The position numbers and the translations under genes are program-made. This document shows positions 1-64,000 of a stretch of DNA of 64,000 nucleotides, one piece after another; the first letter of the stretch is position 1; each line of letters opens with the position of its first letter. Origin of the DNA: a virus; the IMG/VR virus record IMGVR_UViG_3300024502_000010, positions 124,001 through 188,000 of that record; one strand, written 5' to 3'. The notes under the pieces were generated by a model. That model was not told the origin of the DNA. It saw nothing but the letters and a program-made list of their open reading frames with translations, and ran no database searches.

Positions 1-42
1 GATATGTTGCCAATGTTACACCTCCATTGTATGTAAGGATAT

Positions 43-753
43 TTATTCAATAGTGATGGAAGGTGCATCAACACACTCAGAACACCCTTCACGAGACCAA
101 CCAAGTGCTTCAGACACTGCAGGAAACTGGCAAGTAAAGATGCAACGAACAAGTTCTGCAATTTCCATGTGTTCCTTCTGTGTACCATGAGCAGAACGAA
201 GATCAATATAATGAATCCATGACCTTACAGAACCGGTCATATAGAGTCTTGTAGGCGTCGCTAAGGGCAGTACAAACCTTGCACACTCCTTTGCCACACC
301 CTTCTCTAAAAGGCGGTTATAAAGGCGTAGAGACTGCTCAAAATGAACGCGGATATCTTCTGTCAGTGTCAGTTTCAGATAGTCGGGAATATCATCAATA
401 GAGTTCTGACGGTTCTTTGTATCTTGGCGGCGCAGTTCAGGCAGAGGAATAGTGCTATTCAGAAGATTTGTATCAGCATATCGTTGCGAAAATTCTTGAT
501 ATGTAAATGAACGATGGCGAAGAATCTGAGCTGCTAGTCCACGAGTAGTATTGATTTCAACAGTCATTGAAGCTTGTTCAAAGATACTCCAGTGTTGATG
601 TTGGATGCAATACTTGAGAAGACCAGAAAACTTATCATTATCCTGATTAGCAGGATTACTTACCCGAGCACAATATGCCATATGCTTTTCTGCATCGGGA
701 GTAACACTAATGAGTTTTACTTCTGGTTTCATAAACTCAAAATCATCGTACAT
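43..753 (-). CDS. thyX: Flavin-dependent thymidylate synthase ThyX
   Basis: ThyX makes dTMP from dUMP using FAD, NADPH and methylene-folate, supplying thymidylate for phage replication. The family signature RHRSFTYQEFSQR (RHRx7SxR) is at about residues 79-91. The reading frame is open further upstream (to 795), but I chose the ATG at 753. It lies at the end of the preceding small gene (stop at 743), has GAGGA about 11 nt upstream, and gives about 236 residues, normal for the family. An internal ATG at 732 is an alternative. The gene is the last one seen in an operon with the 59-residue gene, driven by the promoter at 946..974. Confidence 0.95.
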   Translation of the reverse strand: MYDDFEFMKPEVKLISVTPDAEKHMAYCARVSNPANQDNDKFSGLLKYCIQHQHWSIFEQASMTVEINTTRGLAAQILRHRSFTYQEFSQRYADTNLLNSTIPLPELRRQDTKNRQNSIDDIPDYLKLTLTEDIRVHFEQSLRLYNRLLEKGVAKECARFVLPLATPTRLYMTGSVRSWIHYIDLRSAHGTQKEHMEIAELVRCIFTCQFPAVSEALGWSREGCSECVDAPSITIE

Positions 754-922
754 CGTATTCATCTTCCTCGTCATAAAATACTTCGTCGTAGTCACTTAAA
801 AAATTTTTAATTTCTTCATAGACAGGATCTTTAACCTCAGTCTCAGGTTCAATCTCTGCTTTTAAACAATCTACCAGAGACTCAAGGTTTCTGACAATAA
901 GTTTAAGTTTTTCTCTATCCAT
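743..922 (-). CDS. Small acidic protein, 59 residues
   Basis: I do not recognise this gene. It starts MDREKLKLIV and ends in a strongly acidic tail (DYDEVFYDEEDEYDVR). Reading frame, ribosome site (CGAGG about 10 nt upstream) and context support it: it begins about 17 nt downstream of a sigma-70 promoter, and its stop overlaps the thyX start by 11 nt, suggesting translational coupling. The acidic C-terminus could mimic nucleic acid or bind basic proteins, but that is only a guess. Confidence 0.7.
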   Translation of the reverse strand: MDREKLKLIVRNLESLVDCLKAEIEPETEVKDPVYEEIKNFLSDYDEVFYDEEDEYDVR

Positions 923-945
923 TTTTTATAAACCTCGACAAAGGT

Positions 946-974
946 ATTATAGACAAAAAAAGAGGTGGAGTCAA
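946..974 (-). promoter_or_regulatory. Sigma-70 promoter embedded in a terminator
   Basis: On the minus strand TTGACT (969..974) and TATAAT (946..951) are separated by exactly 17 nt. The -35 box is the loop of the terminator hairpin at 952..985. It would drive the 59-residue gene and thyX. Confidence 0.75.
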
Positions 975-985
975 GTCCACCTCTT
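952..985 (-). terminator. Rho-independent terminator
   Basis: A perfect 9-bp stem (961..969 with 976..984), a 6-nt loop and seven Ts follow the 32-residue gene. The loop holds the -35 box of the next promoter. Confidence 0.85.
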
Positions 986-988
986 AAG

Positions 989-1087
989 TCATTTTGCTGC
1001 TACCAGAGTAGCAAGAGATGCTTTTTGACGCCTCTCTTCTTTTTGTTTTTGTTCTTTAATGAGTTGAAGAAAGTTTAGTTTTTTCAT
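989..1087 (-). CDS. Basic micro-protein, 32 residues
   Basis: The peptide starts MKKLNFLQLIKEQKQK and is charged and helical, ending LVAAK. Its ATG overlaps the stop of the 45-residue gene upstream (TGATG), and it ends just before a strong terminator, so it is the last gene of a small operon. I do not recognise a family. Support is the coupled start and the clean 3' boundary. Confidence 0.55.
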   Translation of the reverse strand: MKKLNFLQLIKEQKQKEERRQKASLATLVAAK

Positions 1088-1224
1088 CACTTATGCCCCT
1101 CCTTTACAAACTTAACACCACGATAGTTTTCGTTATACTGTTGGGGTTGTTGCATCATTTGCTGTTGATACTCAAGACGCTTTTGCTTGTCGTATTCAAC
1201 ACCGCGATAAACTACTTTTGACAT
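1087..1224 (-). CDS. Small YRGVxYD-type protein, 45 residues
   Basis: It begins MSKVVYRGVEYD and has a second YRGV near its C-terminus with a Gln-rich middle (QQQMMQQPQQ). The YRGxxY start resembles the small DUF4278-type proteins frequent in cyanobacteria and their phages; function is unknown. A good ribosome site (AAGGAG, 9 nt upstream) precedes the ATG, and the stop overlaps the next start. Confidence 0.7.
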   Translation of the reverse strand: MSKVVYRGVEYDKQKRLEYQQQMMQQPQQYNENYRGVKFVKEGHK

Positions 1225-1280
1225 TAGGTTTTCTCCTTAGTTTTTAGGTTAAAGAGCGTTCCTTCAGTCGGCGTTTCCGT

Positions 1281-1300
1281 TCGCTATTTGCGAATAGCGA
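1281..1300. repeat. Perfect inverted repeat in a 123-bp intergenic gap
   Basis: TCGCTATT and AATAGCGA flank a 4-nt loop. The surrounding gap (1225..1347) is richer in CG steps than its neighbours and holds no gene that I can see. A decamer here (TTGCGTTCCG, 1311..1320) recurs in the psbA leader at 9011..9020. Confidence 0.5.
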
Positions 1301-1347
1301 ATGAACGAATTGCGTTCCGCGTCGGCTTACTTCCGTCCTATTAGGTT

Positions 1348-1551
1348 TTAGCACTTTACTATGAAATCCTTTCGGAGTTCTAATAACAATCGGTCCTCTA
1401 TCTTTTGAATTACTACATCGTCGTTTTTAACGATGTCCATTAGTTCCATCGCGGTGTCGCAAGAAACTGCAACCTGTTGGATGCTAGATGCTTGTGGCGC
1501 TGAAACGAAGAGGAAAGGAACCCATGCTAAAAGCAAGAGTGCTTTAGTCAT
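1348..1551 (-). CDS. Small exported protein, 67 residues
   Basis: The N-terminus (MTKALLLLAWVPFLFVSAPQA) is a typical signal peptide with cleavage expected near residue 21. The mature part is about 46 residues with two cysteines (one near its start, one at the C-terminus). No family is recognised. It lies downstream of speD and before the intergenic inverted repeat. A periplasmic location is inferred from the signal. Confidence 0.7.
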   Translation of the reverse strand: MTKALLLLAWVPFLFVSAPQASSIQQVAVSCDTAMELMDIVKNDDVVIQKIEDRLLLELRKDFIVKC

Positions 1552-1629
1552 AGGATGAACGGTAGAGGATTATTATACCTCTATTCAACTTATATAGGAA
1601 GTTTTGTGTGTATTTCCTGATACAGTTTT

Positions 1630-1956
1630 CTATCTCTCAATATAACTTAATGTATGATTGGTAGCATAAAGTTGTTGGATAATAATATCACATCCAATCT
1701 TTGGATTACAATCACCACAAGTATAAACATCAACTGCTGCCTTACCTTCTTCTGGCCATGTATGAATGCTGATGTGACTTTCGGACAACAAGCATATTAC
1801 AGTAACTCCTTGTGGTTCAAACTTTTTTGAAATTGTTTGAACCACAGTAGCGCCGCTCGCTGCTGCCGCGTTTTCCAATAAGTCTATAAGACAACGCTCG
1901 TCGTCCAAAAGGACAAACGAGCATCCATACAAATTAAGTAGGTAATGCTTCCCCAT
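1630..1956 (-). CDS. speD: S-adenosylmethionine decarboxylase proenzyme
   Basis: SpeD removes CO2 from S-adenosylmethionine to give the aminopropyl donor for spermidine. The protein cleaves itself at an internal Ser to form its pyruvoyl cofactor. The motif LLSESHISIHTWPEEGKAA (around residues 58-76) contains the processing Ser and catalytic His. At 108 residues it is the short bacterial form, widespread in T4-like cyanophages. Its start overlaps the stop of the preceding gene. It competes for the same SAM pool as the methyltransferases at 24-39 kb. Confidence 0.95.
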   Translation of the reverse strand: MGKHYLLNLYGCSFVLLDDERCLIDLLENAAAASGATVVQTISKKFEPQGVTVICLLSESHISIHTWPEEGKAAVDVYTCGDCNPKIGCDIIIQQLYATNHTLSYIER

Positions 1957-2168
1957 TACAACGGATTCTCCTCTGCTTCTTTAATTAATGAACTCACAAT
2001 ATCTTCTGTGCCATCCATTGTTTTGATAGCATACAGAGATGATTTCTTATATTTTTTAATTTTCTTATATTGTTTTAAAACTATGTCTATATTATCTAAG
2101 TCAATAGTAATTTTGGCATCTTTACCAATTCTATTTTCTTTTCCTTGACCACCAAATCCTGCGCTCAT
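1956..2168 (-). CDS. Conserved small phage protein, 70 residues
   Basis: A Lys-rich protein starting MSAGFGGQGKENRIG, with no membrane segment or motif that I recognise. Its start overlaps the end of the upstream gene (2165) and its end overlaps the speD start, so it is part of a translationally coupled run from about 3.1 kb down to speD. Function unknown. Confidence 0.7.
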   Translation of the reverse strand: MSAGFGGQGKENRIGKDAKITIDLDNIDIVLKQYKKIKKYKKSSLYAIKTMDGTEDIVSSLIKEAEENPL

Positions 2169-2503
2169 TTTTTCTTCTTTTTCTCAGGTTGTTTGTATCC
2201 CCAAAGTTTTGGATTGGTTCTACCATATCCAAAATCAATCTTTTTAACAGCACCTGGACCATACTTGTCATAGTACATATCAAAAAGATTTACTCGTTTA
2301 GGGCAACGAGTCAAATCAATATATTCTTCACCATCAACAAGATACCAAATTAAATATGCATCATTGGGTAGAGAAGAATCTTTTGCTTTTTCTACAGTAG
2401 TTTTTTCTAAAATAATTTCGCATCCATATTCATATGGCAGAACTTTATTAATCTTAGTCTTATTTTCTGCCATTTTACTTTTTTCTCCTACCGCTGTACT
2501 CAT
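2165..2503 (-). CDS. Conserved phage protein, 112 residues
   Basis: It has a central aromatic region (DAYLIWYLVDGEEYIDLTR) and a Lys-rich end (QPEKKKKK). I placed the start at MSTAVGEK (2503) because that ATG forms an ATGA overlap with the stop of the upstream gene; a start 5 codons earlier is possible. No family with a known function is recognised. Confidence 0.7.
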   Translation of the reverse strand: MSTAVGEKSKMAENKTKINKVLPYEYGCEIILEKTTVEKAKDSSLPNDAYLIWYLVDGEEYIDLTRCPKRVNLFDMYYDKYGPGAVKKIDFGYGRTNPKLWGYKQPEKKKKK

Positions 2504-3075
2504 GAACGACCCCCCCATTGAATATCGGAGTAGGCTTCGGAAACAATTTCTTTAGTTATTTTATATTTAGTTTCAAGTCTTTTATCTTTTGTTAGAACTA
2601 AAACTTCCGCTTCTTTAGGATGAAGTCCCTCCAAAATATTAATGAACATGGTTTCTCTACGAAGAGAACTTAGTGTATCATTGCCACCTTTTACAAAGTT
2701 ATAGAACATATGATACTCTCTTCGGATAGAAGACTTCCCTTGGTCCATAGATCCAAGAGAATTGGAGTCTAACTCATCCATTTTAGAAACTGCATCATTA
2801 ATTTTTCCACTTAGAGTTCCACTGTAAGAGGTTTGTTCTCCAGTGCTTGCATATGGAACATCACCTTCAGGAAGCAGTGAAATCACAGTATCATCAAAAT
2901 TCCAAATAAAAATTGCTTTTAGGGAATCATGTTCATAAGTTTTAAGAACTTCCACTTTCTTTGCATTACTTCTTTGCTTTGATGTAAGCTCTAAAATCTC
3001 AAATATAAAAGGATTTGTGGGAAGAGTTTCAATCGGTTTTTCAGTCGTCGCTTTCTTCGTCTTCGTCGTAGTCAT
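2500..3075 (-). CDS. DUF6433-like conserved T4-type cyanophage protein
   Basis: A protein of about 191 residues with the run NPFIFEILELTSKQRSNAKK, a conserved IWNFDDTVISLLPEGDVPY segment and an end reading IQWGGRS. I recall this layout from a DUF6433-type family common to T4-like cyanophages; its role is not established. Start MTTTKTKK (3075) is preferred to the ATG at 3093. It overlaps the C-terminus of the membrane-protein gene upstream by 35 nt in another frame. Confidence 0.75.
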   Translation of the reverse strand: MTTTKTKKATTEKPIETLPTNPFIFEILELTSKQRSNAKKVEVLKTYEHDSLKAIFIWNFDDTVISLLPEGDVPYASTGEQTSYSGTLSGKINDAVSKMDELDSNSLGSMDQGKSSIRREYHMFYNFVKGGNDTLSSLRRETMFINILEGLHPKEAEVLVLTKDKRLETKYKITKEIVSEAYSDIQWGGRS

Positions 3076-3274
3076 AATCGTAATCGTTTTCAAATCGTAC
3101 AGATACTATTTCGTCAGGAATCACCTGCCCATTTTCATCAAAGAACTCTGGATGTAAATATGGAGGTTTTGACTCCAACAAATGCCTATAAGTTAACCAA
3201 CCTATTATACCTCCTACCATAAAAAAGAGCAATGTGAACATTGTAACGAATGTTATTACATATGCTGTTTCCAT
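3041..3274 (-). CDS. Small membrane protein with acidic tail, 77 residues
   Basis: One membrane segment (about residues 5-28, ITFVTMFTLLFFMVGGIIGW) is followed by a short linker and a very acidic tail (DYDYDYDEDEESDD). A single-span protein with the tail probably in the cytoplasm. No family recognised. The ribosome site (GGAGAAGAA) is close to the ATG. Confidence 0.7.
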   Translation of the reverse strand: METAYVITFVTMFTLLFFMVGGIIGWLTYRHLLESKPPYLHPEFFDENGQVIPDEIVSVRFENDYDYDYDEDEESDD

Positions 3275-3292
3275 TTTTCTTCTCCAGAGAGT

Positions 3293-3499
3293 TTATTTTT
3301 TCCTAATATCAAAATGAAATTCTATAAAGAAATGAAACTCTCTACGGAAGAGAGAAATCATTTTACCAAACTTCACTTGAAAAGTCTTTGGCGTTGATGA
3401 TTTTCTCCTCCTATTGCGTAGTAATAATTCAACACCCCTATTAATTTGAGGTTCTGACTTATTTAGTTTGCTTCTTTCTCCTTCCTGGTCTTTTGTCAT
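3293..3499 (-). CDS. Conserved small basic protein, 68 residues
   Basis: Starts MTKDQEGERSKL; rich in Arg and Lys (LLLRNRRRKS) with an aromatic C-terminus (FHFFIEFHFDIRKK). I chose the ATG at 3499, with GGAG 8 nt upstream, over the one at 3523. It overlaps the end of the upstream gene. Composition suggests nucleic-acid binding, which is inference only. Confidence 0.65.
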   Translation of the reverse strand: MTKDQEGERSKLNKSEPQINRGVELLLRNRRRKSSTPKTFQVKFGKMISLFRREFHFFIEFHFDIRKK

Positions 3500-3818
3500 G
3501 ATTATATCTCCAGGCATCTTCAAGAATACCGTAAAGGTAATTTCTTATTTTTCTTGCTTGTGGTTTTGGAATATGTCCATATCCTTCACGAAGTTGTTTA
3601 TGAATCTCATCTGATCCACCCTCAAGATAATCATCCAAATCCATTACAAGATTACTCAGCTCGTGTGCTGTATTACTTTCAATAAATTGTTCAACCTCTA
3701 CTTTTTTAGTTCCACGAACTTTTAGATAATCATAAAAACTCAAAACAAATTGACCATTGAAAGCATAATCAATTGCTTTTTCTACATCGTTACAAACTTC
3801 GTGAATGGTGTTTTCCAT
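3459..3818 (-). CDS. Conserved phage protein, 119 residues
   Basis: Starts MENTIHEVCNDVEKAIDYAF and ends with a basic tail (HDKRPGRRKKQTK). Mostly helical by eye. Its ATG shares a base with the stop of the glutaredoxin gene (TAATG), which fixes the start at 3818 rather than 3863. No known family recognised. Confidence 0.7.
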   Translation of the reverse strand: MENTIHEVCNDVEKAIDYAFNGQFVLSFYDYLKVRGTKKVEVEQFIESNTAHELSNLVMDLDDYLEGGSDEIHKQLREGYGHIPKPQARKIRNYLYGILEDAWRYNHDKRPGRRKKQTK

Positions 3819-4054
3819 TAAACTAGATTTTGCTCCTTTAGATATTGAACAGTATCGGTGCATCCACCAATGTGTTGGTCATTTACAATCACTTGAGGAA
3901 AGGTAGATCCCTCTCCGAATTCTGAATAAAATTCTTCTCTACTAAAATCACTATTCAATTTGTAGACTACATGTTGCAGTTGTGCCAACTCTAGCACCTG
4001 TTGAACTTTTGTGCAATATGGGCAACCATCTTTTGAATAAACTGTGAACTTCAT
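3818..4054 (-). CDS. nrdC: Glutaredoxin
   Basis: A 78-residue glutaredoxin with the redox centre CPYC at residues 11-14, the cis-Pro segment TFPQVIV and the GGCTD glutathione/ligand loop. It most likely reduces the class I ribonucleotide reductase encoded at 51.8-55.2 kb. Start 4054 is fixed by an ATGA overlap with the 43-residue gene upstream; the ATG at 4066 would add four residues. Confidence 0.93.
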   Translation of the reverse strand: MKFTVYSKDGCPYCTKVQQVLELAQLQHVVYKLNSDFSREEFYSEFGEGSTFPQVIVNDQHIGGCTDTVQYLKEQNLV

Positions 4055-4182
4055 TTTTTTCTGCAATTTTGTGGAATATTTATAGAAGATTTATTATAAG
4101 TCTTTACTGGTGGTCTGTAAAGTCCAGGCCATGTATCACGAATAATTTCTGCGAGTTTGTATGGTGTTGTAGAAGTTATCAT
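4051..4182 (-). CDS. Small protein, 43 residues, coupled to glutaredoxin
   Basis: Reads MITSTTPYKLAEIIRDTWPG then a Pro/Tyr-rich stretch and a basic end (NCRKK). Its stop overlaps the glutaredoxin ATG (ATGA), and its own ATG overlaps the stop of the 24-residue peptide upstream (ATGATAA). Both ends being coupled is good evidence that it is translated. Function unknown. Confidence 0.6.
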   Translation of the reverse strand: MITSTTPYKLAEIIRDTWPGLYRPPVKTYNKSSINIPQNCRKK

Positions 4183-4253
4183 AAGTCCTGCATAACAGAT
4201 AATATAAACATTAGGATTCCAAAAAGTTGGAAGAGAACTAAGATGAGAAGCAT
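4179..4253 (-). CDS. Hydrophobic micro-protein, 24 residues
   Basis: MLLILVLFQLFGILMFILSV followed by MQDL: almost entirely one membrane span. Its start lies inside the last codons of the HNH gene and its stop overlaps the next ATG. It may be a true membrane peptide or a leader that couples translation; there is no strong ribosome site. Confidence 0.4.
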   Translation of the reverse strand: MLLILVLFQLFGILMFILSVMQDL

Positions 4254-4807
4254 TTGAGGTTTTCTACTAGGAGTTCTAATTCTTGTAGGGATGCGTCCCA
4301 TTTTAGGGCATTCGCTCTTGAAGATATAACCCAAATATTATCGGGGGTATATCCTTTACCAGGAACCTTTTGATCTAAACTAGGATTTCTTGGATCTCTT
4401 TTATCATTAGTAGATACAAGAGGTATTCCAAGTAAAGGACAAGTTTCTGGAATAATAATATCATCTATAGTTATACTAAATGGAATACCCTTTCTTTTTG
4501 CCCTATGTTGAGCATTATGAAACATACTATATCTTCTATCGTCTTTTTTTAATTCACCTTCTGGTTTCTTTTTAGTTTTATTAAAAGCAATAGTAGTTTC
4601 TCTCCTAACACACCCACAACTAGTAGTTGAACCATTCATAAGACCATATCTCTCGCAAGTTTTTTCTCCACCACATTCACATTTACAAGTTGAATAAACT
4701 CTATTCTTCCCACTCTTAAAGACTACTTCTTCTTTCAGGACAGTAAGTTTTCCAAATTTTTTACCAATCAAAGCACCACAAGGTTTTGATTTATTATTTA
4801 AGGGCAT
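4238..4807 (-). CDS. HNH-type homing endonuclease-like protein
   Basis: 189 residues. The N-terminal half has a zinc-binding pattern (CKCECGGEKTCERYG ... TTSCGCVRR), typical of phage HNH proteins. The C-terminal half has the segment PSLDQKVPGKGYTPDNIWV followed by SSRANALKWDASLQELELL, as in free-standing HNH homing enzymes; the usual DRID is DQKV here, so catalysis is uncertain. It lies immediately downstream of psbD and ends over the start of the micro-ORF chain leading to glutaredoxin. A TATAAATA motif is 26-33 nt upstream. Confidence 0.8.
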   Translation of the reverse strand: MPLNNKSKPCGALIGKKFGKLTVLKEEVVFKSGKNRVYSTCKCECGGEKTCERYGLMNGSTTSCGCVRRETTIAFNKTKKKPEGELKKDDRRYSMFHNAQHRAKRKGIPFSITIDDIIIPETCPLLGIPLVSTNDKRDPRNPSLDQKVPGKGYTPDNIWVISSRANALKWDASLQELELLVENLKCFSS

Positions 4808-4865
4808 TATCCTAACTTTGAATATCTATTATTATTTATATTTTATCATACTTTGGGTCTTATGT

Positions 4866-4897
4866 AAATAAAAAAGACCCCAACAATGAGGTCTTTA
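4866..4897 (-). terminator. psbD terminator
   Basis: Stem AAAGACC/GGTCTTT with a 10-nt loop followed by Ts, 4 nt after the psbD stop codon on the minus strand. Confidence 0.8.
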
Positions 4898-4900
4898 AAA

Positions 4901-5962
4901 TCAAAGTGCGTTGCCCCGAGGCAAAACTTCCTCTGGAAAAACAAAATTTTCATGTGGTTGGTCTACGGGAGCCATCCAAGCACGAAGCCCTTCGTTAAGA
5001 AGTATATTCTTCGTGTAGAAAGTTTCGTATTCCGGATTGACGGCTGCTTCAATCTCCTGACTAACAAAGTCGTAAGCACGAAGATTGAGAGCAAGACCGA
5101 TAATCCCGATAGAAGATGTCCAGAGACCCATGACGGGAACAAAGAGCATAAAGAAATGTAACCAACGCTTGTTACTAAAAGCAATTCCAAAGATTTGCGA
5201 CCAGAAACGGTTAGCAGTAACCATTGAATAGGTTTCTTCCTCTTGTGTTGGTTCGAATGCCTTGAATGTATTTGCTTGATCACTATCTTCAAATAGTGTG
5301 TTTTCTACAGTTGCTCCGTGAATAGCACAGAGCAGTGCTCCACCCAGTATACCAGCAACACCCATCATATGAAATGGGTTAAGAGTCCAGTTGTGAAAAC
5401 CCTGAAGGAACAGAAGGAACCTGAAGATAGCAGCAACACCAAAGGAAGGTGCAAAGAACCAACTGGATTGACCCAGAGGGTACATCAGGAAGACGCTCAC
5501 AAACACTGCGATGGGACCAGAGAATGCAATTGCGTTGTAAGGACGGATGCCTACCAGTCGTGAGATCTCAAACTGGCGAAGCATAAATCCGATCAGACTA
5601 AAGGCCCCGTGGAGCGCCACAAAAGTCCATAGTCCCCCAAGTTGGAACCACCTGACGATATCCCCTTGAGCCTCAGGACCCCAGAGCAGAAGAAGAGAAT
5701 GACCCATAGAATCTGCTGGAGTACTAACTGCTGCAGTAAGAAAGTTTGCACCCTCAAGATAGGAACTCGCAAGCCCGTGAGTATACCAACTCGTGACGAA
5801 AGTTGTCCCAGTAATCCAACCACCAAGAGCAAGATAAGCAGTGGGAAAAAGAAGAAGTCCAGACCAGCCAACAAAAACGAAACGGTCTCTTTTAAGCCAG
5901 TCATCGAGTACATCAAACCATCCTCGTTGTTGAATAGGTTGTGAAAGTGTAGAAGAAGTCAT
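4901..5962 (-). CDS. psbD: Photosystem II reaction-centre protein D2
   Basis: A complete 353-residue D2 with five membrane spans and the conserved ends (MTSSTLSQ at the start, [11 protein letters not shown] at the end). D2 pairs with D1 to bind P680, pheophytin, QA and the non-haem iron; [14 protein letters not shown] carries the helix-D His. Phage D2 replaces the host protein as it is photodamaged, keeping electron flow going during infection. The gene is uninterrupted, has its own sigma-70/late promoter and terminator, and a strong AAGGAGG ribosome site. Confidence 0.98.
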
Positions 5963-5988
5963 AACCTCCTTAGTTATTTCTCATATTT

Positions 5989-6017
5989 ATCTTAACATTC
6001 CTTAACAAAGTAGTCAA
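5989..6017 (-). promoter_or_regulatory. psbD promoter, sigma-70 fused to late motif
   Basis: TTGACT (6012..6017), 17 nt, TAAGAT (5989..5994), 27 nt before the psbD ATG. The -10 runs straight into AAATA, giving TAAGATAAATA, which also resembles the T4 late element. Confidence 0.7.
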
Positions 6018-6030
6018 TGAGTGTTTGTGC

Positions 6031-6153
6031 TTATCCCCAATACATCTGACCGAGAGTGAATAAGACAAATACAAGAACTGTAAATACCATCATACCTACA
6101 CCTGCCCAGATGATCCAGGGTTCCATAGGATGATGTTGATTATTATGAGACAT
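6031..6153 (-). CDS. Single-span membrane micro-protein between psbA tail and psbD
   Basis: 40 residues: MSHNNQHHPMEPWIIWAG, then a hydrophobic span (about residues 12-35) ending FTLGQMYWG. The size and shape recall the tiny subunits of photosystems or cytochrome b6f, and the place next to psbD fits, but I cannot match it to PsbN, PetN, PetG or PsbT. The ATG directly follows the T-run of a terminator, so there is no normal ribosome site. Confidence 0.55.
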   Translation of the reverse strand: MSHNNQHHPMEPWIIWAGVGMMVFTVLVFVLFTLGQMYWG

Positions 6154-6180
6154 AAAAAAAGAGGGTTGTTACACCCTCTA
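6154..6180 (-). terminator. Terminator of the psbA-tail remnant
   Basis: Stem AGAGGGT/ACCCTCT then seven Ts on the minus strand, 24 nt after the stop codon of the remnant. It matches the place and style of the true psbA terminator (7737..7766). Confidence 0.75.
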
Positions 6181-6204
6181 ATTATATCAGTTATTCAGTT
6201 GTTA

Positions 6205-6249
6205 TCAACCAATTGAAGGTGCAGTGAGAGCAACAGGAGTTGCTTCAGA
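6205..6249 (-). pseudogene. psbA: Remnant of a second psbA: last 14 codons
   Basis: Encodes [14 protein letters not shown] and a stop, nearly identical to the end of the intact D1 in this window ([13 protein letters not shown]). The similarity continues past the stop: both copies have the ACTGAATAA stretch and then a terminator. Upstream the similarity stops at once. There is no start codon, so this is a leftover, not a gene. With the intact psbA it brackets about 1.5 kb. Confidence 0.8.
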
Positions 6250-6276
6250 AAACTGAGGATAGGTTTTTATTATTAC

Positions 6277-6304
6277 TTGACTTTTTGATAATTTATGATA
6301 TAGT
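6277..6304 (+). promoter_or_regulatory. Sigma-70 promoter for the plus-strand gene
   Basis: TTGACT (6277..6282), 16 nt, TATAGT (6299..6304); the only convincing plus-strand early promoter in this section, 43 nt before the ATG at 6347. Confidence 0.6.
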
Positions 6305-6346
6305 TTCTTAGTGGAAACACACATCACACACATTAGGAGAATATCT

Positions 6347-6550
6347 ATGACACCTTATGAACTTCGATTTGAAATCTTTAAGCAAGCATATAATATGCTT
6401 AATGACCAGTTTAGCATGGAATATGATACTGCTGTTCGTTGGAATGAAGATGAGAACAAAAAAGTAGCAATGGATTATCCAGAGTTTCCAACACTTAATC
6501 AAGTTCTAGAACAAGCAGAAATCATTAATGATTTTGTAAGTTCCAAATAA
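6347..6550 (+). CDS. Small plus-strand protein, 67 residues
   Basis: Reads MTPYELRFEIFKQAYNMLND and ends EIINDFVSSK. Soluble and helical, acidic. The start at 6347 has AGGAGA 6 nt upstream; an earlier ATG-like start at 6311 lies over the promoter and is rejected. The gene has its own promoter and terminator and opposite orientation to all neighbours, so it looks like an independent early cassette dropped into the photosystem region. Function unknown. Confidence 0.8.
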   Translation: MTPYELRFEIFKQAYNMLNDQFSMEYDTAVRWNEDENKKVAMDYPEFPTLNQVLEQAEIINDFVSSK

Positions 6551-6555
6551 AGTTA

Positions 6556-6582
6556 AAGGAGGGTTTTATCCCTCCTTTTTTA
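6556..6582 (+). terminator. Terminator after the plus-strand gene
   Basis: AAGGAGGG/CCCTCCTT stem, short loop, six Ts on the plus strand. It ends just before the stop codon of the convergent gene at 6583. Confidence 0.85.
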
Positions 6583-7317
6583 TTATCTTTTGTTTCTATT
6601 ATAAGTTGCTCTTACAGCATCAAAAGATACTCTATCCTTTTCCTTTTCATCATCGGGAAGATTTGAATATGATGTATTAGCAAGTTTTGCTCTTCTTTGT
6701 TTCTTTTCTGGTGTTTGGTCTGTACTTGTTTTAGCAGTTCTTGCCCAACCCTGATGAACTGCATCAGCACCTGCTTCTCTTGAAGTTCCACTACCACTTC
6801 TTTCACCTCTTCTAATAGCACGAAGGGCAGCGGCAGCAGATGAACGATTTGCTGCTCTACCGAAAGAACGCTTATCACCAGATGCTCTACCATATCCATA
6901 TCTTTTATCTAATGCAGCATCAGATGCTTTCTCATAAGGACTATCCTCTCTTTCTATAATATTGTCTCTCCACTCTTCACTCATATTCACCATAATTGCT
7001 TCTGCTGCTTGTTGAGTATCAGCATATCCTTCATCAAGTAAGTGTGAAAGAATTAGATCGTAAACATCTACTTCTTCTTTTGCTAAATCAGAATCGACAC
7101 GAACATTTGAACCTGTTCTTACATTTCTTCTTGCTGCTGCCTGATGAGCGCGGCGTCTTGCCATCCAAGCACCACTTATACCACCACTATCTACATCTTG
7201 TGCATCTCTCTTTCTTAACATTCCTTTGACTTTTCTATCAGAGATTTCATCCAGTTGCTGATTTTCAACAACTTCCATATATGCTTCTTGAAGATTGCGA
7301 AGTTCTTGTGCGTCCAT
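6583..7317 (-). CDS. Probable virion or head-core protein with LLDEGYA/MSEEWR module
   Basis: 244 residues. The centre holds a compact module (YDLILSHLLDEGYADTQQAA followed by NMSEEWRDNI) that recurs in the protein at 63027..63989. The N- and C-terminal parts are rich in Arg, Ala and Ser. Such low-complexity basic proteins carrying this module are common among late genes of T4-like cyanophages; a role in the prohead core or internal head is an inference. A late-type CTAAATA motif lies 21 nt upstream of the ATG. Confidence 0.7.
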   Translation of the reverse strand: MDAQELRNLQEAYMEVVENQQLDEISDRKVKGMLRKRDAQDVDSGGISGAWMARRRAHQAAARRNVRTGSNVRVDSDLAKEEVDVYDLILSHLLDEGYADTQQAAEAIMVNMSEEWRDNIIEREDSPYEKASDAALDKRYGYGRASGDKRSFGRAANRSSAAAALRAIRRGERSGSGTSREAGADAVHQGWARTAKTSTDQTPEKKQRRAKLANTSYSNLPDDEKEKDRVSFDAVRATYNRNKR

Positions 7318-7332
7318 TTTTATGAATACTTT

Positions 7333-7695
7333 TTAGTTATTTAGGTATTCTATCATCTTTTGAAGAGTGCTGATGTTGTCTCCTACAAGACCTAATGCAG
7401 TGTTGCAGTTGTTACAGAGAACACCACGAACCTTATTTGTAGAGTGGCAGTGGTCTATACACTTCTTGGTTAGTTCCACATCACATATTTGGCAGTTCTC
7501 ATTCTTCATTAGGTCATTATATTGGTCTTCTGTAAGTTTAAATCTGCGTCTAGCATATTCGTGAGTCTTATAATATTGCCTACGAACTTCCCGTTCACAA
7601 TCCTTACACTTTGATTGAACCCCAGAAGGTCTACTACTTCTTTTAGAGAAACTATCAAGTTCTTTTGTTTCTCCACATCTACTACAAGTTTTCAT
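7333..7695 (-). CDS. Endonuclease VII-like (His-Me finger) nuclease
   Basis: 120 residues: N-terminal zinc knuckle (MKTCSRCGETKEL ... CKDCEREVRR) and a C-terminal endonuclease VII-type core (CQICDVELTKKCIDHCHSTN, then VRGVLCNNCNTALG). T4 gp49 resolves DNA junctions with this fold; small solo copies are often mobile. It sits directly downstream of psbA, where other cyanophages carry homing nucleases. Start at 7695 chosen because the longer frame runs through the psbA terminator. Confidence 0.85.
   Translation of the reverse strand: MKTCSRCGETKELDSFSKRSSRPSGVQSKCKDCEREVRRQYYKTHEYARRRFKLTEDQYNDLMKNENCQICDVELTKKCIDHCHSTNKVRGVLCNNCNTALGLVGDNISTLQKMIEYLNN
7338..7344 (-). promoter_or_regulatory. 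Late promoter motif
   Basis: CTAAATA on the minus strand, 20 nt before the ATG of the 244-residue late gene (7317) and inside the 3' end of the nuclease gene. Confidence 0.5.
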
Positions 7696-7730
7696 TATGG
7701 TATGGAAGTTTGGTATGGAACTATTTATGA

Positions 7731-7759
7731 ATAATACCATAAAAAAAGAGACCTGTAAA
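7731..7759 (-). promoter_or_regulatory. Promoter embedded in psbA terminator
   Basis: TTTACA (7754..7759) is exactly the 6-nt loop of the psbA terminator; 17 nt further is TATTAT (7731..7736), followed by CATAAATA. It would drive the nuclease gene at 7695. Confidence 0.6.
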
Positions 7760-7766
7760 GGTCTCT
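7737..7766 (-). terminator. psbA terminator
   Basis: AGAGACC/GGTCTCT stem with a 6-nt loop and seven Ts, 27 nt after the psbA stop codon. Confidence 0.88.
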
Positions 7767-7792
7767 TCATTCTTATTCAGTTTTTATAAAAC

Positions 7793-8872
7793 TCAACCGA
7801 TTGCGGGTGCAGTAAGGGCAACAGGAGTGTTGCTAGCAGCAGCAAGATCCAGAGGGAAATTGTGTGCATTCCTTTCGTGCATCACCTCGAGCCCGAGTCC
7901 AGCACGGTTCAGAACATCTGCCCAAGTGTTGAGGACACGACCCTGTGAATCAATGATGGACTGGTTAAAGTTGAAACCGTTGAGGTTGAATGCCATGGTG
8001 CTAACACCAAGAGCAGTGAACCAGATACCAACTACAGGCCATGCAGCAAGGAAGAAGTGCAGCGAACGTGAGTTATTAAAGGAAGCATATTGGAAAATAA
8101 GGCGTCCGAAATAACCGTGAGCAGCAACGATGTTATAGGTCTCTTCTTCTTGACCAAACTTGTAACCATAGTTCTGTGACTCGTTCTCAGTGGTTTCACG
8201 AACCAGTGAGGAAGTAACCAGAGAACCGTGCATAGCACTGAACAGAGAACCTCCAAAGACACCAGCCACACCAAGCATGTGGAAGGGGTGCATCAGGATG
8301 TTGTGCTCTGCCTGGAACACAAGCATATAGTTGAACGTACCAGAGATACCCAGAGGCATCGCATCAGAGAAAGAACCTTGACCGAAAGGATACACCAGGA
8401 ACACAGCAGAAGCAGCAGCCACAGGTGCAGAGTAAGCAACACAGATCCAAGGACGCATACCAAGACGGTATGAAAGTTCCCATTCACGACCCATGTAAGC
8501 GTAGATACCGATAAGGAAGTGGAACACTACAAGTTGGAAAGGACCACCGTTGTAAAGCCACTCATCAAGCGAAGCAGCTTCCCAGATGGGATAAAAGTGC
8601 AGTCCAATCGCGTTGGACGAAGGAATAACAGCACCAGAGATGATGTTGTTTCCGTACATGAGTGAACCAGCAACGGGTTCACGGATACCATCAATGTCCA
8701 CTGGGGGAGCACCGATGAATGCGATGATGAAACAAGTCGTAGCAGCAAGCAGGCAAGGAATCATGAGGACTCCGAACCAACCGACATAAAGACGATTATC
8801 GGTTGATGTGACCCAGTTGCAGAATTGTTCCCAAGTATTCGATTGTCGTTGACGTGAAATTGTAGCAGTCAT
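7793..8872 (-). CDS. psbA: Photosystem II reaction-centre protein D1
   Basis: A complete 359-residue D1. TyrZ is at position 161 ([10 protein letters not shown]), Asp170 of the manganese site follows (SFSDAMPLG), and the [12 protein letters not shown] segment carries the chlorophyll ligand. Position 130 is Glu (YMGREWEL), the form linked to high-light D1 in cyanobacteria. The C-terminus ([17 protein letters not shown]) keeps the processing region. The gene has no intron, a consensus sigma-70 promoter, a long structured leader and a terminator. Phage D1 keeps photosystem II running in infected cells. Confidence 0.98.
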
Positions 8873-9034
8873 TGTTTTAAGCAGTTAGTAAGACCATCAG
8901 GGAAATGGTGGAGATACTATGCTCCCCGCACCCTTAGCGGGGATATGAGAGACGTAATTTATACACCCATAGGTCTCGGTTATCGGGTGTCTAACAATGT
9001 TAAGGGAACGTTGCGTTCCGTAACATTTGTTTAC
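8873..9034 (-). promoter_or_regulatory. Structured psbA 5' leader
   Basis: About 160 nt between the predicted start of transcription and the ATG. Three hairpins can be drawn on the minus strand: GGAACG/CGTTCC near 9005..9020, ACACCC/GGGTGT around 8963..8990, and CCCCGC/GCGGGG around 8923..8942. The rest of the gap up to 9132 holds the promoters of psbA and of the divergent genes; I see no gene in it. Confidence 0.5.
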
Positions 9035-9040
9035 CTATTT

Positions 9041-9069
9041 ATCATACTACGGTTTGCCGCCTGTGTCAA
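9041..9069 (-). promoter_or_regulatory. psbA promoter, sigma-70 fused to late motif
   Basis: TTGACA (9064..9069), 17 nt, TATGAT (9041..9046), an almost consensus host-type promoter. The -10 continues as TATGATAAATAGG, which contains an ATAAATA late-type element. Confidence 0.8.
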
Positions 9070-9096
9070 CCCCCCTCCCCAAATGGGGACACTCTC

Positions 9097-9103
9097 CTAA
9101 ATA
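9097..9103 (+). promoter_or_regulatory. Late promoter motif, plus strand
   Basis: CTAAATA 29 nt upstream of the ATG at 9133, first gene of the four-gene plus-strand block. Confidence 0.55.
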
Positions 9104-9132
9104 CTCATAGTGTTTATCACAACAATAAGAAA

Positions 9133-9594
9133 ATGAAAAGACTTCTATTAGCCTTTTCGTTATTCTTCGCAATCCCAGTTAATGCTGCTGAAATTACATC
9201 AAAAATCACTGATTCCGTTCAATTGAAAGTTGATGGTGCCGCAGTTCAATCAACTCGAATTGGTGCTTCCTATTCGGCGTCAGGAACCAATATCCAAGCA
9301 ACATCCTTTGGAGGTGTTGGTGGTGCTGGAACCTATGACATTAATACTCCAGGTCAAGCATTTACTTTCTCTGAAAGTTTCAATGCTGCTGATACTCCAG
9401 TTAATACTCAAACAGTTACTAACGGTGTTATTGGAACACCAAATCTCTACGGAGATAGTGTAACTCAAGTTGGTGGTGAGAAAGGAACTCTTGCAGGTAC
9501 TCTTTCACCAACTGGTGTTCCTACTGTTACTGCTGGTGGTGCTGGAACAAGTGCTACTGCTCAAAGGTCCATTGAACTGAGTGTATTCAAATGA
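9133..9594 (+). CDS. Exported Gly/Thr-rich protein, paralogue 1
   Basis: 153 residues with a clear signal peptide (MKRLLLAFSLFFAIPVNA, cut after residue 18). The mature part is rich in Gly, Thr, Ser and Ala and beta-prone. It shares a pattern with the next gene: SYS.SGTNI, then Y.INTPG.AF.FSE, and a C-terminal S.ELSVF. The two are probably a tandem duplication. I do not recognise the family. The late motif upstream suggests expression with virion genes, so a surface or tail-associated protein is possible. Confidence 0.8.
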   Translation: MKRLLLAFSLFFAIPVNAAEITSKITDSVQLKVDGAAVQSTRIGASYSASGTNIQATSFGGVGGAGTYDINTPGQAFTFSESFNAADTPVNTQTVTNGVIGTPNLYGDSVTQVGGEKGTLAGTLSPTGVPTVTAGGAGTSATAQRSIELSVFK

Positions 9595-9956
9595 GACATT
9601 TAACTCCCGTTTTGCTTTTAGCAACGGGAGTCATTTGTACTCCCGTTTATGCTGAGAGCGTTGTGCCTAATTTTACTAGAGGCACAATCAATGCAACAAC
9701 AGAATCTACAACAAGAATTGTAGAAGCAATCCGCCAAGTTGAATATACAACTGGTGAATCTTATACTGTAACTGGTACGAACATCAACATTCCTGGAAAT
9801 CCTACTAAGGATACAAATTATAGTATTACAACTCCTGGTGCTCCATTCCAGTTCAGTGAAACCTATCTCGGACCTGGAGTGGCAAAAGAAACATGGATAG
9901 ATCGCACCACAGAAACTCAATCAACTACTACATCAATCTCTGTCTTTACGCAATAA
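9591..9956 (+). CDS. Exported protein, paralogue 2
   Basis: 121 residues, signal peptide MRHLTPVLLLATGVICTPVYA. Mature part has TVTGTNINIPG, YSITTPGAPFQFSE and a final TSISVFTQ, matching paralogue 1 in order. Its ATG overlaps the stop of paralogue 1 (ATGA). Its last 60 nt are overlapped by the next gene in another frame. Confidence 0.8.
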   Translation: MRHLTPVLLLATGVICTPVYAESVVPNFTRGTINATTESTTRIVEAIRQVEYTTGESYTVTGTNINIPGNPTKDTNYSITTPGAPFQFSETYLGPGVAKETWIDRTTETQSTTTSISVFTQ

Positions 9957-10471
9957 TTTCAACAGGGACTGCATTTGCTCAGCAAGCTCCATCAAATACA
10001 AACATCGCAGGACCTTCAGCATCTGCTACTGGTAATGTAACAAACCAGGCAGTTCAAGTGCTTCAGGGCCCTTATGCTATGAATACATTTGGTGCTGGTG
10101 TTTCTTGTCAAGGACCAACATTTTCCCTGGCACCATTTATTATTGGTAATGGTAATGCTAGTCAAGATCCAGAACAGTTTTCATCTTATTCTGGAAATGC
10201 TGGATTATCTATGGGATTTAATATTCCCTTAGATGGTTCTTTACAAGAACTCTGCAAATCAAGAGCAAGAGTTGAAATCTCAAGACAACAAGCCGAAGCT
10301 GATAAAGCAAGATTAGATTTTGAACTTGTAAGATTATTAAAATGTGGTGAAGCATACAAAGCAGGAATTATGTTCCATCCTGATAGTCCTTACTACAAAG
10401 TTTGTGAAGATATTGTTGTGAAGTACCCAAGAGTTGAGGATGTGGTCAATGGAACCAATACAACCTATTGA
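9893..10471 (+). CDS. Exported Gly/Asn-rich protein, 192 residues
   Basis: The start at 9893 gives a polar n-region (MDRSHHRNS), a hydrophobic stretch and a cut near AFAQ, i.e. a plausible signal peptide. The mature part has a low-complexity GNV/GNG region, then LSMGFNIPLDGS and a charged helical end with two Cys. The start overlaps paralogue 2 by 64 nt. No family is recognised; it is inferred to be an envelope or virion-surface protein from its neighbours. Confidence 0.7.
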   Translation: MDRSHHRNSINYYINLCLYAIISTGTAFAQQAPSNTNIAGPSASATGNVTNQAVQVLQGPYAMNTFGAGVSCQGPTFSLAPFIIGNGNASQDPEQFSSYSGNAGLSMGFNIPLDGSLQELCKSRARVEISRQQAEADKARLDFELVRLLKCGEAYKAGIMFHPDSPYYKVCEDIVVKYPRVEDVVNGTNTTY

Positions 10472-11333
10472 TAATCCAAACTTAAGGCAAATAATCGGAA
10501 ATAATCCGATTAACATACCGAGTGCAAGTATCAACAGAATATCTGGTCCATCTATAATCTCAACTATAGATAGACCAAATGTTCGTTCTGTAGAAGCACC
10601 TGTTGTTCGTGGTCTTGAAGTTCCTGTTATTGATGCCCCAAATACTACGATTAAATATCCAGTTATTAATGTTCCAACTCAAGCAGAGTTTGATGCTGCT
10701 GTAAAAGCAGAGCGTGAAAAACAAGCAACAGAACAACAAGAAAAAACAAGGGGGTTGCCTGATACTACCCCCCCACCTCAACTGCCTCAGGTTGCTCAAA
10801 CCCCCCCTACTCAAACTCCTGTTGTTACTCCAGTTGCAGAAGTTCCAGCAGATAAACCACAACCAACATTTTCTGTTTATGGTGTCGATATTAATTTACC
10901 TGACCCTTCTCTTGTTGCTACGGCTGGTGCTGTCGCAGTAGTCACAACTGCTGCTACAATGGCATCCACAGCAGTTTTAAATGTATTGAAGAATGCTGCT
11001 GAACCATTTATCAAAGAAGCAACAAAGAATAAGTTTAAAATTAAAATCAAACAAGTTAAACCTGTTCTCCATTATGTGATGGCAGAAGCAGGTCATATTG
11101 ATATTTTTGAATATTCATCAGAGGGAACAAGACTTGTTGCACAAACAGATAATGTAGAACAATATATCCGTGATGAGATTGAAAAGAATACCCTATATGA
11201 AATTGAGAATAAAGTGATTATTGATGAACCAGTAAAAGATAAATTCACAAAAGAGGGGCAAGAAAGATTTAAGTCTCTCTATGCCCCTCCTAAAAAGATT
11301 GCTAAGAAATTATCTGCTCGCTTGTCTTTTTGA
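10449..11333 (+). CDS. Pro-rich membrane-anchored protein, 294 residues
   Basis: Starts MEPIQPIDNPNLRQII; residues 30-150 are Pro/Val/Thr-rich with short repeats (RPNVRSVEAPVVRGLEVP). A hydrophobic span (LVATAGAVAVVTTAATMAST) lies near residue 165, followed by a charged C-terminal domain. The ATG at 10449 has GAGG 9 nt upstream; an earlier TTG at 10434 is less likely. It overlaps the preceding gene by 23 nt and the convergent nuclease gene by 24 nt. Function unknown; a protein bridging a membrane and a Pro-rich stalk is a reasonable picture. Confidence 0.75.
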   Translation: MEPIQPIDNPNLRQIIGNNPINIPSASINRISGPSIISTIDRPNVRSVEAPVVRGLEVPVIDAPNTTIKYPVINVPTQAEFDAAVKAEREKQATEQQEKTRGLPDTTPPPQLPQVAQTPPTQTPVVTPVAEVPADKPQPTFSVYGVDINLPDPSLVATAGAVAVVTTAATMASTAVLNVLKNAAEPFIKEATKNKFKIKIKQVKPVLHYVMAEAGHIDIFEYSSEGTRLVAQTDNVEQYIRDEIEKNTLYEIENKVIIDEPVKDKFTKEGQERFKSLYAPPKKIAKKLSARLSF

Positions 11334-11750
11334 TTCTAATAGAGCAAAATCTTTCTTTTTAGTGCCACCAGAATATTCCCAAGCAAATCCTTCATCAATC
11401 ATCATTTGATTGACTGATTTCTTTTTATTGACTGCGGATACTTCAGCATCCCCAATAAACAAATGTCCAAGAATTCTTCCGTACTTTTCGGTAGAATCTG
11501 GGAGTTCTGTTTTGACAATAATGTCAGTTTGACCTTCTAACTTTTTCTTGAGCCATTCTTTAACTTCAAGACCAAGTGCCTTTTCTTTAGCATCAGTTGT
11601 TCTGCTCTCTGGGGTATCGACACCAGCAAGACGAATTCGTTTAGTAAGGGAGATATCAAACCCAAGGTCAATAGCAGCATCAATAGTGTCGCCATCTACT
11701 ACCTTATATACTGATTTGATTCTATAGATATACGGGTCTTTGTCTGCCAT
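11310..11750 (-). CDS. Staphylococcal-nuclease-like (SNase) protein
   Basis: 146 residues with the SNase motifs VVDGDTIDAAIDLG, RIRLAGVDTPESR and EKYGRILGHLF; the Arg and Glu/Asp positions expected for catalysis and calcium binding look present. No signal peptide, so it would act in the cytoplasm or be packaged. It might help degrade host DNA. It runs convergently into the plus-strand block. Confidence 0.9.
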   Translation of the reverse strand: MADKDPYIYRIKSVYKVVDGDTIDAAIDLGFDISLTKRIRLAGVDTPESRTTDAKEKALGLEVKEWLKKKLEGQTDIIVKTELPDSTEKYGRILGHLFIGDAEVSAVNKKKSVNQMMIDEGFAWEYSGGTKKKDFALLESKRQASR

Positions 11751-11962
11751 TAGAAAGGAAACTTAATACTCCCAGTATTTAGTTTGGGAATTGGTAGTTT
11801 CTCAAATGCTTTATTCACTTGATTCTCCACAACCTTACCAACGAACTGTTCTGGGTTGTTTAAAATTGCTTCCGCTTTTTTATAAGTCACATAAGCACCA
11901 TAGCAAAGTGCTCCACTAATGAGAAGACTTGTTGTTGACAGAATGATTGCTAGGTTCTTCAT
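11750..11962 (-). CDS. Small membrane-anchored protein, 70 residues
   Basis: One N-terminal hydrophobic segment (MKNLAIILSTTSLLISGALC) and a short amphipathic tail ending LNTGSIKFPF. Could be a signal anchor or a lipoprotein-like export signal ending in Cys. It abuts the SNase gene (shared base at 11750) and overlaps the 50-residue gene upstream in another frame. Confidence 0.65.
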   Translation of the reverse strand: MKNLAIILSTTSLLISGALCYGAYVTYKKAEAILNNPEQFVGKVVENQVNKAFEKLPIPKLNTGSIKFPF

Positions 11963-12068
11963 TTTTCATTTCCTCGTGTGCTAATCGTAATATGTAGTAG
12001 ATTACATATAAAGTAAAGATAAGACCAGACCCCAATATTATAATTACTCCCCAAGGAAAGTCGCTCAT
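11916..12068 (-). CDS. Single-span membrane protein, 50 residues
   Basis: MSDFPWGVIIILGSGLIFTL starts a membrane span (about residues 6-29), followed by a charged tail. Its ATG shares a base with the stop of the metallopeptidase gene (TAATG). The tail overlaps the next gene by 47 nt. Such i-spanin/o-spanin-like overlap with the 70-residue gene is suggestive of a lysis pair, but this is inference. Confidence 0.55.
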   Translation of the reverse strand: MSDFPWGVIIILGSGLIFTLYVIYYILRLAHEEMKNEEPSNHSVNNKSSH

Positions 12069-12814
12069 TAAAACTTACCTTCTACACAATATTCTGCTTT
12101 CTTGTTTGGATAATATGGATACTTACCCTCTTGTGGTTTCATCCATCCACAACCAATCAGCCAATCCATTGTCATTGGAGTTGGTCTCATCTGTTCCCAC
12201 AGTGGACCCTTAGCACACATTTCTAACTTTTCTGCAGTGACATTTGATTGTTCTTCTGCCCAGTTAGCATCTGCTTCCCAAGGAACTGCACGACCTTGAC
12301 CCATCGTTTCATAAGTCAATCTTGTAGATTTCATAACCCAGGCAGGGATCTCACTATCTTGATGAACCTGTGCCATAAAAGATGTTTTTAATCCACCACC
12401 CATACAGTCTTGAACTGTATGCCATCCTTCGTGTCTCATTGTTCCTAGAAACTCTCTAGGATCTTTAAGAAGAGTTTCATTTACAAAGAAACGATTATAT
12501 TCTGGTTTATATAATCCTACTGTCCTTGGTGTGAAATATCTTTCTGGTGCAACATAAACAGGAACTCCAAGTTTATCAAGTCCTGCAATGATTGCTTTTA
12601 GTTCTTCTCTAAATGGATCAAAGTCTGGATCTTTTAGTAATTCAGAATCTACTGTAAGTCTTTCTACTCCTTCAGTACATTCCAAAAGTATCATACAACC
12701 CATTGCTGATAAACTATAAGGTTTTACAGTTGGTTGTGTTTTAATTATTGATTCTGCTGCTACTGGAGAAATCAATGCTAATGATAAACTAATTGCTGTG
12801 AGAATTTTTTTCAT
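12068..12814 (-). CDS. Exported HEGWH zinc metallopeptidase-like protein
   Basis: 248 residues with a signal peptide (MKKILTAISLSLALISPVAA). The motif MRHEGWHTVQDCM fits the HExxH zinc site of gluzincins, and PWEADANWAEEQ about 60 residues later offers the third ligand. Conserved Cys residues could form disulphides in the periplasm. I infer a periplasmic peptidase acting at lysis or on envelope proteins. Its start overlaps the preceding gene (ATGA at 12811..12814) and its stop overlaps the next ATG. Confidence 0.75.
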   Translation of the reverse strand: MKKILTAISLSLALISPVAAESIIKTQPTVKPYSLSAMGCMILLECTEGVERLTVDSELLKDPDFDPFREELKAIIAGLDKLGVPVYVAPERYFTPRTVGLYKPEYNRFFVNETLLKDPREFLGTMRHEGWHTVQDCMGGGLKTSFMAQVHQDSEIPAWVMKSTRLTYETMGQGRAVPWEADANWAEEQSNVTAEKLEMCAKGPLWEQMRPTPMTMDWLIGCGWMKPQEGKYPYYPNKKAEYCVEGKF

Positions 12815-13011
12815 TCATCCCACCATCCTTCTTGTTTATGAATCCAGATTTTCAAATCTTTGACATATTTTCTCAAGATCTGGGCCTGTTCTTCATGCCA
12901 AAAATCACCCGTCTCCATATGAAGACGGGTGTGATTATCTATAGCTTTGAGTATTTGGTGGATGGGAGCATTCCAACACTCTCGTTTTGGAGTGTTCCAT
13001 TCTCTTGGCAT
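12811..13011 (-). CDS. Conserved cyanophage protein, 66 residues
   Basis: Starts MPREWNTPKRECWNAPIHQI and ends EGWWDE; Trp-rich and soluble. I recall closely similar small proteins in T4-like cyanophages, all of unknown role. It is coupled to the metallopeptidase gene and overlaps the 59-residue exported protein upstream. Confidence 0.75.
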   Translation of the reverse strand: MPREWNTPKRECWNAPIHQILKAIDNHTRLHMETGDFWHEEQAQILRKYVKDLKIWIHKQEGWWDE

Positions 13012-13118
13012 TGGTATATAAATGTGTAAATTTGATTATCACTTAAAAAATCAGTTTGACATAAGTTAGGTCCAACTAACACATGACCAACAACCACCAA
13101 AGTAACAAATTCAATCAT
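12939..13118 (-). CDS. Small exported protein, 59 residues
   Basis: MIEFVTLVVVGHVLVGPNLC could be a short signal sequence, followed by a polar Cys-containing part. The ATG overlaps the stop of the 38-residue gene upstream (ATGA), the main support. It overlaps the 66-residue gene by 73 nt in another frame, so it could be a chance frame. Confidence 0.45.
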   Translation of the reverse strand: MIEFVTLVVVGHVLVGPNLCQTDFLSDNQIYTFIYQCQENGTLQNESVGMLPSTKYSKL

Positions 13119-13231
13119 TTTTTCTTTCCACCATTCTTTGCCTTTTTGGCGTTCGCATTGCCAGAATTCTGCTTTTTGTTATTAGCAGAACCTGCCGAAC
13201 CTTTCTTACCTTTGTTTGCTGACTTTGCCAT
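13115..13231 (-). CDS. Highly basic peptide, 38 residues
   Basis: MAKSANKGKKGSAGSANNKK and on to NGGKKK: nearly half Lys, Gly and Asn. Start shares a base with the stop of the holin-like gene (TAATG) and stop overlaps the next ATG. A composition like this suggests DNA or RNA binding. I have seen such short basic frames in related phages but know no function. Confidence 0.6.
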   Translation of the reverse strand: MAKSANKGKKGSAGSANNKKQNSGNANAKKAKNGGKKK

Positions 13232-13545
13232 TATGCGCCACCTGTGCGAGGTTGTACTTGACCTTCTTCAAGTGCTTCAACTCTTTCTTCAAGAGTTGGT
13301 TCAGCAGCAACTTCTGGTGCTGGTGGTTCTGGAGTAGGTTCTACTACAACTTCTCTGCGTGGTTCTTCTTTCTTCTCATCTTCATCGCCACCCTTCTTCA
13401 TTGTATTAATACCGAAAGTTGCAGCAGATGCTGTGAATACAGTAGCAATAAAAGTAGGATCCATCTTAGATAGAGCCCCAGCATAACTGGCAGTAAGAAG
13501 AGCAGCGGACCAACCCAAAATCGCTATACGAATAACAGTACTCAT
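13231..13545 (-). CDS. Holin-like membrane protein, 104 residues
   Basis: Two short hydrophobic segments (IRIAILGWSAALLTASYAG and FIATVFTASAATFGI) lie in the first 50 residues, then a long charged tail rich in Glu and Pro. Two spans plus a charged tail, close to a lysozyme gene, fit a class II holin. Start MSTVIRIA (13545) is preferred to the one at 13575. A late motif lies 56 nt upstream. Confidence 0.55.
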   Translation of the reverse strand: MSTVIRIAILGWSAALLTASYAGALSKMDPTFIATVFTASAATFGINTMKKGGDEDEKKEEPRREVVVEPTPEPPAPEVAAEPTLEERVEALEEGQVQPRTGGA

Positions 13546-13600
13546 ACACTTTTCTCTTTTATTTGGATTATCCATCAGTCTTTTGATGAAGTGTCTTTGT

Positions 13601-13607
13601 TATTTAG
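13601..13607 (-). promoter_or_regulatory. Late promoter motif
   Basis: CTAAATA on the minus strand between the autotransporter-like gene and the holin-like gene. Confidence 0.45.
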
Positions 13608-13611
13608 GATT

Positions 13612-15738
13612 TCAGAACTTAAATTTAAGTTTTGCAGATACTGCTGTGTTAGAAACTCCATCATTAATTTGATGTATTCCTTCAATAATAACCATTTCCT
13701 TATAATCAACAGAAGCAGATGCTTCAATCATTCCACTGGTTTCATAAGAACCACCAATAGTTACTCCAAATAAATCCTTTTTCTTTCCACCAAAACGGTG
13801 TGAAATATTTAGACCTACCTCACCAGAATGTGAAGTTTTGTTTATAGCATCAACAGTTCTTCTGGATTGAATAGAACCTTTCTCAGTAAATCCATCTCTC
13901 TGATAGTTACCAACAGTGTATCCAACAAATGGAGTTACATTCTTATTGAGATGCCAGAATAGTCTGTTATTTACAAACCACTCTTTTCCTTCTGTTGAAC
14001 TTTCATTATTGAAGACACTCTGAACATTTCTGGATACATTATATTTGTTCTGGGAGTATCCAGCATTTGTTAAGAGTGAGAATGTATTTCCACGGAACAT
14101 ATTGAATATTCCATAATGATTTTTGAGGAGTTTAGAAGTACTATCAACACCACCCAAATCAATGTTCATATTATTATATTGACCACCTATAGTCCAGGTT
14201 GGTTTAATATCAATCTCTAATCCACCACCAATGATTAAAGTCTTACCATTGTATCCATAATCACCAGAAGACCAGGCATAATAGTTGTTATTGAATACTC
14301 TTACTCTGTCTGTGGTTGGTTCAGTTGGTTCGTAAATAAACAGATTTTGTAATCCACCACCAATCTTATCTAAAACTTCATGCTGGTCAGTGCGTCCAGA
14401 AAGAACATCATGATTATTTTCAATATCAACAGAAAGAAGTAATGATGCTACAACGGTTCCATCACTATAAGTATCCTGTCTTAATAAAGGAGTTTGAGTT
14501 GTGGTTGCAAAGTCTCTTCTAATCTTTTGAACTCCATCCTTCTCAGATGCCTTATGAGTTACTTCTGTGGTAACAACAACTGGAAGTCCTGGTGCAGGAA
14601 CAGTCACAGAGTTTAATAATGTTGGTGGTTGTGGTTCAGGAGTTGGCTCTGGTGTAGGTTCAGGAGCAGGAGCAGGAGTGGGTTCAGGAGTTGGCTCTGG
14701 TGTTGGTTCTGGTTCTGGTGTAGGTTCAGGAGTTGGTTCGGGAGTTGGCTCTGGTGTAGGTTCAGGAGTTGGTTCGGGAGTTGGCTCTGGTGTAGGTTCA
14801 GGAGTTGGCTCTGGTGTAGGAGTTGGAGTTGGTGCTACCTCATCAACAGATGGAGCATCTGGATTATTTGGAGCAACAGGAGTGAATTCTTCACCATTTG
14901 CTGTTGTAGTTCCAGGTTGACTATCAACTAAAAGAACTGGTGATAGTGCGGTATCTCCAAGGTTGAATACTGCAAATCCCAAGAGATAATCACCATTAGC
15001 ACCTACTTGATAAGTTGAATACTGCCATCCAGTAGAACCAAAAGAACCTGTTGAATAATCACCAGTTCCTGGATTAGTAAATCCAAGTAATGCATAGTTT
15101 TGAAGTTGGTTATTAACTGTTACTGATGGAGAAGTTCCAGTTCCTTGATAAACAAGTGAAGTAATAGAACCATCATTGAAAGGAACATAGTCCGTTCCAA
15201 TGTAGTTCCAAGACATTGTATAAACTTTTCCAGTCTCCAAAGTGACTGATTTTGTAATCCAAGCAGCATCAGTAGGATTTGGATTTCCAAGTCCAGATGC
15301 TTGTTGCTGTTGAATAAGAAGGTCTCTTATTGCTTGATTTTGTTCTGCGGTTAAACCAAGTGCTTCTGTTGCCTGGTCGAATGTTTGCTGTCCATTTGGT
15401 TGTAGTGCTGCACCTGCGGTTCCGTAAGGAGCAAACTCCCAAGTGGTTGGTGTTACTGCGGGTGCGTAATATGGATTAGGAGAACCATCTTGTAATGTTG
15501 GACTTCCTTGTGCTGGGAAAGAACCGGCATTAAAGATAACTGGATTATCTACGACACTAACACCAGTTCCTCCTCCGTCGATTGTGGCATCTAATGTTCC
15601 TGTTTGAGTTCCAGTATTCCATCCTGAAGTATCTCCAGTCTCGAAATCTGTTCCAGATATTGTTTCTGCTAATGCTGCTGTTGATGCCCCCATTAAAAGA
15701 GCAGACGCTACAGCAAGCGCCCTTGTAGCGTAAGACAT
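13612..15738 (-). CDS. Autotransporter-like outer-membrane protein with PEPT repeats
   Basis: 708 residues. Order: signal peptide (MSYATRALAVASALLMG, cut near AALA); an extracellular beta-sandwich-like domain (GTDFETGDTSGWNTG is typical of secreted sugar-binding or anchor domains) to about residue 290; a Thr/Glu/Pro linker of TPEP repeats, about residues 300-370; and a C-terminal domain of alternating aromatic strands ending AVSAKLKFKF, the final Phe signature of outer-membrane beta-barrels. This is the layout of type V autotransporters. A beta-barrel would need host Bam and Sec machinery, so it acts in the infected cell, perhaps blocking adsorption of other phages or aiding lysis. The gene is flanked by late motifs and has a folded ribosome site. 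Confidence 0.8.
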   Translation of the reverse strand: MSYATRALAVASALLMGASTAALAETISGTDFETGDTSGWNTGTQTGTLDATIDGGGTGVSVVDNPVIFNAGSFPAQGSPTLQDGSPNPYYAPAVTPTTWEFAPYGTAGAALQPNGQQTFDQATEALGLTAEQNQAIRDLLIQQQQASGLGNPNPTDAAWITKSVTLETGKVYTMSWNYIGTDYVPFNDGSITSLVYQGTGTSPSVTVNNQLQNYALLGFTNPGTGDYSTGSFGSTGWQYSTYQVGANGDYLLGFAVFNLGDTALSPVLLVDSQPGTTTANGEEFTPVAPNNPDAPSVDEVAPTPTPTPEPTPEPTPEPTPEPTPEPTPEPTPEPTPEPTPEPEPTPEPTPEPTPAPAPEPTPEPTPEPQPPTLLNSVTVPAPGLPVVVTTEVTHKASEKDGVQKIRRDFATTTQTPLLRQDTYSDGTVVASLLLSVDIENNHDVLSGRTDQHEVLDKIGGGLQNLFIYEPTEPTTDRVRVFNNNYYAWSSGDYGYNGKTLIIGGGLEIDIKPTWTIGGQYNNMNIDLGGVDSTSKLLKNHYGIFNMFRGNTFSLLTNAGYSQNKYNVSRNVQSVFNNESSTEGKEWFVNNRLFWHLNKNVTPFVGYTVGNYQRDGFTEKGSIQSRRTVDAINKTSHSGEVGLNISHRFGGKKKDLFGVTIGGSYETSGMIEASASVDYKEMVIIEGIHQINDGVSNTAVSAKLKFKF
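14646..14834. repeat. Tandem repeat coding the TPEP linker
   Basis: Short in-frame repeats with the cores ggagttggctctggtgtagg and ggttcaggagttggttcggg encode the Pro/Glu/Thr linker of the autotransporter-like protein. Copy number is likely to vary between relatives. Confidence 0.85.
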
Positions 15739-15744
15739 AGAAAG

Positions 15745-15825
15745 TCCTCTGTGAGTTCAGTGTGTACTAAACAAAACAAACCGAAGTTATGTTTAAAAGT
15801 AAAGTAATCACCGAATCACAGAGGA
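15745..15825 (-). promoter_or_regulatory. Long-range inverted repeat hiding the ribosome site
   Basis: On the minus strand TCCTCTGTGA (15816..15825) and its perfect complement TCACAGAGGA (15745..15754) are separated by 61 nt. The second arm contains the Shine-Dalgarno AGAGGA, 6 nt before the ATG of the autotransporter-like gene. A 10-bp helix would mask it. The 145-nt gap 15739..15883 has no gene. Confidence 0.55.
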
Positions 15826-15880
15826 TTCGGACTATGTAGATTCAGACCATTTAAGATCAAGAATCAGTTATGATTGTAAC

Positions 15881-15888
15881 TATTTATC
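15881..15888 (-). promoter_or_regulatory. Late promoter motif for the autotransporter-like gene
   Basis: GATAAATA on the minus strand at the end of the lysozyme gene. A start just downstream would give a leader of about 135 nt that includes both arms of the inverted repeat. Confidence 0.45.
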
Positions 15889-16552
15889 CCTTCTTCCAGG
15901 ATTCACCCTCTGCTTTTCTTCTACGTGCAAGTCCTGCTTCTACATTAGAACCAGGATTGCGATAGAGATAAAGAGCATCAGGAACTAAATCCCACTCCTT
16001 ATTTTTCAAGCGTTTAGTAATAGTATTAAAGTTATCGCCACCGTAAAAACCGGCACCAAGATTATAAGCAAAGCTGAGCAGAGCGCCTCTTTTTCCATCT
16101 GACATTTCATTCCAATGAGGGATTTTACGCAGAGCAGGAAGGAACTCTTTCTTACATTGTTCGATAAGAAGTTCATCTGCTTCTGCCTGTGTTAGGGTAT
16201 CACCCATTTTGAAGGGTGATCCATCCTTCTTGCGAGTAGATCCCCAACCAATAGTGATTGGAAGTCCACCAGTCAAGGGGTCTGGGTATGCCTTCAGATG
16301 ACATCCCTCAAACTCTTTGATTAACTTGATGCCCATTTGAGGAACATCATCACCACCTGTTACAGGAGCTGCAGCAGCAGTGGTTGCTGGTGCAGCACTA
16401 GTCTTTTTTCCTCTATAAATCTCCGCCCAATCAATATTATCTTCTAGATATTTGACTGGGAGGTTATCTTCCAACCACTGCACTGCTTTAACGTGGTTGG
16501 GGTTCTTCTCGTCATAAAACTTGAAGAAGTTATGTAAATCGATTCTTGCCAT
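15884..16552 (-). CDS. T4-type lysozyme (GH24) with N-terminal module
   Basis: 222 residues. Residues 1-45 (DLHNFFKFYDEKNPNHVKAV ... QWLEDNLP) form a module shared with the next gene upstream. An Ala-rich linker follows, then a GH24 lysozyme domain: catalytic Glu in LIKEFEGCHLKAY, Asp in PDPLTGG, Thr in ITIGWGSTRKKDG. It cuts peptidoglycan at lysis or as a virion enzyme. No signal peptide, so it needs a holin or virion delivery. GGAG precedes the ATG. Confidence 0.92.
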   Translation of the reverse strand: MARIDLHNFFKFYDEKNPNHVKAVQWLEDNLPVKYLEDNIDWAEIYRGKKTSAAPATTAAAAPVTGGDDVPQMGIKLIKEFEGCHLKAYPDPLTGGLPITIGWGSTRKKDGSPFKMGDTLTQAEADELLIEQCKKEFLPALRKIPHWNEMSDGKRGALLSFAYNLGAGFYGGDNFNTITKRLKNKEWDLVPDALYLYRNPGSNVEAGLARRRKAEGESWKKG

Positions 16553-16676
16553 TGTTTTCTCCGAAATACCGTTGATAAAGTTCGTTTGCTTCTACGTGCT
16601 TTCCATGATTTGTAAGTTCTTTGATCACTTTAAGCATTTTTGCCTTAAATCTAATCGAAGATTCTGCCCCACCCAT
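16530..16676 (-). CDS. Small protein between the two wall enzymes, 48 residues
   Basis: MGGAESSIRFKAKMLKVIKE and on to NNGKNRFT; helical and basic. It overlaps the end of the C39-like gene and the start of the lysozyme gene. Support is a strong AGGAGG 5 nt before the ATG (an in-frame ATG lies one codon earlier). Function unknown. Confidence 0.5.
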   Translation of the reverse strand: MGGAESSIRFKAKMLKVIKELTNHGKHVEANELYQRYFGENNGKNRFT

Positions 16677-17322
16677 CATTGCCTCCTGGACACCAACGGT
16701 GCTTAAGAACTGCTTTGGTATAGATTGTTTTCTTACCGTTAGTTACAGGACCAGTATAGTTATCATTCAATGATCCATATGGGTCATTAACGTAATATCC
16801 TTTTCCGTCTGGAGTCTTACCAATTACAACGCACATGTGCCCACCAGTAGGTGCAGAAAGAGAACCCCTATGGAGTATGCCAATAACAACGGGCTTCCCA
16901 GCGTCCAAACTTTTATCAATATCAGCAAAAGATAGATTGTAACTAAAGTGTGACTTAACGCCATAACCTGCCAGAACCTTCGTCTGTACGGCATGGTCCG
17001 TTGTATCACCAATCGCAAATACTTTCTTGACGTATTCATCGTCACCTTTAATGCTTCCTGGCTTGAGGAACGCAAGACACATAGCGCACGATGAAGAGTT
17101 GCAAGTTCTATGTGCATCTCTGTAGTTATCTACTTGATTGAAATATGGAACGTTTAGAACCGCTGGTGTAGGGGGTTTGGTTCTAAAAATTCCAATCCAA
17201 TCTGTCTCCGCATCGTCTAAAAATTGGGGAGGAAGATTATCTTCTAACCACTGAACCGCTGCAACATGATTTGAATTGCTATCATCATAAAACTTAAAAA
17301 AGTTATGAAGATCTAGGGTCAT
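16651..17322 (-). CDS. C39-like cysteine peptidase with the same N-terminal module
   Basis: 223 residues. Residues 1-45 (DLHNFFKFYDDSNSNHVAAV ... QWLEDNLP) match the lysozyme N-terminus. The rest is a peptidase C39-like fold: Cys in RTCNSSSCAMCLAF, His in TGGHMCVVIG and Asp/Asn in YYVNDPYGS. In phages such domains usually cut peptide cross-links in the cell wall. With the lysozyme it would form a sugar-cutting plus peptide-cutting pair addressed to one site by the common module. It has a TATAAATA late motif 26 nt upstream. Confidence 0.82.
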   Translation of the reverse strand: MTLDLHNFFKFYDDSNSNHVAAVQWLEDNLPPQFLDDAETDWIGIFRTKPPTPAVLNVPYFNQVDNYRDAHRTCNSSSCAMCLAFLKPGSIKGDDEYVKKVFAIGDTTDHAVQTKVLAGYGVKSHFSYNLSFADIDKSLDAGKPVVIGILHRGSLSAPTGGHMCVVIGKTPDGKGYYVNDPYGSLNDNYTGPVTNGKKTIYTKAVLKHRWCPGGNDGWGRIFD

Positions 17323-17347
17323 GGATTATCTCTATAAACACTGAAGA

Positions 17348-17355
17348 TATTTATA
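17348..17355 (-). promoter_or_regulatory. Late promoter motif after the peroxiredoxin terminator
   Basis: TATAAATA directly follows the T-run of the terminator and lies 26 nt before the C39-like gene, the first gene of the wall-enzyme group. Confidence 0.6.
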
Positions 17356-17380
17356 AAAAAAGCGCCTTTTTGGGCGCTTG
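17353..17380 (-). terminator. Peroxiredoxin operon terminator
   Basis: AAGCGCC/GGCGCTT stem with an A-rich loop and seven Ts, 8 nt after the peroxiredoxin stop codon. Confidence 0.88.
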
Positions 17381-17387
17381 ATTATCT

Positions 17388-17915
17388 TCAGGCAGTAACA
17401 GTTTCTCGAACCGTAGATTTTACATATTCAAAAACATTTTCTGGAGTAGTCTCAACATAAGGATCTTCAGGGGCATTATCGCGCTGTCCTGGTTCAACAA
17501 ACAGTTTCTCGATGATTCCGTTATCCACGACTGCAGCATAACGCCAAGAGCGATCACCGAAACCAAGGTTGGACTTACTAACAAGCATTCCCATAGAGCG
17601 TGTGAAATATGCATTTCCATCTGGAATGAGTTTTACTTTCTCAATGTTCTGGTCTTGTGCCCAGGCATTCATCACAAACCCATCATTAACAGAGATGCAG
17701 TAAATAGCGTCGATGCCACTACCAATAAAGTCGTCGTATTTCTCTTCGAATCCAGGTAGCTGATAGGCACTGCAAGTAGGAGTGAAAGCACCAGGCAGGC
17801 TAAAAATGACCACACGCTTTCCATTGAATAGTTCTGCGGATGTACGATTTACAAACTCACTATTCTCACGGAATACAAATTGTACTTGTGGAACTTGATA
17901 TTGCTCTTTACGCAT
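17388..17915 (-). CDS. Peroxiredoxin (Prx5 type)
   Basis: About 175 residues. The peroxidatic site is PGAFTPTCSAYQLPGF (PxxxTxxC), with a later Arg in FGDRSWRYAAVVDNG. Prx5-type enzymes reduce peroxides using glutathione/glutaredoxin or thioredoxin. Start MRKEQYQV at 17915 (AGAGG upstream) rejects a longer frame. It ends the operon hli-ferredoxin-hli-peroxiredoxin and would limit oxidative damage from continued photosynthesis in the infected cell. Confidence 0.93.
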   Translation of the reverse strand: MRKEQYQVPQVQFVFRENSEFVNRTSAELFNGKRVVIFSLPGAFTPTCSAYQLPGFEEKYDDFIGSGIDAIYCISVNDGFVMNAWAQDQNIEKVKLIPDGNAYFTRSMGMLVSKSNLGFGDRSWRYAAVVDNGIIEKLFVEPGQRDNAPEDPYVETTPENVFEYVKSTVRETVTA

Positions 17916-17926
17916 TTTGACCTCTA

Positions 17927-18046
17927 TCAAAACACACCGGGGATAATTTGACCGGTAGTAAGATAAGAACCAGCGGCTGCAACAAAACCAATCATTGCAA
18001 ACCAACCATTAATACGCTCAGCTTTTTCAGTAAAAAGATTTTTCAT
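17927..18046 (-). CDS. hli: High-light-inducible protein, short form
   Basis: 39 residues with the Hli chlorophyll-binding signature (AERINGWFAMIGFVAAAGSY ending TGQIIPG). Hli proteins bind chlorophyll and carotenoid near photosystem II and quench excess light. The ATG overlaps the preceding stop (ATGA) and has AGGAG upstream. Too short for most gene callers but unmistakable. Confidence 0.92.
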   Translation of the reverse strand: MKNLFTEKAERINGWFAMIGFVAAAGSYLTTGQIIPGVF

Positions 18047-18321
18047 TTGTTTTCTCCTTGATAAAGGTGGTGTTGTTTAAGTTCAGGATTTGGTTGTGAA
18101 GGAACAACTGGGTTCCTCGATTTGTTTTTAATTACGATGAAAGCATCGTTTTGGTAGGATACAGTTCCAAATGGTTTTGCCCATTTTGGATTTGCATTTG
18201 GACTGGTAGCAGTTCCTGTTACTGCTACTCCTCCAATCTCCACCGAGATTTCATCATCAGCATTCCACCCAAGTTCTTGAAGGGCAATTGCGAACTGCCC
18301 TAGCATACCAGCAGTGCTCAC
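18043..18321 (-). CDS. Conserved small protein, 92 residues
   Basis: Starts [19 protein letters not shown]; the middle ([20 protein letters not shown]) is beta-prone and Gly-rich. No family recognised. It is sandwiched by ATGA overlaps between ferredoxin and hli, so it is expressed with the photosynthesis genes and may serve them. Confidence 0.75.
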
Positions 18322-18611
18322 AGATTCTCTTCCTGTTCAGTAAGAATTACACAATCACTTGTGGGATAAGCAACGCAAGTGAGAACCCAACCTTCTGCTT
18401 GTTGATCATCATCAAGGAACGATTGTTCTTCGTTGTCAACGGTGCCAGAAATGAGTTTGCCAGCACAGGCAGAGCAAGCGCCTGCCTTACACGATGAAGG
18501 GAGGTCAACACCTGCCTCTTCTGCTGCTTCAAGGATGTACTGGTCATCAGGACATTTGATAGTAGTTTCGGTGCCATCAGGGGATTGGAGAGTGACATTA
18601 AAAACGGTCAT
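18318..18611 (-). CDS. petF: Plant-type [2Fe-2S] ferredoxin
   Basis: 97 residues; four cluster cysteines are in [11 protein letters not shown] (three) and LTCVAYP (fourth), the plant-type spacing. It carries electrons from photosystem I to ferredoxin-dependent enzymes. Start MTVFNVTL at 18611 is set by a TAATG overlap with the 28-residue gene. Phage ferredoxins can feed bilin reductases or NADPH production. Confidence 0.95.
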
Positions 18612-18697
18612 TAGTAAGTCTCGCAAATTTTTTCAACGGATGCTGCCAGTAAAACAAAAAAGGCAACTGATGTTATTGTAAAGATAGTTGAAGTCAT
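18611..18697 (-). CDS. Membrane micro-protein, 28 residues
   Basis: [20 protein letters not shown] then VEKICETY: one short membrane span with a charged end. Stop and ferredoxin start share a base (TAATG). I recall similar peptides beside ferredoxin in other cyanophages; its role is unknown but a thylakoid micro-subunit is possible. Confidence 0.6.
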
Positions 18698-18706
18698 TGT
18701 CAAGTC

Positions 18707-18916
18707 TCAAACTACTCCAAAGAAGAGGTGCCCAGTGAGAGCATAAGAAATAGCGCCAGCAACAATGCCGACCATAGCCCAGCGTCCATTCATTTTCTCC
18801 GCTTTTTCTGCATAGGGTTCGATGCCATAACGCTCAAGGTCTTCCTTGGTCATATACATCGCGGGTTCTTTGGCAAACATATTCATTTGCCCAAACTCGT
18901 TTTTTGTTACAGTCAT
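18707..18916 (-). CDS. hli: High-light-inducible protein, 69 residues
   Basis: The C-terminal half has the Hli signature AEKMNGRWAMVGIVAGAISY and ends TGHLFFGVV. The N-terminal half is a soluble extension (MTVTKNEFGQMNMFAKEPAM). It is the first gene of the operon driven by the perfect-consensus promoter at 18945..18973. Confidence 0.95.
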   Translation of the reverse strand: MTVTKNEFGQMNMFAKEPAMYMTKEDLERYGIEPYAEKAEKMNGRWAMVGIVAGAISYALTGHLFFGVV

Positions 18917-18944
18917 TTTTCGTTTTATTACGAATTGTTACACA

Positions 18945-18973
18945 ATTATATAGCAAAAATAAAGGGGTGTCAA
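18945..18973 (-). promoter_or_regulatory. Perfect-consensus sigma-70 promoter overlapping pstS terminator
   Basis: TTGACA (18968..18973), 17 nt, TATAAT (18945..18950). The -35 box is in the loop and one arm of the pstS terminator. It drives hli-petF-hli-peroxiredoxin. Confidence 0.85.
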
Positions 18974-18981
18974 GCACCCCT
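18955..18981 (-). terminator. pstS terminator
   Basis: AGGGGTG/CACCCCT stem, 5-nt loop, T-rich tail, about 30 nt after the pstS stop codon on the minus strand. Confidence 0.8.
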
Positions 18982-19012
18982 CGTAGTCATTTATACCTAG
19001 TTTTGTTAGGAA

Positions 19013-19975
19013 TTACTGACCAATACGCCCAACAGCAATGCGTGATTTGTTGAGAACCGAACCTGCAAGAGGAACATAACCCAAATCATCAGCAATCATC
19101 TGTGCTTTTGTGCTCAAAGCATAGTTCAGAGCAGCACGGATATCATCAGTCTTAGCACCATTACCTTTCTTATATGCAAGGATCCAAGTCAGAGTAGAAA
19201 TTGGATATGCATTTGTTCCAGAGGGATTGGGATTTTCGCCAGCAAGGTTTGCATCCAGAGTAATGCTATTCAGAGCAGCAGCACCAGTCACAGCGGAAGG
19301 ACCGACAAACTTACCTGCCTTGTTTTGAATAACTGCTGCTTTAAGTTTGTTGGCACGAACAAATCCAGTATTCACATAACCAATAGCACCAGGAGTGTTT
19401 TTGATAGTACCAGAAACACCTTCGTTACCTTTTGAACCAACACCAGTAGGCCAATTAATAGACTTACCTACACCATAAGTCCAACCACCAAATGCTTCCA
19501 AAGAGTTGGTGAATGCAAAAGTAGTTCCAGAACCATCAGAACGATGAACAACTTTCATCGGACCAGCAGCACATCCGACTTGCTTCCAGTCTTTAATACG
19601 ACCAGCAAAAATATCAACAGTTTGCTTTTGAGTGAGTTTCAGAGTGCAACTAGGATTGTTGTAAGCAACAGCAATCGTTCCACCAATCATAGGGATCTGG
19701 ACAACACCACGCTTCACTTTTGCCGCTTCTGCGGGTTTGATGGGTTCGTCACTTGCTGCGAAATCAACCGTTCCCGCAAGGAATTGACGAACACCAGCAC
19801 CAGAACCAACGGACTGATAATTAACCCTACTCCCAGAAGTTCGTGCATAATCTTGGAACCATCGTTGATAAAGAGGTGCTGGGAAGGTGGCACCTGCACC
19901 GTTCAAAGTAGTCCCAGCAAATGCAGCAGCAGGAGCAAGAGCAAGACTAATAGAAATAAAGTTTTTGAGTTTCAT
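19013..19975 (-). CDS. pstS: Phosphate ABC transporter substrate-binding protein
   Basis: 320 residues with a signal peptide (MKLKNFISISLALAPAAAFA). The mature N-terminus LNGAGATFPAPLYQRW and the RSDGSGTTFAFTNSLE loop are the phosphate-binding segments of PstS. In cyanophages PstS boosts phosphate capture by the host transporter in low-phosphate water. A Pho-box-like sequence lies upstream and a terminator follows, so it is its own transcription unit. Confidence 0.96.
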   Translation of the reverse strand: MKLKNFISISLALAPAAAFAGTTLNGAGATFPAPLYQRWFQDYARTSGSRVNYQSVGSGAGVRQFLAGTVDFAASDEPIKPAEAAKVKRGVVQIPMIGGTIAVAYNNPSCTLKLTQKQTVDIFAGRIKDWKQVGCAAGPMKVVHRSDGSGTTFAFTNSLEAFGGWTYGVGKSINWPTGVGSKGNEGVSGTIKNTPGAIGYVNTGFVRANKLKAAVIQNKAGKFVGPSAVTGAAALNSITLDANLAGENPNPSGTNAYPISTLTWILAYKKGNGAKTDDIRAALNYALSTKAQMIADDLGYVPLAGSVLNKSRIAVGRIGQ

Positions 19976-19998
19976 AAAAAGTGAATAACTACAAAGAA

Positions 19999-20043
19999 AT
20001 TCTAAAGGAAATGAAAATTAAAGTCCACTAAGAGAAGGTTAAG
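19999..20043 (-). promoter_or_regulatory. Candidate Pho box and -10 of pstS
   Basis: CTTAACCT (20036..20043) is a full match to the cyanobacterial Pho half-site PyTTAAPyPyT. A weaker CTTAGTGG follows at 11-nt spacing, and TTTAATTT, again a full match, comes 10 nt later. TAGAAT (19999..20004) is a possible -10 with no good -35, as expected for an activated promoter. Use of host PhoB by phage pstS is established in related phages. Confidence 0.55.
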
Positions 20044-20045
20044 GT

Positions 20046-21338
<1,293 letters not shown>

Positions 21339-21357
21339 TTATCACACTTTCAGTTTA

Positions 21358-22854
21358 TCAGAAAGTAAATTTGGTTTGGATTACACCACCAAAGTTGGAA
21401 GAAGCATCAGTGAATGCTTGGTTGTTAGAAGCATAGAACACTGCAGGAGTAATAGTAATGTTATCGCTTACACGATACTTGTAGAATACTTCCCACATCG
21501 TTGCATCCTCATCCAGTCCTTCTGCATTACCAGGTTGACCCACAGCAAAACCTGCAGAATTACCCTTGGCAAGTACATCACTCCACTGAAGACCAGCATA
21601 CCAAGTTTGAGAATCGGTAGCACCAGCAGGAGTTGCTGCACCTTCAGCATTCAGACTTACAGTGTTCCAACCATAACCAGCAGATACCGAGGGAACAATG
21701 CCAGACTTAGAGGGTTGCCAGTAAGCACTCAGAGCATAACCGTTGGAGGTTTGACCTGGAGCAAGAGCACCAGAAGCACCAGCAACACCATTAAAGGTGC
21801 GAACACGAGTGCCTTCAGTACCATAACGATAACCGAATGCAATACCGTAGTTAGGAGCACGATAACCAATCTGTGCCAGAGTGTTCAGGGCACCCTTTTC
21901 GTTGAACTCACCTTTGGTGGAATCGCCACCATTTTGAGCAACATAGTTCAGACCAGCAACAAAACCTTTCTTACCTTGTGACCACTGGGCACCAAAACCA
22001 GCACCAGTTGCCTTGTTATAGACGCCAGGAGCACCAGCAAGTTGGAAGAAGTCAAGAACTTCCGACTTATATGCAGTAGGAATCCAGGTCATTTCAGTGT
22101 TACGAACCAGAGCACCAGCAGTCAGAGTTACACCCTTAGCAAGTGCAGGGAACTGATAGTAGAGACGGTCGAGAGTAACTGCATTTGCGGTACTCTCTGC
22201 CTTATCCAGTTTGAACAGAGAAGAAGAAGAACCGAAGGGTTGACTGGAGAAGTTGCCAGAACGCAGACGAGTGCGGAGCAGATCTTTACCAGTGAACGAT
22301 GTGTCAAAGTTCAGGCGAAGATCATAGTTGAATGCAGTATTACCAACATTCGTACTTGCAGTTGAACCGGGAGTCCAAGCATTATCTACACCACCAAGAA
22401 CAAAGTTTGCTTCACCGCGAAGTTTTGTGGTGGTAGAGAACTGAGTTGCTTCAAGAGCACCTACTTTGGTTTCCAAACTTGCAACCTTACCTTGAATAAC
22501 AGTGAGTTCATCACGGAACTCATTAGCAAGACGCTTGAGTTCATCAGTATTTTCTGTTACGCGATCCAAGCAAGCATTCAGAAGTGCTGCTGCCTCATAG
22601 CGAGTCATTGCTTTGCCACCACTGAAGGTGCCATTTGGATAACCAGCAACGCAACCATAACGCTCTACAAGGTTGCTGAGTGCCTGATATGCCCAATCCG
22701 TAGGTTGAACATCAGACAGTTGTGAGACGCTTGTGACCTGCTCAGAGGTTGCATATTGGTTGACTGCTGCCATGTTAAGGTCTGCCGCATTCGCAGCAAC
22801 AGGAGCAACCATTCCCAGAGCAACAGGTGCAAGCATCAGTTGTTTGAGTTTCAT
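21358..22854 (-). CDS. SLH/OprB-type outer-membrane porin
   Basis: 498 residues. Signal peptide (MKLKQLMLAPVALGMVAPVA), an S-layer-homology domain at about residues 45-95 (DVQPTDWAYQALSNLVERYG), a short coiled coil (about 100-135) that spans the periplasm, then a beta-barrel ending GGVIQTKFTF with the C-terminal Phe. This is the layout of the major cyanobacterial porins (Som/iron-uptake porin type). The SLH domain binds peptidoglycan. A phage copy would change the permeability of the infected cell, plausibly for phosphate or iron. It has its own strong promoter and terminator. Confidence 0.92.
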   Translation of the reverse strand: MKLKQLMLAPVALGMVAPVAANAADLNMAAVNQYATSEQVTSVSQLSDVQPTDWAYQALSNLVERYGCVAGYPNGTFSGGKAMTRYEAAALLNACLDRVTENTDELKRLANEFRDELTVIQGKVASLETKVGALEATQFSTTTKLRGEANFVLGGVDNAWTPGSTASTNVGNTAFNYDLRLNFDTSFTGKDLLRTRLRSGNFSSQPFGSSSSLFKLDKAESTANAVTLDRLYYQFPALAKGVTLTAGALVRNTEMTWIPTAYKSEVLDFFQLAGAPGVYNKATGAGFGAQWSQGKKGFVAGLNYVAQNGGDSTKGEFNEKGALNTLAQIGYRAPNYGIAFGYRYGTEGTRVRTFNGVAGASGALAPGQTSNGYALSAYWQPSKSGIVPSVSAGYGWNTVSLNAEGAATPAGATDSQTWYAGLQWSDVLAKGNSAGFAVGQPGNAEGLDEDATMWEVFYKYRVSDNITITPAVFYASNNQAFTDASSNFGGVIQTKFTF

Positions 22855-22921
22855 AAAATTATTTTTTATGTACTATAGGACAAATGTTAAGAATTACAAC
22901 TGAATTCTTAAGTACTTATTT

Positions 22922-22950
22922 AGTATAGAGAGATTCTTAAATTTTGTCAA
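22922..22950 (-). promoter_or_regulatory. Porin promoter, sigma-70 fused to late motif
   Basis: TTGACA (22945..22950), 17 nt, TATACT (22922..22927), continuing as TATACTAAATAAG with a CTAAATA late-type element. The -35 overlaps the stop codon of the GT25 gene. Confidence 0.75.
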
Positions 22951-23759
22951 GTGTTTTGCTGAGAAGTAGAATTTTCGGTTATTCTCCCCAGATATGGATC
23001 ATAATCCATGTATTCTTCTATTTTAATTTTAGAACCATTTTGCTCCCAAAATTCGGAGAGTGCAGTGTGATTTCCTTTATGAAAAATATCAACATGTTCC
23101 GGATGAATAGATGATCCAAGTTCAATTCTATAAAAGAGAAGAGGAATTGAATATGTATTTCCAGAATTATAAATCAAATCATCCGCAACTGGACGAGGTT
23201 TGACTCCATTATCCAGTTTATATTTTTCTCCACGGACATGGAACTTCAATAACTTTTCTGCATGATGTCTATTAATAAGATAGCAAGCTGTTGAAAAGTC
23301 ATTAACAAATCTCTTATGCAATCTAACATGCAAATCACCAGTACAAATGATTGCGATTTGAACTACATCCCAATCATATGGAATATGTGCATAAAAATCT
23401 GACCAATTAAAATCCCAGTATTTCACCAAATCAAGATTACAATCATCTTCCATGATGATTGCATATGGACTATCTGAGGTTTCATACCAATGCTTTATTG
23501 CCTTAAGGTGAGATGTAATACATCCAATCTCACCCGATGTCATATTTTCAGGATAGCGACCTATTATAATATCACTTAAGTCATCTTCACGACCATCGTA
23601 TGCAGAGATGCGTGTATAATTTTCAACTTCCCAATATTTAAATTGGGACTCCATATATTCTCTCCTTTCTTGCTGTCCATCAAGATTAAGATAATAAATG
23701 GGTCCAATATTTTTTAGTTTGTATGCTGATTTATTCTTATCCAATTTATTAAAATCCAT
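22947..23759 (-). CDS. Glycosyltransferase family 25 (LPS type)
   Basis: 270 residues. IYYLNLDGQQERREYMESQF at the start and GEIGCITSHLKAIKHW followed by YAIIMEDDCNLD are the GT25 hallmarks found in LPS galactosyl/glucosyltransferases. Start ATG at 23759 overlaps the preceding stop (TGATG); an in-frame GTG one codon earlier is less likely. It is the last gene of the glycan island. Confidence 0.88.
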   Translation of the reverse strand: MDFNKLDKNKSAYKLKNIGPIYYLNLDGQQERREYMESQFKYWEVENYTRISAYDGREDDLSDIIIGRYPENMTSGEIGCITSHLKAIKHWYETSDSPYAIIMEDDCNLDLVKYWDFNWSDFYAHIPYDWDVVQIAIICTGDLHVRLHKRFVNDFSTACYLINRHHAEKLLKFHVRGEKYKLDNGVKPRPVADDLIYNSGNTYSIPLLFYRIELGSSIHPEHVDIFHKGNHTALSEFWEQNGSKIKIEEYMDYDPYLGRITENSTSQQNT

Positions 23760-24913
23760 CACAAATCAATCCAGTATACCTCTTCATTGGGAATTCCATC
23801 AACCACAACTCTATCTCCATATTTTGATTCTAGGAAATCTTTTACTTGACCAAGAATTGCTTGATTGTCAAGTACATATACTTTATAACCCTCATCGAGA
23901 AGGTCTAAGCAAAGACGATACTGCTGACTCTCGGTAAGGATATCAGTTCCTTCTTTATATGAAATGTAATGAAAAGCAAATGGAATTTTATTCTCGTTCT
24001 TTTTGATAAAGTAGGTTTTCAAAAACTTTGCGTGTTCATTATTAAAGTCATCAGTTGTTTTTCCAAGGTTATATTCTAAACCAAGTTTTTTTGCATAAGC
24101 AGCAAAAGAACGATTGTCTCTTGGTAAGCACGGACCACCAAATCCATATCCATATTTCAGATATTTACTACCAACTCTTGTATCAGAACCGATTGCTTTA
24201 AGAACATGATCAATTTCTTCTTCAAGACCAGCAAGAGACATGACTTCGCCAACCATATTTGCATAACTAATCTTGGTAGTTAAGAAACAATTGACTGCAA
24301 GTTTAACTAACTCTGCAGCAGTCGTTGACATAAAATAAATTCTTGGTTCTGTTACTTGAATTCTATTATAAATTTCTTCAATGAATGGGCGATACTGACC
24401 TTCGGGTCCACCAACAAGGACCATATCTGCATTCTGCAGGTCCTTAATAATATTTCCCTGAGCAATAAACTCAGGATTATAGTAAACATCTACGCCATAA
24501 GCATTGAGTTGGGATTGAAAATTATCACAATCACCCGGATTAGTTGTACATCCAACTACAAAACATTTACCTTTAACTTCAATCCCAAGGTCTGGAGCAT
24601 TTTGAATATCATTGATAACACCCCAAACAGCACTAACATCATAACTTCCGTCAGGAAGAGATGGCGTCGCTACCAGAGTATAAAGAACATCACACTCTCG
24701 GATAACATCATAGTTTCCAGTTTTAAATGTAATATTCTTTGCTTCAGAAAGAAGTTGCTGAACTTCTGGTTCGTGAGTATCAATGGTTCTTTGTAGAAGA
24801 CCATTTACATAGTCTTCTCTAACATCAGAGGCTACAACCTCATAACCTGCTTTTTCTAAAAGAAGGGCAAAGCAAATACCAAGTCTACCTGCCCCAATAA
24901 CTCCTACTTTCAT
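23759..24913 (-). CDS. UDP-sugar 6-dehydrogenase-like enzyme
   Basis: 384 residues of the UDP-glucose/GDP-mannose dehydrogenase family, which oxidises a nucleotide sugar to its uronic acid with two NAD. NAD site KVGVIGAGRLGICFALLL, dimer region TAAELVKLAVNCFLTTKISY, catalytic Cys in GYGFGGPCLPRDNRSF. The C-terminal domain is shorter than usual. Start at 24913 is set by an ATGA overlap with the methyltransferase gene. Sugar substrate not decided. Confidence 0.9.
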   Translation of the reverse strand: MKVGVIGAGRLGICFALLLEKAGYEVVASDVREDYVNGLLQRTIDTHEPEVQQLLSEAKNITFKTGNYDVIRECDVLYTLVATPSLPDGSYDVSAVWGVINDIQNAPDLGIEVKGKCFVVGCTTNPGDCDNFQSQLNAYGVDVYYNPEFIAQGNIIKDLQNADMVLVGGPEGQYRPFIEEIYNRIQVTEPRIYFMSTTAAELVKLAVNCFLTTKISYANMVGEVMSLAGLEEEIDHVLKAIGSDTRVGSKYLKYGYGFGGPCLPRDNRSFAAYAKKLGLEYNLGKTTDDFNNEHAKFLKTYFIKKNENKIPFAFHYISYKEGTDILTESQQYRLCLDLLDEGYKVYVLDNQAILGQVKDFLESKYGDRVVVDGIPNEEVYWIDL

Positions 24914-25683
24914 TTTAGTTTTGCTGTAATAAGTAAATGCCAACCAAGATTTTTTTCAAGAACTCTAAACATTTCCGGAGGCATGGATTCAAACCAAGGT
25001 TGTCTCACATACTCACCATTCTTATAAGGTTCTATTTGATAGGGGAAGATATGATCCTGTTCAATTGATAGAACTTCATATCCATCCAACAAGTCTACCA
25101 CATCTTGCTTAGTATATGTATTAGCGATTGGACAACCATACTGTGCTTCTGGTTGATCAAGACCAGACTCAATCATATAATTTTTCCAAGAGTCTTTTGC
25201 ATAAAGCATAATCTTGAGAACACTATTCTCGTTCATATACTTTTTAATCTCAGAAATAATCTTTTCTGGGTGAGGACTATGATGAATTACCCCAAAAGAA
25301 TAAACCAAATCATAAGTCTCTGCAGGGACAAAGGTTGAAAGTTCTTCAGCGTTTCCAGAATAAAACTTTCCAGTCTGCTCAAATACTTCAAATCTTTGTT
25401 TAGCAAGTTCAAGACTTGATTCAGAAAGTTCTACTCCAGTATAATCTGCCCCATTAAGAGCAAAGTTCAAACCAACTGTAGCAAGACCACAACCAATCTC
25501 TAAAACTTTTTTACCTTCCCATTTGGAAAATTCAGTGAAGTCAAGGATGTGAGGTTCAACAAAAAATTTCTTTCTTTCTACCTCATTAAAATATTCTTTA
25601 GTACCAACCTCTTTTGAAGAATGTCTGACATTGCAGGGACGATCATCCCAAAACTTTTTTACTTCGGTAATTGTTGCAGTCAT
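24910..25683 (-). CDS. Class I SAM-dependent methyltransferase
   Basis: 257 residues. SAM motif I is KVLEIGCGLATVGLNFALNG, then GVELSESSLELAKQRFE and YDLVYSFGVIHHSPHPEK. It belongs to the Methyltransf_11/25 type. Gene order suggests it methylates a sugar or glycan intermediate. ATGA overlaps at both ends tie it to its neighbours. Confidence 0.88.
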   Translation of the reverse strand: MTATITEVKKFWDDRPCNVRHSSKEVGTKEYFNEVERKKFFVEPHILDFTEFSKWEGKKVLEIGCGLATVGLNFALNGADYTGVELSESSLELAKQRFEVFEQTGKFYSGNAEELSTFVPAETYDLVYSFGVIHHSPHPEKIISEIKKYMNENSVLKIMLYAKDSWKNYMIESGLDQPEAQYGCPIANTYTKQDVVDLLDGYEVLSIEQDHIFPYQIEPYKNGEYVRQPWFESMPPEMFRVLEKNLGWHLLITAKLK

Positions 25684-26564
25684 AATGGAATATTGAAATT
25701 ATAGTCTACTTTAATTGTTGACGGATAAGTGAAACACCAAAAATTATCTCTCACATAGGTCAAATCAGTTCTCATAAATGAAGCAATATATGAAAAAGCA
25801 CTGTTTGCCATAATAAAGCAATCTGAGTATATCATATGATATAAGTCACTGATTGGATGTTCATCTATATGAAGTTTAACTTCAAACATTTCTGTTGTTA
25901 GATTTACAAATTCTTCAAATGAATTAGTAAATCCCTGAGAGTAAATATGAAGAACTGTCTTCTTATTATAATATTTTTGTTTCAACCTGTCAATCAGATT
26001 CAAATATCTAGAGAAATCTCTCTCATAATTATAAAGTTCCCTTTCGGTTGAAGAGGCATCAACATCTTTTGGATTTTCCGTCCTTATATGTAGGGCAATA
26101 TTTACCTCATCATTATTGAAATATTTTTCTCCACTAAATCGCAAATTATTCTTTGCCTCTTTTACTAACTCTTCAGTAAAAATTATATCAGAATTCTGCT
26201 CACAGAAACACATCATGGGCCAAGTTGCACCATGCTGAGGAAGTTCAATTAAAATTTCTTTGTTAGTATTTCTATTTTCTGCAATAAAATTTACAAGATT
26301 TTGATCAAAAGAAAAACCTCTAATTATTTCATCTGGATTTTTTAACTTAGGAAAATTAAAAAACTCTTCAAATGATTTGGACCAAGATTCACTGTCACCA
26401 GTATAATCAGTATACTCAAAGTGAGACAGGTCTTTAACTCCTGAAAAAGAAAACTCAACTCCAAAAAATTTGGAAACAAAACTGAGCATAATGGGGTACA
26501 TCATCATAGCACCCGCACCCTCAGTTTTATTTCCGTTCATGTCCAACGATAAGTGTAAAGACAT
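25680..26564 (-). CDS. Putative fucosyltransferase-like glycosyltransferase
   Basis: 294 residues. NIALHIRTENPKDVD gives the HxR motif of GT11/GT23/GT68-type enzymes, and ISDLYHMIYSDCFIMANSAF resembles the conserved donor-binding end with an S-x-F/S stretch. It is more distant from GT11 than the three clear copies here. GDP-sugar donor inferred. Confidence 0.65.
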   Translation of the reverse strand: MSLHLSLDMNGNKTEGAGAMMMYPIMLSFVSKFFGVEFSFSGVKDLSHFEYTDYTGDSESWSKSFEEFFNFPKLKNPDEIIRGFSFDQNLVNFIAENRNTNKEILIELPQHGATWPMMCFCEQNSDIIFTEELVKEAKNNLRFSGEKYFNNDEVNIALHIRTENPKDVDASSTERELYNYERDFSRYLNLIDRLKQKYYNKKTVLHIYSQGFTNSFEEFVNLTTEMFEVKLHIDEHPISDLYHMIYSDCFIMANSAFSYIASFMRTDLTYVRDNFWCFTYPSTIKVDYNFNIPL

Positions 26565-26571
26565 ATAATAA

Positions 26572-27330
26572 TTACAGAGTAAAAGTTGGAATAGGAATCA
26601 TTTTATGTTTGTTTTGAGTATTAAATCTTTGCAGAATCTTTACTGCACTGCCCGTCCCAAATTCCATTGCCTCTTCAAGTTCTGCGTAAGAAGCACCAAT
26701 TTGAGATTCATCACTTCTACCATCTTCCCAAAGTCCATCAGTAGGAGGTGCAGAAATAATCCGTTCATCAACACCAAGATGTTCCCCCAACATCCAAACC
26801 TCAGTTTTATACAGGTCGGCAATAGGAGCAATATCTACTCCACCATCACCATACTTAGTATAGAATCCTACACCATAATCTTCAACCTTGTTCCCAGTAC
26901 CAACTACAATACCACCAACACATCCAGCAACTTGATACAAAGTAACCATACGAATGCGTGACTTTGTATTTGCATTTGCAAGATTATTCTTGGTAAACTC
27001 TCCTTCCCCTGTCCAGAAATCAAATGACTTCATAAGTTGATCGTATGTACCAGTCAAATCAATTCTAACTTTAGTTACATTATCATACTTATCTTCCAAT
27101 ACATTGGAATAAGAATCAGATAGTTCATCATTTTTAAAAGATGAATGAAGAGGCATAGACAAAACATATGTTGGAAGTCCTGTCTCGGCACAGAGAGTAG
27201 AGACAACGGCAGAATCAATTCCACCAGAGACTCCAACTACAAGAGATTTAATATTATTCTCAGAAGCATAATTTTGAATCCAAGAAACTATTTTATTTTT
27301 TAATTCTGAGTAATCATTAATACGGTTCAT
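26572..27330 (-). CDS. nadE: NH3-dependent NAD synthetase
   Basis: 252 residues; amidates nicotinate adenine dinucleotide to NAD with ATP and ammonia. PP-loop VVGVSGGIDSAVVSTLC, the VVGTGNKVEDYGVGFYTKYG segment, IAPIADLYKTEVWML and ISAPPTDGLWEDGRSDESQI are all family motifs. The glutaminase domain of the large cyanobacterial NadE is absent, so this is not a simple host copy. It stands alone among glycan genes, with an ATGA overlap to the fucosyltransferase upstream. It may feed NAD to dehydrogenases and epimerases or counter NAD-depleting defences. Confidence 0.93.
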   Translation of the reverse strand: MNRINDYSELKNKIVSWIQNYASENNIKSLVVGVSGGIDSAVVSTLCAETGLPTYVLSMPLHSSFKNDELSDSYSNVLEDKYDNVTKVRIDLTGTYDQLMKSFDFWTGEGEFTKNNLANANTKSRIRMVTLYQVAGCVGGIVVGTGNKVEDYGVGFYTKYGDGGVDIAPIADLYKTEVWMLGEHLGVDERIISAPPTDGLWEDGRSDESQIGASYAELEEAMEFGTGSAVKILQRFNTQNKHKMIPIPTFTL

Positions 27331-28184
27331 AACACAATCCAGTTTTCTACATAAAGGTCTTTAGTATCTTTATCGGCATAAGAAGGTCCAAACCAATTTT
27401 TAGGTGCAATGACCTTTTTATTTGGATTAGAAATTAACCAAGCACCCCACCAACTCATACTACTATTAGCAATAATAGCATGAGAACACAGAGACATCAA
27501 GCACAAATCGGAGTATGGAGTATAGGAACCATCTGCATATTTTTCCTGTGGTTCAGAATGAAGAAAGCGATCACCAGAGAAAAACTCCTGTTCCTTTACC
27601 CATTCGGGAGAGTCGGAAAAAATAACAACTGGTTGCTCATCATCAAACTCTGCTAATGCTTTTTCATAGTATTCAATTGTTTGTGGAGGATGTTGCGAAG
27701 AACACTGAGTATAACTCCACTTAAATCCACGAGGGTCTGTAAGATTAGGATCACCTCTACGAACATGAAGCATAATCGGTTCTTGTCCTTCAAGGGAACT
27801 CATCATTTCTTTACATGGTCCAAGATGCTCATCGTGAAATGTAAAGTCTTTTCTAATTTCATCTGAAATATGTTTGAAATATTTTTCAGATTGAAAGAAC
27901 CCGTGAATACTTACATCATTTGGGCAATTTTCAAAGAGTTCATCATCAAAGTGAAAGAACCTTTCCTGAACATATCCAAAATCATCTCTGACTGCTAAGT
28001 TTTCCTCCTTAACAGATTCTAACTTAAAACACTGATGAAGACTGTAATTTTCAATACCGTTTCTGTTGAATGGGGGGATACACCAATTATATCCATGCTT
28101 GGCAGCAATACCTCTCACTGCTGCATATTCGAACATTTGATTTCCAAGTCTACCAAGATTTCCAATCTGATTAAATGCTAACAT
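27327..28184 (-). CDS. GT11 alpha-1,2-fucosyltransferase-like, copy 1
   Basis: 285 residues with all GT11 motifs: NLGRLGNQMFEYAAVRGIA, IMLHVRRGDPNL and HAIIANSSMSWWGAWL. GT11 enzymes move L-fucose or L-galactose from GDP onto a terminal galactose. One of three GT11-like copies in the island. It overlaps the preceding gene by 14 nt. Confidence 0.92.
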   Translation of the reverse strand: MLAFNQIGNLGRLGNQMFEYAAVRGIAAKHGYNWCIPPFNRNGIENYSLHQCFKLESVKEENLAVRDDFGYVQERFFHFDDELFENCPNDVSIHGFFQSEKYFKHISDEIRKDFTFHDEHLGPCKEMMSSLEGQEPIMLHVRRGDPNLTDPRGFKWSYTQCSSQHPPQTIEYYEKALAEFDDEQPVVIFSDSPEWVKEQEFFSGDRFLHSEPQEKYADGSYTPYSDLCLMSLCSHAIIANSSMSWWGAWLISNPNKKVIAPKNWFGPSYADKDTKDLYVENWIVL

Positions 28185-28986
28185 ATTTTTTAAGATAATT
28201 TTGCTTAGAATAATATTCTTTTAATTGCTCTTTATTCATAGTTTGAATTTTTTCCCACTCTTGCATATTTGATTGCATATGTGGATTACTAAACCAAGAA
28301 TTTTCCCCTCGACTATGTTCTAAGTGATAAACATAATCAGTAATCCTACCTACATTATAATCTAAAGTAGTAAACCTGTAAAATCTTTCTTTATCTTCTG
28401 GTGCATATGCTTTGAAATTTTCATTTTCCATCCCACCATCAATGTAGACTTTACGATTAAAGAACTGAACCCAACCAAAGTCAGAAGTATGAAGATTAGA
28501 ATTCTTATCGAGCACTTGATAATCTTTTGTTTCTAAAAATTCAGAGACAATCTCATCAGTTGCTCTAACCTGATACTGATGCATTCCTTGTCCATAAGGA
28601 TAGATTACATCGTGAGTATGATGAAGAATAGATTGATATGCTTCATGATATGAATCTAAAGGAAGCAAAACATCACAGTCATAATTTACAACGATTTCTG
28701 TTTTGGATTCGGCAATCATTTCATTCAGAACTCTTTGACGATGAAATAGAGGATCATCACTCTTCTCAAAGATATGGTTCACATTTATTTCAACATCCAA
28801 AATATCCTTGAGAATGGGAAGAGCATCCTTTTGAAAAACTGATTCTGAATCTACTTCTTTGATGGTGATATTAGTATCAAAATTTTCCAGAAGAAACGCC
28901 GTTGTTGTAATAACATTACGCAACCTATCTTGAGATTCAATCCGAATAGGAATAATAAATGTTGCTTCCTTTAAATCAATTTTCAT
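28171..28986 (-). CDS. GT-A glycosyltransferase, galactosyltransferase-like
   Basis: 271 residues. Opening ATFIIPIRIESQDRLRN, metal-binding DxD in VVNYDCDVLLP, and GGMENENFKAYAPEDKERFY, a pattern of the beta-1,4-galactosyltransferase C-terminal motif. Donor uncertain. The start overlaps the end of the neighbouring GT2 gene. Confidence 0.82.
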   Translation of the reverse strand: MKIDLKEATFIIPIRIESQDRLRNVITTTAFLLENFDTNITIKEVDSESVFQKDALPILKDILDVEINVNHIFEKSDDPLFHRQRVLNEMIAESKTEIVVNYDCDVLLPLDSYHEAYQSILHHTHDVIYPYGQGMHQYQVRATDEIVSEFLETKDYQVLDKNSNLHTSDFGWVQFFNRKVYIDGGMENENFKAYAPEDKERFYRFTTLDYNVGRITDYVYHLEHSRGENSWFSNPHMQSNMQEWEKIQTMNKEQLKEYYSKQNYLKKYVSI

Positions 28987-29731
28987 CTGGATACTTCCTG
29001 TTCATGCAAAAATCTCTATGCTTATCCTGTATATAATGATATTCTTTGGTATTGATTAACCACCCACCTTCCGGATGTTCAATTGCAGCATCATATTGAG
29101 AGGTTTGTTGACTACTAATTCTATCATCATGATCTCTATTTGCAACTAATGTATCTTCAATAATATGAGGCATACCATTTTCCCACCTCATGCGATGATA
29201 AAATTCTGTGTCTAAAAATAGTTTCAAATTTTCATCAAAGTGTTGTTTAGAAGTATTCAAAAAAGAGACAACTGTTGGACTACTTAAAAGATTTCTTCCC
29301 TCCAACATATAGTCAGACCACTTTGGAGTTTTGTAATCATAAAATTGTTTGCCATCTTTAGTTCCACAGAATCCACTAAATGCCCACTTACAATTAGTTT
29401 GTTTATATTCTTGGTCTATTATTTCAAGAGCAGAATCGTTCACAAAAATATCATCAGAGAACATAATCTTAATTATCTCTCCCTCACACTCATCTAAAGC
29501 AATATTAATATTTTCGCAGGGAACTTTTCCTTCATACCTCACATACTTAAACTCAAAGTCATCAGAGTATTCTTGACAGACATTCAAGATATTATCATTT
29601 TTACTCTGGTCAGAAACAACAATTTCCAAATCAAGAAGAGTTTGCCTCTTAATGGAATCAAGCAGTTCTCTCATCCATATTGAACCATTTTCTCCACGGT
29701 CATGGGCAGGAATAGCAATAGAAAATCTCAT
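28976..29731 (-). CDS. Glycosyltransferase family 2
   Basis: 251 residues. RFSIAIPAHDRGENGSIWM and LDLEIVVSDQSKNDN form the nucleotide-binding half; IIKIMFSDDIFVNDSAL has the metal-binding acidic pair (SDD). Start at 29731 fixed by a TGATG overlap with the second GT11 gene. Acceptor and donor unknown. Confidence 0.88.
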   Translation of the reverse strand: MRFSIAIPAHDRGENGSIWMRELLDSIKRQTLLDLEIVVSDQSKNDNILNVCQEYSDDFEFKYVRYEGKVPCENINIALDECEGEIIKIMFSDDIFVNDSALEIIDQEYKQTNCKWAFSGFCGTKDGKQFYDYKTPKWSDYMLEGRNLLSSPTVVSFLNTSKQHFDENLKLFLDTEFYHRMRWENGMPHIIEDTLVANRDHDDRISSQQTSQYDAAIEHPEGGWLINTKEYHYIQDKHRDFCMNRKYPDEN

Positions 29732-30531
29732 CAGATTCTCTCCCAACCATCAGGAACTAAATCTTTATCATCAACATCCGAACTTGGTCCAAACCAATTC
29801 TTGGGACAAATAACTTTTTCACTTTTAGCAAGCCAAGCACCCCACCAACTAAAAGTACTTGCAGCAATGATATGATATTGGCACATGGACATGAGGCACA
29901 TATCATGAATATTATCACTTGATTCCGAAATTAAAAATCTATCATCCTCAAACAAATTACTATTCTGACACCACTTTGGTTCATCGGAAAATACAATTAC
30001 AGGAATATCTTGCGGAAGTTTAGAAAGTGCTTCAGCAAAATATTCATCTGTCTGAAGATAATGATAATCTTTTTTCTCCACTTGATCGGTTCTTCTTACA
30101 TGCAAAGAAATTGCTTTACCTTCGGGAACTACTTGATCGAATATTTCTTTGCAGGTATTCCAAACATCATCTCTCCAAGTAAAGTCTTGGCGAATTTCAT
30201 TTTCAATGTGCCAGAAATATCTTTCGGATTGAAAATATCCATAGAGATTAATATCATCAGGACATCTTTTCACAAGTTCTTTATCATATCCGAAAGAACT
30301 TTCTTGTTTGTATGGTGCTTTCAATAATCCAACATTTTTAAGTCCCGACATTTTAAATGCCATGAAAAGTTTATGTTGGTTTTCTTCATCATAAAACTCT
30401 TCATCGGTTCTTGGTCCATCAGGAATAATAAAATCATATCCACGAGCAGCAGCGATACCCCTCGTTGATGCATATTGGAACATTTGATTCCCAAATCTCC
30501 CATTTTTACCTAAGTGATTATGTCCTATCAT
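29731..30531 (-). CDS. GT11 alpha-1,2-fucosyltransferase-like, copy 2
   Basis: 266 residues: NGRFGNQMFQYASTRGIA, ISLHVRRTDQVEKKDYHY and HIIAASTFSWWGAWLAK, all GT11 signatures. Its ends resemble copy 1 (KNWFGPS near the C-terminus in both), so the two probably arose by duplication. Four-base overlap with the gene upstream. Confidence 0.92.
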   Translation of the reverse strand: MIGHNHLGKNGRFGNQMFQYASTRGIAAARGYDFIIPDGPRTDEEFYDEENQHKLFMAFKMSGLKNVGLLKAPYKQESSFGYDKELVKRCPDDINLYGYFQSERYFWHIENEIRQDFTWRDDVWNTCKEIFDQVVPEGKAISLHVRRTDQVEKKDYHYLQTDEYFAEALSKLPQDIPVIVFSDEPKWCQNSNLFEDDRFLISESSDNIHDMCLMSMCQYHIIAASTFSWWGAWLAKSEKVICPKNWFGPSSDVDDKDLVPDGWERI

Positions 30532-31232
30532 TCTAATACAACTCCTGGAGGCAATCTATAATGAAATCCGAAGGGAGTGATCCCTTCACACTCAGGAACT
30601 CTTGCTTCCTGAGAAAATTTAACAGCAACTTCAACCGGAGCAAACTTACATCCTTGCTCAACAAATATGTGTCTGTTGTGTACACATATGTTTCCGTCCT
30701 CATGATAGTTAACAACTCCAGGGGGCATCCAATAGAAATCACTATTGTTTACCTCCCAAGGAACTTCAACTTTATTTGGAACATTTAGAAGTTTTTTACT
30801 TCTCAAAGAAAATCCACCATTACCAACTCGATGATGATTTCCAAAAGGATCAATATAAGAATCCTCAACATATTCCCAAGGAGCGCCTATGTAATCATAT
30901 TCCAACCAACTATCATCCCACTTTTCGGGGAACAAAACAAATCCATCTGGTTGAACTAACAAACAGTGAGATGTTTCTATATGTTCACAAATTTTATAAA
31001 TTACATAATAATTATAATCGTTGTAATTATTAACTTCTATTGTAGGTTCTTCTAAGATAATTCCATCATTTTCAAGTTGATCTTTATGTTTTTCTATTTG
31101 CTCTTTTGTTGTTACTAATTTAACAGCACCATAATTAATACCACTCATACTTGTATATAAAGCACGAAGGGTTTTATCAATTTCTCCAGTAGTGTCTATA
31201 GTAAACAGAGTTACATCAGGAAGATTAATCAT
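30528..31232 (-). CDS. DUF5672-type glycosyltransferase
   Basis: 234 residues with the DUF5672 pattern: LLVQPDGFVLFPEKWDD, YDYIGAPWEYVED, HRVGNGGFSLRSKKLL and a final ITPFGFHYRLPPG. Such proteins occur in surface-polysaccharide clusters and are thought to be glycosyltransferases. Donor and linkage unknown. Confidence 0.85.
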   Translation of the reverse strand: MINLPDVTLFTIDTTGEIDKTLRALYTSMSGINYGAVKLVTTKEQIEKHKDQLENDGIILEEPTIEVNNYNDYNYYVIYKICEHIETSHCLLVQPDGFVLFPEKWDDSWLEYDYIGAPWEYVEDSYIDPFGNHHRVGNGGFSLRSKKLLNVPNKVEVPWEVNNSDFYWMPPGVVNYHEDGNICVHNRHIFVEQGCKFAPVEVAVKFSQEARVPECEGITPFGFHYRLPPGVVLE

Positions 31233-31250
31233 ATATTATTTTTATTATTC

Positions 31251-31790
31251 TCAACCAATCCAGAAACCAATCAGAGCATCAAAATTATGAGCAGGTCCAT
31301 GGGTTTTATCCAACTTAAATCCAAGTTCTTCATAATCAGATTCGTACCAAGAACTCAGATGAGATTCATGAATATTACCATACATCTCACCTTGCTCATA
31401 AACACCATTTGGAGTTTGGATTATAATAAGAGAAAAATATTCTTTTGCTTCTTCCAAAAGTTTTTTAGAAGCATCCATCTCCAGATGCTCTGGACCATCA
31501 GACCAATATAAAATATTTTTATCTTTCTCTTCTTTGTTTACATACTGAGCGAAATTTTCAACAGAATCACATACTACAGTAGCATTATATTCTTCCTTCG
31601 GAAATGCATTAGCATTAGGTTCAAAAATTTCAATAAGAGTTATATTACAATTCCTCTCTTTAAAGAAATCATACTGCCACATATGAGAATCTGGTCTCCA
31701 TCCAACAGTATAAACATTAGTATTTTGCTTCACACTATTAGTCAACTCTCTGGAATACTCTTCACGCATTCCATCCAAATAAAAATCCAT
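31251..31790 (-). CDS. Putative small methyltransferase-like protein
   Basis: 179 residues. NITLIEIFEPNANAFP (acidic end of strand 2) and DKNILYWSDGPEHLEM (strand 4) recall a class I SAM methyltransferase, but the glycine-rich motif I is weak (VYTVGWRPDSHMW). It may be a degenerate or non-catalytic member. Context: glycan island. Confidence 0.6.
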   Translation of the reverse strand: MDFYLDGMREEYSRELTNSVKQNTNVYTVGWRPDSHMWQYDFFKERNCNITLIEIFEPNANAFPKEEYNATVVCDSVENFAQYVNKEEKDKNILYWSDGPEHLEMDASKKLLEEAKEYFSLIIIQTPNGVYEQGEMYGNIHESHLSSWYESDYEELGFKLDKTHGPAHNFDALIGFWIG

Positions 31791-31791
31791 T

Positions 31792-32865
31792 CTATTTCTC
31801 CAATAATCTTTGCAGTTTATTTATTTTTACTAAAGCACCTTCGGACATATTAGTTCCGCGATTAGGAACTATAAAGTAATCCAATTCTATAGAGCTAGCA
31901 ATATTATACAATGTATACATGCAATCTGTAAACACATACTCTATAAATTTTGTACCTTTAGGGCAGAATATTATATTATAATTTGCTCCGCCATGGCACC
32001 CAACTACAGTATGTGCATTTTTAAAAATATCAAATGTTTCTTCAATCGTATAATTTGTGTCAATATAATCTATAAAATTCAAATCGTTTTTCTCTGCATA
32101 TTGTTTCAAGTAATCAACAGTTTCTTCTTCATTAATAAAAATTCTTGAGGTTGCTGTTTTGTTTCTGTTCAGATAAATTAAATTTTTATTTTCAAATTTC
32201 TCATCTCTCAATATAAACTCATTAGCCTCTTGATAGAAAAAGTTATTCCACCAATAACAAGGCATATGATTATTACAATCAAGTAGATATAACTTGTTTG
32301 CTCTTGCTAAAATTTCAGCATACCTAAATGGAGTATAATTTGGAACATAATATACTGGGTTTTTTAAATTTAATTTATTGAGAAAAAAGTCAGATATAGA
32401 TTTCTTATTAACACCTTCATATAATAAAATTGTTACATCAGGATTCTGTTCAAGAAATTCTCTTGCAAATGCGATAATGGGTAGAGCATCTTGAACAAAG
32501 TGTTGCCATATATAACCACCATAATTTAGAGCAGAGAATACTCGGTCAAACTCTAAGTCAACATATGATGGTTCTATATTTAAAGCTTCTACCCTACTTC
32601 CCTCACAATAATAAGTAAAGTTTTCAATACCTATCATTCTAAAGTAGGAATTATCATATTCTTTCAATAAAAATTCATTAAATGGTAGTTTAAACTCTTC
32701 ACCATCCCACAACTTGGGATAGTTTATTTCCCTCTCGCCCAAGAAAATCATTCCCGTACTCTTAGCATCACTAAGAGAAACTACATCTTCATCACTATCA
32801 ACCTTGATTGGATATGAATAGTGCTTCTCTTTCTCGCTTAATACTTTTTCTTTAATGATTTTCAT
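31792..32865 (-). CDS. GT61-type glycosyltransferase
   Basis: 357 residues. The C-terminal region IYLNRNKTATSRIFINEEE plus VVGCHGGANYNIIFCPKGTK and FIEYVF is the GT61 (DUF563) signature; the usual GxGxxxxN stretch is GCHGGANYN here. It transfers pentose or GlcNAc in known members. It begins 4 nt after the neighbouring gene. Confidence 0.85.
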   Translation of the reverse strand: MKIIKEKVLSEKEKHYSYPIKVDSDEDVVSLSDAKSTGMIFLGEREINYPKLWDGEEFKLPFNEFLLKEYDNSYFRMIGIENFTYYCEGSRVEALNIEPSYVDLEFDRVFSALNYGGYIWQHFVQDALPIIAFAREFLEQNPDVTILLYEGVNKKSISDFFLNKLNLKNPVYYVPNYTPFRYAEILARANKLYLLDCNNHMPCYWWNNFFYQEANEFILRDEKFENKNLIYLNRNKTATSRIFINEEETVDYLKQYAEKNDLNFIDYIDTNYTIEETFDIFKNAHTVVGCHGGANYNIIFCPKGTKFIEYVFTDCMYTLYNIASSIELDYFIVPNRGTNMSEGALVKINKLQRLLEK

Positions 32866-32868
32866 AGA

Positions 32869-33813
32869 TTATTTCACGTAATAATTATCCCGCTCTTCCT
32901 TACACACACTACCCGGATATAAATCTCCATCAGTATCCAACCATAACCATCTTTCATCATTTACGATTCCATCTTCAGGTCTCCACCAACCATTAGAGCG
33001 AGACCAATCAAACCAATACTTAGGTGCAATTACATTAATAAGTTCATTATTAGTCCAAACTGGCCAAAATGCAAAAGTAGATGCTGAAATAATAGCATAC
33101 TTAGCAGTATTCAAAATACTATAATCAATAGATACTGGACCACCAGGATAAATATACCAACTGATATTCTTTTGGTAAGGATCCTTTTCTTCAGAAATTG
33201 CAGATCCAACAATCTTAACACCAGGAACTAATTGACCAGCAAACTCTGGGTCATCAGTAATGATTACAAACTCAATATCTGGATTATTTTCTTTCATATG
33301 CTTCATAGCAAATCGATAATACTCAGCAGGTAGTACCGAATGCCCAGTTTTGTAGTCACCACCCCTAATTTGAATTACACAGATATTTTCCGAAGAATAG
33401 TCCCGGACTTTATATTTGTCGTCATAAGATAACCAGTCACATATTTTATCTCGATAATCTTCAATATAAGACATCCTCTGGAAGTTACCATTAATATAAG
33501 TATTATCCTTTACTGTAAAGAAATTTTTATCTGCTGCTCCAATTTCTCCAGGAGCAGTTTTATGATGGATGCTTTCTTCTTCATAATAATGTAAGATACC
33601 ATCGGGAAGTTCTCTACAGTCATAAAAATCAGATGCTTGTTCTACATTAAGAGAGATATCTTTTCCAAAATCAAAATTTAAAAATGGACCTCTCCAACCG
33701 GGTGAACTAATCGCATAATCATAACCCAAACGATCAGCAAAGACACGACAACAAACCGCTCTCCAGATTTGGTTTCCCAAACCCGCGTGTTCATGAATAC
33801 TTACTGCTAACAT
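32869..33813 (-). CDS. GT11-like fucosyltransferase, copy 3 (divergent)
   Basis: 314 residues. HAGLGNQIWRAVCCRVFADR and CVIQIRGGDYKTGHS match GT11 motifs I and II loosely, and YAIISASTFAFWPVWTNNE replaces the usual SSFSWW. The C-terminus is extended by about 40 residues. Probably uses a GDP-sugar. Confidence 0.8.
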   Translation of the reverse strand: MLAVSIHEHAGLGNQIWRAVCCRVFADRLGYDYAISSPGWRGPFLNFDFGKDISLNVEQASDFYDCRELPDGILHYYEEESIHHKTAPGEIGAADKNFFTVKDNTYINGNFQRMSYIEDYRDKICDWLSYDDKYKVRDYSSENICVIQIRGGDYKTGHSVLPAEYYRFAMKHMKENNPDIEFVIITDDPEFAGQLVPGVKIVGSAISEEKDPYQKNISWYIYPGGPVSIDYSILNTAKYAIISASTFAFWPVWTNNELINVIAPKYWFDWSRSNGWWRPEDGIVNDERWLWLDTDGDLYPGSVCKEERDNYYVK

Positions 33814-33815
33814 AA

Positions 33816-34412
33816 TTATCTCCGATGATATTTGTTACTGTATTTTTTTCTCAAAATAGTAAGACCATTATTCCAAGGAAGTGTTGACCATTCCCAGAAT
33901 TGTGGGTCAAGTTCTGCTACTGCTCTATATGGACCACCACCAGCCCATTGACCATCTTTAAGTGTAAGATCAGAATGGTAGAATGGGTCAGTGCTTCCAT
34001 ACATCAAATCGTGCAAAAGAATAACACTTGTTGGACCAACTAATTCATCAAGAAGTTCTAACTGCTTTTTAACATGAGGATATGAATGCCAGTCATCGAC
34101 ATAAACAACATCTATTTTTTTATCCTTAGGCCAATCTTCAAGGAACTTGATACTATCTCCTTGATGAAATGTATAGTTGCCATTATTTGGTTTAAATTCT
34201 GACGGTGGATTAAGATCAACAGACCACAGATGTCCGTTATTTAACTTTGCTGCTTCATATAAAGGTTCTGTGGTATGTCCTTCCCTAACACCAAGTTCAA
34301 CATATGTAGAACCTTTAGATGCCAAAGCGATTGAAAAAATTGTAATAATATGCCTATCAGAATCTAGGTTTCCGTTTAAAGCTTTATTACAAAAATCAGT
34401 TAGATACTTCAT
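33816..34412 (-). CDS. Class I methyltransferase (Methyltransf_24 type)
   Basis: 198 residues: STYVELGVREGHTTEPLYEA, LWSVDLNPPSEF, FHQGDSIKFLEDWP and IDVVYVDDWHSYPHVKKQLE, i.e. the SAM motifs plus the DDWHSY metal/substrate loop of small O-methyltransferases found in polysaccharide clusters. Confidence 0.85.
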   Translation of the reverse strand: MKYLTDFCNKALNGNLDSDRHIITIFSIALASKGSTYVELGVREGHTTEPLYEAAKLNNGHLWSVDLNPPSEFKPNNGNYTFHQGDSIKFLEDWPKDKKIDVVYVDDWHSYPHVKKQLELLDELVGPTSVILLHDLMYGSTDPFYHSDLTLKDGQWAGGGPYRAVAELDPQFWEWSTLPWNNGLTILRKKYSNKYHRR

Positions 34413-35345
34413 TTAATTCGTGTACTTATTTACGATATTATCAAAAAATTTTGGAAGTGTCAATCCAGACAAATCCATTTTTTGAGCTTTTTGGAATAAA
34501 TGATCGTTTTCTATTAATAGATTTTCATTTACTTCGGAGTATTTATCCACAAAAAGAACAGGGTAATCTGCAAATAAAGTTTCCAAATAAAGATGCCTCT
34601 TCATAATTGGAACTCTTCTCATATAAAGAACTTCCCAATTACGATGACAATCAATAGCATTTCCTCTTGGGCATATCATAAATTTTGATTGACTAAGATT
34701 ATAAAGAAACACAGAAAAAGAAACTCTATTTTCATGTACCACTGCCCAAGATTTATTCCTGAACATTTCTTTTATTCCCTTCCTTTCTTCATTGGAAGAT
34801 TCGTTGTGACTCACATATAAAAGTCCGGGAGGATTATTTGGAAGATTTTTTGAAGCGCCTTTAATTTCAGATACTCTCATATCATTAGGATTCATTGCTC
34901 TCTGCAGTCCATAAGGAGCTGGGATAACTTTTCCACCATTAGCAATAGCATTTACTGCAGAAATGCACAAAACATTATTGGGTATCAAGTCAAAGATATA
35001 ATCATCAATGGGAGTATCCTCAAGATTTGTGAAAATAATAAAATTCATTTCAGGAAAATTTGAGCAAAGATTTAATAAATCACTCCTTTCCATTAATGAA
35101 TTGACATATGGTCTATCAGAATCACTAACCTCAACAATATGTCTTTTATATAAACGAATATTATCAATAAACAGAGTCATATAATCTCTGCTTTTTTTAA
35201 TCTCAAATAATCTATTAACGAATTCAAGATTCAATAAATTAGCATCTTTCATAAATGATGTAAAAATATTCCCCCATTGACCAGACTGGTCTCCGAAAGA
35301 ATAATCACATAGTTTTGAAAGTGCTACACCTTCAATCAATTCCAT
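34413..35345 (-). CDS. Exostosin/GT47-like glycosyltransferase
   Basis: 310 residues. The C-terminal half SKFMICPRGNAIDCHRNWEV then LYMRRVPIMKRHL resembles the donor-binding region of exostosin-like enzymes (CPRGxGxDxHRxWE). The N-terminal half has no motif that I recognise. Overlaps the GT17 gene by 10 nt. Confidence 0.75.
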   Translation of the reverse strand: MELIEGVALSKLCDYSFGDQSGQWGNIFTSFMKDANLLNLEFVNRLFEIKKSRDYMTLFIDNIRLYKRHIVEVSDSDRPYVNSLMERSDLLNLCSNFPEMNFIIFTNLEDTPIDDYIFDLIPNNVLCISAVNAIANGGKVIPAPYGLQRAMNPNDMRVSEIKGASKNLPNNPPGLLYVSHNESSNEERKGIKEMFRNKSWAVVHENRVSFSVFLYNLSQSKFMICPRGNAIDCHRNWEVLYMRRVPIMKRHLYLETLFADYPVLFVDKYSEVNENLLIENDHLFQKAQKMDLSGLTLPKFFDNIVNKYTN

Positions 35346-36190
35346 GGCGTAATAAATTCTGAATATTTTTCTTGATTATCTACAATGTACTGTGGAAATG
35401 ATTCATCTATAGGAACAGGAAAATAATTTACACCTCTACCCAAAGGGTCTTTCTTTTCACTGACTATATCTTCGGCATTCACTATTATTGAAGGTTGAGC
35501 ATCGGCACCTGCGACCATTTTTTGTTTATATCTTTCCACACCACCAAAATAACTCCAATGCCATCCACCATCTTGAATTCGATAAGATTCATTCCACATA
35601 CTATCTCTCAGTTTGTCTATAGAAAGATTTTTTATTTTTTTCCAAGTACAAATTCTTGAACCTCTCCAATTATCATGATAATGAGTATTAAGATTATAAT
35701 AAAATGCTCTCTGCATTGCAACATATAAATTATTAGGATTAAACCAATTTAGATTTTCTAAAATTAATGGATTTACAATTTCATCAGCATCACTTGTTAT
35801 AACAATATCATCATCAGTCACTCCTGCTTTTTCAATCGAGACTGCAGTATAATTTCTTGCATACATATCCCTTTGATAGGGGAGAGGAATATCAATATAT
35901 CTTTGTCCACAATTTGGATCAATGTCTTCATATGCAGTATGAAATTTTTGTTTTTCTAAAAATGCAGTAAAATCCACAGGGATTTCATCCATTACATCAT
36001 GAATAACCTTATCGTTAAATTTGGAAAAACGTTCTTTGTTCTCCAAATAATAAAGAGGTTTTTCATCACCCATAGTAGTATATGGACATTCTGTTATAAC
36101 AAAATAATCCACATAGTCATAAAGGAGATTGAAACGTATTTCAAGTATCTCTAACTCATTAAAAAATCTAAAGGAATCAAATATTTTCAT
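35336..36190 (-). CDS. Glycosyltransferase family 17
   Basis: 284 residues: MKIFDSFRFFNELEILEIRF, DYFVITECPYTTMG, QRDMYARNYTAVS and DIVITSDADEIVNPLIL with the DxD metal site, followed by GGWHWSYFGGVERYKQK. GT17 members add GlcNAc beta-1,4 to mannose; bacterial and viral members are poorly characterised. Confidence 0.9.
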   Translation of the reverse strand: MKIFDSFRFFNELEILEIRFNLLYDYVDYFVITECPYTTMGDEKPLYYLENKERFSKFNDKVIHDVMDEIPVDFTAFLEKQKFHTAYEDIDPNCGQRYIDIPLPYQRDMYARNYTAVSIEKAGVTDDDIVITSDADEIVNPLILENLNWFNPNNLYVAMQRAFYYNLNTHYHDNWRGSRICTWKKIKNLSIDKLRDSMWNESYRIQDGGWHWSYFGGVERYKQKMVAGADAQPSIIVNAEDIVSEKKDPLGRGVNYFPVPIDESFPQYIVDNQEKYSEFITPWN

Positions 36191-36848
36191 AAATTTTTTC
36201 TCTGGACAAATAGGTTATCATTCTTTCATTTGGACTATAATCTTTAATAGAATAAGAATAATCATTTTCATTATCGGAAAAAACCATATTACAAAAATCT
36301 CTTAAGGCAGCGGTTACTTGTCCCATATCACAATCATCGATTAAGATATTTTCTATTCCCAATTTTCCACAATTTACCAAATCGGAAATAGCACATTCGT
36401 AACTATGTCCACCATCTACCCATGCCATATCAAATGGAATGTCATCTGGGTTGTCAAAAGAAGTTAAAGTTTCTAAAGAATCTCCGGGAAAAAAAGTAAT
36501 AAAATTTTCACCATAAAGTTCATTAATTGCATCAACACAAAGTTGACTTTCCTCATTAATACCAAAAGTATAAACTTTTACTTCAGGTATTTCTTTTTTA
36601 ACAACGTAAGAATAAAATCCCTTAAAAGTTCCAATTTCCAAGATATACTTTGGTTGAATCTTTTGCAAATATTTTTTATGAAATTTTAATTGGTGAACCA
36701 TATTTTCAGCTGTTCTCCAATTAAATAATCCACCTTCACTATGATCAAACATTCCTTCCAATTTGGAAAGAAATTCATAATCATATTCCAGCAGTTCCGA
36801 TTTAGATTCAAAATCTTGTTTTGTAATTTCGATAGTTCTAGTTGTCAT
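36177..36848 (-). CDS. Class I methyltransferase (cephalosporin-hydroxylase-like)
   Basis: 223 residues: PKYILEIGTFKGFYSYVVKK, FITFFPGDSLETLTSF and FDMAWVDGGHSYECAISDLV. The VDGGHSY loop places it with Methyltransf_24/CmcI-like enzymes common in surface-glycan islands. It starts one base before the epimerase stop. Confidence 0.85.
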   Translation of the reverse strand: MTTRTIEITKQDFESKSELLEYDYEFLSKLEGMFDHSEGGLFNWRTAENMVHQLKFHKKYLQKIQPKYILEIGTFKGFYSYVVKKEIPEVKVYTFGINEESQLCVDAINELYGENFITFFPGDSLETLTSFDNPDDIPFDMAWVDGGHSYECAISDLVNCGKLGIENILIDDCDMGQVTAALRDFCNMVFSDNENDYSYSIKDYSPNERMITYLSREKIYENI

Positions 36849-37841
36849 TTAATTTCTCCAATAATCGTAAATGTCTTTAGTAACTTCATATTCCATACTC
36901 TTCACTTTTCTATTCGGTTGCTTCATAGCCCAGATAAACATACTTTCAATTAGTTCTTCAAGTTTTGTTTCATCCCTGAATTCTAACATACTTTTTGCTT
37001 TTGTATGATCACAATATGCGTGCTTAACTTCATGTCTTGGTTCACCATGTTCAATAGGAACTTCATATCCATATTTCTTACCAATCTTCTGTACGGTTTC
37101 AGCAACCTCATTCAAAGTAAAATGTTTATCGGCACCAATATTAAAAATTTCTCCATCATATTCTGTAAGAAGTTTATCAAATGGTTCCATATAATATTTG
37201 ATATCGGAGAAAGCACGAGTCTGTTCCCCATCACCATAAACAAGAATTGGTTGACCATTCAAAGTTTTGCGAATGAAAATACCAATCACATTTCGATAAC
37301 GGTCCCAAATGTTTTGGTAAATTCCAAGAACATTATGAGGACGAACAATATTGTATCGAAGTCCAAACTGTTCGTGAGCTAATTTTAAATCACACTCGAC
37401 AGCATACTTAGCAATACCATATGGGTCAATTGGTTGAGGACGCTTATCTTCAGTGAATGGTGGTTCTTGCTCACCATAGACTGCCATACTAGAGGTGAAA
37501 ATCATTTTAGTATCGTGCTTGATACATTCATTAATTAAATTGGCAGAACAAATAAGATTGTTTCTATAGTTATAGTTTCGAATAAAAGGTGATAGTCCTT
37601 CAGCAGCATATGCAGCAAAATGCAAAAGGACATCTGGTTTATGTTCTTCGAACAATTCAACTACTTTTTTTCTCCTTTCAAGATCAAATTTTGCAAATGT
37701 AAAATTTTCTGCCTTTGGAAGAAACGCTTTATATCCACCAGAAAGATCATCAATACCTATTACCTTATGACCGTTCGCTAAAAGATGTCGAGTATAATTG
37801 GACCCAAGGAGTCCCGCGCATCCAGTAACAAATATCTTCAT
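36849..37841 (-). CDS. NAD-dependent sugar epimerase/dehydratase
   Basis: 330 residues, extended short-chain dehydrogenase. NAD loop FVTGCAGLLGSNYTRHLLAN, FTSSMAVYGE, catalytic YGIAKYAVECD (YxxxK) and the RPHNVLGIYQN substrate loop. Nearest in pattern to UDP-glucose 4-epimerases. Product not decidable from sequence. ATGA overlap with the gene upstream. Confidence 0.9.
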   Translation of the reverse strand: MKIFVTGCAGLLGSNYTRHLLANGHKVIGIDDLSGGYKAFLPKAENFTFAKFDLERRKKVVELFEEHKPDVLLHFAAYAAEGLSPFIRNYNYRNNLICSANLINECIKHDTKMIFTSSMAVYGEQEPPFTEDKRPQPIDPYGIAKYAVECDLKLAHEQFGLRYNIVRPHNVLGIYQNIWDRYRNVIGIFIRKTLNGQPILVYGDGEQTRAFSDIKYYMEPFDKLLTEYDGEIFNIGADKHFTLNEVAETVQKIGKKYGYEVPIEHGEPRHEVKHAYCDHTKAKSMLEFRDETKLEELIESMFIWAMKQPNRKVKSMEYEVTKDIYDYWRN

Positions 37842-38689
37842 AGATAATCTCCTTTCATTGCTTCAAATACTTTAGCAATACCTTGATCAATTGTGGTTTT
37901 AGGGGTCCACCATTTCATCAAATAGGTATCTGGTCTATTTCTTTTATCCATCTGTACACTATCTTTTTGATCAGATGGTTGAACTTTTACATCATACTTT
38001 CCGATCAAATTAAATTGTCCACAAATAATACTTGCAATGTCAATGATTTTTGTTGACTTAAAGCTTGTAATATGAAGATTATCTTCTGAGGTAAATTCAT
38101 TATAGTTTTCCATAATTGCCTCAAGTGCTTCGCAGCAGTCTTCAGCATATAGAAACTCCCGTTCTTCCTGACCATCAGTAAGCATATCAATTGCACCAGT
38201 CTCAAATCCTTTACGGATGAAGTCTGTGATAACATGTGCTTTGTCATGGTCCTTTTCGATACCATATACATTCCAGAACTTAACAATAAGTCCATTAAGA
38301 GATTTGGTATAAAGTTCTCCAACATTTTTGAGTACCCCATATGGAGAGTAACTCATGTTGCTCATTTGAGATGATGCAAATACAAATCTCTTATTATACT
38401 TTTTAAGAAGTCCAAATGCATTTGCCATCAAGCGAGCGTTATTATCAATGAACTGGAAAGTATGTTGATACTTCTTCAGGTAACGAGACCCACCAACATC
38501 AAATGCAAGAAAGAATACAAAGTCTGCAGTCTCAATTGCATTCTCAAGATATTGATTCGGTATCACAGTCATATCATGATTGGGTGTTTCCACCTTATCA
38601 AAGTCAATAACAGTATGACCTTTTTCTCGAAGATACTCCGAAAGGTAGGCACCAATTTGCCCACTGGAACCAAGAATAGTAATTTTCAT
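37838..38689 (-). CDS. NAD-dependent epimerase/reductase (SDR)
   Basis: 283 residues. ITILGSSGQIGAYLSEYLRE is the NAD loop; FASSQMSNMSYSPYGVLKN carries the Ser and YxxxK. It could reduce or epimerise a keto-sugar (a GDP-fucose-synthase-like role would fit the fucosyltransferases), but the sequence does not settle this. Confidence 0.85.
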   Translation of the reverse strand: MKITILGSSGQIGAYLSEYLREKGHTVIDFDKVETPNHDMTVIPNQYLENAIETADFVFFLAFDVGGSRYLKKYQHTFQFIDNNARLMANAFGLLKKYNKRFVFASSQMSNMSYSPYGVLKNVGELYTKSLNGLIVKFWNVYGIEKDHDKAHVITDFIRKGFETGAIDMLTDGQEEREFLYAEDCCEALEAIMENYNEFTSEDNLHITSFKSTKIIDIASIICGQFNLIGKYDVKVQPSDQKDSVQMDKRNRPDTYLMKWWTPKTTIDQGIAKVFEAMKGDYL

Positions 38690-39429
38690 TCTACATCAAC
38701 CATAACTTCATGAGATTCAAATGTATAATCATCCGAATACTTATCTATGTCTTCTATTAGAGTGTTCATATATCGCGTATCTTCAACCATCATATCTCTT
38801 GTCGGTTGAAGAATCATCTGATATTTTTTAAAATTATTTTCTACCAAATATTCATCTAACTCACCACCAGTATTTGCATTTTCATAGTCATCAGATTCAT
38901 CATATTCAGAATCAATGAAGACGACATTTTTAATGTGGTCACCAAGACTCTTAATAACATTAAGATCGTTACCCTGCGTGTCAGTTTTTAAGACTTCTAC
39001 TACATCATAATCAATATTATCCAATATAGACTTTAAAGAAATGACATCCACATTATACACATTTTCTGTAGAATTCTCAAACCTACCCTTTGGTTTGAGT
39101 AGTGAAGAACATCCTGGATTATTTGGCCAAACATCCCAACCAAATCCATAAAATTCTTTTGTAGTTGGTTCTTCAACATTATCAATTGCAGCTTCGATAA
39201 GATAGAATCTATCTCCACCTCTTGTTCTAACTAAAAGTTCCTTTAGGGAAGAACAATTTTCTGGGTGGGGTTCAATACCAATAACAAAAACATCATCAAT
39301 AAAATTAATCCATCGTTTAGATCTTCCCATATCACAGGAAAGACCCACATCAATTCTAAGTTTTAGTCCAGATTTAAGTTTTTGATTAATATAATCAAAG
39401 TCGATATCCAAATCATTCTTTACTGTCAC
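38686..39429 (-). CDS. FkbM-family methyltransferase
   Basis: 247 residues. FVIGIEPHPENCSSLKELL and VEVLKTDTQGNDLNVIKSLG with VVFIDSEYDES are FkbM motifs. FkbM enzymes O-methylate sugars in many polysaccharide clusters. The start lies inside the end of the epimerase gene upstream. Confidence 0.88.
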   Translation of the reverse strand: MTVKNDLDIDFDYINQKLKSGLKLRIDVGLSCDMGRSKRWINFIDDVFVIGIEPHPENCSSLKELLVRTRGGDRFYLIEAAIDNVEEPTTKEFYGFGWDVWPNNPGCSSLLKPKGRFENSTENVYNVDVISLKSILDNIDYDVVEVLKTDTQGNDLNVIKSLGDHIKNVVFIDSEYDESDDYENANTGGELDEYLVENNFKKYQMILQPTRDMMVEDTRYMNTLIEDIDKYSDDYTFESHEVMVDVE

Positions 39430-40525
39430 CTTTCACCTCTTCCACCTTTTTCATTTGCGTATTAATCCACTCATAAGTCTTGCGGATACCTTCTTCCAGA
39501 GTCTGTGAATAATCCCAACCAAGTTTTTCGCGAATCAAATCATTATTTGAATTGCGTCCACGAACTCCAAGAGGACCATCAATATGATTCTTCTCTACGA
39601 CTTTACCTGCAACTTTAGCAGCAGTATCTACGAGTTGATTAATGGTTACCATTTCTTCGGAACCAATATTAACAGGTCCGATGAAATCACTATTCATCAT
39701 TCTGCGGGTTGCTTCGATGCATTCATCAATATACAGGAAGGAACGAGTTTGTAGCCCGTCTCCCCACACCTCGATGGTTCCACCTTCCTCTGAAAGGTAG
39801 GCAACTTTACGACAGATTGCTGCGGGTGCTTTTTCTCTACCACCAGTCCAGGTTCCTTCAGGTCCAAAGATATTATGATACCTAGCAACCCGCACAGGAA
39901 TACCATAGTTGCGGTGATAAGCGAAGAAGAGTCTCTCTGAGAAGAGTTTTTCCCAACCATACTCGGAATCTGGGTTAGCAGGATAAGCGGACTCTTCACG
40001 ACAATCGGGATTGTCTGGATCTAATTGATTATGTTCTGGATACATACAAGCAGATCCAGAATAGAAAATTTTAGTTTTATAATCTAATACTGGGCGAACA
40101 CAAGCGGTGCCATTATCAACACCATCAAAAGTTTCATTCAATTGACGCTGTGCTTCAAGAACATTTAAGTTGATGGTTGCAGAGTTGTGCATAATATCAG
40201 CATCATTTTCTCCAGTGAAAACAAATCCTGCACCGCCCATATCAGCAGCGAACTGATAGATTTCATGGAAGGGTAGAATATATCGATAAGGAACTGAGTT
40301 ATAAAAGTTTCCTTGCTCTCCTTTAAATTCAAGAACACGGCGAACAAAGTTCATATCCCTCAGGTCTCCCTGAATGAATTCATCTGCTTCAGAAATTGAA
40401 AATTCTGGATACTTGAGGTCTACACCACGCACCCAATAACCTTCAGACTTTAATCTTCTTACCATATGACTTCCAATAAAGCCACCAGCACCTAACACAA
40501 GTGCCGTTTTCTTGTACTCACTCAT
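39413..40525 (-). CDS. GDP-mannose 3',5'-epimerase-like enzyme
   Basis: 370 residues. LVLGAGGFIGSHMVRRLKSE, FAADMGGAGFVF, SGSACMYPEHNQL, EYGWEKLFSERLF (YxxxK-like), GTWTGGREKAPAAICRK and WGDGLQTRSFLYIDECIE closely follow the plant and bacterial GDP-mannose 3,5-epimerase pattern, which makes GDP-L-galactose. That sugar could feed the GT11 enzymes. Start MSEYKKTA at 40525; the longer frame runs back through the terminator and is rejected. First gene of the island. Confidence 0.93.
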   Translation of the reverse strand: MSEYKKTALVLGAGGFIGSHMVRRLKSEGYWVRGVDLKYPEFSISEADEFIQGDLRDMNFVRRVLEFKGEQGNFYNSVPYRYILPFHEIYQFAADMGGAGFVFTGENDADIMHNSATINLNVLEAQRQLNETFDGVDNGTACVRPVLDYKTKIFYSGSACMYPEHNQLDPDNPDCREESAYPANPDSEYGWEKLFSERLFFAYHRNYGIPVRVARYHNIFGPEGTWTGGREKAPAAICRKVAYLSEEGGTIEVWGDGLQTRSFLYIDECIEATRRMMNSDFIGPVNIGSEEMVTINQLVDTAAKVAGKVVEKNHIDGPLGVRGRNSNNDLIREKLGWDYSQTLEEGIRKTYEWINTQMKKVEEVKGDSKE

Positions 40526-40551
40526 AGACCAATAAATTTCTCTTAGTATAT

Positions 40552-40580
40552 AGTATACAAAAAAAGAGGAGTTTATGCAA
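40552..40580 (-). promoter_or_regulatory. Promoter of the glycan island in a terminator loop
   Basis: TTGCAT (40575..40580), 17 nt, TATACT (40552..40557). The -35 box is in the 9-nt loop of the terminator and the -10 lies 27 nt before the ATG at 40525. Confidence 0.65.
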
Positions 40581-40588
40581 CTCCTCTT
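40558..40588 (-). terminator. Terminator upstream of the glycan island
   Basis: AGAGGAG/CTCCTCT stem, 9-nt loop, seven Ts on the minus strand. Confidence 0.82.
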
Positions 40589-40590
40589 AT

Positions 40591-40690
40591 GTAACTCAGG
40601 CTCGCCACTTGCCCTTTGACTGGAGGCAAGAAACCAGGCGGGAGAGAGTCCCATCCGCACCAATTGCCCTTGAGAGAGGCAATAAACTCA
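40591..40690 (-). other. Structured, G+C-richer element; short frame of 31 codons
   Basis: Three hairpins can be drawn: TTGCC..GGCAA near 40613..40629, GGGA/TCCC near 40640..40652, and TTGCC..GGCAA near 40663..40682; the first and last are similar to each other. A frame from 40690 (MSLLPLSRAIGADGTLSRLV) ending at 40595 fits exactly between, but has no ribosome site. Either a structured RNA or a tiny gene. Confidence 0.4.
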
Positions 40691-40724
40691 TAATAGGGTC
40701 ATTTTGACTCCACCAGTATAAGTT

Positions 40725-40961
40725 TTAAGTCGTTCCAGGACTAAAGAAAAGTTGGGTTAACTTTGATATCTCGGTAATACCAAAGAATGCACATAAGAAT
40801 AGTACATCCCAAAGTTTAAGTTTAATAGCAAAGGGTACTGTGAGTAATCCTCCAACAACCTTTATCATTAAACCATATTTAAATTCTCCCCATAGCATAG
40901 TTTGATAACCAATTATGAGGAGAATGTTTCCAATCCAACGAAGTAGATCAGATTTTGCCAT
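40725..40961 (-). CDS. Small polytopic membrane protein, 78 residues
   Basis: About three hydrophobic segments (LLRWIGNILLIIGYQTMLW, YGLMIKVVGGLLTVPFAI, LWDVLFLCAFFGI). No family recognised with confidence; similar small transporter-like frames occur in marine phages. Isolated between the structured element and the oxygenase. Confidence 0.7.
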   Translation of the reverse strand: MAKSDLLRWIGNILLIIGYQTMLWGEFKYGLMIKVVGGLLTVPFAIKLKLWDVLFLCAFFGITEISKLTQLFFSPGTT

Positions 40962-40989
40962 AAGGGGTTGCTCCCGACCAGTGCGCTTT

Positions 40990-41646
40990 TTAAGTCATCC
41001 CGGGACTTTCACCCATCATTGGACCATGCATATACTTGAGATTAAAAGTCATAACATATCTATCAAAATCAGAATTGCTTTCTTCTGTTTTGTGATTTAC
41101 CCATCCAGGAAAGATTACAAGTTCATTTGTTTTAACAGGAACTTCAATCCAAGGATACTGATATTTTACTTGTTTAGAGAAAGCAGATTCTACGACATCA
41201 TTTGCCCTATGATATTCTAATGGATCTCTTATCAAGAGATTTCCACTATTTGGTGGACAATGAAGGTAAGAACTAACAACAATATCAACAAATTGATGCT
41301 TGTGTTCTACAGTTCTTCCCCCTTTAGAATGACGATTAATCCAAGAATTTGCTACTTCAATTGGTTGATTGGAGAGACCAAATTCTTTGAGAATGTAAGG
41401 CATATTTGCATTCAAAAATTGAATGTATTTCCTATTCTCTGTCCAAGTATGAGGTTGCCCATTGATATTATGTATAACAGTAGATGTTGCTTCTCCTTTT
41501 TCTAAGGGTACTTGTTCTTTTTGATTTTTAGAATAGTCTACTGTCTCATCCGCTTTTGCTTTTAGACTATATTCGAAATTAAAATCGTAATAAAGTTTAA
41601 TAGCTACTTCGGAACAAATTTTTATTCGTTCAATATGATTTAACAT
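40990..41646 (-). CDS. 2-oxoglutarate/Fe(II)-dependent oxygenase
   Basis: 218 residues. The iron ligands are in VEHKHQFVDIVVSSYLHCP (HxH/HxD type) and the distal His in FPGWVNHKTEESNSDFDRYV, whose Arg would bind 2-oxoglutarate. This is the TIGR02466-like group frequent in T4-type cyanophages. Substrate unknown; such enzymes may modify proteins or nucleotides, or sense host nitrogen/carbon status. Confidence 0.88.
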   Translation of the reverse strand: MLNHIERIKICSEVAIKLYYDFNFEYSLKAKADETVDYSKNQKEQVPLEKGEATSTVIHNINGQPHTWTENRKYIQFLNANMPYILKEFGLSNQPIEVANSWINRHSKGGRTVEHKHQFVDIVVSSYLHCPPNSGNLLIRDPLEYHRANDVVESAFSKQVKYQYPWIEVPVKTNELVIFPGWVNHKTEESNSDFDRYVMTFNLKYMHGPMMGESPGMT

Positions 41647-41651
41647 TTTAA

Positions 41652-41900
41652 TTAATCTTCATCGTCTTTCACATAACAAGGAACACGGTCTGGGTCCAAC
41701 CATTTAGCATATTCAATATCCTCCATTGCAGTAGAGCATTGTAGAACATTATCAAAAAGATAAATGTCATTCCAGCGTTTGGTGTACTCATTTTGTTTTT
41801 GGAGACGGTAATCGGGTTTACCGTTAATCTCAAGAATACCAACTTCTACGAAGCGATATCCTTCTCGTTCCAAAAGAACCTTAGGAAGTCGTGTTGTCAT
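41652..41900 (-). CDS. Conserved small protein, 82 residues
   Basis: Starts MTTRLPKVLLEREGYRFVEV; acidic end (CYVKDDED). No motif recognised. Four-base overlap with the next gene upstream, so both form one unit with the promoter at 42135..42164. Confidence 0.7.
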   Translation of the reverse strand: MTTRLPKVLLEREGYRFVEVGILEINGKPDYRLQKQNEYTKRWNDIYLFDNVLQCSTAMEDIEYAKWLDPDRVPCYVKDDED

Positions 41901-42112
41901 GCAACTTCAACGGATTCAAGATCAGCAAGAACATATTCCATAAGCATCTCATAATCATCCAGTGGATCACCAGAGAATACTACACCCTCATTCTCATAAA
42001 AACGACGAACCTTTTTATAGAGTTTAGGATTCTTTACATCAAGGTAGAAGTCACCGTTTGCTGCACCACGAAGGGTTTGAACGTCTTTCTTGAATTTTGC
42101 TGTGAGAGTCAT
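41897..42112 (-). CDS. Conserved small protein, 71 residues
   Basis: MTLTAKFKKDVQTLRGAANG start; soluble, with an acidic C-terminal half. No known family. It begins about 16 nt after the start expected from a strong sigma-70 promoter, implying early expression. Confidence 0.7.
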   Translation of the reverse strand: MTLTAKFKKDVQTLRGAANGDFYLDVKNPKLYKKVRRFYENEGVVFSGDPLDDYEMLMEYVLADLESVEVA

Positions 42113-42134
42113 TGTTTTGAATGTTGACCTTAGT

Positions 42135-42164
42135 ATTATAAGGGTTTGACAGGTAATCTGTCAA
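42135..42164 (-). promoter_or_regulatory. Sigma-70 promoter within an inverted repeat
   Basis: TTGACA (42159..42164), 18 nt, TATAAT (42135..42140). The -35 is one arm of a perfect hairpin TTGACAG/CTGTCAA just after tRNA-Met. Confidence 0.75.
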
Positions 42165-42165
42165 G

Positions 42166-42239
42166 TGCTCCTTGCGTGGATCGAACACGCCTCAGGCGAA
42201 TTATGAGTTCGCTGCATTCACCAGATTGCTAAAGGAGCA
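42166..42239 (-). tRNA. tRNA-Met(CAT)
   Basis: 74 nt. Acceptor TGCTCCT/AGGAGCA, anticodon loop CTCATAA in stem GCGAA/TTCGC, T-loop TTCGATC. CAT could be elongator Met or, if modified, Ile2; not decided. Confidence 0.88.
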
Positions 42240-42242
42240 AGG

Positions 42243-42330
42243 TACGAGTGGGTGGATTCGAACCACCTCAAAGCCGCTAATCTGGCGGAAAGAGTTTATA
42301 AGACTCCTCTGACTACCAAGTCTCACTCGC
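42243..42330 (-). tRNA. Long-variable-arm tRNA, apparent anticodon TAT
   Basis: 88 nt. Acceptor GCGAGTG/CACTCGT (first pair G-U), T-arm GGTGG/CCACC with TTCGAAT, variable arm hairpin CCGC/GCGG typical of Leu/Ser/Tyr. The anticodon loop reads CTTATAA, giving TAT (Ile AUA codon), unexpected for a class II tRNA. The D-arm is short. It could be a changed Leu tRNA. Confidence 0.7.
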
Positions 42331-42369
42331 TTAAATTCAGGTCTATTATAGAGGACCTGAAACTCTGTG

Positions 42370-42594
42370 TCAACAACCTTCTTCGTGGTCGGTATGTATT
42401 CGTATCACATCGTCGTCCACTTTAGATTCTACTGCAAACTTTATGGTTTCGTTGTATGGAACTATCACTGCGTTTCTTTCTCCGTCAGTAATGACAAATG
42501 ATTCACCATTTTCTACTCTTTCTATTAGGTTGTCAAAATCTTCTTGAAACTCTTGAACTGTAAACTTTTGGAGATCTGAAAGTTCTGGATACAT
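42370..42594 (-). CDS. Phd/YefM-type antitoxin-like protein (orphan)
   Basis: About 74 residues. FQEDFDNLIERVENGESFVI followed by TDGERNAVIVPYNE fits the Phd/YefM N-terminal DNA-binding fold. No toxin gene (RelE, Doc or similar) lies beside it. An orphan phage antitoxin could neutralise a host toxin or act as a repressor. Start at MYPELSDL (42594) or two codons earlier. Confidence 0.75.
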   Translation of the reverse strand: MYPELSDLQKFTVQEFQEDFDNLIERVENGESFVITDGERNAVIVPYNETIKFAVESKVDDDVIRIHTDHEEGC

Positions 42595-42618
42595 TTTCAT
42601 AAAGTGAAGTTTTATGAG

Positions 42619-42694
42619 TCCGGATATTCAGATTTGAACTGAAATTATTCCTGCTCCCAAAGCAGGTGCCATGACCAAGTTAGGCGATATCCGG
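42619..42694 (-). tRNA. tRNA-Pro(TGG)
   Basis: 76 nt. Acceptor CCGGATA/TATCCGG, anticodon loop TTTGGGA in stem CCTGC/GCAGG, T-loop TTCAAAT. Confidence 0.93.
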
Positions 42695-42811
42695 TTATTT
42701 GTTTTTATGTATAAACATAATACCAGCGAATGGTACGATTGTCAACCCACATCCACAAAGAAAAAGAAAGAAAGGACTTGCTGCTAGGGTTTCAACCAAG
42801 TGGAAAATCAT
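42695..42811 (-). CDS. Membrane micro-protein, 38 residues
   Basis: MIFHLVETLAASPFFLFLCG then a hydrophobic stretch ending FIHKNK. Its ATG overlaps the stop of the upstream gene (ATGA) and its stop codon abuts the 5' end of tRNA-Pro. Single-span, function unknown. Confidence 0.55.
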   Translation of the reverse strand: MIFHLVETLAASPFFLFLCGCGLTIVPFAGIMFIHKNK

Positions 42812-43035
42812 CTTCCTCTCCAGTTCTTGTATTCATAATACATGTATTGGTCTGCTTCGTCAAGCCCCTGTAAAGGAGCTTGACAATCCCAATATGACCA
42901 TTCAATACAGAACTGTTTAATATGTATATCATTAGAAGCAGTTTTTACTCCATACATTCTTGAAAAGGCAGACATTGCAAACCAATATCTCTGCCTAATG
43001 TGCGGTTCCATTTCCCTTATAGTCTTTGGAGTCAT
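42808..43035 (-). CDS. Conserved small protein, 75 residues
   Basis: Start MTPKTIREMEPHIRQRYWFA; Trp- and Tyr-rich end (YMYYEYKNWRGR). The frame is open to 43092, but the ATG at 43035 lies within the micro-protein upstream as usual for this gene set. No known family. Confidence 0.65.
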   Translation of the reverse strand: MTPKTIREMEPHIRQRYWFAMSAFSRMYGVKTASNDIHIKQFCIEWSYWDCQAPLQGLDEADQYMYYEYKNWRGR

Positions 43036-43114
43036 AGTATCCGCCTCTTGTTCCGAAATAGAGTGTAGATAATACAAATGGAATAGCAACAAAAATAAGT
43101 GCTTTACCTAACAT
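42995..43114 (-). CDS. Conserved membrane micro-protein, 39 residues
   Basis: MLGKALIFVAIPFVLSTLYF then GTRGGYYDSKDYKGNGTAH. One membrane span with a Gly/Tyr-rich tail; I recall near-identical peptides downstream of gnd in other cyanophages. Overlaps the gnd end by 11 nt and the next gene by 41 nt. Confidence 0.7.
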   Translation of the reverse strand: MLGKALIFVAIPFVLSTLYFGTRGGYYDSKDYKGNGTAH

Positions 43115-44138
43115 GATGACCACCAAACATATAACGCATTCCGTTCAGGATTTTTGCTCCAAATGATCCGAGATTGCGTGAGTTAAATCTTTCAAATAGT
43201 GCCGTAGTAATAACAGGAGCGGGAACCCCCAAGTCCACAGCGGCAGAAACAGTCCAACGACCCTCACCGCTATCGGATACTCCTCCAGAGAAGCGTTTAA
43301 GGCTACCATCCCTGCGTAGCACATCAGCAGTAAGATCGAGTAACCAACTACCAACCACGCTACCGCGACGCCATAACTCAGCCACCTCAGCAACATCAAT
43401 GTCGTAACAATAACTTTCTGGGTCTGCCATAGGAGCAACTTCAGCATCTCCTTCTTTGACATACTGTGCTCCGTTATTTGCGTTCTTTAAGATATTAAAT
43501 CCTTCAGCATATGCCTGCATCATTCCATATTCAATTCCATTGTGAACCATCTTCACAAAATGTCCAGCACCAGGACCACCACAATGTAACCAACCAAACT
43601 CAGCAGAAGTTACATCCGAGTCATACTGAGTCCTGGGGGCAGCGTTGATTCCTGGGGCAAGGGCATCAAAAATCCTCGCACAAGTGGCGACCGCAGTATT
43701 TCCGCCACCAACCATAAGACAGTATCCACGATCCAAACCATAAACACCGCCGCTAGTACCACAATCAATATATTGGATACCAAGTTTTGCCAGACGCTCT
43801 GCTCTTTTCCGACTGTCTTTAAAATTGCTATTGCCATGATCAATAATAATATCTCCTTCACCACAATATCGTAGTAACTCATTGATCGTTTCCTCTACTG
43901 TTTCGGATGGAACAACCATTTGAAAAATACCTGGTTGTTGTCTACCGTTTTTATTTTGTTTAACTACTTTAACAAGGCTTTCAATATCAGTCGTAATTCC
44001 ATTAACAAATCCCTTTTCAAAAGCTTCGTTTGCTTTCTCATAATTTCTTCTATATCCCCAAACCTCTATACCCGATTTCATCATGCGGCGAGACATACCT
44101 TCGCCCATTCTTCCTAAACCGATTAATCCTACTTTCAT
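43104..44138 (-). CDS. gnd: 6-phosphogluconate dehydrogenase (short type)
   Basis: 344 residues. KVGLIGLGRMGEGMSRRMMK is the NADP site; IDCGTSGGVYGLDRGYCLMV and GHFVKMVHNGIEYGMMQAYA carry substrate and catalytic Lys/Asn. It makes NADPH and ribulose 5-phosphate in the oxidative pentose phosphate pathway, which cyanophages favour during infection to make dNTPs. The start at 44138 is fixed by an ATGA overlap with the 31-residue peptide. Confidence 0.95.
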   Translation of the reverse strand: MKVGLIGLGRMGEGMSRRMMKSGIEVWGYRRNYEKANEAFEKGFVNGITTDIESLVKVVKQNKNGRQQPGIFQMVVPSETVEETINELLRYCGEGDIIIDHGNSNFKDSRKRAERLAKLGIQYIDCGTSGGVYGLDRGYCLMVGGGNTAVATCARIFDALAPGINAAPRTQYDSDVTSAEFGWLHCGGPGAGHFVKMVHNGIEYGMMQAYAEGFNILKNANNGAQYVKEGDAEVAPMADPESYCYDIDVAEVAELWRRGSVVGSWLLDLTADVLRRDGSLKRFSGGVSDSGEGRWTVSAAVDLGVPAPVITTALFERFNSRNLGSFGAKILNGMRYMFGGHHVR

Positions 44139-44230
44139 AAAACCTCTGGATATGCGTGCGTAAGTCCCCAATATATAAAAAGTCCAATTGAACCAAACAA
44201 AGTCATTGAAGTGAATATTAACCTAATCAT
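44135..44230 (-). CDS. Membrane micro-protein coupled to gnd, 31 residues
   Basis: MIRLIFTSMTLFGSIGLFIY then WGLTHAYPEVL: one membrane span. Stop overlaps the gnd ATG; start overlaps the end of the preceding gene by 8 nt. Coupling on both sides supports it. Confidence 0.6.
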   Translation of the reverse strand: MIRLIFTSMTLFGSIGLFIYWGLTHAYPEVL

Positions 44231-44513
44231 CTTCTTCGTCCTCATAGGTAGATGGTTCTTCAAAGAGTTCATCCATTTTTTGTTGTATAATTCTTTGTTG
44301 CAGTTCTTGCAAGTCTTCTTCGGTGAATTTAACCACTAGTAAAGGATCTCCTGCTTTAACGTCGTTTAATTCTGGATGTTTTACTTTTGGACTTTTAGAA
44401 TACCCATGATGAGCATTCATAATCATCCAACCCTGCACGAACATTGTAAGTGCAATCACCACAAGAACAAACCAAGGAACCAAGAAAATCAGTTCAGAGT
44501 GATTTTGAGCCAT
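44223..44513 (-). CDS. Single-span membrane protein, 96 residues
   Basis: A span at about residues 9-30 (LVPWFVLVVIALTMFVQGW), then a soluble part with a helical acidic end (EEPSTYEDEEDD). No family recognised. It overlaps the next gene upstream by 25 nt. Confidence 0.7.
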   Translation of the reverse strand: MAQNHSELIFLVPWFVLVVIALTMFVQGWMIMNAHHGYSKSPKVKHPELNDVKAGDPLLVVKFTEEDLQELQQRIIQQKMDELFEEPSTYEDEEDD

Positions 44514-44692
44514 GGAAGCAACGGAGGAATTACCCCTACAAGTCTCAAAAGTCCTTCAGCAAATAAAGCAAGAACCACCCAACCGACGCACATACTAATG
44601 ATAGAAGCATTACGGTTGTGTCGTCGTATTGCTGCATCGATCATCTCCTGAACTTCAGAACGTGTAATAAATTCGTCTTGTTCGTGCATCAT
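44489..44692 (-). CDS. Single-span membrane protein, 67 residues
   Basis: A helical basic start (EVQEMIDAAIRRHNRNAS) then a span (MCVGWVVLALFAEGLLRLVG) and a short end. ATGA overlap with the 49-residue gene. Function unknown. Confidence 0.65.
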   Translation of the reverse strand: MMHEQDEFITRSEVQEMIDAAIRRHNRNASIISMCVGWVVLALFAEGLLRLVGVIPPLLPWLKITLN

Positions 44693-44838
44693 TTCTCGTC
44701 TCCAAGAAACTTTGCGAGAGGATCTTTTCGGGTTTTTAAAATCTCACATGCTCGATAATAAAACATATTATTAGTGTTGCCAGAGGCTTCAAAAGTTGCC
44801 TTGATCTTCACCCAATTATCATAGGTGTGCTGATCCAT
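44689..44838 (-). CDS. Conserved small soluble protein, 49 residues
   Basis: MDQHTYDNWVKIKATFEASG, then NTNNMFYYRACEILKTRKDP. I recall this peptide pattern from several T4-like cyanophages; role unknown. Coupled to the membrane protein downstream. Confidence 0.7.
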   Translation of the reverse strand: MDQHTYDNWVKIKATFEASGNTNNMFYYRACEILKTRKDPLAKFLGDEK

Positions 44839-44953
44839 AGGTTTGTCCCTGTGATACTATTATATACTAATCACAGACATTTCAAAGTCAATTTTTTGTG
44901 TTCATATCGTAACACTGTTGAAGAAAATATTAAATTTGTAACTTAACTTAAAA

Positions 44954-45038
44954 CGGAAAGGGTGGGATTCGAACCCACGGATGCTTTCACATCGCTAGTT
45001 TTCAAGACTAGAGCCTTCAACCACTCGACCACCTTTCC
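44954..45038 (-). tRNA. tRNA-Ser(TGA)
   Basis: 85 nt. Acceptor GGAAAGG/CCTTTCC, anticodon loop CTTGAAA in stem CTAGT/ACTAG, long variable arm, T-loop TTCGAAT. Confidence 0.93.
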
Positions 45039-45048
45039 AGTGGGAGGT

Positions 45049-45300
45049 TCAACGAACCTCAAAATCCAAACGCTTTACTTTGCGTTGGCGTCTTGCCTCT
45101 TGCCAGGCAATATCTTGTGAAGTCAGAACATTTGATTTTTGTTCTTTCTGAATAGAGTTTAACATAACAATACGAGATAAGTCAAGTGCTGAAATCTTAT
45201 CTCCACGAATTGTTGCCATATTAGGACAACCACAGGTCACTGTTTTTGAATGATGTCCTGTTATTTCTCTATTACAATCTTTGCATCTTATTGAAATCAT
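45049..45300 (-). CDS. Small zinc-ribbon protein, 83 residues
   Basis: IRCKDCNREITGHHSKTVTC and GCPNMA give a CxxC...CxC zinc-ribbon; the C-terminal half is basic and helical (EARRQRKVKRLDFEVR). Present in many cyanophages as a protein of unknown function; probably nucleic-acid binding. Confidence 0.75.
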   Translation of the reverse strand: MISIRCKDCNREITGHHSKTVTCGCPNMATIRGDKISALDLSRIVMLNSIQKEQKSNVLTSQDIAWQEARRQRKVKRLDFEVR

Positions 45301-45315
45301 TATTCTTCATCCTAA

Positions 45316-45750
45316 TCATTGCAGGTGTGCTCTCAACTGCCAAACAAACTTACCATGAGATTCCATCAAATCTTGAACTAAATTTGCTGTAGCATATGAC
45401 TTTTGATTTTCAGACTCTTCCGAAATTTCTCCCATCAATTCACAAAACTTGGTATTGTTATCAAGAAGTTCTTGAAGCATTTCTTTTGCTCCGGTTGAAC
45501 TTGCTGCCTCTTTGATTTGAGTTACCTCAAGCATTCTTGAGAGAGAACTGAGAGGTTTTACATTCAGATAACGCATATGTTCTGAGAGACGATCAATCTC
45601 TTCAAACATAGTCTCATACTGACCACCAAAGAGTTGATGTAGTTGAGTGAAATCTTCACCTACAACATTCCAGTGAAATGCCCAAGTTTTATGGAATAAA
45701 ACAAAAAGCGATGACTGTGCATCACTCAAGAGTTTATAAAGTTTTTCCAT
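45316..45750 (-). CDS. dps: Dps/ferritin-like protein
   Basis: 144 residues. FHKTWAFHWNVVGEDFTQLH and YETMFEEIDRLSEHMRYL contain the His, Asp and Glu positions of the Dps intersubunit ferroxidase site. Dps dodecamers oxidise and store iron and often protect DNA from peroxide. A TATAAT and a CATAAATA motif lie just upstream. In a phage it may limit Fenton chemistry or hold iron for photosystems and oxygenases. Start MEKLYKLL at 45750. Confidence 0.87.
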   Translation of the reverse strand: MEKLYKLLSDAQSSLFVLFHKTWAFHWNVVGEDFTQLHQLFGGQYETMFEEIDRLSEHMRYLNVKPLSSLSRMLEVTQIKEAASSTGAKEMLQELLDNNTKFCELMGEISEESENQKSYATANLVQDLMESHGKFVWQLRAHLQ

Positions 45751-45801
45751 TATACTCTTTTTGAAATATTTATGCAAATGGGAGCAGAGGGATTCATTTT
45801 T

Positions 45802-46338
45802 TTACTTATTCATACAAAACTTAGGATGTTGCTTGTCCTTACTGTAACGTCCACCGTTACTCTTTTGGGGTGGTAAAGTTTTTTGTGCGTGGCAGTTGGG
45901 ACAGACCACTTGTAGATTTTCAGGGGCGTGGTTGAAAGGGTCGTCGTCTATGTGGTCCACCTCAAGGCAGGTTCGTCCGGTATGAATGTTTGTTCCAGAC
46001 CAACCACAAAGGGAACACTTACCCCCACTCGCTTCTAATAAGTAAGCACGAACACCGCTGGGAACATAACCCTGCCCTGTATGGTTCAGTTCTCCTACTT
46101 TCCACTTATCTATTGTCCATTGTCTCTTGGCTGCAGCACTACACTTGTTAGAACAGAACTTGCCAGTAGAACTCTTTTTCTTATAGTCAAACTCTACACT
46201 GCAGTAATTACAGATGGCGGTGTCCCAACCAGTTCTTTTCCTCTTAGGAGACTTCTTATTATTATAGGTTACAGAACACGAACGGGAGCAGAACTTAGGT
46301 TTATCGTTCTCACACCCGCAGTTTAAACAAGTAGTCAT
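45802..46338 (-). CDS. HNH homing endonuclease with zinc fingers
   Basis: 178 residues. Three zinc knuckles (CLNCGCENDKPKFCSRSC; CNYCSVEFDYKKK; CSLCGW) and the HNH core CLEVDHIDDDPFNHAPENLQ ... VCPNCHAQ. A classic free-standing HNH enzyme, sitting at the edge of the tRNA array. A TATAAATA motif is 33 nt upstream. Confidence 0.92.
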   Translation of the reverse strand: MTTCLNCGCENDKPKFCSRSCSVTYNNKKSPKRKRTGWDTAICNYCSVEFDYKKKSSTGKFCSNKCSAAAKRQWTIDKWKVGELNHTGQGYVPSGVRAYLLEASGGKCSLCGWSGTNIHTGRTCLEVDHIDDDPFNHAPENLQVVCPNCHAQKTLPPQKSNGGRYSKDKQHPKFCMNK

Positions 46339-46392
46339 AATAGAACCGAATACCTTTTATTATTTATAACACAAGTATTCGTTTTAGTAAAG

Positions 46393-46464
46393 TGCCCGAA
46401 GAGGGACTTGAACCCCCAACATTTTCGGTGTAAACGAAACGCTCTGCCTTTGAGCTATTCGGGC
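46393..46464 (-). tRNA. tRNA-Val(TAC)
   Basis: 72 nt. Acceptor GCCCGAA/TTCGGGC, anticodon loop TTTACAC in stem TTTCG/CGAAA, T-loop TTCAAGT. Confidence 0.93.
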
Positions 46465-46467
46465 AAG

Positions 46468-46540
46468 CTCCCATCGTAGGTACTGCCCCTACCAATCTCT
46501 GATTAACAGTCAGGCCCGTTCGCTTGCTCGGTCGATGGGA
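46468..46540 (-). tRNA. tRNA-Asn(GTT)
   Basis: 73 nt. Acceptor TCCCATC/GATGGGA, anticodon loop CTGTTAA. The T-loop is unusual (GGCAGTA instead of TTCRANY). Confidence 0.82.
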
Positions 46541-46544
46541 ATAA

Positions 46545-46617
46545 AGGAAGTTACTGGACTTACACCAGTTCAAAGGGCATTGTCTGCTTGTCTCGATTCT
46601 TTGACTTAACTTCCTTT
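46545..46617 (-). ncRNA. tRNA-like element with degenerate anticodon arm
   Basis: A 10-bp outer stem (AAAGGAAGTT/AACTTCCTTT), a T-arm-like hairpin ACTGG/CCAGT with loop TGTAAGT and a D-arm-like GTC/GAC hairpin, but no proper 5-bp anticodon stem (only GCA/TGC around GACAA). Either a decayed tRNA or a tRNA-shaped RNA of another kind. Confidence 0.55.
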
Positions 46618-46654
46618 GGCGTCTTTCTATGCTATCTGCATAACGACTACCAAG

Positions 46655-46726
46655 AGCGAAAGACGAGATTCGAACTCGCAACAACCTGCTTGGAAGGCAG
46701 GGACTCTACCGTTGAGTTACTTTCGC
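46655..46726 (-). tRNA. tRNA-Gly(TCC)
   Basis: 72 nt. Acceptor GCGAAAG/CTTTCGC, anticodon loop CTTCCAA in stem CCTGC/GCAGG, T-loop TTCGAAT. Confidence 0.94.
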
Positions 46727-46735
46727 AATGAGACA

Positions 46736-46764
46736 ATCATAAACTATTTAAGTTTGATTGTCAA
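46736..46764 (-). promoter_or_regulatory. Promoter inside the tRNA array, before tRNA-Gly
   Basis: TTGACA (46759..46764), 17 nt, TATGAT (46736..46741), immediately after tRNA-Leu. An inverted repeat TTGACAATCA/TGATTGTC spans it. Confidence 0.65.
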
Positions 46765-46765
46765 G

Positions 46766-46848
46766 TGCTCCAGAGAAGATTTGAACTTCCACGCTTTTTA
46801 AGGCGGCGGATTCTAAGTCCGCTGTGTCTACCGTTCCACCACTGAAGC
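46766..46848 (-). tRNA. tRNA-Leu(TAG)
   Basis: 83 nt. Acceptor GCTTCAG/CTGGAGC, anticodon loop CTTAGAA in stem GCGGA/TCCGC, long variable arm, T-loop TTCAAAT. Confidence 0.93.
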
Positions 46849-46931
46849 AGATGGAGTAAGCGTAATATACCTCATAAGGATATAACAGAGGCTTACCCTC
46901 TATCACTTTTATGTATGGAGATAAACTCCAA
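46849..46931 (-). other. Structured spacer between tRNA-Arg and tRNA-Leu
   Basis: 83 nt with possible hairpins GGAG/CTCC (46918..46930), GAGG/CCTC (46891..46902) and a longer-range GTAAGC/GCTTAC pair (46856..46861 with 46893..46898). Not a tRNA. Unassigned; could be a processed spacer RNA. Confidence 0.35.
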
Positions 46932-47004
46932 CAGGCACAGAGGGACTCGAACCCCCAATCGTCATCTTAGAAGGATGTTGCATTATCCATTATGCTATGT
47001 GCCC
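46932..47004 (-). tRNA. tRNA-Arg(TCT)
   Basis: 73 nt. Acceptor GGGCACA/TGTGCCT, anticodon loop CTTCTAA in stem ACATC/GATGA, T-loop TTCGAGT. Confidence 0.93.
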
Positions 47005-47075
47005 ATAAAGTAGGTTCCTATCGCCGCCATTCCTGAACCTACCGAAGGGGAATGCCGCAGTTGATTTCTCAACTC
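47005..47075 (-). ncRNA. Pseudoknotted leader RNA upstream of tRNA-Arg
   Basis: Starts at the expected transcription start. It contains a GAAA-tetraloop hairpin (AGTTGA/TCAACT, 47059..47074) and an 8-bp stem GTAGGTTC/GAACCTAC (47010..47017 with 47035..47042). The loop segment CATTCC (47028..47033) can pair with GGAATG (47049..47054), an H-type pseudoknot. Not a tRNA. Confidence 0.5.
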
Positions 47076-47079
47076 TTAT

Positions 47080-47108
47080 ATTGTACCAGTTGTTTGGAAA
47101 CTGGTCAA
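47080..47108 (-). promoter_or_regulatory. Promoter inside the tRNA array, after tRNA-Ile
   Basis: TTGACC (47103..47108), 17 nt, TACAAT (47080..47085). The spacer holds an inverted repeat CCAGTT/AACTGG. Confidence 0.65.
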
Positions 47109-47109
47109 G

Positions 47110-47181
47110 TGGGAAATGGTGGATTTGAACCACCGACCTCTGCGTTATCAGCACATTGCTCTACCACTGAGCTAATCTCCC
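47110..47181 (-). tRNA. tRNA-Ile(GAT)
   Basis: 72 nt. Acceptor GGGAGAT/ATTTCCC, anticodon loop CTGATAA with a slightly imperfect stem (TGTG/CGCA), T-loop TTCAAAT. Confidence 0.9.
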
Positions 47182-47184
47182 TGG

Positions 47185-47273
47185 CGGAAGTGGTTGGATT
47201 CGAACCAACGGATGCACTTAGGTACATCGGCGGATTAGCAATCCACTGCATTAGACCTCTCTGCCACACTTCC
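47185..47273 (-). tRNA. tRNA-Ser(GCT)
   Basis: 89 nt. Acceptor GGAAGTG/CACTTCC, anticodon loop TTGCTAA in stem GTGGA/TCCGC, long variable arm, T-loop TTCGAAT. Confidence 0.93.
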
Positions 47274-47275
47274 AA

Positions 47276-47347
47276 TAGTCCCTACGGGAATCGAACCCGT
47301 GTCTACACCGTGAAAGGGTGGTGTCCTAACCGCTAGACGAAGGGACC
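47276..47347 (-). tRNA. tRNA-Glu(TTC)
   Basis: 72 nt. Acceptor GGTCCCT/AGGGACT, anticodon loop CTTTCAC in stem CACC/GGTG, T-loop TTCGATT. Confidence 0.94.
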
Positions 47348-47350
47348 AGG

Positions 47351-47432
47351 TGGGCAGGGAGGGATTTGAACCCCCGTAGGCAGAGCCAGCGGATTTACAG
47401 TCCGCCTCCATTAACCACTCGGACACCTACCC
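47351..47432 (-). tRNA. tRNA-Tyr(GTA)
   Basis: 82 nt. Acceptor GGGTAGG/CCTGCCC, anticodon loop CTGTAAA in stem GCGGA/TCCGC, long variable arm, T-loop TTCAAAT. Confidence 0.94.
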
Positions 47433-47441
47433 GACTTTTCT

Positions 47442-47471
47442 ATTATATAGGTTCTTTGGGGCAACTGTCAA
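47442..47471 (-). promoter_or_regulatory. Promoter of the tRNA array
   Basis: TTGACA (47466..47471), 18 nt, TATAAT (47442..47447), 10 nt before tRNA-Tyr and inside the 3' end of the 134-residue gene. Confidence 0.78.
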
Positions 47472-47847
47472 CCCATGGAGCGCATAGTCTCATCTCCCCA
47501 CCAAGTAATCGTTGAGCCTCAGAGTTATCTGGAGCTTTCTCAATCAACCTGGGCAAAGGTACTCTAGGTGGATCTGAGTCTCTTGTCAAGTCCTCATAAT
47601 CACGAATTGCTTTATCCACATCACGCTCAACTCTCCTACCAACCACAGCAGGGTCCTGAAGCAGCACATCGTTGATTACGGTGCCTGGGAACAGAGATCT
47701 CTGAACCTCGTCTAGAAGGTCCCAGAGGCGCTCCTGAGGCGCTCCTGTGCATTGGGAGAGGGTTGCTACGATACCACTGAGTATGACGCTTATAAGGATT
47801 ATCTGCTTCTTATCAGGTTTCTTCTTTCCGAAGTTAAAATTGAACAT
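47443..47847 (-). CDS. Membrane-anchored protein, 134 residues
   Basis: Basic start (MFNFNFGKKKPDKKQ), a hydrophobic segment (IILISVILSGIVATLSQC) ending at a Cys that could be a lipobox, then a soluble charged domain (RVERDVDKAIRDYEDLTRD) and two more Cys. Lipoprotein or signal-anchored; o-spanin-like roles are possible. The ATG directly follows a terminator T-run, so no ribosome site is seen. Confidence 0.7.
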   Translation of the reverse strand: MFNFNFGKKKPDKKQIILISVILSGIVATLSQCTGAPQERLWDLLDEVQRSLFPGTVINDVLLQDPAVVGRRVERDVDKAIRDYEDLTRDSDPPRVPLPRLIEKAPDNSEAQRLLGGEMRLCAPWVDSCPKEPI

Positions 47848-47879
47848 AAAAAAAGAGGAGTAGCAACCGCTCTCCTCTA
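47848..47879 (-). terminator. Terminator after the 400-residue late gene
   Basis: AGAGGAG/CTCCTCT stem, 11-nt loop, seven Ts, ending at the ATG of the 134-residue gene. Confidence 0.8.
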
Positions 47880-47883
47880 TTTA

Positions 47884-49086
47884 TTATTTTTGTCTAGCTC
47901 TTTGAAGGGCTCTCATAAGAGCACCAGATCTAGTCGTTGATTTTTCAGTATTACTAGAATTTTTTTCACGATTTTCTCTACTTGGAATTACTCTCCTATT
48001 ATCAGAAGAATCACCCGGATGAATTGCTTGAAATCTTGATTTTGTTGTTTCACTTCTTCTATTTGGTTGTGCTTGAATATGATCTACATCATGCTTTTGC
48101 CCTGTTTCCTGAGACTTACTTTTTGCCTCATCTCTTTGAGACTTTTTCCTTCCCCTTTCAATTCTTAATGCTCTATTCGCATTTTTTTTACAATCACCCG
48201 GATGCAAATTTCTTTTACAATGATCTTCCAACTCTTTATGACTAATCGCTTTTAGATTTTCTTTTCTCCTTTCATCTTGGTCTTTTCTTTTTTCTTTGGA
48301 TTCTAGTCCCCAATATGGAGTTTCTGCAGTTTGTCTATTTTTTAATCTATAAGCATTTGGATTTTCTTGTGATTGTCGAATTTTCTCAGCATCTTCTCTA
48401 GAACGGATTCTAGTATATTTTCTTGCTTCTAAAATAATATAACACTCATATATAAACTCACTAAAAGTTTTTCCATTAAAGGAATCACTCAACTTCGCCA
48501 TCTGAACACCAGTCTTGGGATTTCTTTCTCCCATTCCTAGTTTCTTATAAATTCTACCTCTTTGTTCTGCACCTTCCTCACCACTTCTACTCTTTTTACC
48601 CTTAGACTTAGCAGAATCAATAGCAGTAGGAGTATTTGTAGCAACTCCTTTCTTTGACTTCATAGTATCTTTTACGCCTTTGAGAGCACCAACAAATTGT
48701 CTTGCTCTTTGTCCGGGATCTTTTACTTTAGATTTTGGAGAACCAACAGTGATATCATGAACTGGAGAATCTTTCTTAGCACCAGTTTTACCAAACTGTT
48801 TTTTTAATTCTTTACTCTGTGGCTTATCACCCTCTCTATGTTGCTTTCTTGCAGTATGAGCAGCATAATCTCCAGGAGACTTATGAGTTCTTACCCAAAC
48901 AGGAACATCTTTTCCACTCTTTTCTACTTTTGGATCTTGAATGGGACCTTTTTTCCTAAACCCCGCACGAGAAACATCTTTTCTCGCGGCACCTTCTGAT
49001 CCACGCATATTCATAGTTCCGGAAGGTCTAACTTTTTTCCCTACCATCAAAGTCCTTTCATCAAGGATTTCTTCTTGAAACTGCAT
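47884..49086 (-). CDS. Basic late protein with C-terminal HNH-like site
   Basis: 400 residues, very rich in Lys, Arg and Ser. N-terminal MQFQEEILDERTLMVGKKVR resembles late structural proteins of cyanophages. The middle has FSEFIYECYIILEARKY. The C-terminal third has KHDVDHIQAQPNRR and then SSDNRRVIPSRENRE, which fits an HNH nuclease core (HD.DHI ... DNRR.I...N), plus CKRNLHPGDCKK. A virion-associated nuclease is a reasonable but untested idea. A CATAAATA late motif is 21-27 nt upstream. Confidence 0.65.
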   Translation of the reverse strand: MQFQEEILDERTLMVGKKVRPSGTMNMRGSEGAARKDVSRAGFRKKGPIQDPKVEKSGKDVPVWVRTHKSPGDYAAHTARKQHREGDKPQSKELKKQFGKTGAKKDSPVHDITVGSPKSKVKDPGQRARQFVGALKGVKDTMKSKKGVATNTPTAIDSAKSKGKKSRSGEEGAEQRGRIYKKLGMGERNPKTGVQMAKLSDSFNGKTFSEFIYECYIILEARKYTRIRSREDAEKIRQSQENPNAYRLKNRQTAETPYWGLESKEKRKDQDERRKENLKAISHKELEDHCKRNLHPGDCKKNANRALRIERGRKKSQRDEAKSKSQETGQKHDVDHIQAQPNRRSETTKSRFQAIHPGDSSDNRRVIPSRENREKNSSNTEKSTTRSGALMRALQRARQK

Positions 49087-49101
49087 CTTTATAAGTACTT
49101 T

Positions 49102-49761
49102 TTAGGTATTTATGAAAACTCTACCATACCAAAAACCACTTGGAACTTCATCAATAGAGTTTATGTATTTGTTTTCATTTCCATTTGTAATCCACTTTTT
49201 ACCATAACAAGGATTTTTCTCACCAAGTTTTGCCTCAATATGTTTTCTTTTTGTTTCTGGATTTTGATGAGATTTGAGTGCTGCCTGTCTATGGTTCTCA
49301 ACTACTTCTGGACGATTGTGTGCTTTCTTTCCAACTCTACTTTTTAGTTTTCTCATTTCTGGATTACTCAAAGTTCTAATCAAGTTTTTTCTTGCTTTCT
49401 CTTTGAGTTTTGGATTACTCATAGGATTGTATTCTGTTTTCATCAACTCACTTCTTTTCTTGTTTGCTTCTTCACCAGCACCTTTATTACAATAAAATCC
49501 AGTAGAAGTTTGTTTTGCCCTATTAGCAAAGTGTGGATTTTTATCTACTTCATAAAAATCGTGGAGAGCACATTCTGCTTCAAGTGCTTCTTCAACACTC
49601 CCAAAAGTTTCTAATATTATTTTTTGAGTTGGATTGAAAGTTTTATCTTTGAAACTTCCAAAATAACTTACATCTTCTTCTGGAAGACATTTACATTCTC
49701 TTTTTCCAATATAACCTCTTCCATATTCCTCATAGGAATAATACACATAAAAGTGTTTCAT
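49102..49761 (-). CDS. GIY-YIG homing endonuclease-like protein
   Basis: 219 residues. FYVYYSYEEYGRGYIGKREC is the GIY-YIG-type strand pair; VSYFGSFKDKTFNPTQKIIL and the catalytic Glu in ECALHDFYEVDKNPHFANRA follow. The C-terminus has NUMOD-like DNA-binding repeats and GKKWITNGNENKYI. Mobile nuclease, inserted between two late genes. Confidence 0.88.
   Translation of the reverse strand: MKHFYVYYSYEEYGRGYIGKRECKCLPEEDVSYFGSFKDKTFNPTQKIILETFGSVEEALEAECALHDFYEVDKNPHFANRAKQTSTGFYCNKGAGEEANKKRSELMKTEYNPMSNPKLKEKARKNLIRTLSNPEMRKLKSRVGKKAHNRPEVVENHRQAALKSHQNPETKRKHIEAKLGEKNPCYGKKWITNGNENKYINSIDEVPSGFWYGRVFINT
49107..49114 (-). promoter_or_regulatory. Late promoter motif
   Basis: CATAAATA upstream of the 400-residue late gene (ATG at 49086). 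Confidence 0.45.
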
Positions 49762-49858
49762 ACTACTCTAACTTGCTGACATTACTATTTATACAAGAAA
49801 GGAGTGCCGAAGCACTCCAATCCCACCTGAAAAGTGTCAGCAAGTCAGGTAAAGTTAT

Positions 49859-50512
49859 TTAGACATCAGCAAGAACCAATCGTTTAGCATAGTCATAAGC
49901 ATATTGTGTTCTTGCTCCATGGTGTCCCCATCCAATCCATTCGTAGGCATAATTCATATACCTATCAATAGATTTTCCAGAAACTTTCATTCTGTTTTCA
50001 ATACTCTTCCATTGTGGTTCAGTAGTAATATACCGAAGTTGAGTATCAGCAGTAGAAGGATTACCTCCTATTTTTTTAGCAAAAGCACCCAGTCCATAAT
50101 AACGAGAAGCAGAAGTAAATTGTATCAAACCATAACCTCTTCCACAATTATAGTATGAGGTTCTACTACCACCTTCACAAATGTTAGGCACGAATGTTGA
50201 TTCCTGTCTAATATTGCCCATGATGGTAGCAAGGGCGTTTCTGTCTCTAATACCACGATCCTGGAAAAATGCCAGGGTAGCATTCTCATGTTCATTACAC
50301 CCTTTACAAATTAGTCTTTTCTCTTTTGGCTTTGGTGGTGCAACCTCTAGGATTGCTGTCTTCTCGGGTTCAAACTCTTTAATAATAGAATAAGGTTTTT
50401 CATCCACTGGGGGAGGAGGACCTTGCAGTTTATAACTAGAGAAAGGCAGTGATGCCGTATTGGTTGTAACCATTGCTAAAAGAGGAACGGCTACAGTAAA
50501 GAAGTTTAGCAT
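49859..50512 (-). CDS. Lysozyme-like (phage tail lysozyme type) protein with signal anchor
   Basis: 217 residues. Signal anchor MLNFFTVAVPLLAMVTTNTA, a Pro-rich linker (LQGPPPPVDEKPY, EVAPPKPKEKR), then a tail-lysozyme-like domain: LAFFQDRGIRDRNALATIMG, NIRQESTFVPNI (catalytic Glu), GRGYGLIQFTSASRYYGLG. Probably cuts peptidoglycan at entry or lysis. Start at 50512; the 18-codon extension adds a poor N-terminus. Confidence 0.8.
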   Translation of the reverse strand: MLNFFTVAVPLLAMVTTNTASLPFSSYKLQGPPPPVDEKPYSIIKEFEPEKTAILEVAPPKPKEKRLICKGCNEHENATLAFFQDRGIRDRNALATIMGNIRQESTFVPNICEGGSRTSYYNCGRGYGLIQFTSASRYYGLGAFAKKIGGNPSTADTQLRYITTEPQWKSIENRMKVSGKSIDRYMNYAYEWIGWGHHGARTQYAYDYAKRLVLADV

Positions 50513-50611
50513 TAAAATTAATTGAACTCTACATCCGTATAGAAAGGGGGTACACCCTTTTCTCAAAGGGCACTTTCCACGGCTCTAATTGTCACTCAAA
50601 GTCTCATTACA

Positions 50612-50635
50612 AGAAAACCCACCTTATGGTGGGTT
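50612..50635 (-). terminator. Terminator
   Basis: AACCCACC/GGTGGGTT perfect 8-bp stem with a 4-nt loop and TTTTCTT, following the 60-residue coiled-coil gene. The rest of 50513..50666 shows no gene. Confidence 0.72.
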
Positions 50636-50666
50636 ATAAACATTATAAGTTTTTATTTAGAATCTG

Positions 50667-50849
50667 TCAAGATTCCACTTCTTCAGAAGTTTCTTTGGAT
50701 TCTGGCTCTGGCAAAGTAACTCCAATTTGTGTTAGATACTCAATAGCTCCTTGAACTTTCCAAAAAAGTTCTCTGTTTTGATTAATTTCTGATTCAAGTT
50801 TAACTCTTTGTTCTAAAAGTTGTTGTAGATGTTGCTGCTGTTCTGTCAT
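50667..50849 (-). CDS. Coiled-coil protein, 60 residues
   Basis: MTEQQQHLQQLLEQRVKLES begins a heptad pattern, then IEYLTQIGVTLPEPES and an acidic end. A short coiled-coil protein common to T4-like cyanophages, function unknown. Start at 50849 chosen over 50861. Confidence 0.72.
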   Translation of the reverse strand: MTEQQQHLQQLLEQRVKLESEINQNRELFWKVQGAIEYLTQIGVTLPEPESKETSEEVES

Positions 50850-50879
50850 TTTTTTTCTCAAATTTTATTAAAAGTTTAT

Positions 50880-51056
50880 TTAGTAATCTTCAGGTTCTAG
50901 AGAGACAATCTCAAGTTCATCATCTTCCGGTTCAATCCACTCATAAAACTCAGCAAGAATTGCGCGTGCATCCTCTTTAGGAATGCTCATATCAGCGGCA
51001 CGGTCAAGAGACCATGACCTAACATGAGCAACAATATCTTCAGTCGTTGCGTTCAT
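50880..51056 (-). CDS. Conserved acidic protein, 58 residues
   Basis: MNATTEDIVAHVRSWSLDRA through FYEWIEPEDDELEI. Start at 51056 has AAGGA 7 nt upstream; the 59-codon extension (to 51233) lies over the GIY-YIG gene and is rejected. Function unknown. Confidence 0.75.
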   Translation of the reverse strand: MNATTEDIVAHVRSWSLDRAADMSIPKEDARAILAEFYEWIEPEDDELEIVSLEPEDY

Positions 51057-51483
51057 AATAGTCCTTTCGGAAGTACCTGTTGAGGATGTTGCTATTGTAG
51101 TATCTGGGCACTCCACTGTCAAGGGATTCTGTGAGAACATTGTTGAAGAAGAGTTGCCTTGTTTCTTCAAAGTTTGTTTTGCCCTTTGTTTTATGTAATG
51201 ATAAAATAGTGCGCGTAAAATTCTCCCTACCATATTTCTCTATATCTTCTTTGAGTTCTGGACATGAACCATAGTATTTTTTCCAATCAGATTCTGCCTT
51301 AACCTTTCTAGATTTTCCTCTCGGTGTGCGGAAGCTCCAGAAATATTTTCGACCAATATAGTCACGATTAGTTTTGTTGCAATGAATATGATATACGAAA
51401 CCAAAATAATCCTGAATATCACTCGAACCAAATTCTTTTCCATTGTAGGTCCAAGGATTCTCATAGTCAATATCTGTACTCAT
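51040..51483 (-). CDS. GIY-YIG-like nuclease (Seg-like)
   Basis: 147 residues. YFGFVYHIHCNKTNRDYIGR is the GIY-YIG strand pair, followed by the K/R-rich FRTPRGKSRKVKAESDWKKY and the catalytic region NFEETRQLFFNNVL. Small freestanding nuclease typical of T4-like phages, next to the nrd genes, a favourite homing region. Confidence 0.8.
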   Translation of the reverse strand: MSTDIDYENPWTYNGKEFGSSDIQDYFGFVYHIHCNKTNRDYIGRKYFWSFRTPRGKSRKVKAESDWKKYYGSCPELKEDIEKYGRENFTRTILSLHKTKGKTNFEETRQLFFNNVLTESLDSGVPRYYNSNILNRYFRKDYYERND

Positions 51484-51628
51484 CAATAATATCAAGAACT
51501 TCGTTCAGATATTTATGAGCAAGTCCTTTCATATCCATTTCGGGTCTAATATGATCTTTATAAAGATTGTCTTTTAATTTCAAAACACGAACTTTAATTT
51601 CATCTTTAGTCAGTTGATTTTTAGACAT
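51467..51628 (-). CDS. Conserved small protein, 53 residues
   Basis: MSKNQLTKDEIKVRVLKLKD, then a Lys-rich helix ending NEVLDIIDEYRY. Overlaps the nuclease start by 17 nt. The ATG directly follows a terminator T-run. No known function. Confidence 0.65.
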   Translation of the reverse strand: MSKNQLTKDEIKVRVLKLKDNLYKDHIRPEMDMKGLAHKYLNEVLDIIDEYRY

Positions 51629-51655
51629 AAAAAAGGGGAAGGATAACTTCCCCTA
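51629..51655 (-). terminator. nrd operon terminator
   Basis: AGGGGAAG/CTTCCCCT stem, 5-nt loop, six Ts, after the 49-residue gene that follows nrdB. Confidence 0.8.
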
Positions 51656-51666
51656 TCTATATGAGA

Positions 51667-51816
51667 TTAAGTATTCTCACCTAACCATTCTTTGCAAAAG
51701 TCATAATCTCCAAACATAAACTCATCACATTCTGCTGCTTCTTTGTATGCGTTCAGAATTTCCTGTTCACACCATTCATCATAATTGGAATCCTGCGAAA
51801 GTATTTTTGGTAACAT
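51667..51816 (-). CDS. Small protein overlapping the nrdB end, 49 residues
   Basis: MLPKILSQDSNYDEWCEQEI and on to FCKEWLGENT; acidic, two Trp, two Cys. It starts 38 nt inside nrdB in another frame and ends before the operon terminator. I recall similar short frames after nrdB in relatives. Possibly a redox partner, unproven. Confidence 0.55.
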   Translation of the reverse strand: MLPKILSQDSNYDEWCEQEILNAYKEAAECDEFMFGDYDFCKEWLGENT

Positions 51817-52909
51817 CTTGTTTGATTCCGCCGACTACATAACTCTCGACTTCCGTTTCCTGGGGAGCAACCTGGAGACCTTTAGAGGAAATCCAGTGCT
51901 GTGTCCAAGGAAGTGGATTATTGTTTGCTGAAATATCGTATTGGGGTTTTAGTCCAATTGCTTTAAGTCTTCTATTTGCTACCCATTCAACATATTGTTG
52001 AAGAAGTTTGTCGTTTAATCCAATCATGCTGCCATCTTTGAACAGATAATCTGCCCATTTCTTCTCTTCGTTTACAGCACGATCAAACATCTTATAAGTC
52101 CATTCCTCTTCTTCTTTCATAATCTTTTGCATTTCTGGATCATCACCTTCTCTCCACTTATTCAGAATGTTCTGAGTAAGTGCTAAGTGTTGGTTTTCAT
52201 CTCTTGCGATAAGAGAGATGATTTTAGCAGATCCTTCCATAAGCTTAAGTTCACCAAAGGCGAAACTACAAGCAAAACTAACGTAGAAGCGAATACCTTC
52301 AAGAATATTAACGTTTGCGACTGCTCTGTACAGTTTTCGTTTGACATCATTGAGATTTTCCCTTGCGTATGTGACTCCTTCAAGTTGTTGCTTCCAAGTT
52401 TCGGAAGTACCATAATTCTGTGCAGATTGAATAAAGTCATCATAAGACTCTGTGACGCTCTTAGCACGTTCCAGAATACGCTCATCACCAATAATAGTAT
52501 CAAACACCTCAGATGGGTCTGAATATACGTTCTTGATAATGTAAGTGTATGAGCGACTATGGATCATCTCCATAAATCCCCACACTTCCATACATGCTTC
52601 TAACTCAGGGAGTGAGCAGTATGGAATGAATGCCATACCAGGACCACGACCCTGAACAGAATCAAGCATAATCTGATACTTCAGGTTAGAAGTATAAATG
52701 TGCTTCTGTTCAGGGCGAAGTGTTTGATAATCTCCACGATCCTTCTGGAGAGACACCTCTTCGGGTCTCCAGAAGTATCCAAGTTGCTGAGTGGTTAGTT
52801 TATCAAAAATAGGATATTTGTATGAATCGTATCTTTGAACCCCAAGTGGTTTACCAAAAAACATTGGTTGTTTTTTGGTGTCAACTTTTTCAGTATTAAA
52901 AACAGTCAT
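51779..52909 (-). CDS. nrdB: Ribonucleotide reductase class Ia, beta subunit
   Basis: 376 residues. Diiron ligands lie in YFWRPEEVSLQKDRGDY (Glu), EMIHSRSYTYI (Glu, His) and IARDENQHLALTQN (Glu, His), and the radical Tyr is expected near IHSRSYTYI. With NrdA it makes dNDPs for phage DNA. Start MTVFNTEK at 52909 has AAAGGA just upstream; an ATG at 52969 would overlap nrdA. Confidence 0.96.
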   Translation of the reverse strand: MTVFNTEKVDTKKQPMFFGKPLGVQRYDSYKYPIFDKLTTQQLGYFWRPEEVSLQKDRGDYQTLRPEQKHIYTSNLKYQIMLDSVQGRGPGMAFIPYCSLPELEACMEVWGFMEMIHSRSYTYIIKNVYSDPSEVFDTIIGDERILERAKSVTESYDDFIQSAQNYGTSETWKQQLEGVTYARENLNDVKRKLYRAVANVNILEGIRFYVSFACSFAFGELKLMEGSAKIISLIARDENQHLALTQNILNKWREGDDPEMQKIMKEEEEWTYKMFDRAVNEEKKWADYLFKDGSMIGLNDKLLQQYVEWVANRRLKAIGLKPQYDISANNNPLPWTQHWISSKGLQVAPQETEVESYVVGGIKQDVTKNTFAGFQL

Positions 52910-52949
52910 TCCTTTAATATTTGTTTGAGGTTCTTCTGTTGAAGAAATT

Positions 52950-55247
52950 TTAAACTGCACAGGATTCACACTCTCCCTCCTCTACTGAACTTAACTCACT
53001 TAACAAATCTTGAAGATTGGGTTTCTCTTCTACTACCTCATCAGTTTTAATATCATAAGTGTTTTGGTAGTAAGAAGTCTTCCACCCGTACTTGTATGTA
53101 GTCAAAAAGTCTTGTGCCATCACGGACACTGGGACTTCATTATCCGTATAATTCTCCGGGTTATAGGACCAGTTGCCTGAGATTGCTTGGTCAAAGAATT
53201 TTTGCATCACAGCAACAATATTAATATAACCACGGTTACTAGGCATATCCCAAAGAAGCGTATACGCATTCTTGAGGGTATGATACTGTGGAACAATCTG
53301 TTTGAGTGGTCCCTTTTTACTTTTCTTAACGGACAAGAATCCGCGAGGAGGTTCAATTCCATTGGTTGCATTTGACACAACGGAACTGCTCTCCGAAGGC
53401 ATTTGTGCGGACAGTGTTGAGTGCCTGAGACCGTGTTCCAAGATGGATGCTCTAAGAGTTTCCCAATCATGCTGAAGTTGAACAGAAGAAATTTCATCTA
53501 CATCTTTTTTGTAAGTATCAATTGGAAGAATTCCATCAGCATACTTAGTGCGACCAAAGTATTCGCAATATCCTTTTTCTTTAGCAAGTTGATTAGATGC
53601 TTTTAGAAGATAATACTGGAATGATTCGGATAAACCATGAACTGCATCCCATGCTTCTTGGGAATCATAATTAAACCCAAGTTTTGCCAAATAGTGCGCT
53701 AACCCTATAAACCCTATACCAAGAGAACGACGCGCCTTGGTGGCGATTTCTGCCGCATCCACGGGGTAATTTTGATAATCAATCAACTCATCCAAACCGC
53801 GAACAGAAAGGTCACAAAGTTCTTCAAGTTCTTCATCAGACTTTACCTTTCCAACATTAATTGCAGAAAGAATGCAAAGTGCAATCTCACCCATCTTGTC
53901 ATCAATATGCTGAAGAGGGTCTGTTGGAAGAGTAATCTCTTGACAAAGATTACTCATATTAACTTTGTCTTTAAAAGAAGAATGAGAATTGCAGTGGTCA
54001 ATATTCATAATGTAGACTCGACCCGTCTCTGCGCGTTCTTTAAGAAGGCTAAGGATGAGTTCTTGTGCTTTAATAGTTTTTTTCGCAATGGACGGATCTT
54101 TTTCATATTGTACGTAGAGAGAATCAAACTCAGGGAGTCCAAAGCTATCATAAAGTCCAGGGACATCATGTGGAGAGAAAAGCGTGATCTCACCGTCTTG
54201 AATAAATCTTTCATAGAACAACTTGCTAATTTGAATGGAGTAATCAAGTTTGCGGACACGATTATCTTCCGTTCCCTTGTTATTCTTAAGGACTAAAATA
54301 TCTTCTATTTCTTGGTGCCAGATTGGGAAGTGGACTGTCGCGGATCCACCTCGTATGCCATTCTGCGTGCAACATCTGACAGTTGCTTCAAACTTCTTGA
54401 GAAATGGTACAACACCCGTGTGTTGAACTTCTCCCCCTCTGATTTTGCTGTTGATGCCACGGATCCTACCAGCGTTGATGCCGATTCCCGCCCTCTGTGC
54501 AACGTATCGACCAATAGCCATATCACTGCTAAAGATAGAATCGAGGGTGTCATCAACATCAACAAGAACACAACTAGCAAATTGTCGAAGTGGCGTTCTA
54601 ACTCCTGCCATGATGGGAGTTGGGATGTTGATTTTGTGTTTGGAGATTGCGTCATAATACCTCTTTACATATGACATTCTAGTTTCTTTTGGATACTCAG
54701 CAAAGATAGTCAAAGCAATCATCATATACATGAACTGCGGAGTTTCATATACTCCACCGCCGCTTCTATCTTGCACAAGGTACTTATCAACGACTTGACG
54801 TAAACCCGCATAAGTGAAGAGATAGTCGCGGTCATGATCAATATATGAATCAGCCCTATCAATCTCTTCTTTCGAGTACTTATTGAAAATGTCATTATCA
54901 TAAACTTCATGATTAACACATTGGTAAATGTGTTGCTCTAGAGTTGGGAGTTCTTTCATCTTTCCATAAAGTTGCTTACGAACAGCAAACAAAAGAAGAC
55001 GAGCAGCAACATACTGATAATTTGGATGATCCAAATCAATCAAGTCACTAGCAGAGCGAATCAAAATTTCCTGAATCTCCCCCGTAGTAATACCATCATA
55101 AAATTGAATGCCAGAAGTCATTTCAACTTGACTCGCAGATACACCTGCAAGACCCTTACATGCCTCTTCGACCATCAAATGCATCTTGTCTAAGTCAAGA
55201 GACTCAATTCGACCATCACGCTTTTTAACCTTTGTACCGTTGCTCAT
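52950..55247 (-). CDS. nrdA: Ribonucleotide reductase class Ia, alpha subunit
   Basis: 765 residues with an N-terminal ATP-cone (KVKKRDGRIESLDLDKMH), the active-site segments RQFASCVLVDVDDTLDS and NMSNLCQEITLPTDP (with Asn, Cys, Glu) and a C-terminal CESCAV pair for reduction by glutaredoxin. Uninterrupted: no intron or split, unlike some T4-like phages. ATGA overlap with the primase gene. Confidence 0.97.
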   Translation of the reverse strand: MSNGTKVKKRDGRIESLDLDKMHLMVEEACKGLAGVSASQVEMTSGIQFYDGITTGEIQEILIRSASDLIDLDHPNYQYVAARLLLFAVRKQLYGKMKELPTLEQHIYQCVNHEVYDNDIFNKYSKEEIDRADSYIDHDRDYLFTYAGLRQVVDKYLVQDRSGGGVYETPQFMYMMIALTIFAEYPKETRMSYVKRYYDAISKHKINIPTPIMAGVRTPLRQFASCVLVDVDDTLDSIFSSDMAIGRYVAQRAGIGINAGRIRGINSKIRGGEVQHTGVVPFLKKFEATVRCCTQNGIRGGSATVHFPIWHQEIEDILVLKNNKGTEDNRVRKLDYSIQISKLFYERFIQDGEITLFSPHDVPGLYDSFGLPEFDSLYVQYEKDPSIAKKTIKAQELILSLLKERAETGRVYIMNIDHCNSHSSFKDKVNMSNLCQEITLPTDPLQHIDDKMGEIALCILSAINVGKVKSDEELEELCDLSVRGLDELIDYQNYPVDAAEIATKARRSLGIGFIGLAHYLAKLGFNYDSQEAWDAVHGLSESFQYYLLKASNQLAKEKGYCEYFGRTKYADGILPIDTYKKDVDEISSVQLQHDWETLRASILEHGLRHSTLSAQMPSESSSVVSNATNGIEPPRGFLSVKKSKKGPLKQIVPQYHTLKNAYTLLWDMPSNRGYINIVAVMQKFFDQAISGNWSYNPENYTDNEVPVSVMAQDFLTTYKYGWKTSYYQNTYDIKTDEVVEEKPNLQDLLSELSSVEEGECESCAV

Positions 55248-56212
55248 ATTTTCTTCCAGGTAGTAAATTTAAGTTTTGCTTCTAATCCAGAGTAAGTATT
55301 TGATTCTATCACAGACTGAACATCTAGTCCAGATAAAACCATATCATTAATATCTTTTTCTTTTATTCTTGAGGGCCAGATGACAACTTTTTGTCCACTA
55401 CTAATAACTCTGGAGATTCTAGAGTGGATTTCTGCATTACGTGGTTCGTTATCGTATATCCAAACACAATCGCGAATATTCCACTTAGTAATATCACCGT
55501 CAGCTCCGCAAAGAGCAATCGAGTTGCGAATGAAAGTTGAGTCGAATGGACCTTCGGTGATGTAGACAGTTTCACTTTTTTGGACTTCATCGAGACCATA
55601 GATTTTTGGTGCGTCATCGTTAAGCATTACTGTAATGTATTTTACCTTGCTGGGACCAAGTGCTCTTCCCTGAAACCCGACTAGATTATTTTGATAGAAC
55701 AAAGGAATGATAATCCTTGGTTCATCTTTATCTGTGCTGTCGAATGTTTGGTGAAGAGAGTTAGTCCACTCCTTAAATTTTTCGGCGTAATAATAGTTAT
55801 CTGGATTTAATTTTCTACTTTCCAAATAACTCTTTGCGTCAGTATTTGCTGATGCTTTAGGTAGATTTAATTTTGGTTTGAACTTAGGTGCCTCAAATTT
55901 AAATACTGGTTCTTCTACAGTAAAGTTTTTTCCAGTATGACCTTCCTTAAACTTTTCAAATGTATATTGTTTGTATATTGCAGTATCAATTTGTTTTAAA
56001 AAGTTATTAAAGGATATATTGAGACCGCAATTGTGACATTTAAAATTTGTATTATTTTTTACCTGATACAAATATCCCCTTGCTTTATTCTTATTCTTTT
56101 GAGAATCTCCACAAATAGGACAACGAAAATTATAAAGGTTGTGCTTTACCTTTTTAAATTTTTGAAATCTGGAAGAAATCAAATTGATGTATTTAACATC
56201 AACAAAATCCAT
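55244..56212 (-). CDS. DNA primase, T4 gp61 type
   Basis: 322 residues. Zinc ribbon FRCPICGDSQKNKNKARGYL ... FKCHNCGLN at residues 30-65, then a linker and a TOPRIM-like core (VYITEGPFDSTFIRNSIALC with the catalytic Glu; CVWIYDNEPRN with Asp). It makes RNA primers together with the gp41 helicase, which is not in this window. First gene of the primase-nrdA-nrdB unit. Confidence 0.93.
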   Translation of the reverse strand: MDFVDVKYINLISSRFQKFKKVKHNLYNFRCPICGDSQKNKNKARGYLYQVKNNTNFKCHNCGLNISFNNFLKQIDTAIYKQYTFEKFKEGHTGKNFTVEEPVFKFEAPKFKPKLNLPKASANTDAKSYLESRKLNPDNYYYAEKFKEWTNSLHQTFDSTDKDEPRIIIPLFYQNNLVGFQGRALGPSKVKYITVMLNDDAPKIYGLDEVQKSETVYITEGPFDSTFIRNSIALCGADGDITKWNIRDCVWIYDNEPRNAEIHSRISRVISSGQKVVIWPSRIKEKDINDMVLSGLDVQSVIESNTYSGLEAKLKFTTWKKI

Positions 56213-56236
56213 GACAATACACTTAGGAGTCTACTT

Positions 56237-56264
56237 ATTCTACCAGATTATTGAGTCTTGTCAA
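56237..56264 (-). promoter_or_regulatory. Promoter of primase-nrdA-nrdB
   Basis: TTGACA (56259..56264), 16 nt, TAGAAT (56237..56242), 24 nt before the primase ATG. A 7-bp inverted repeat CGGTTAT/ATAACCG lies just upstream (56277..56307 region). The gap 56213..56378 holds no gene. Confidence 0.65.
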
Positions 56265-56378
56265 TACACAAAACGGTTATGAGAGCGGTCCATTTTATAA
56301 CCGAATTTGTTATTTTTTGGAGAGAATAAATCGTCGTCTTATTTTTAGTTTTCACTGGCATCTTGTGCCAACACTCAA

Positions 56379-56726
56379 TTATTTATTTCTTACTTGTTCT
56401 GTTAGAGAATTTACTGAAGAAGTTATAAAATCTGTTACAACTGGAACAAATAATAAAGCAACAGCAACTATACCTGCTGCCATCCATTTAAATCTAGAAA
56501 GTTCGTCTACTTTTACTTCCAACTTACCCATTTTCTCATTGATATCTTCATCACTTCTGACACAGTTAAAAATTCTTTCGTCATGTACCGCAAGCATCTT
56601 ACAAATGTTTTGATTAGTTTCACTCAAAGTTTGGATGGCAGCATCTACACGCTCAACCATTTCCTCATGGATTTTTACTCTTTCTTCAAGAACTGCAACC
56701 TTGATCTTTGAGTCTTGTCCAAACAT
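56379..56726 (-). CDS. Coiled-coil membrane protein, 115 residues
   Basis: A long coiled coil (residues 8-80: KVAVLEERVKIHEEMVERVD), then a membrane span (WMAAGIVAVALLFVPVVTDF) and a polar end. This tail-anchored coiled-coil layout is seen in phage-encoded spanin or haemolysin-XhlA-like proteins; lysis role inferred. Confidence 0.72.
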   Translation of the reverse strand: MFGQDSKIKVAVLEERVKIHEEMVERVDAAIQTLSETNQNICKMLAVHDERIFNCVRSDEDINEKMGKLEVKVDELSRFKWMAAGIVAVALLFVPVVTDFITSSVNSLTEQVRNK

Positions 56727-56730
56727 TAGT

Positions 56731-56946
56731 TTACTGCGATGGTTTGTTTTTCATCCAGCGTTTGCGGGATCCCACTCCTAAAGATGCATATTTTTTTCTT
56801 CTCGTTAAACCCATAACAGGATCAAAACCAGCAGTTGGACCTTTTGGTTCAGCAGATGCACTAAACCCAGGAGCACCAGCAGAAGAACCAGTTACCATCT
56901 GCTCTCTAACTATTTGAATTATCCAGTCCAATTTCTTCTTTTCCAT
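56731..56946 (-). CDS. Conserved small protein, 71 residues
   Basis: MEKKKLDWIIQIVREQMVTG, then a Gly/Ala/Pro-rich linker (SSAGAPGFSASAEPKGPTAG) and a basic end (RRKKYASLGVGSRKRW). Conserved among T4-like cyanophages as far as I recall; role unknown. Confidence 0.72.
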   Translation of the reverse strand: MEKKKLDWIIQIVREQMVTGSSAGAPGFSASAEPKGPTAGFDPVMGLTRRKKYASLGVGSRKRWMKNKPSQ

Positions 56947-57319
56947 TGTAGATTTTATAGAGTTCAGAGAGGCAGTTTATGTCAACTTGAATATCATGTA
57001 TATAACATTTTGGATATTCGGGTAACCTATTAAGAAAAATAATGAAGGTTTTCATGGCAGACCACAACTCTCTTTCTATTTTATAGAAAAGCATTGGAGT
57101 TGCTGCCTCCCCAAAAATATTATAAAGAATAATAAAATGATTAAGAAGAAGGTGAGTTTTTAACTGACCAGTATTCTTATATCGTTTCAATAATCTTTTA
57201 ATATATTTGAAATGATTTAAATCCTTTTCAAAATCTTCTTTGGTTACTGCTTGAGGATTTTCATAATGTTTAATAGCGAATAATATAAAATTATCCTCAT
57301 TCAACTCATTAAAAATCAT
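56906..57319 (-). CDS. DUF7207-like conserved phage protein, 137 residues
   Basis: MIFNELNEDNFILFAIKHYE, KYIKRLLKRYKNTGQLKTHL, LNHFIILYNIFGEAATPMLF. A helical protein conserved in T4-like phages near virion genes; function not established. Overlaps the next gene by 41 nt. Confidence 0.75.
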   Translation of the reverse strand: MIFNELNEDNFILFAIKHYENPQAVTKEDFEKDLNHFKYIKRLLKRYKNTGQLKTHLLLNHFIILYNIFGEAATPMLFYKIERELWSAMKTFIIFLNRLPEYPKCYIHDIQVDINCLSELYKIYNGKEEIGLDNSNS

Positions 57320-57322
57320 AGA

Positions 57323-58075
57323 TTATAGAGCAGGTGGATAATTTGTATTTCCAGTAGTAATTCCAGACATTGCAACAAGAACTTCCTTCCTAACTCTCAG
57401 ATTACCTTCACTATCTTTATATGTCGTAATACCGACCCAACCACCATGAGTTAACTCATAGCGAGTTGCTGATGCCGCAGTAACAACAGTTCCATTAGCA
57501 CCAATAACAGCAGTCTCACGACCACCAGTTACCCTTGAGAAAGTAACTAAGTTTCCAGCAGTAATTGCAGTTGCGATGGTTGATGCAAGAGAAACTGAAG
57601 TTGATCCAACAGATGCGACAACCTTAGAAACAGCTCCACTGGCAAGAGTATCTCCAGCAACAACACCAGCAACACTATTAACTAAAACTATATCAGTTCC
57701 AACACCTGCAGTATAAGTTGCGGATGTCTTAAGGAAGGTATAGTTTTCAGTTACTGACCCAGTTGACTGATTTAAATGACTATCTAAAACTGCATACTTA
57801 GGCGATTCGCTAATTTCAAATGCAACTCCAGAAATAGCAGACCCATTTAATCCTGCAGTTGATGCAATAGAAAGACTCGTCGTACTTGCAATACCAACAA
57901 TTACAGCATCACCGTAGTGAACACCAAATGCAGTACCAAATCTAATCACATCTCCAGTTGCAGCAGCACCTACTTGACCAAATGTAGTTCCACTGCCAGT
58001 TACAGTAAGGGTTGCATAATCAAGAGATACTGTACCACCAGATCCTTTAGCATCATTATTTCCCCAGAGTGCCAT
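57323..58075 (-). CDS. Virion structural protein, Ala/Thr/Gly-rich
   Basis: 250 residues beginning MALWGNNDAKGSGGTVSLDY and VTGSGTTFGQVGAAATGDVI. Repeated beta-strand-like ASTTSL/VASVGSTSVSLAST patterns. This start and layout belong to a conserved cyanophage virion protein family (tail or neck accessory by position). TATAAATA late motif 34-41 nt upstream. Confidence 0.82.
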   Translation of the reverse strand: MALWGNNDAKGSGGTVSLDYATLTVTGSGTTFGQVGAAATGDVIRFGTAFGVHYGDAVIVGIASTTSLSIASTAGLNGSAISGVAFEISESPKYAVLDSHLNQSTGSVTENYTFLKTSATYTAGVGTDIVLVNSVAGVVAGDTLASGAVSKVVASVGSTSVSLASTIATAITAGNLVTFSRVTGGRETAVIGANGTVVTAASATRYELTHGGWVGITTYKDSEGNLRVRKEVLVAMSGITTGNTNYPPAL

Positions 58076-58108
58076 GTTCTTTCTTCCGTAAAGTTATTTG
58101 CTAAAAAT

Positions 58109-58116
58109 TATTTATA
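58109..58116 (-). promoter_or_regulatory. Late promoter motif after a terminator
   Basis: TATAAATA abuts the T-run of the terminator at 58116..58144 and precedes the virion gene at 58075. Confidence 0.65.
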
Positions 58117-58144
58117 AAAAAAAGAGACCTTACTTTTGGTCTCC
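58116..58144 (-). terminator. Terminator overlapping the end of the 54-residue gene
   Basis: GAGACC/GGTCTC stem with an 8-nt loop and seven Ts; the loop contains the TAA stop codon of the gene at 58130. Confidence 0.82.
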
Positions 58145-58294
58145 CTTATGTAAAACAACTCTCAAAAAATTAGTTGTTAAATCAAGCAATCCATTCTCCT
58201 CAAATCTTTTTGTTTTTGCCAACCACTCGGATGTAGTTAGTAATAGACCAAGAATAATGGTTACTCCCCAGTTAGTTACAAGGCAGGTAATCAT
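58130..58294 (-). CDS. Single-span membrane protein, 54 residues
   Basis: MITCLVTNWGVTIILGLLLT as membrane span, then a charged tail. Starts with an ATGA overlap to the 57-residue gene; ends in a terminator loop. Holin-like size, but the role is open. Confidence 0.65.
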   Translation of the reverse strand: MITCLVTNWGVTIILGLLLTTSEWLAKTKRFEENGLLDLTTNFLRVVLHKGDQK

Positions 58295-58464
58295 GCTTGT
58301 GGTGTAAAGAGTTTATCCTTTACTAAATCATAAACGACATTATCAATACTGTTATCGGTGCTATCAACATACTTTTTAAGTAGGTCAAGAACAAGACCTT
58401 TAACAGCTGGATGAGTTGCAATCTGAATAAGAAGTGGTTTTACCACTGCTACTACTGCGCCCAT
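58291..58464 (-). CDS. Small helical protein, 57 residues
   Basis: MGAVVAVVKPLLIQIATHPA then VKGLVLDLLKKYVDSTDN: amphipathic helix first, acidic soluble end. Good ribosome site (GGAGG) and coupling to the membrane protein. Possibly a holin/antiholin pair; inferred only. Confidence 0.65.
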   Translation of the reverse strand: MGAVVAVVKPLLIQIATHPAVKGLVLDLLKKYVDSTDNSIDNVVYDLVKDKLFTPQA

Positions 58465-58518
58465 AATGTCCTCCGTAAAAGAGTATCCAAAGATATTTAG
58501 GATTTTTATATAACAGAT

Positions 58519-60819
58519 TCACTTCATATATTTTTGCATTTCTGGATTATCTCTATAGTTAATCCTTCTATCATACTTATTTGCGACATCTGCAACATTT
58601 CCTAAAAGAGGAACTCCCTTGAGACCTTTAGCAAGTGCTGCAGATGCAGTTTGTGGTTTAGATTTAGCAGTAGCAGGTTTTGCTACTGGTTTTGCTGCAG
58701 GAGGTTTCTTATCTGGAGTTACGCCAACAGTAGTTTGACCACCACGTTCTTTACCCAAAAGTTGATTCATAGATTGTTTATTTGGTTTAATCTGTGAACC
58801 AGAACCAACTCTTTGATTATGTCTATTTACATCGGACTGAGAAACTCCTGGTTTAAAACTTCCAGGAACTGTCTTACCAAAAACTTTCTGAACCGTTCCA
58901 GCCTGTGTAAATTTTGATCCAGAATTATATCCTGCTTGAGTTTTTCCAGCAACAACTCTACCAGTTCCTAAGAATTCGTTAATATTTTGCTCTGCGATTT
59001 TCTTTGCCATTTTAGTAGCAGTCGCATACATTACTTCTTTACCGCGACCAGGATATCTCTTCTCAAAGTCTCCTGCCTTGGACTTCATTGACTTAACGAT
59101 TCTTTCCTTTTCTTTAGTCTCCGCAGAGGTTAGGGTTTTTTCATCAATTATGTTTCCATCAGGTTCGTAATGAGCAACCATTGTAGAAGGCTTTTTCTTT
59201 AAACTTGCCTGAGGTAGATTTAACCCCGGTGTTGGACGAGGAACATCTCCAGGAATTCCCCCTTCCCATGCACCAGATCCACCTGTTTTTTGTGCATCTT
59301 TTCTATACCACTGCCCACCAGCAGTTCTACCATATTTATTAGGAGCATACTCAGCTTCATCAATATGCACTTCCTCACTTCTTACACTTGCAAGAAGATC
59401 ATCTAACTTAGACTTTCTTTTTGGTTTTGCTTTTGGTTTTGTCTTTTCTTTAGCATCAATTTTTGCTTTTACTTCAGCAGGTGATGGAGATCCTTTTCTT
59501 GCTTTTTTAGCTGGTCTCCCCTCTTCTTTTTTGGGAGGAGTTGTTGCACTTCCTTCCCATGGGTCAGCGGGTTTTTCTGCTTTCTTAGGTGCTGCCGTTG
59601 GTTTTGGTGCCTCTTTTTGTGCTTTTGATTTTGAAGGTTTGCCACCTTCAATCTTACGAGCAACATTTCTTGCTCCTCTTGATACCGACCTTGCGGCTTT
59701 TGCAAGACCTCTCTTCAATTTTGAACCAATTCTCGAAAGAAGACCTGGTTTTTTATCTTCTCCATCTGAAGTTGATTTACCACTACCAGAATCTGAAGTA
59801 GTTGAAGTTCCTGAAGTTGTAGTTGATGATGAAGAAGATCCACTTCTACCTCTCTCATAACCTTTTCTTGCTGCAGAACCCAGTGCTCTTGCTCCTCTTA
59901 CTGCAGCACCAGCTGCATATCCAAGTCCACCAGCAATTGCTTTACCAACTTTCTTTACAGCACCTTTGACTTTTTGAAGTCTATCACTCTTAATATCAGT
60001 GTCGTGACCATAAGTAACTTTTGCCTCATTTAAAAGTGCAGAAGAAATTTCAAGAGATTCAAGTAACTCATTTTCAATATCATTGATATCATATCCTTCT
60101 TCAATACACTCATAGAAAAATTCTTGGACAACTTCTTCAATTAAAGAATCTGACAGTAGGAAAATTTCCATGTCTGACATTTCATCAAGAACTCCATTGA
60201 AATCTTCAATCTCATTCATTTCAAGAAGAGTTCCACCAAGTTCTTCAATTTTTTCCCCAAGATCAAGTTTTGGATTGATGTCAACTTTATTGTTAACTTC
60301 CTTTTCAACTACTCTTGGTTCTTTACCTTCACCTTTAATCTTATCTGCAACTTCAATTAAATCATCTCTCCAATTTGAAAAACTCTCTTTTCTAACGCCA
60401 ATTGCTTTTCCACGAACTTTTCTACGATGCTTCAGATATTCATCAGACTTATCTACATCACCATCATTGTCAATATCCGAATCTTCTTTTCCTACAGGAT
60501 CAAGTGCTTCTTTTTGGGTTGCAATTGCTTTACCAATTGCTTTACGACGCTTATGGAGGTACTTATCTGACTTATCTACATCACCATCATTGTCAATATC
60601 CGAATCTTCTTTTCCTACAGGATCAAGTGCTTCTTTTATTTTTTTCTTATCTCTCATTGCCTTTGCTTTAGCAAGAGTTCTTTCTCTTGCAGCATCCTGC
60701 TCAGACTTAGGAATAGCAGTCACTGCACCAAGTCTCTCGGCGGGTTTACCGGGAACCGCAGATTCGACAACCTGCTCCAAATAAAGTTTGGAGATATCTT
60801 TTAAATTATTGGAGTTCAT
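58519..60819 (-). CDS. Large low-complexity late protein with two EF-hand-like loops
   Basis: 766 residues. Order: short N-terminal helix; two near-identical repeats (EALDPVGKEDSDIDNDGDVD ... KSDKYL at about 63-90, and again about 104-130) whose DIDNDGDVDKSD fits a 12-residue calcium loop (excalibur/dockerin-like); an acidic helical part (MEIFLLSDSLIEEVVQEFFY); a Gly/Ser linker; long Lys/Ala/Pro-rich basic stretches; and a C-terminal YDRRINYRDNPEMQKYMK. Likely an internal head or core protein. Upstream CATAAATA motif. Confidence 0.75.
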   Translation of the reverse strand: MNSNNLKDISKLYLEQVVESAVPGKPAERLGAVTAIPKSEQDAARERTLAKAKAMRDKKKIKEALDPVGKEDSDIDNDGDVDKSDKYLHKRRKAIGKAIATQKEALDPVGKEDSDIDNDGDVDKSDEYLKHRRKVRGKAIGVRKESFSNWRDDLIEVADKIKGEGKEPRVVEKEVNNKVDINPKLDLGEKIEELGGTLLEMNEIEDFNGVLDEMSDMEIFLLSDSLIEEVVQEFFYECIEEGYDINDIENELLESLEISSALLNEAKVTYGHDTDIKSDRLQKVKGAVKKVGKAIAGGLGYAAGAAVRGARALGSAARKGYERGRSGSSSSSTTTSGTSTTSDSGSGKSTSDGEDKKPGLLSRIGSKLKRGLAKAARSVSRGARNVARKIEGGKPSKSKAQKEAPKPTAAPKKAEKPADPWEGSATTPPKKEEGRPAKKARKGSPSPAEVKAKIDAKEKTKPKAKPKRKSKLDDLLASVRSEEVHIDEAEYAPNKYGRTAGGQWYRKDAQKTGGSGAWEGGIPGDVPRPTPGLNLPQASLKKKPSTMVAHYEPDGNIIDEKTLTSAETKEKERIVKSMKSKAGDFEKRYPGRGKEVMYATATKMAKKIAEQNINEFLGTGRVVAGKTQAGYNSGSKFTQAGTVQKVFGKTVPGSFKPGVSQSDVNRHNQRVGSGSQIKPNKQSMNQLLGKERGGQTTVGVTPDKKPPAAKPVAKPATAKSKPQTASAALAKGLKGVPLLGNVADVANKYDRRINYRDNPEMQKYMK
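60453..60639. repeat. Direct repeat coding the calcium-loop module
   Basis: Two nearly identical copies of about 65 nt (about 60453..60516 and 60576..60639; shared core catcaccatcattgtcaat) encode the two EF-hand-like modules, a recent in-frame duplication. Confidence 0.8.
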
Positions 60820-60820
60820 C

Positions 60821-62122
60821 TTAAAAAGTACTTGCTTTTTTTGCTTTATACTTATTTATGAAATTGATACCATAAGCCTTGCCACCCTTCTGCAAATATT
60901 GTTTATTAGTTCCCACTGCACCGGGAGTTTTTGATGCATAATGCTTAAATGCCCCCAATGTACCAACAAGAGTATTTGGATGCTTTTCGTCTCTCATTGG
61001 ACTATCCATTTGAACTTCGGTATATTCCATCACATCTTTAATCCAAGACTTAAACATATAACCCTCTTCAGTCACACAGATTAAATGATTGGTTCCCCTA
61101 CGCATTACTTCACCAATCAAACCAGTATTAAGGTTTTGAACTTTATCACCGATTCTGAAAATTTTACCTCTCACATAATTCTCACGAAGATTTCTCATAT
61201 CATACTTTGGAGCAATCTCCCATAAAGCAAAACTTTCCTTTTTGATTGCTGACTTTTTAACACCCATTCCCTGACGAACAGCATTGAATAAACCTTGAGT
61301 TTCTGCATCATCAAGAGACTTTGGAGTGCCTCTTCTAAAAGATTTAAAATCGCCATCAATAACTGCCTTTCTCATCTTCGATGCCGACATTCCCTCAACA
61401 CCCTCAGCATCAGCATCACGAACACCAGCAGAGATTACCCTAATTTGATCAAAGGTATAAAGTTCTCCATTATACTTTTGTGCCAGATTTTCAAACTCTG
61501 CTTGCCTATCTGAACCAACAACAATATTGACATTAGTATACCCGTCTTCATTAGCGGTAATGAGAACATTAAAAATTGTCTTCATTTCCTTATCATTAAT
61601 AATGTTCTCCTCGAACTCAGGGAACATTTTCTTCATATAAGAAACTTTACTATCAGGGTCTAAAGGATTCTTCTTTGGATCTTGAGACCTTGAAGGATAA
61701 ATCTTAATATCTCCACCGGCAGAAATTCTCTTTGCTGACTTGAGAAGTTTTTCGTGCCCCACTGTTGGTGGATTGAAGCGACCAAATACAACAGTGAGTG
61801 GTGGAAGTTCTTCTGCAGGTTGCTCTTCGGGTTCTTGTCCTGGTGCTGCTTGAGGTTGTGGTGCAGGTTCTTGTGCTGTAGCGATTGGTTGAGGAGATGG
61901 TGCTTGTGCTGCTTGAGGTGCTTGTGTCTCTGGTTGTTTTGCACCTTTTGCTTGGCGACCATCAATATATTTAAGTTTCCCCTTCTCCGTTCTCGCAATG
62001 ACTTTACCGGAACGGTCAATCCATCCACCATGACCATCACCAACCAATCCAAGTTTTTTCGCTTGCATCGCTGCTTGCGATTGTGTTGCCTCAGACAAAA
62101 ACTGAAAGAAATTTTTCATCAA
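60821..62122 (-). CDS. Late protein with cytidylyltransferase-like nucleotidyltransferase domain
   Basis: 433 residues. N-terminal 110 residues: helical start and a Gln/Pro/Ala-rich linker. Residues 105-270: nucleotidyltransferase fold with VVFGRFNPPTVGHEKLLKSA (GxFxPxxxGH) and ISAGVRDADAEGVEGMSASK, the second nucleotide-binding motif. C-terminal domain: FRIGDKVQNLNTGLIGEVMR, a small beta-barrel. Common in T4-like cyanophages; biochemical role unknown (NMNAT-like or tRNA/lipid-precursor chemistry are possible). Starts MMKNFFQF. Confidence 0.82.
   Translation of the reverse strand: MMKNFFQFLSEATQSQAAMQAKKLGLVGDGHGGWIDRSGKVIARTEKGKLKYIDGRQAKGAKQPETQAPQAAQAPSPQPIATAQEPAPQPQAAPGQEPEEQPAEELPPLTVVFGRFNPPTVGHEKLLKSAKRISAGGDIKIYPSRSQDPKKNPLDPDSKVSYMKKMFPEFEENIINDKEMKTIFNVLITANEDGYTNVNIVVGSDRQAEFENLAQKYNGELYTFDQIRVISAGVRDADAEGVEGMSASKMRKAVIDGDFKSFRRGTPKSLDDAETQGLFNAVRQGMGVKKSAIKKESFALWEIAPKYDMRNLRENYVRGKIFRIGDKVQNLNTGLIGEVMRRGTNHLICVTEEGYMFKSWIKDVMEYTEVQMDSPMRDEKHPNTLVGTLGAFKHYASKTPGAVGTNKQYLQKGGKAYGINFINKYKAKKASTF
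60853..60859 (-). promoter_or_regulatory. Late promoter motif
   Basis: ATAAATA on the minus strand, 33 nt before the ATG of the 766-residue gene. Confidence 0.45.
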
Positions 62123-62153
62123 TGTATTTTAACGCACTTACCTGTCTTTTAGT

Positions 62154-62160
62154 TATTTAT
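62154..62160 (-). promoter_or_regulatory. Late promoter motif
   Basis: ATAAATA on the minus strand, 31 nt before the ATG of the nucleotidyltransferase-like gene, overlapping the preceding stop codon. Confidence 0.45.
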
Positions 62161-62849
62161 TACTTTGCATATTGTGCAAGTAAAAAATCAACTCCTTTAT
62201 CAATATCATACTTTGATTTTGGTGGTTTATTTGTGATTTGCAATGCGGTTGTAAATCTATAATTATAGATTGTTCCACTCCCACCTCTTTTCAACCTCAA
62301 TCTAATTCTCAAACCAGGATTAAATTGAGGAACTGGAAGACCGGCAGGGTTTGCTGCCATATAATATAATCCATATCCACCAATTTGAATATAATAAGTT
62401 TGTTTAGAACCATAGTAACCCCATAAAGCACTTGATTTAATTGGTAAAAATGCATCAGTAAATCTCGCATAGTCAGATTTTACCATATCATCAGTCATTG
62501 CTTTATTATCAATGATTCCTTTATTTGGTGGTCCTTTAGGTCCCCATTGCTTATTTGCAAAATTTTCAATGCCAACAGTTCTCATTAAATTTCTAAGTTC
62601 TTCAGCTGCGGCAGTTTTTGCTCCACCAAGAACCCATCTTCCATTCTGATATTCTAAGGTTCCTTGACCATAATCGGCTTTCAAATCAAGTTTTACTTCA
62701 AGTTTATATGGTTTTTTATTATATAAAAACATTGCGTCTGGTGCATTAGAATCAGAACCTGCTGGAGTAAATCCCGGAGGCACTAATTTTTTAGACAACA
62801 ATTTTCTATGAATTTTACCTTCGTAGATAAACCCCTGTTCGCCAGCCAT
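62160..62849 (-). CDS. PD-(D/E)xK nuclease-fold-like protein, 229 residues
   Basis: APDAMFLYNKKPYKLEVKLD has the D...ExK pattern of the PD-(D/E)xK nuclease fold, with QGTLEYQNGRWVL after it. The C-terminal part is beta-rich (GLRIRLRLKRGGSGTIYNYR). Seen in cyanophage late regions; it may be a packaging-related or virion nuclease, or a structural descendant. ATAAATA motif 21 nt upstream. Confidence 0.65.
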   Translation of the reverse strand: MAGEQGFIYEGKIHRKLLSKKLVPPGFTPAGSDSNAPDAMFLYNKKPYKLEVKLDLKADYGQGTLEYQNGRWVLGGAKTAAAEELRNLMRTVGIENFANKQWGPKGPPNKGIIDNKAMTDDMVKSDYARFTDAFLPIKSSALWGYYGSKQTYYIQIGGYGLYYMAANPAGLPVPQFNPGLRIRLRLKRGGSGTIYNYRFTTALQITNKPPKSKYDIDKGVDFLLAQYAK

Positions 62850-62870
62850 TTATACAAATACTCTTTCAAG

Positions 62871-62877
62871 TATTTAT
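62871..62877 (-). promoter_or_regulatory. Late promoter motif
   Basis: ATAAATA on the minus strand, 21 nt before the ATG at 62849 and just after tRNA-Ala. Confidence 0.45.
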
Positions 62878-62886
62878 TATTCTGTA

Positions 62887-62958
62887 TGGAGTGTAAGGAA
62901 ATCGAATCCTTATTGCTGGAATGCAAATCCAGAGTAATAACCGTTATACGAACACCCC
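62887..62958 (-). tRNA. tRNA-Ala(TGC)
   Basis: 72 nt. Acceptor GGGGTGT/ACACTCC with the G3-U70 alanine identity pair, anticodon loop TTTGCAT in stem CTGGA/TCCAG, T-loop TTCGATT. Separate from the main array. Confidence 0.93.
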
Positions 62959-62968
62959 GTGTTTAGAT

Positions 62969-62997
62969 ATTATAAAACCCCTCAACTGAAAAGTCAA
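62969..62997 (-). promoter_or_regulatory. tRNA-Ala promoter embedded in a terminator
   Basis: TTGACT (62992..62997), 17 nt, TATAAT (62969..62974), 10 nt before tRNA-Ala. The -35 is in the loop of the hairpin at 62972..63003. Confidence 0.78.
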
Positions 62998-63003
62998 GGG
63001 GTT
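62972..63003 (-). terminator. Terminator of the 63-kb late gene
   Basis: AACCCC/GGGGTT stem with a 16-nt loop and a short T-run, 24 nt after the stop codon. Confidence 0.65.
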
Positions 63004-63026
63004 AGAGCAACCTTCCGACTTATTTA

Positions 63027-63989
63027 TCAGTCGTGCTCACCCATTGCTTTTTGCTTACGGAGTTTCTTAGGATTCTTAGTAATTCCACCAGGACCCTCTG
63101 AAGGATAATCGTGGTCGGCACGAGTTCCTACACCGTGAGCAGAACCTGCTCTTGCTCTTTCTCTATCATCGGCAGTTAGACCCTTTCTTGGAGAACCATA
63201 AGCATCCTTTCTGTTGGCAGGATTGGTTCTCCTTTGCATTGCTTTTAAGAATGGCTTTCTCTTTGCAGTCATCTTGGTTTTTAATGCTGCACTATATGCT
63301 TTTGGAGTTTCGCCGTATGAACCTTCTGCTTCAGAAATAATTTCAGATCTCCACTCTTCACTCATATTTGCCATAATAGCGATTGCTGCCTCTTCAGTTT
63401 CAGCATATCCTTCATCGAGCAAATATCCTTTTACAATATCGAACATATCAAATCCAGAAACAATACTTCCTGGCTTTTTGGAACCAGTTGCCTTATTTAC
63501 TGGAGCAGGGGCTGCTGCTGGGGTTGGTTTTAGTGCTGCAACGGCACCACTCTTTACAATAGCATCAGCTTTTGCTTTTTGTTGATCTGGAGCATTACCA
63601 GTTTGATATCCAAATGTCTTTTGCATTAAAGGATTTGGAGTTTTTGGTTTGATTGATTCTGGACCTGCTGCCTTTGTTCCAGGAGCTGGTTTTGCTGCAG
63701 CGGTTGGTGCTGGTTTTGTTGCAGGAGCAGTTGGCGCTGGTTTTGCTGCTGCTGGTCTTGCTGCTGGGGTTGCTGCTGGTCTTGCTGCTGCTGGTCTTGC
63801 TGCTGCTGGTTTTGCTGCTGGTTTTGCTGCTGGTTTTGCTGCTGGTTTTGCTGCAGGGGGTTTTGCTGCTTGCTTTTGGAGATATTCACCAGTTGTAGAG
63901 ACTCTTCTGTTTGCCTCAACACCACTCATTCCAGTTTTCATTAATTTTTGAACTTTTGCTTTACCACCACCAGCAGAAAATGCAGTCAT
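63027..63989 (-). CDS. Late protein with Ala/Pro/Lys repeats and LLDEGYA/MSEEWR module
   Basis: At least 320 residues; no stop is visible in frame upstream before the window edge, so the N-terminus may lie outside. After a short N-terminal part comes a long AAKPAAKPAAKP-type repeat (about residues 40-105), then FDIVKGYLLDEGYAETEEAA and ANMSEEWRSEIISE, the module also found at 6583..7317, and a basic end. Probable head-core or internal virion protein. Confidence 0.72.
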   Translation of the reverse strand: MTAFSAGGGKAKVQKLMKTGMSGVEANRRVSTTGEYLQKQAAKPPAAKPAAKPAAKPAAKPAAARPAAARPAATPAARPAAAKPAPTAPATKPAPTAAAKPAPGTKAAGPESIKPKTPNPLMQKTFGYQTGNAPDQQKAKADAIVKSGAVAALKPTPAAAPAPVNKATGSKKPGSIVSGFDMFDIVKGYLLDEGYAETEEAAIAIMANMSEEWRSEIISEAEGSYGETPKAYSAALKTKMTAKRKPFLKAMQRRTNPANRKDAYGSPRKGLTADDRERARAGSAHGVGTRADHDYPSEGPGGITKNPKKLRKQKAMGEHD

Positions 63990-64000
63990 TACAGGTGCTT

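Follow-up and report, generated by a model that had tools for sequence, protein, structure and literature searches.

The pstS gene is a well-known auxiliary metabolic gene of phages, whose product needs the PstCAB transporter of the host; passage across the outer membrane has so far been absent from this picture. Picocyanobacterial hosts raise Pi-stress porins together with PstS, and their phosphate clearance is constrained by porin-restricted diffusion (PMC3349580, PMC7250820, PMC3865332), outer-membrane passage being thought limiting (PMC7250820). Lysis is delayed in P-starved hosts unless the phage bears pstS, and pstS of P-SSM2 is reportedly controlled by the host PhoBR (PMC10976474). Phage porins as such are already known, from the annotation of S-SRM01, a viral OmpL beside amtB and porin-named proteins in BFVD, as is cyanophage pstS. 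A description of a conserved porin–pstS pair and of its exchange with Phage_OMP was not found in the open-licence literature searched.

The locus presented here lies in a stretch of 64,000 nucleotides (the window) of an IMG/VR virus record. The record (204,829 bp) contains psbA, psbD, hli, nrdA/B, glycosyltransferase genes and 13 tRNAs, a gene content typical of T4-like cyanophages, and the gene order in the window is GT25, porin, ahcY, pstS, hli, ferredoxin and peroxiredoxin. A PstCAB-type permease family was not found in the phage record, with all 14 control profiles positive. A search of the record for Gp23 gave no match and had no working control to lend this weight. The porin probably forms the outer-membrane part of a phage unit for phosphate scavenging, i.e., a channel combined with a PstS that feeds the host PstCAB.

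The porin gene, its protein and its relatives

The genes and protein parts on which the analysis centred are the following.

21358–22854, minus strand: SLH porin gene of the por_somb/OprB family, 498 aa, assigned from the ORF, Pfam and NCBIfam, intact in all complete relatives
22783–22854, minus strand: signal-peptide-like N-terminus, aa 1–24, recognised by eye, with a start region kept among relatives
22588–22716, minus strand: SLH domain, aa 47–89 (Pfam PF00395, 5e-8, above the Pfam cut-off)
22447–22602, minus strand: long helix or coiled coil of 52 residues, aa 85–136, from the AlphaFold2 secondary structure
21361–22431, minus strand: predicted 16-strand beta-barrel with C-terminal Phe, aa 142–498 (PF04966, AlphaFold2, and Foldseek to OmpF/OprP/OprB/OmpM1)
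20046–21299, minus strand: ahcY (adenosylhomocysteinase), an optional insertion between porin and pstS (TIGR00936, 639 bits)
19013–19975, minus strand: pstS, periplasmic phosphate-binding protein (TIGR00975, 268 bits against a cut-off of 205; phrog_5385)

The porin reading frame starts with ATG, has no internal stops and opens with the signal-type sequence MKLKQLMLAPVALGMVAPVAANA (by eye). The NCBIfam model NF033921 (por_somb) matched it with 291 bits (cut-off 100) over aa 40–498 and model positions 1–485, and the protein has the layout of that family, in which the signal sequence is followed by an SLH domain and an OprB-type barrel (PF04966 at aa 104–498, 1e-8, above the Pfam cut-off) with an aromatic last residue. 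The original prediction of a complete SLH porin in a phage was thereby confirmed, with an open ORF of 498 aa and the por_somb match standing in a virus record with cyanophage genes. By analogy with its family, the SLH domain likely serves as a tether between the outer membrane and the cell wall. A family for the window porin was not found in PHROGs v4, and PF24653 (Phage_OMP) was not among its Pfam families.

The AlphaFold2 model, built from 54 sequences and of modest confidence (pLDDT 59.8, pTM 0.53), consists of the SLH region, the 52-residue helix and 16 strands, and a Foldseek search with this model returned OmpF at the top (3.6e-12), followed, at about 4e-10 to 5e-10, by OprB, the SLH-bearing porin OmpM1 and OprP, a phosphate porin in which arginines form a ladder. 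Modelling of the pore charge, which had been suggested at the outset, gave a divided answer: the predicted lumen face is basic (13 K/R vs 4 D/E), which would suit anions, but the cellular homologues are similar, with 6–14 K/R vs 3–6 D/E, a range that overlaps the phage porin. A distinctively basic pore was for this reason rejected as proof of phosphate selectivity, and the charge was left as weak support. Elsewhere in the window (13612–15738, minus strand), a secreted protein of 708 aa contains an extended linker of TPEP repeats and ends in KLKFKF, its C-terminus resembling a second beta-barrel; it has homologues in 14 fetched loci, and no Pfam family scored above the cut-off.

Searching IMG/VR with the porin protein gave 439 matching stretches, which makes at least 439 relatives, and sets that overlap with these were obtained using the protein of contig L084 (309) or the family alignment (553) as the query. 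All 218 complete copies that were read were open (218/218), and among the 236 porin loci read, every short copy was interrupted by the end of its contig. The median dN/dS was 0.15 over 470 pairs of 85–97% identity (0.15 for the SLH and helix part, 0.14 for the barrel), so the porin is under strong purifying selection. The refuting case named in advance, a one-off recent capture of a host gene with decay in relatives, is contradicted by these hundreds of relatives, none of them decayed in the loci examined, and by the dN/dS.

In lambdoid phage PA-2, the Lc porin is phage-encoded, and the porin expression of the host is altered. A change of the cell surface, also raised at the outset, would be another use for the gene, in which the phage porin replaces or masks the host porins that serve as receptors and so keeps out other phages or grazers, with the SLH domain keeping the envelope tethered. 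In one of the two settings in which it occurs, the porin adjoins a large cluster of glycosyltransferase genes, and the SLH protein of S-PM2, which has an early and abundant transcript, was proposed to be protective (PMC2984593). This reading is nevertheless decidedly unlikely: exposed loops in an arms race would be expected to diversify, whereas purifying selection, measured as dN/dS over the whole barrel, is as strong on the barrel as on the SLH part, and the link to pstS and the Pho-box motif are left unexplained.

Among GenBank phages, the only full homologue of the porin was that of S-SRM01, at 76% identity. In the porin tree, all 123 of the 123 phage representatives formed one clade against six plasmid-borne cyanobacterial porins (32–34% identity to the phage porin), an outgroup that is distant and long-branched; picocyanobacterial host porins are likely closer. 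With a Leptolyngbya porin as the lead sequence, a scan of viral sequences returned phage-type porins only (best 39% identity), and a porin search of genome contigs had a single match, L084, itself a phage contig. This contig (CALGUV010000018.1), from a MAG labelled Microbacteriaceae, encodes the porin, a high-light-inducible-type protein, a ribonucleotide reductase and a sigma-factor-like gene; it is cyanophage-like and its placement a probable binning error.

Two further kinds of SLH protein were encountered. The porin at L105:3129–4646, which is followed by pstS, has the phage-type signal, SLH and helix joined to a clearly divergent barrel (53% identity overall), and its sequence makes it a likely chimera by barrel swap. 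The “iron uptake porin” of S-CREM1 (159277–160155, L083:7935–8813; 292 aa) and the S-layer protein of S-PM2 (123116–123955, L176:2432–3271; 279 aa) were considered as full porins and rejected, having only the SLH part in common; no porin-barrel match was found in Pfam for either. Judged by their sequences, these other cyanophages join the SLH to a different C-terminal part.

Pairing with pstS and the Phage_OMP barrels

An independent scan anchored on pstS found a same-strand porin upstream in 74 of 80 loci, a clade-level figure because the loci are the nearest relatives of the window pstS (78–100% identical), with repeats of the same phage included. Counting only loci with enough upstream sequence, the porin was present in 74/75. 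Five of the six loci without it end at a contig edge, including L112, where ahcY reaches towards the edge; the sixth (L104) has 6 kb upstream of pstS, and there a Phage_OMP protein of 124 aa (PF24653, 82 bits) fills the porin slot. The gap between porin and pstS in the 74 loci has a median of 154 bp, with 50 within 300 bp, 14 at 300–800 bp and ten larger, eight of these ten being due to ahcY. The latter gene, which had been taken as part of the unit, turned out to be a minor insertion, present in eight pstS-anchored loci with the porin, four of them identical to the window. Since the channel gene almost always lies just before the phosphate-capture gene, these viruses of aquatic cyanobacteria probably provide the dying host with phosphate uptake at its outer step as well as at its inner one. 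The original prediction had coupled outer-membrane uptake to periplasmic phosphate capture, and the 74/75 loci together with the Pho-box-type motifs bear out the coupling, with transport as its putative part.

Viewed from the porin, the association is looser: pstS lies within 2 kb downstream in 37 of the 74 loci with room. Each of 25 large records (103–284 kb) has one porin, and pstS occurs in 17 of the 25, each time beside the porin. Large records found via nrdA had the porin in 2/6, a sample too small for a prevalence. S-SRM01 has the porin, and pstS was not found in its whole genome; with about half of the porin-anchored loci being without a nearby pstS, the porin can evidently serve alone. 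On the porin tree, the pstS state changes at least 31 times, 21 of these changes being forced by supported branches, which argues that the pair was re-formed or broken many times, not only inherited.

These figures also bear on the possibility of a general-purpose porin or envelope tether, which would only replace lost host porins, preserve the envelope over a long infection and stand before pstS by the accident of a block-recombining module. The nearest folds are the non-specific OmpF/OmpC porins and many porin phages are without pstS, as this reading would have it, but inheritance as a block misfits the 21 or more supported changes, and a second barrel family occupies the same slot; this reading is very unlikely.

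Other features of these neighbourhoods were recorded. In the L064 record (G007:C1:215550–216513), pstS is split over two frames beside an intact porin, and may be a pseudogene or reflect a sequencing error. Small signal-bearing proteins without an assigned family lie between porin and pstS at L026:11515–11853 and L060:5746–6066. A Dps/ferritin-like gene (PF00210) is present in the window at 45316–45777 (minus strand), and in many relatives such a gene comes directly after porin–pstS, adjoining a conserved CxxC protein of 83 aa.

The second barrel family is that of marine isolates. Of 13 marine loci (P-SSM2, P-SSM7, S-SSM7, S-SM1, S-SM2, Bellamy, S-TIM5, S-SKS1, S-SSM5, S-SSM4, S-SCSM2R, P-RSM4 and AG-345-L05), 12 have a small Phage_OMP-type barrel, or two of them, immediately before pstS, with the Phage_OMP of P-SSM7 counted through its near identity to P-SSM2; P-RSM4 was the sole locus of the 13 in which no such barrel was found before pstS. 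The order in S-SCSM2R is GT, OMP, OMP, pstS, hli, petF, peroxiredoxin. PF24653 was not found in the record analysed here, in nine other IMG/VR porin records or in S-SRM01, with P-SSM2 and S-SCSM2R as positive controls (two matches each, both copies adjoining pstS). Locus L011 has both porin and Phage_OMP, and L051 has a gene of the Phage_OMP cluster; with these exceptions, the absence of PF24653 from the porin genomes checked means that Phage_OMP is, for the most part, replaced by the SLH porin. Pho boxes were reported upstream of the “DUF680” (Phage_OMP) gene, and a “DUF680”-type protein was found in virion preparations of S-SZBM1 (PMC9146016).

Promoters and Pho-box-type motifs

The regulatory features upstream of the two genes are as follows.

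22922–22950, minus strand: porin promoter TTGACA-17-TATACT (−35 at 22945–22950, −10 at 22922–22927), read from the sequence
22917–22923, minus strand: late-type CTAAATA overlapping the porin −10, read from the sequence
22887–22912, minus strand: inverted repeat CTTAAGAATT-cagttg-TAATTCTTAA in the porin leader, read from the sequence
22869–22882, minus strand: conserved leader element TGTCCTATAGTACA, recurring in relatives, without a good −35
20016–20043, minus strand: Pho-box-type motif CTTAACCTTCTCTTAGTGGACTTTAATT upstream of pstS, 40.3 bits, the top site of the window (runner-up 13.8)
19999–20004, minus strand: −10 element TAGAAT of the pstS promoter, without a TTGACA −35, read from the sequence

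A TTGAC-(17–19)-TANNNT promoter occurs upstream of the porin in 90% of 84 distinct relatives vs 1.6% in shuffles, and is therefore beyond chance; a T4-late-like [AC]TAAATA was found in 73% of relatives vs 8.6% in shuffles. The window has 15 strong promoters of the porin type on the same strand, which makes this one ordinary for the phage. What had been called a near-consensus dual promoter is thus sound as to its strong sigma70 TTGACA-17-TATACT, but its second half is weaker and the promoter type recurs at many genes of this phage. The leader inverted repeat varies between relatives (CTTAAGAATT..AATTCTTAA, CGTGC..GCACG, by eye), and the leader element, with the consensus TGTC(C/G)T(A/T)TAGTAC, lies near the porin ATG after the inverted repeat.

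The published cyanobacterial Pho box consists of tandem CTTAACCT 8-mers (PMC1906773). Judged by 8-mers PyTTAAPyPyW every 11 bp before pstS, the site at the window pstS is of this kind, the first 8-mer fitting CTTAACCT in full and the next two being degenerate. The motif, CTTAACC-(A/T)(A/T)N-TCTTAGTGGACTTTAA, is conserved in 64 of 68 distinct pstS upstreams, 55–83 bp before the ATG and followed by a −10, and a TTGACA promoter is rare at pstS (12%). A matrix of the motif, run over 2.07 Mb of loci (with redundancy), gave 106 sites at pstS, 28 at the porin and 6 elsewhere. The sites before the porin read CTTAACCAAATCTTAGTTGACAT and overlap the −35; 20 of 84 distinct porin upstreams passed vs 0 in 60 permuted matrices. 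No such site was found at the window's own porin promoter, the sole strong site of the window being that before pstS. In P-SSM2 and P-SSM7, neither of which had been used in building it, the matrix also matched the Phage_OMP–pstS promoter (19.2 bits), and no comparable score was found in S-SSM7, S-SM1, Bellamy or S-SRM01. Binding assays are needed before a Pho box predicted in a phage can be relied on (PMC10976474); the pstS site is a predicted Pho-box-type motif to which PhoB may bind. The idea that a porin Pho box substitutes for a missing pstS (raw Fisher p 0.046) was rejected, being unsupported in kinship-independent pairs.

Control by PhoB could also be a matter of Fe/P cross-talk, if the protein were an iron-uptake porin offering an outer-membrane route for inorganic iron to photosystems, ferredoxin and ribonucleotide reductase. 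In Synechocystis, Slr1908 is an Fe-selective porin that is PhoB-bound and PhoB-controlled (PMC11126600), and in 39 of 123 representative loci, as in S-SRM01, the porin is followed by a Dps/ferritin-like gene; the Dps gene, however, keeps its own slot beside the 83-aa gene even with pstS in between. The NF033921 model is named iron uptake porin, but this name covers the whole SLH-porin family. As the near-fixed partner is pstS and no iron-binding protein, and the basic lumen face of the model would favour anions, iron uptake is an unlikely role.

Phosphate import across two membranes and the known systems

In the phosphate-scavenging reading, the infecting phage would make its own SLH-anchored channel of the general-porin type, to be inserted into the host outer membrane, and the phage PstS would bind periplasmic phosphate and pass it to the host PstCAB transporter. 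Phosphate uptake would be eased at its outer-membrane step by a porin next to pstS, and the two proteins together might keep phosphate entering a cell with failing envelope-protein synthesis, to the benefit of phage DNA synthesis. In the window, the strong early-type promoter would drive the porin, and the Pho-box-type promoter, presumably read by host PhoB, would drive pstS; in some relatives, the putative Pho box is on the porin promoter itself. The SLH porin occupies the genomic place that small Phage_OMP barrels have in marine cyanophages.

A wider proposal can be made tentatively, namely that cyanophages with pstS could as a rule carry an adjacent outer-membrane channel under host PhoB control, so that phosphate import is rebuilt across both membranes, and that barrels from two unrelated families are exchanged in one slot (Phage_OMP in the marine isolates studied, the SLH porin here). 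A barrel–pstS pair is conserved in many viral contigs, in some lineages with the same Pho-type motif at each gene, and points to relief of the outer-membrane step by the phages as well. From the pairing follow a testable role for the “DUF680”/Phage_OMP proteins found in marine isolates and a direct prediction for phosphate flux in infected cells.

The phage porin resembles the cyanobacterial SLH porins (Som / por_somb, NF033921) in its signal sequence, single SLH, long helix and barrel with terminal Phe, and differs from them in being phage-encoded and in that a segment linking the SLH domain to the helix is absent from the three phage sequences aligned with them. The porin of S-SRM01 (YP_010670258), a phage of a freshwater Synechococcus host, is 76% identical over its full length and annotated “porin”, but its genome is without pstS and the porin is unmentioned in the description of the phage (PMC8557907). 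The Pi-stress porin PhoE of Prochlorococcus and Synechococcus is raised together with PstS under phosphate stress (PMC3349580, PMC7250820), like the pair proposed here; it is, however, a host chromosomal gene, and the likeness is one of reported expression. The viral OmpL next to glnK–amtB in oxygen-minimum-zone viruses is likewise a viral porin beside a nutrient-uptake gene, but a different porin from another host group, with ammonium genes and on few contigs (PMC8115048). In the Phage_OMP (PF24653) and pstS pair of P-SSM2, S-SM1, S-SCSM2R and others, an outer-membrane-type barrel gene also lies immediately upstream of pstS on the same strand; the Pho-box-type motif recurs in P-SSM2 and P-SSM7, and the neighbours GT, pstS, hli, petF and prx are common to S-SCSM2R and the window. 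Phage_OMP itself, often present as two copies, is a barrel of 118–142 aa that is without SLH and belongs to an unrelated Pfam family, whereas the window encodes an SLH porin of 498 aa.
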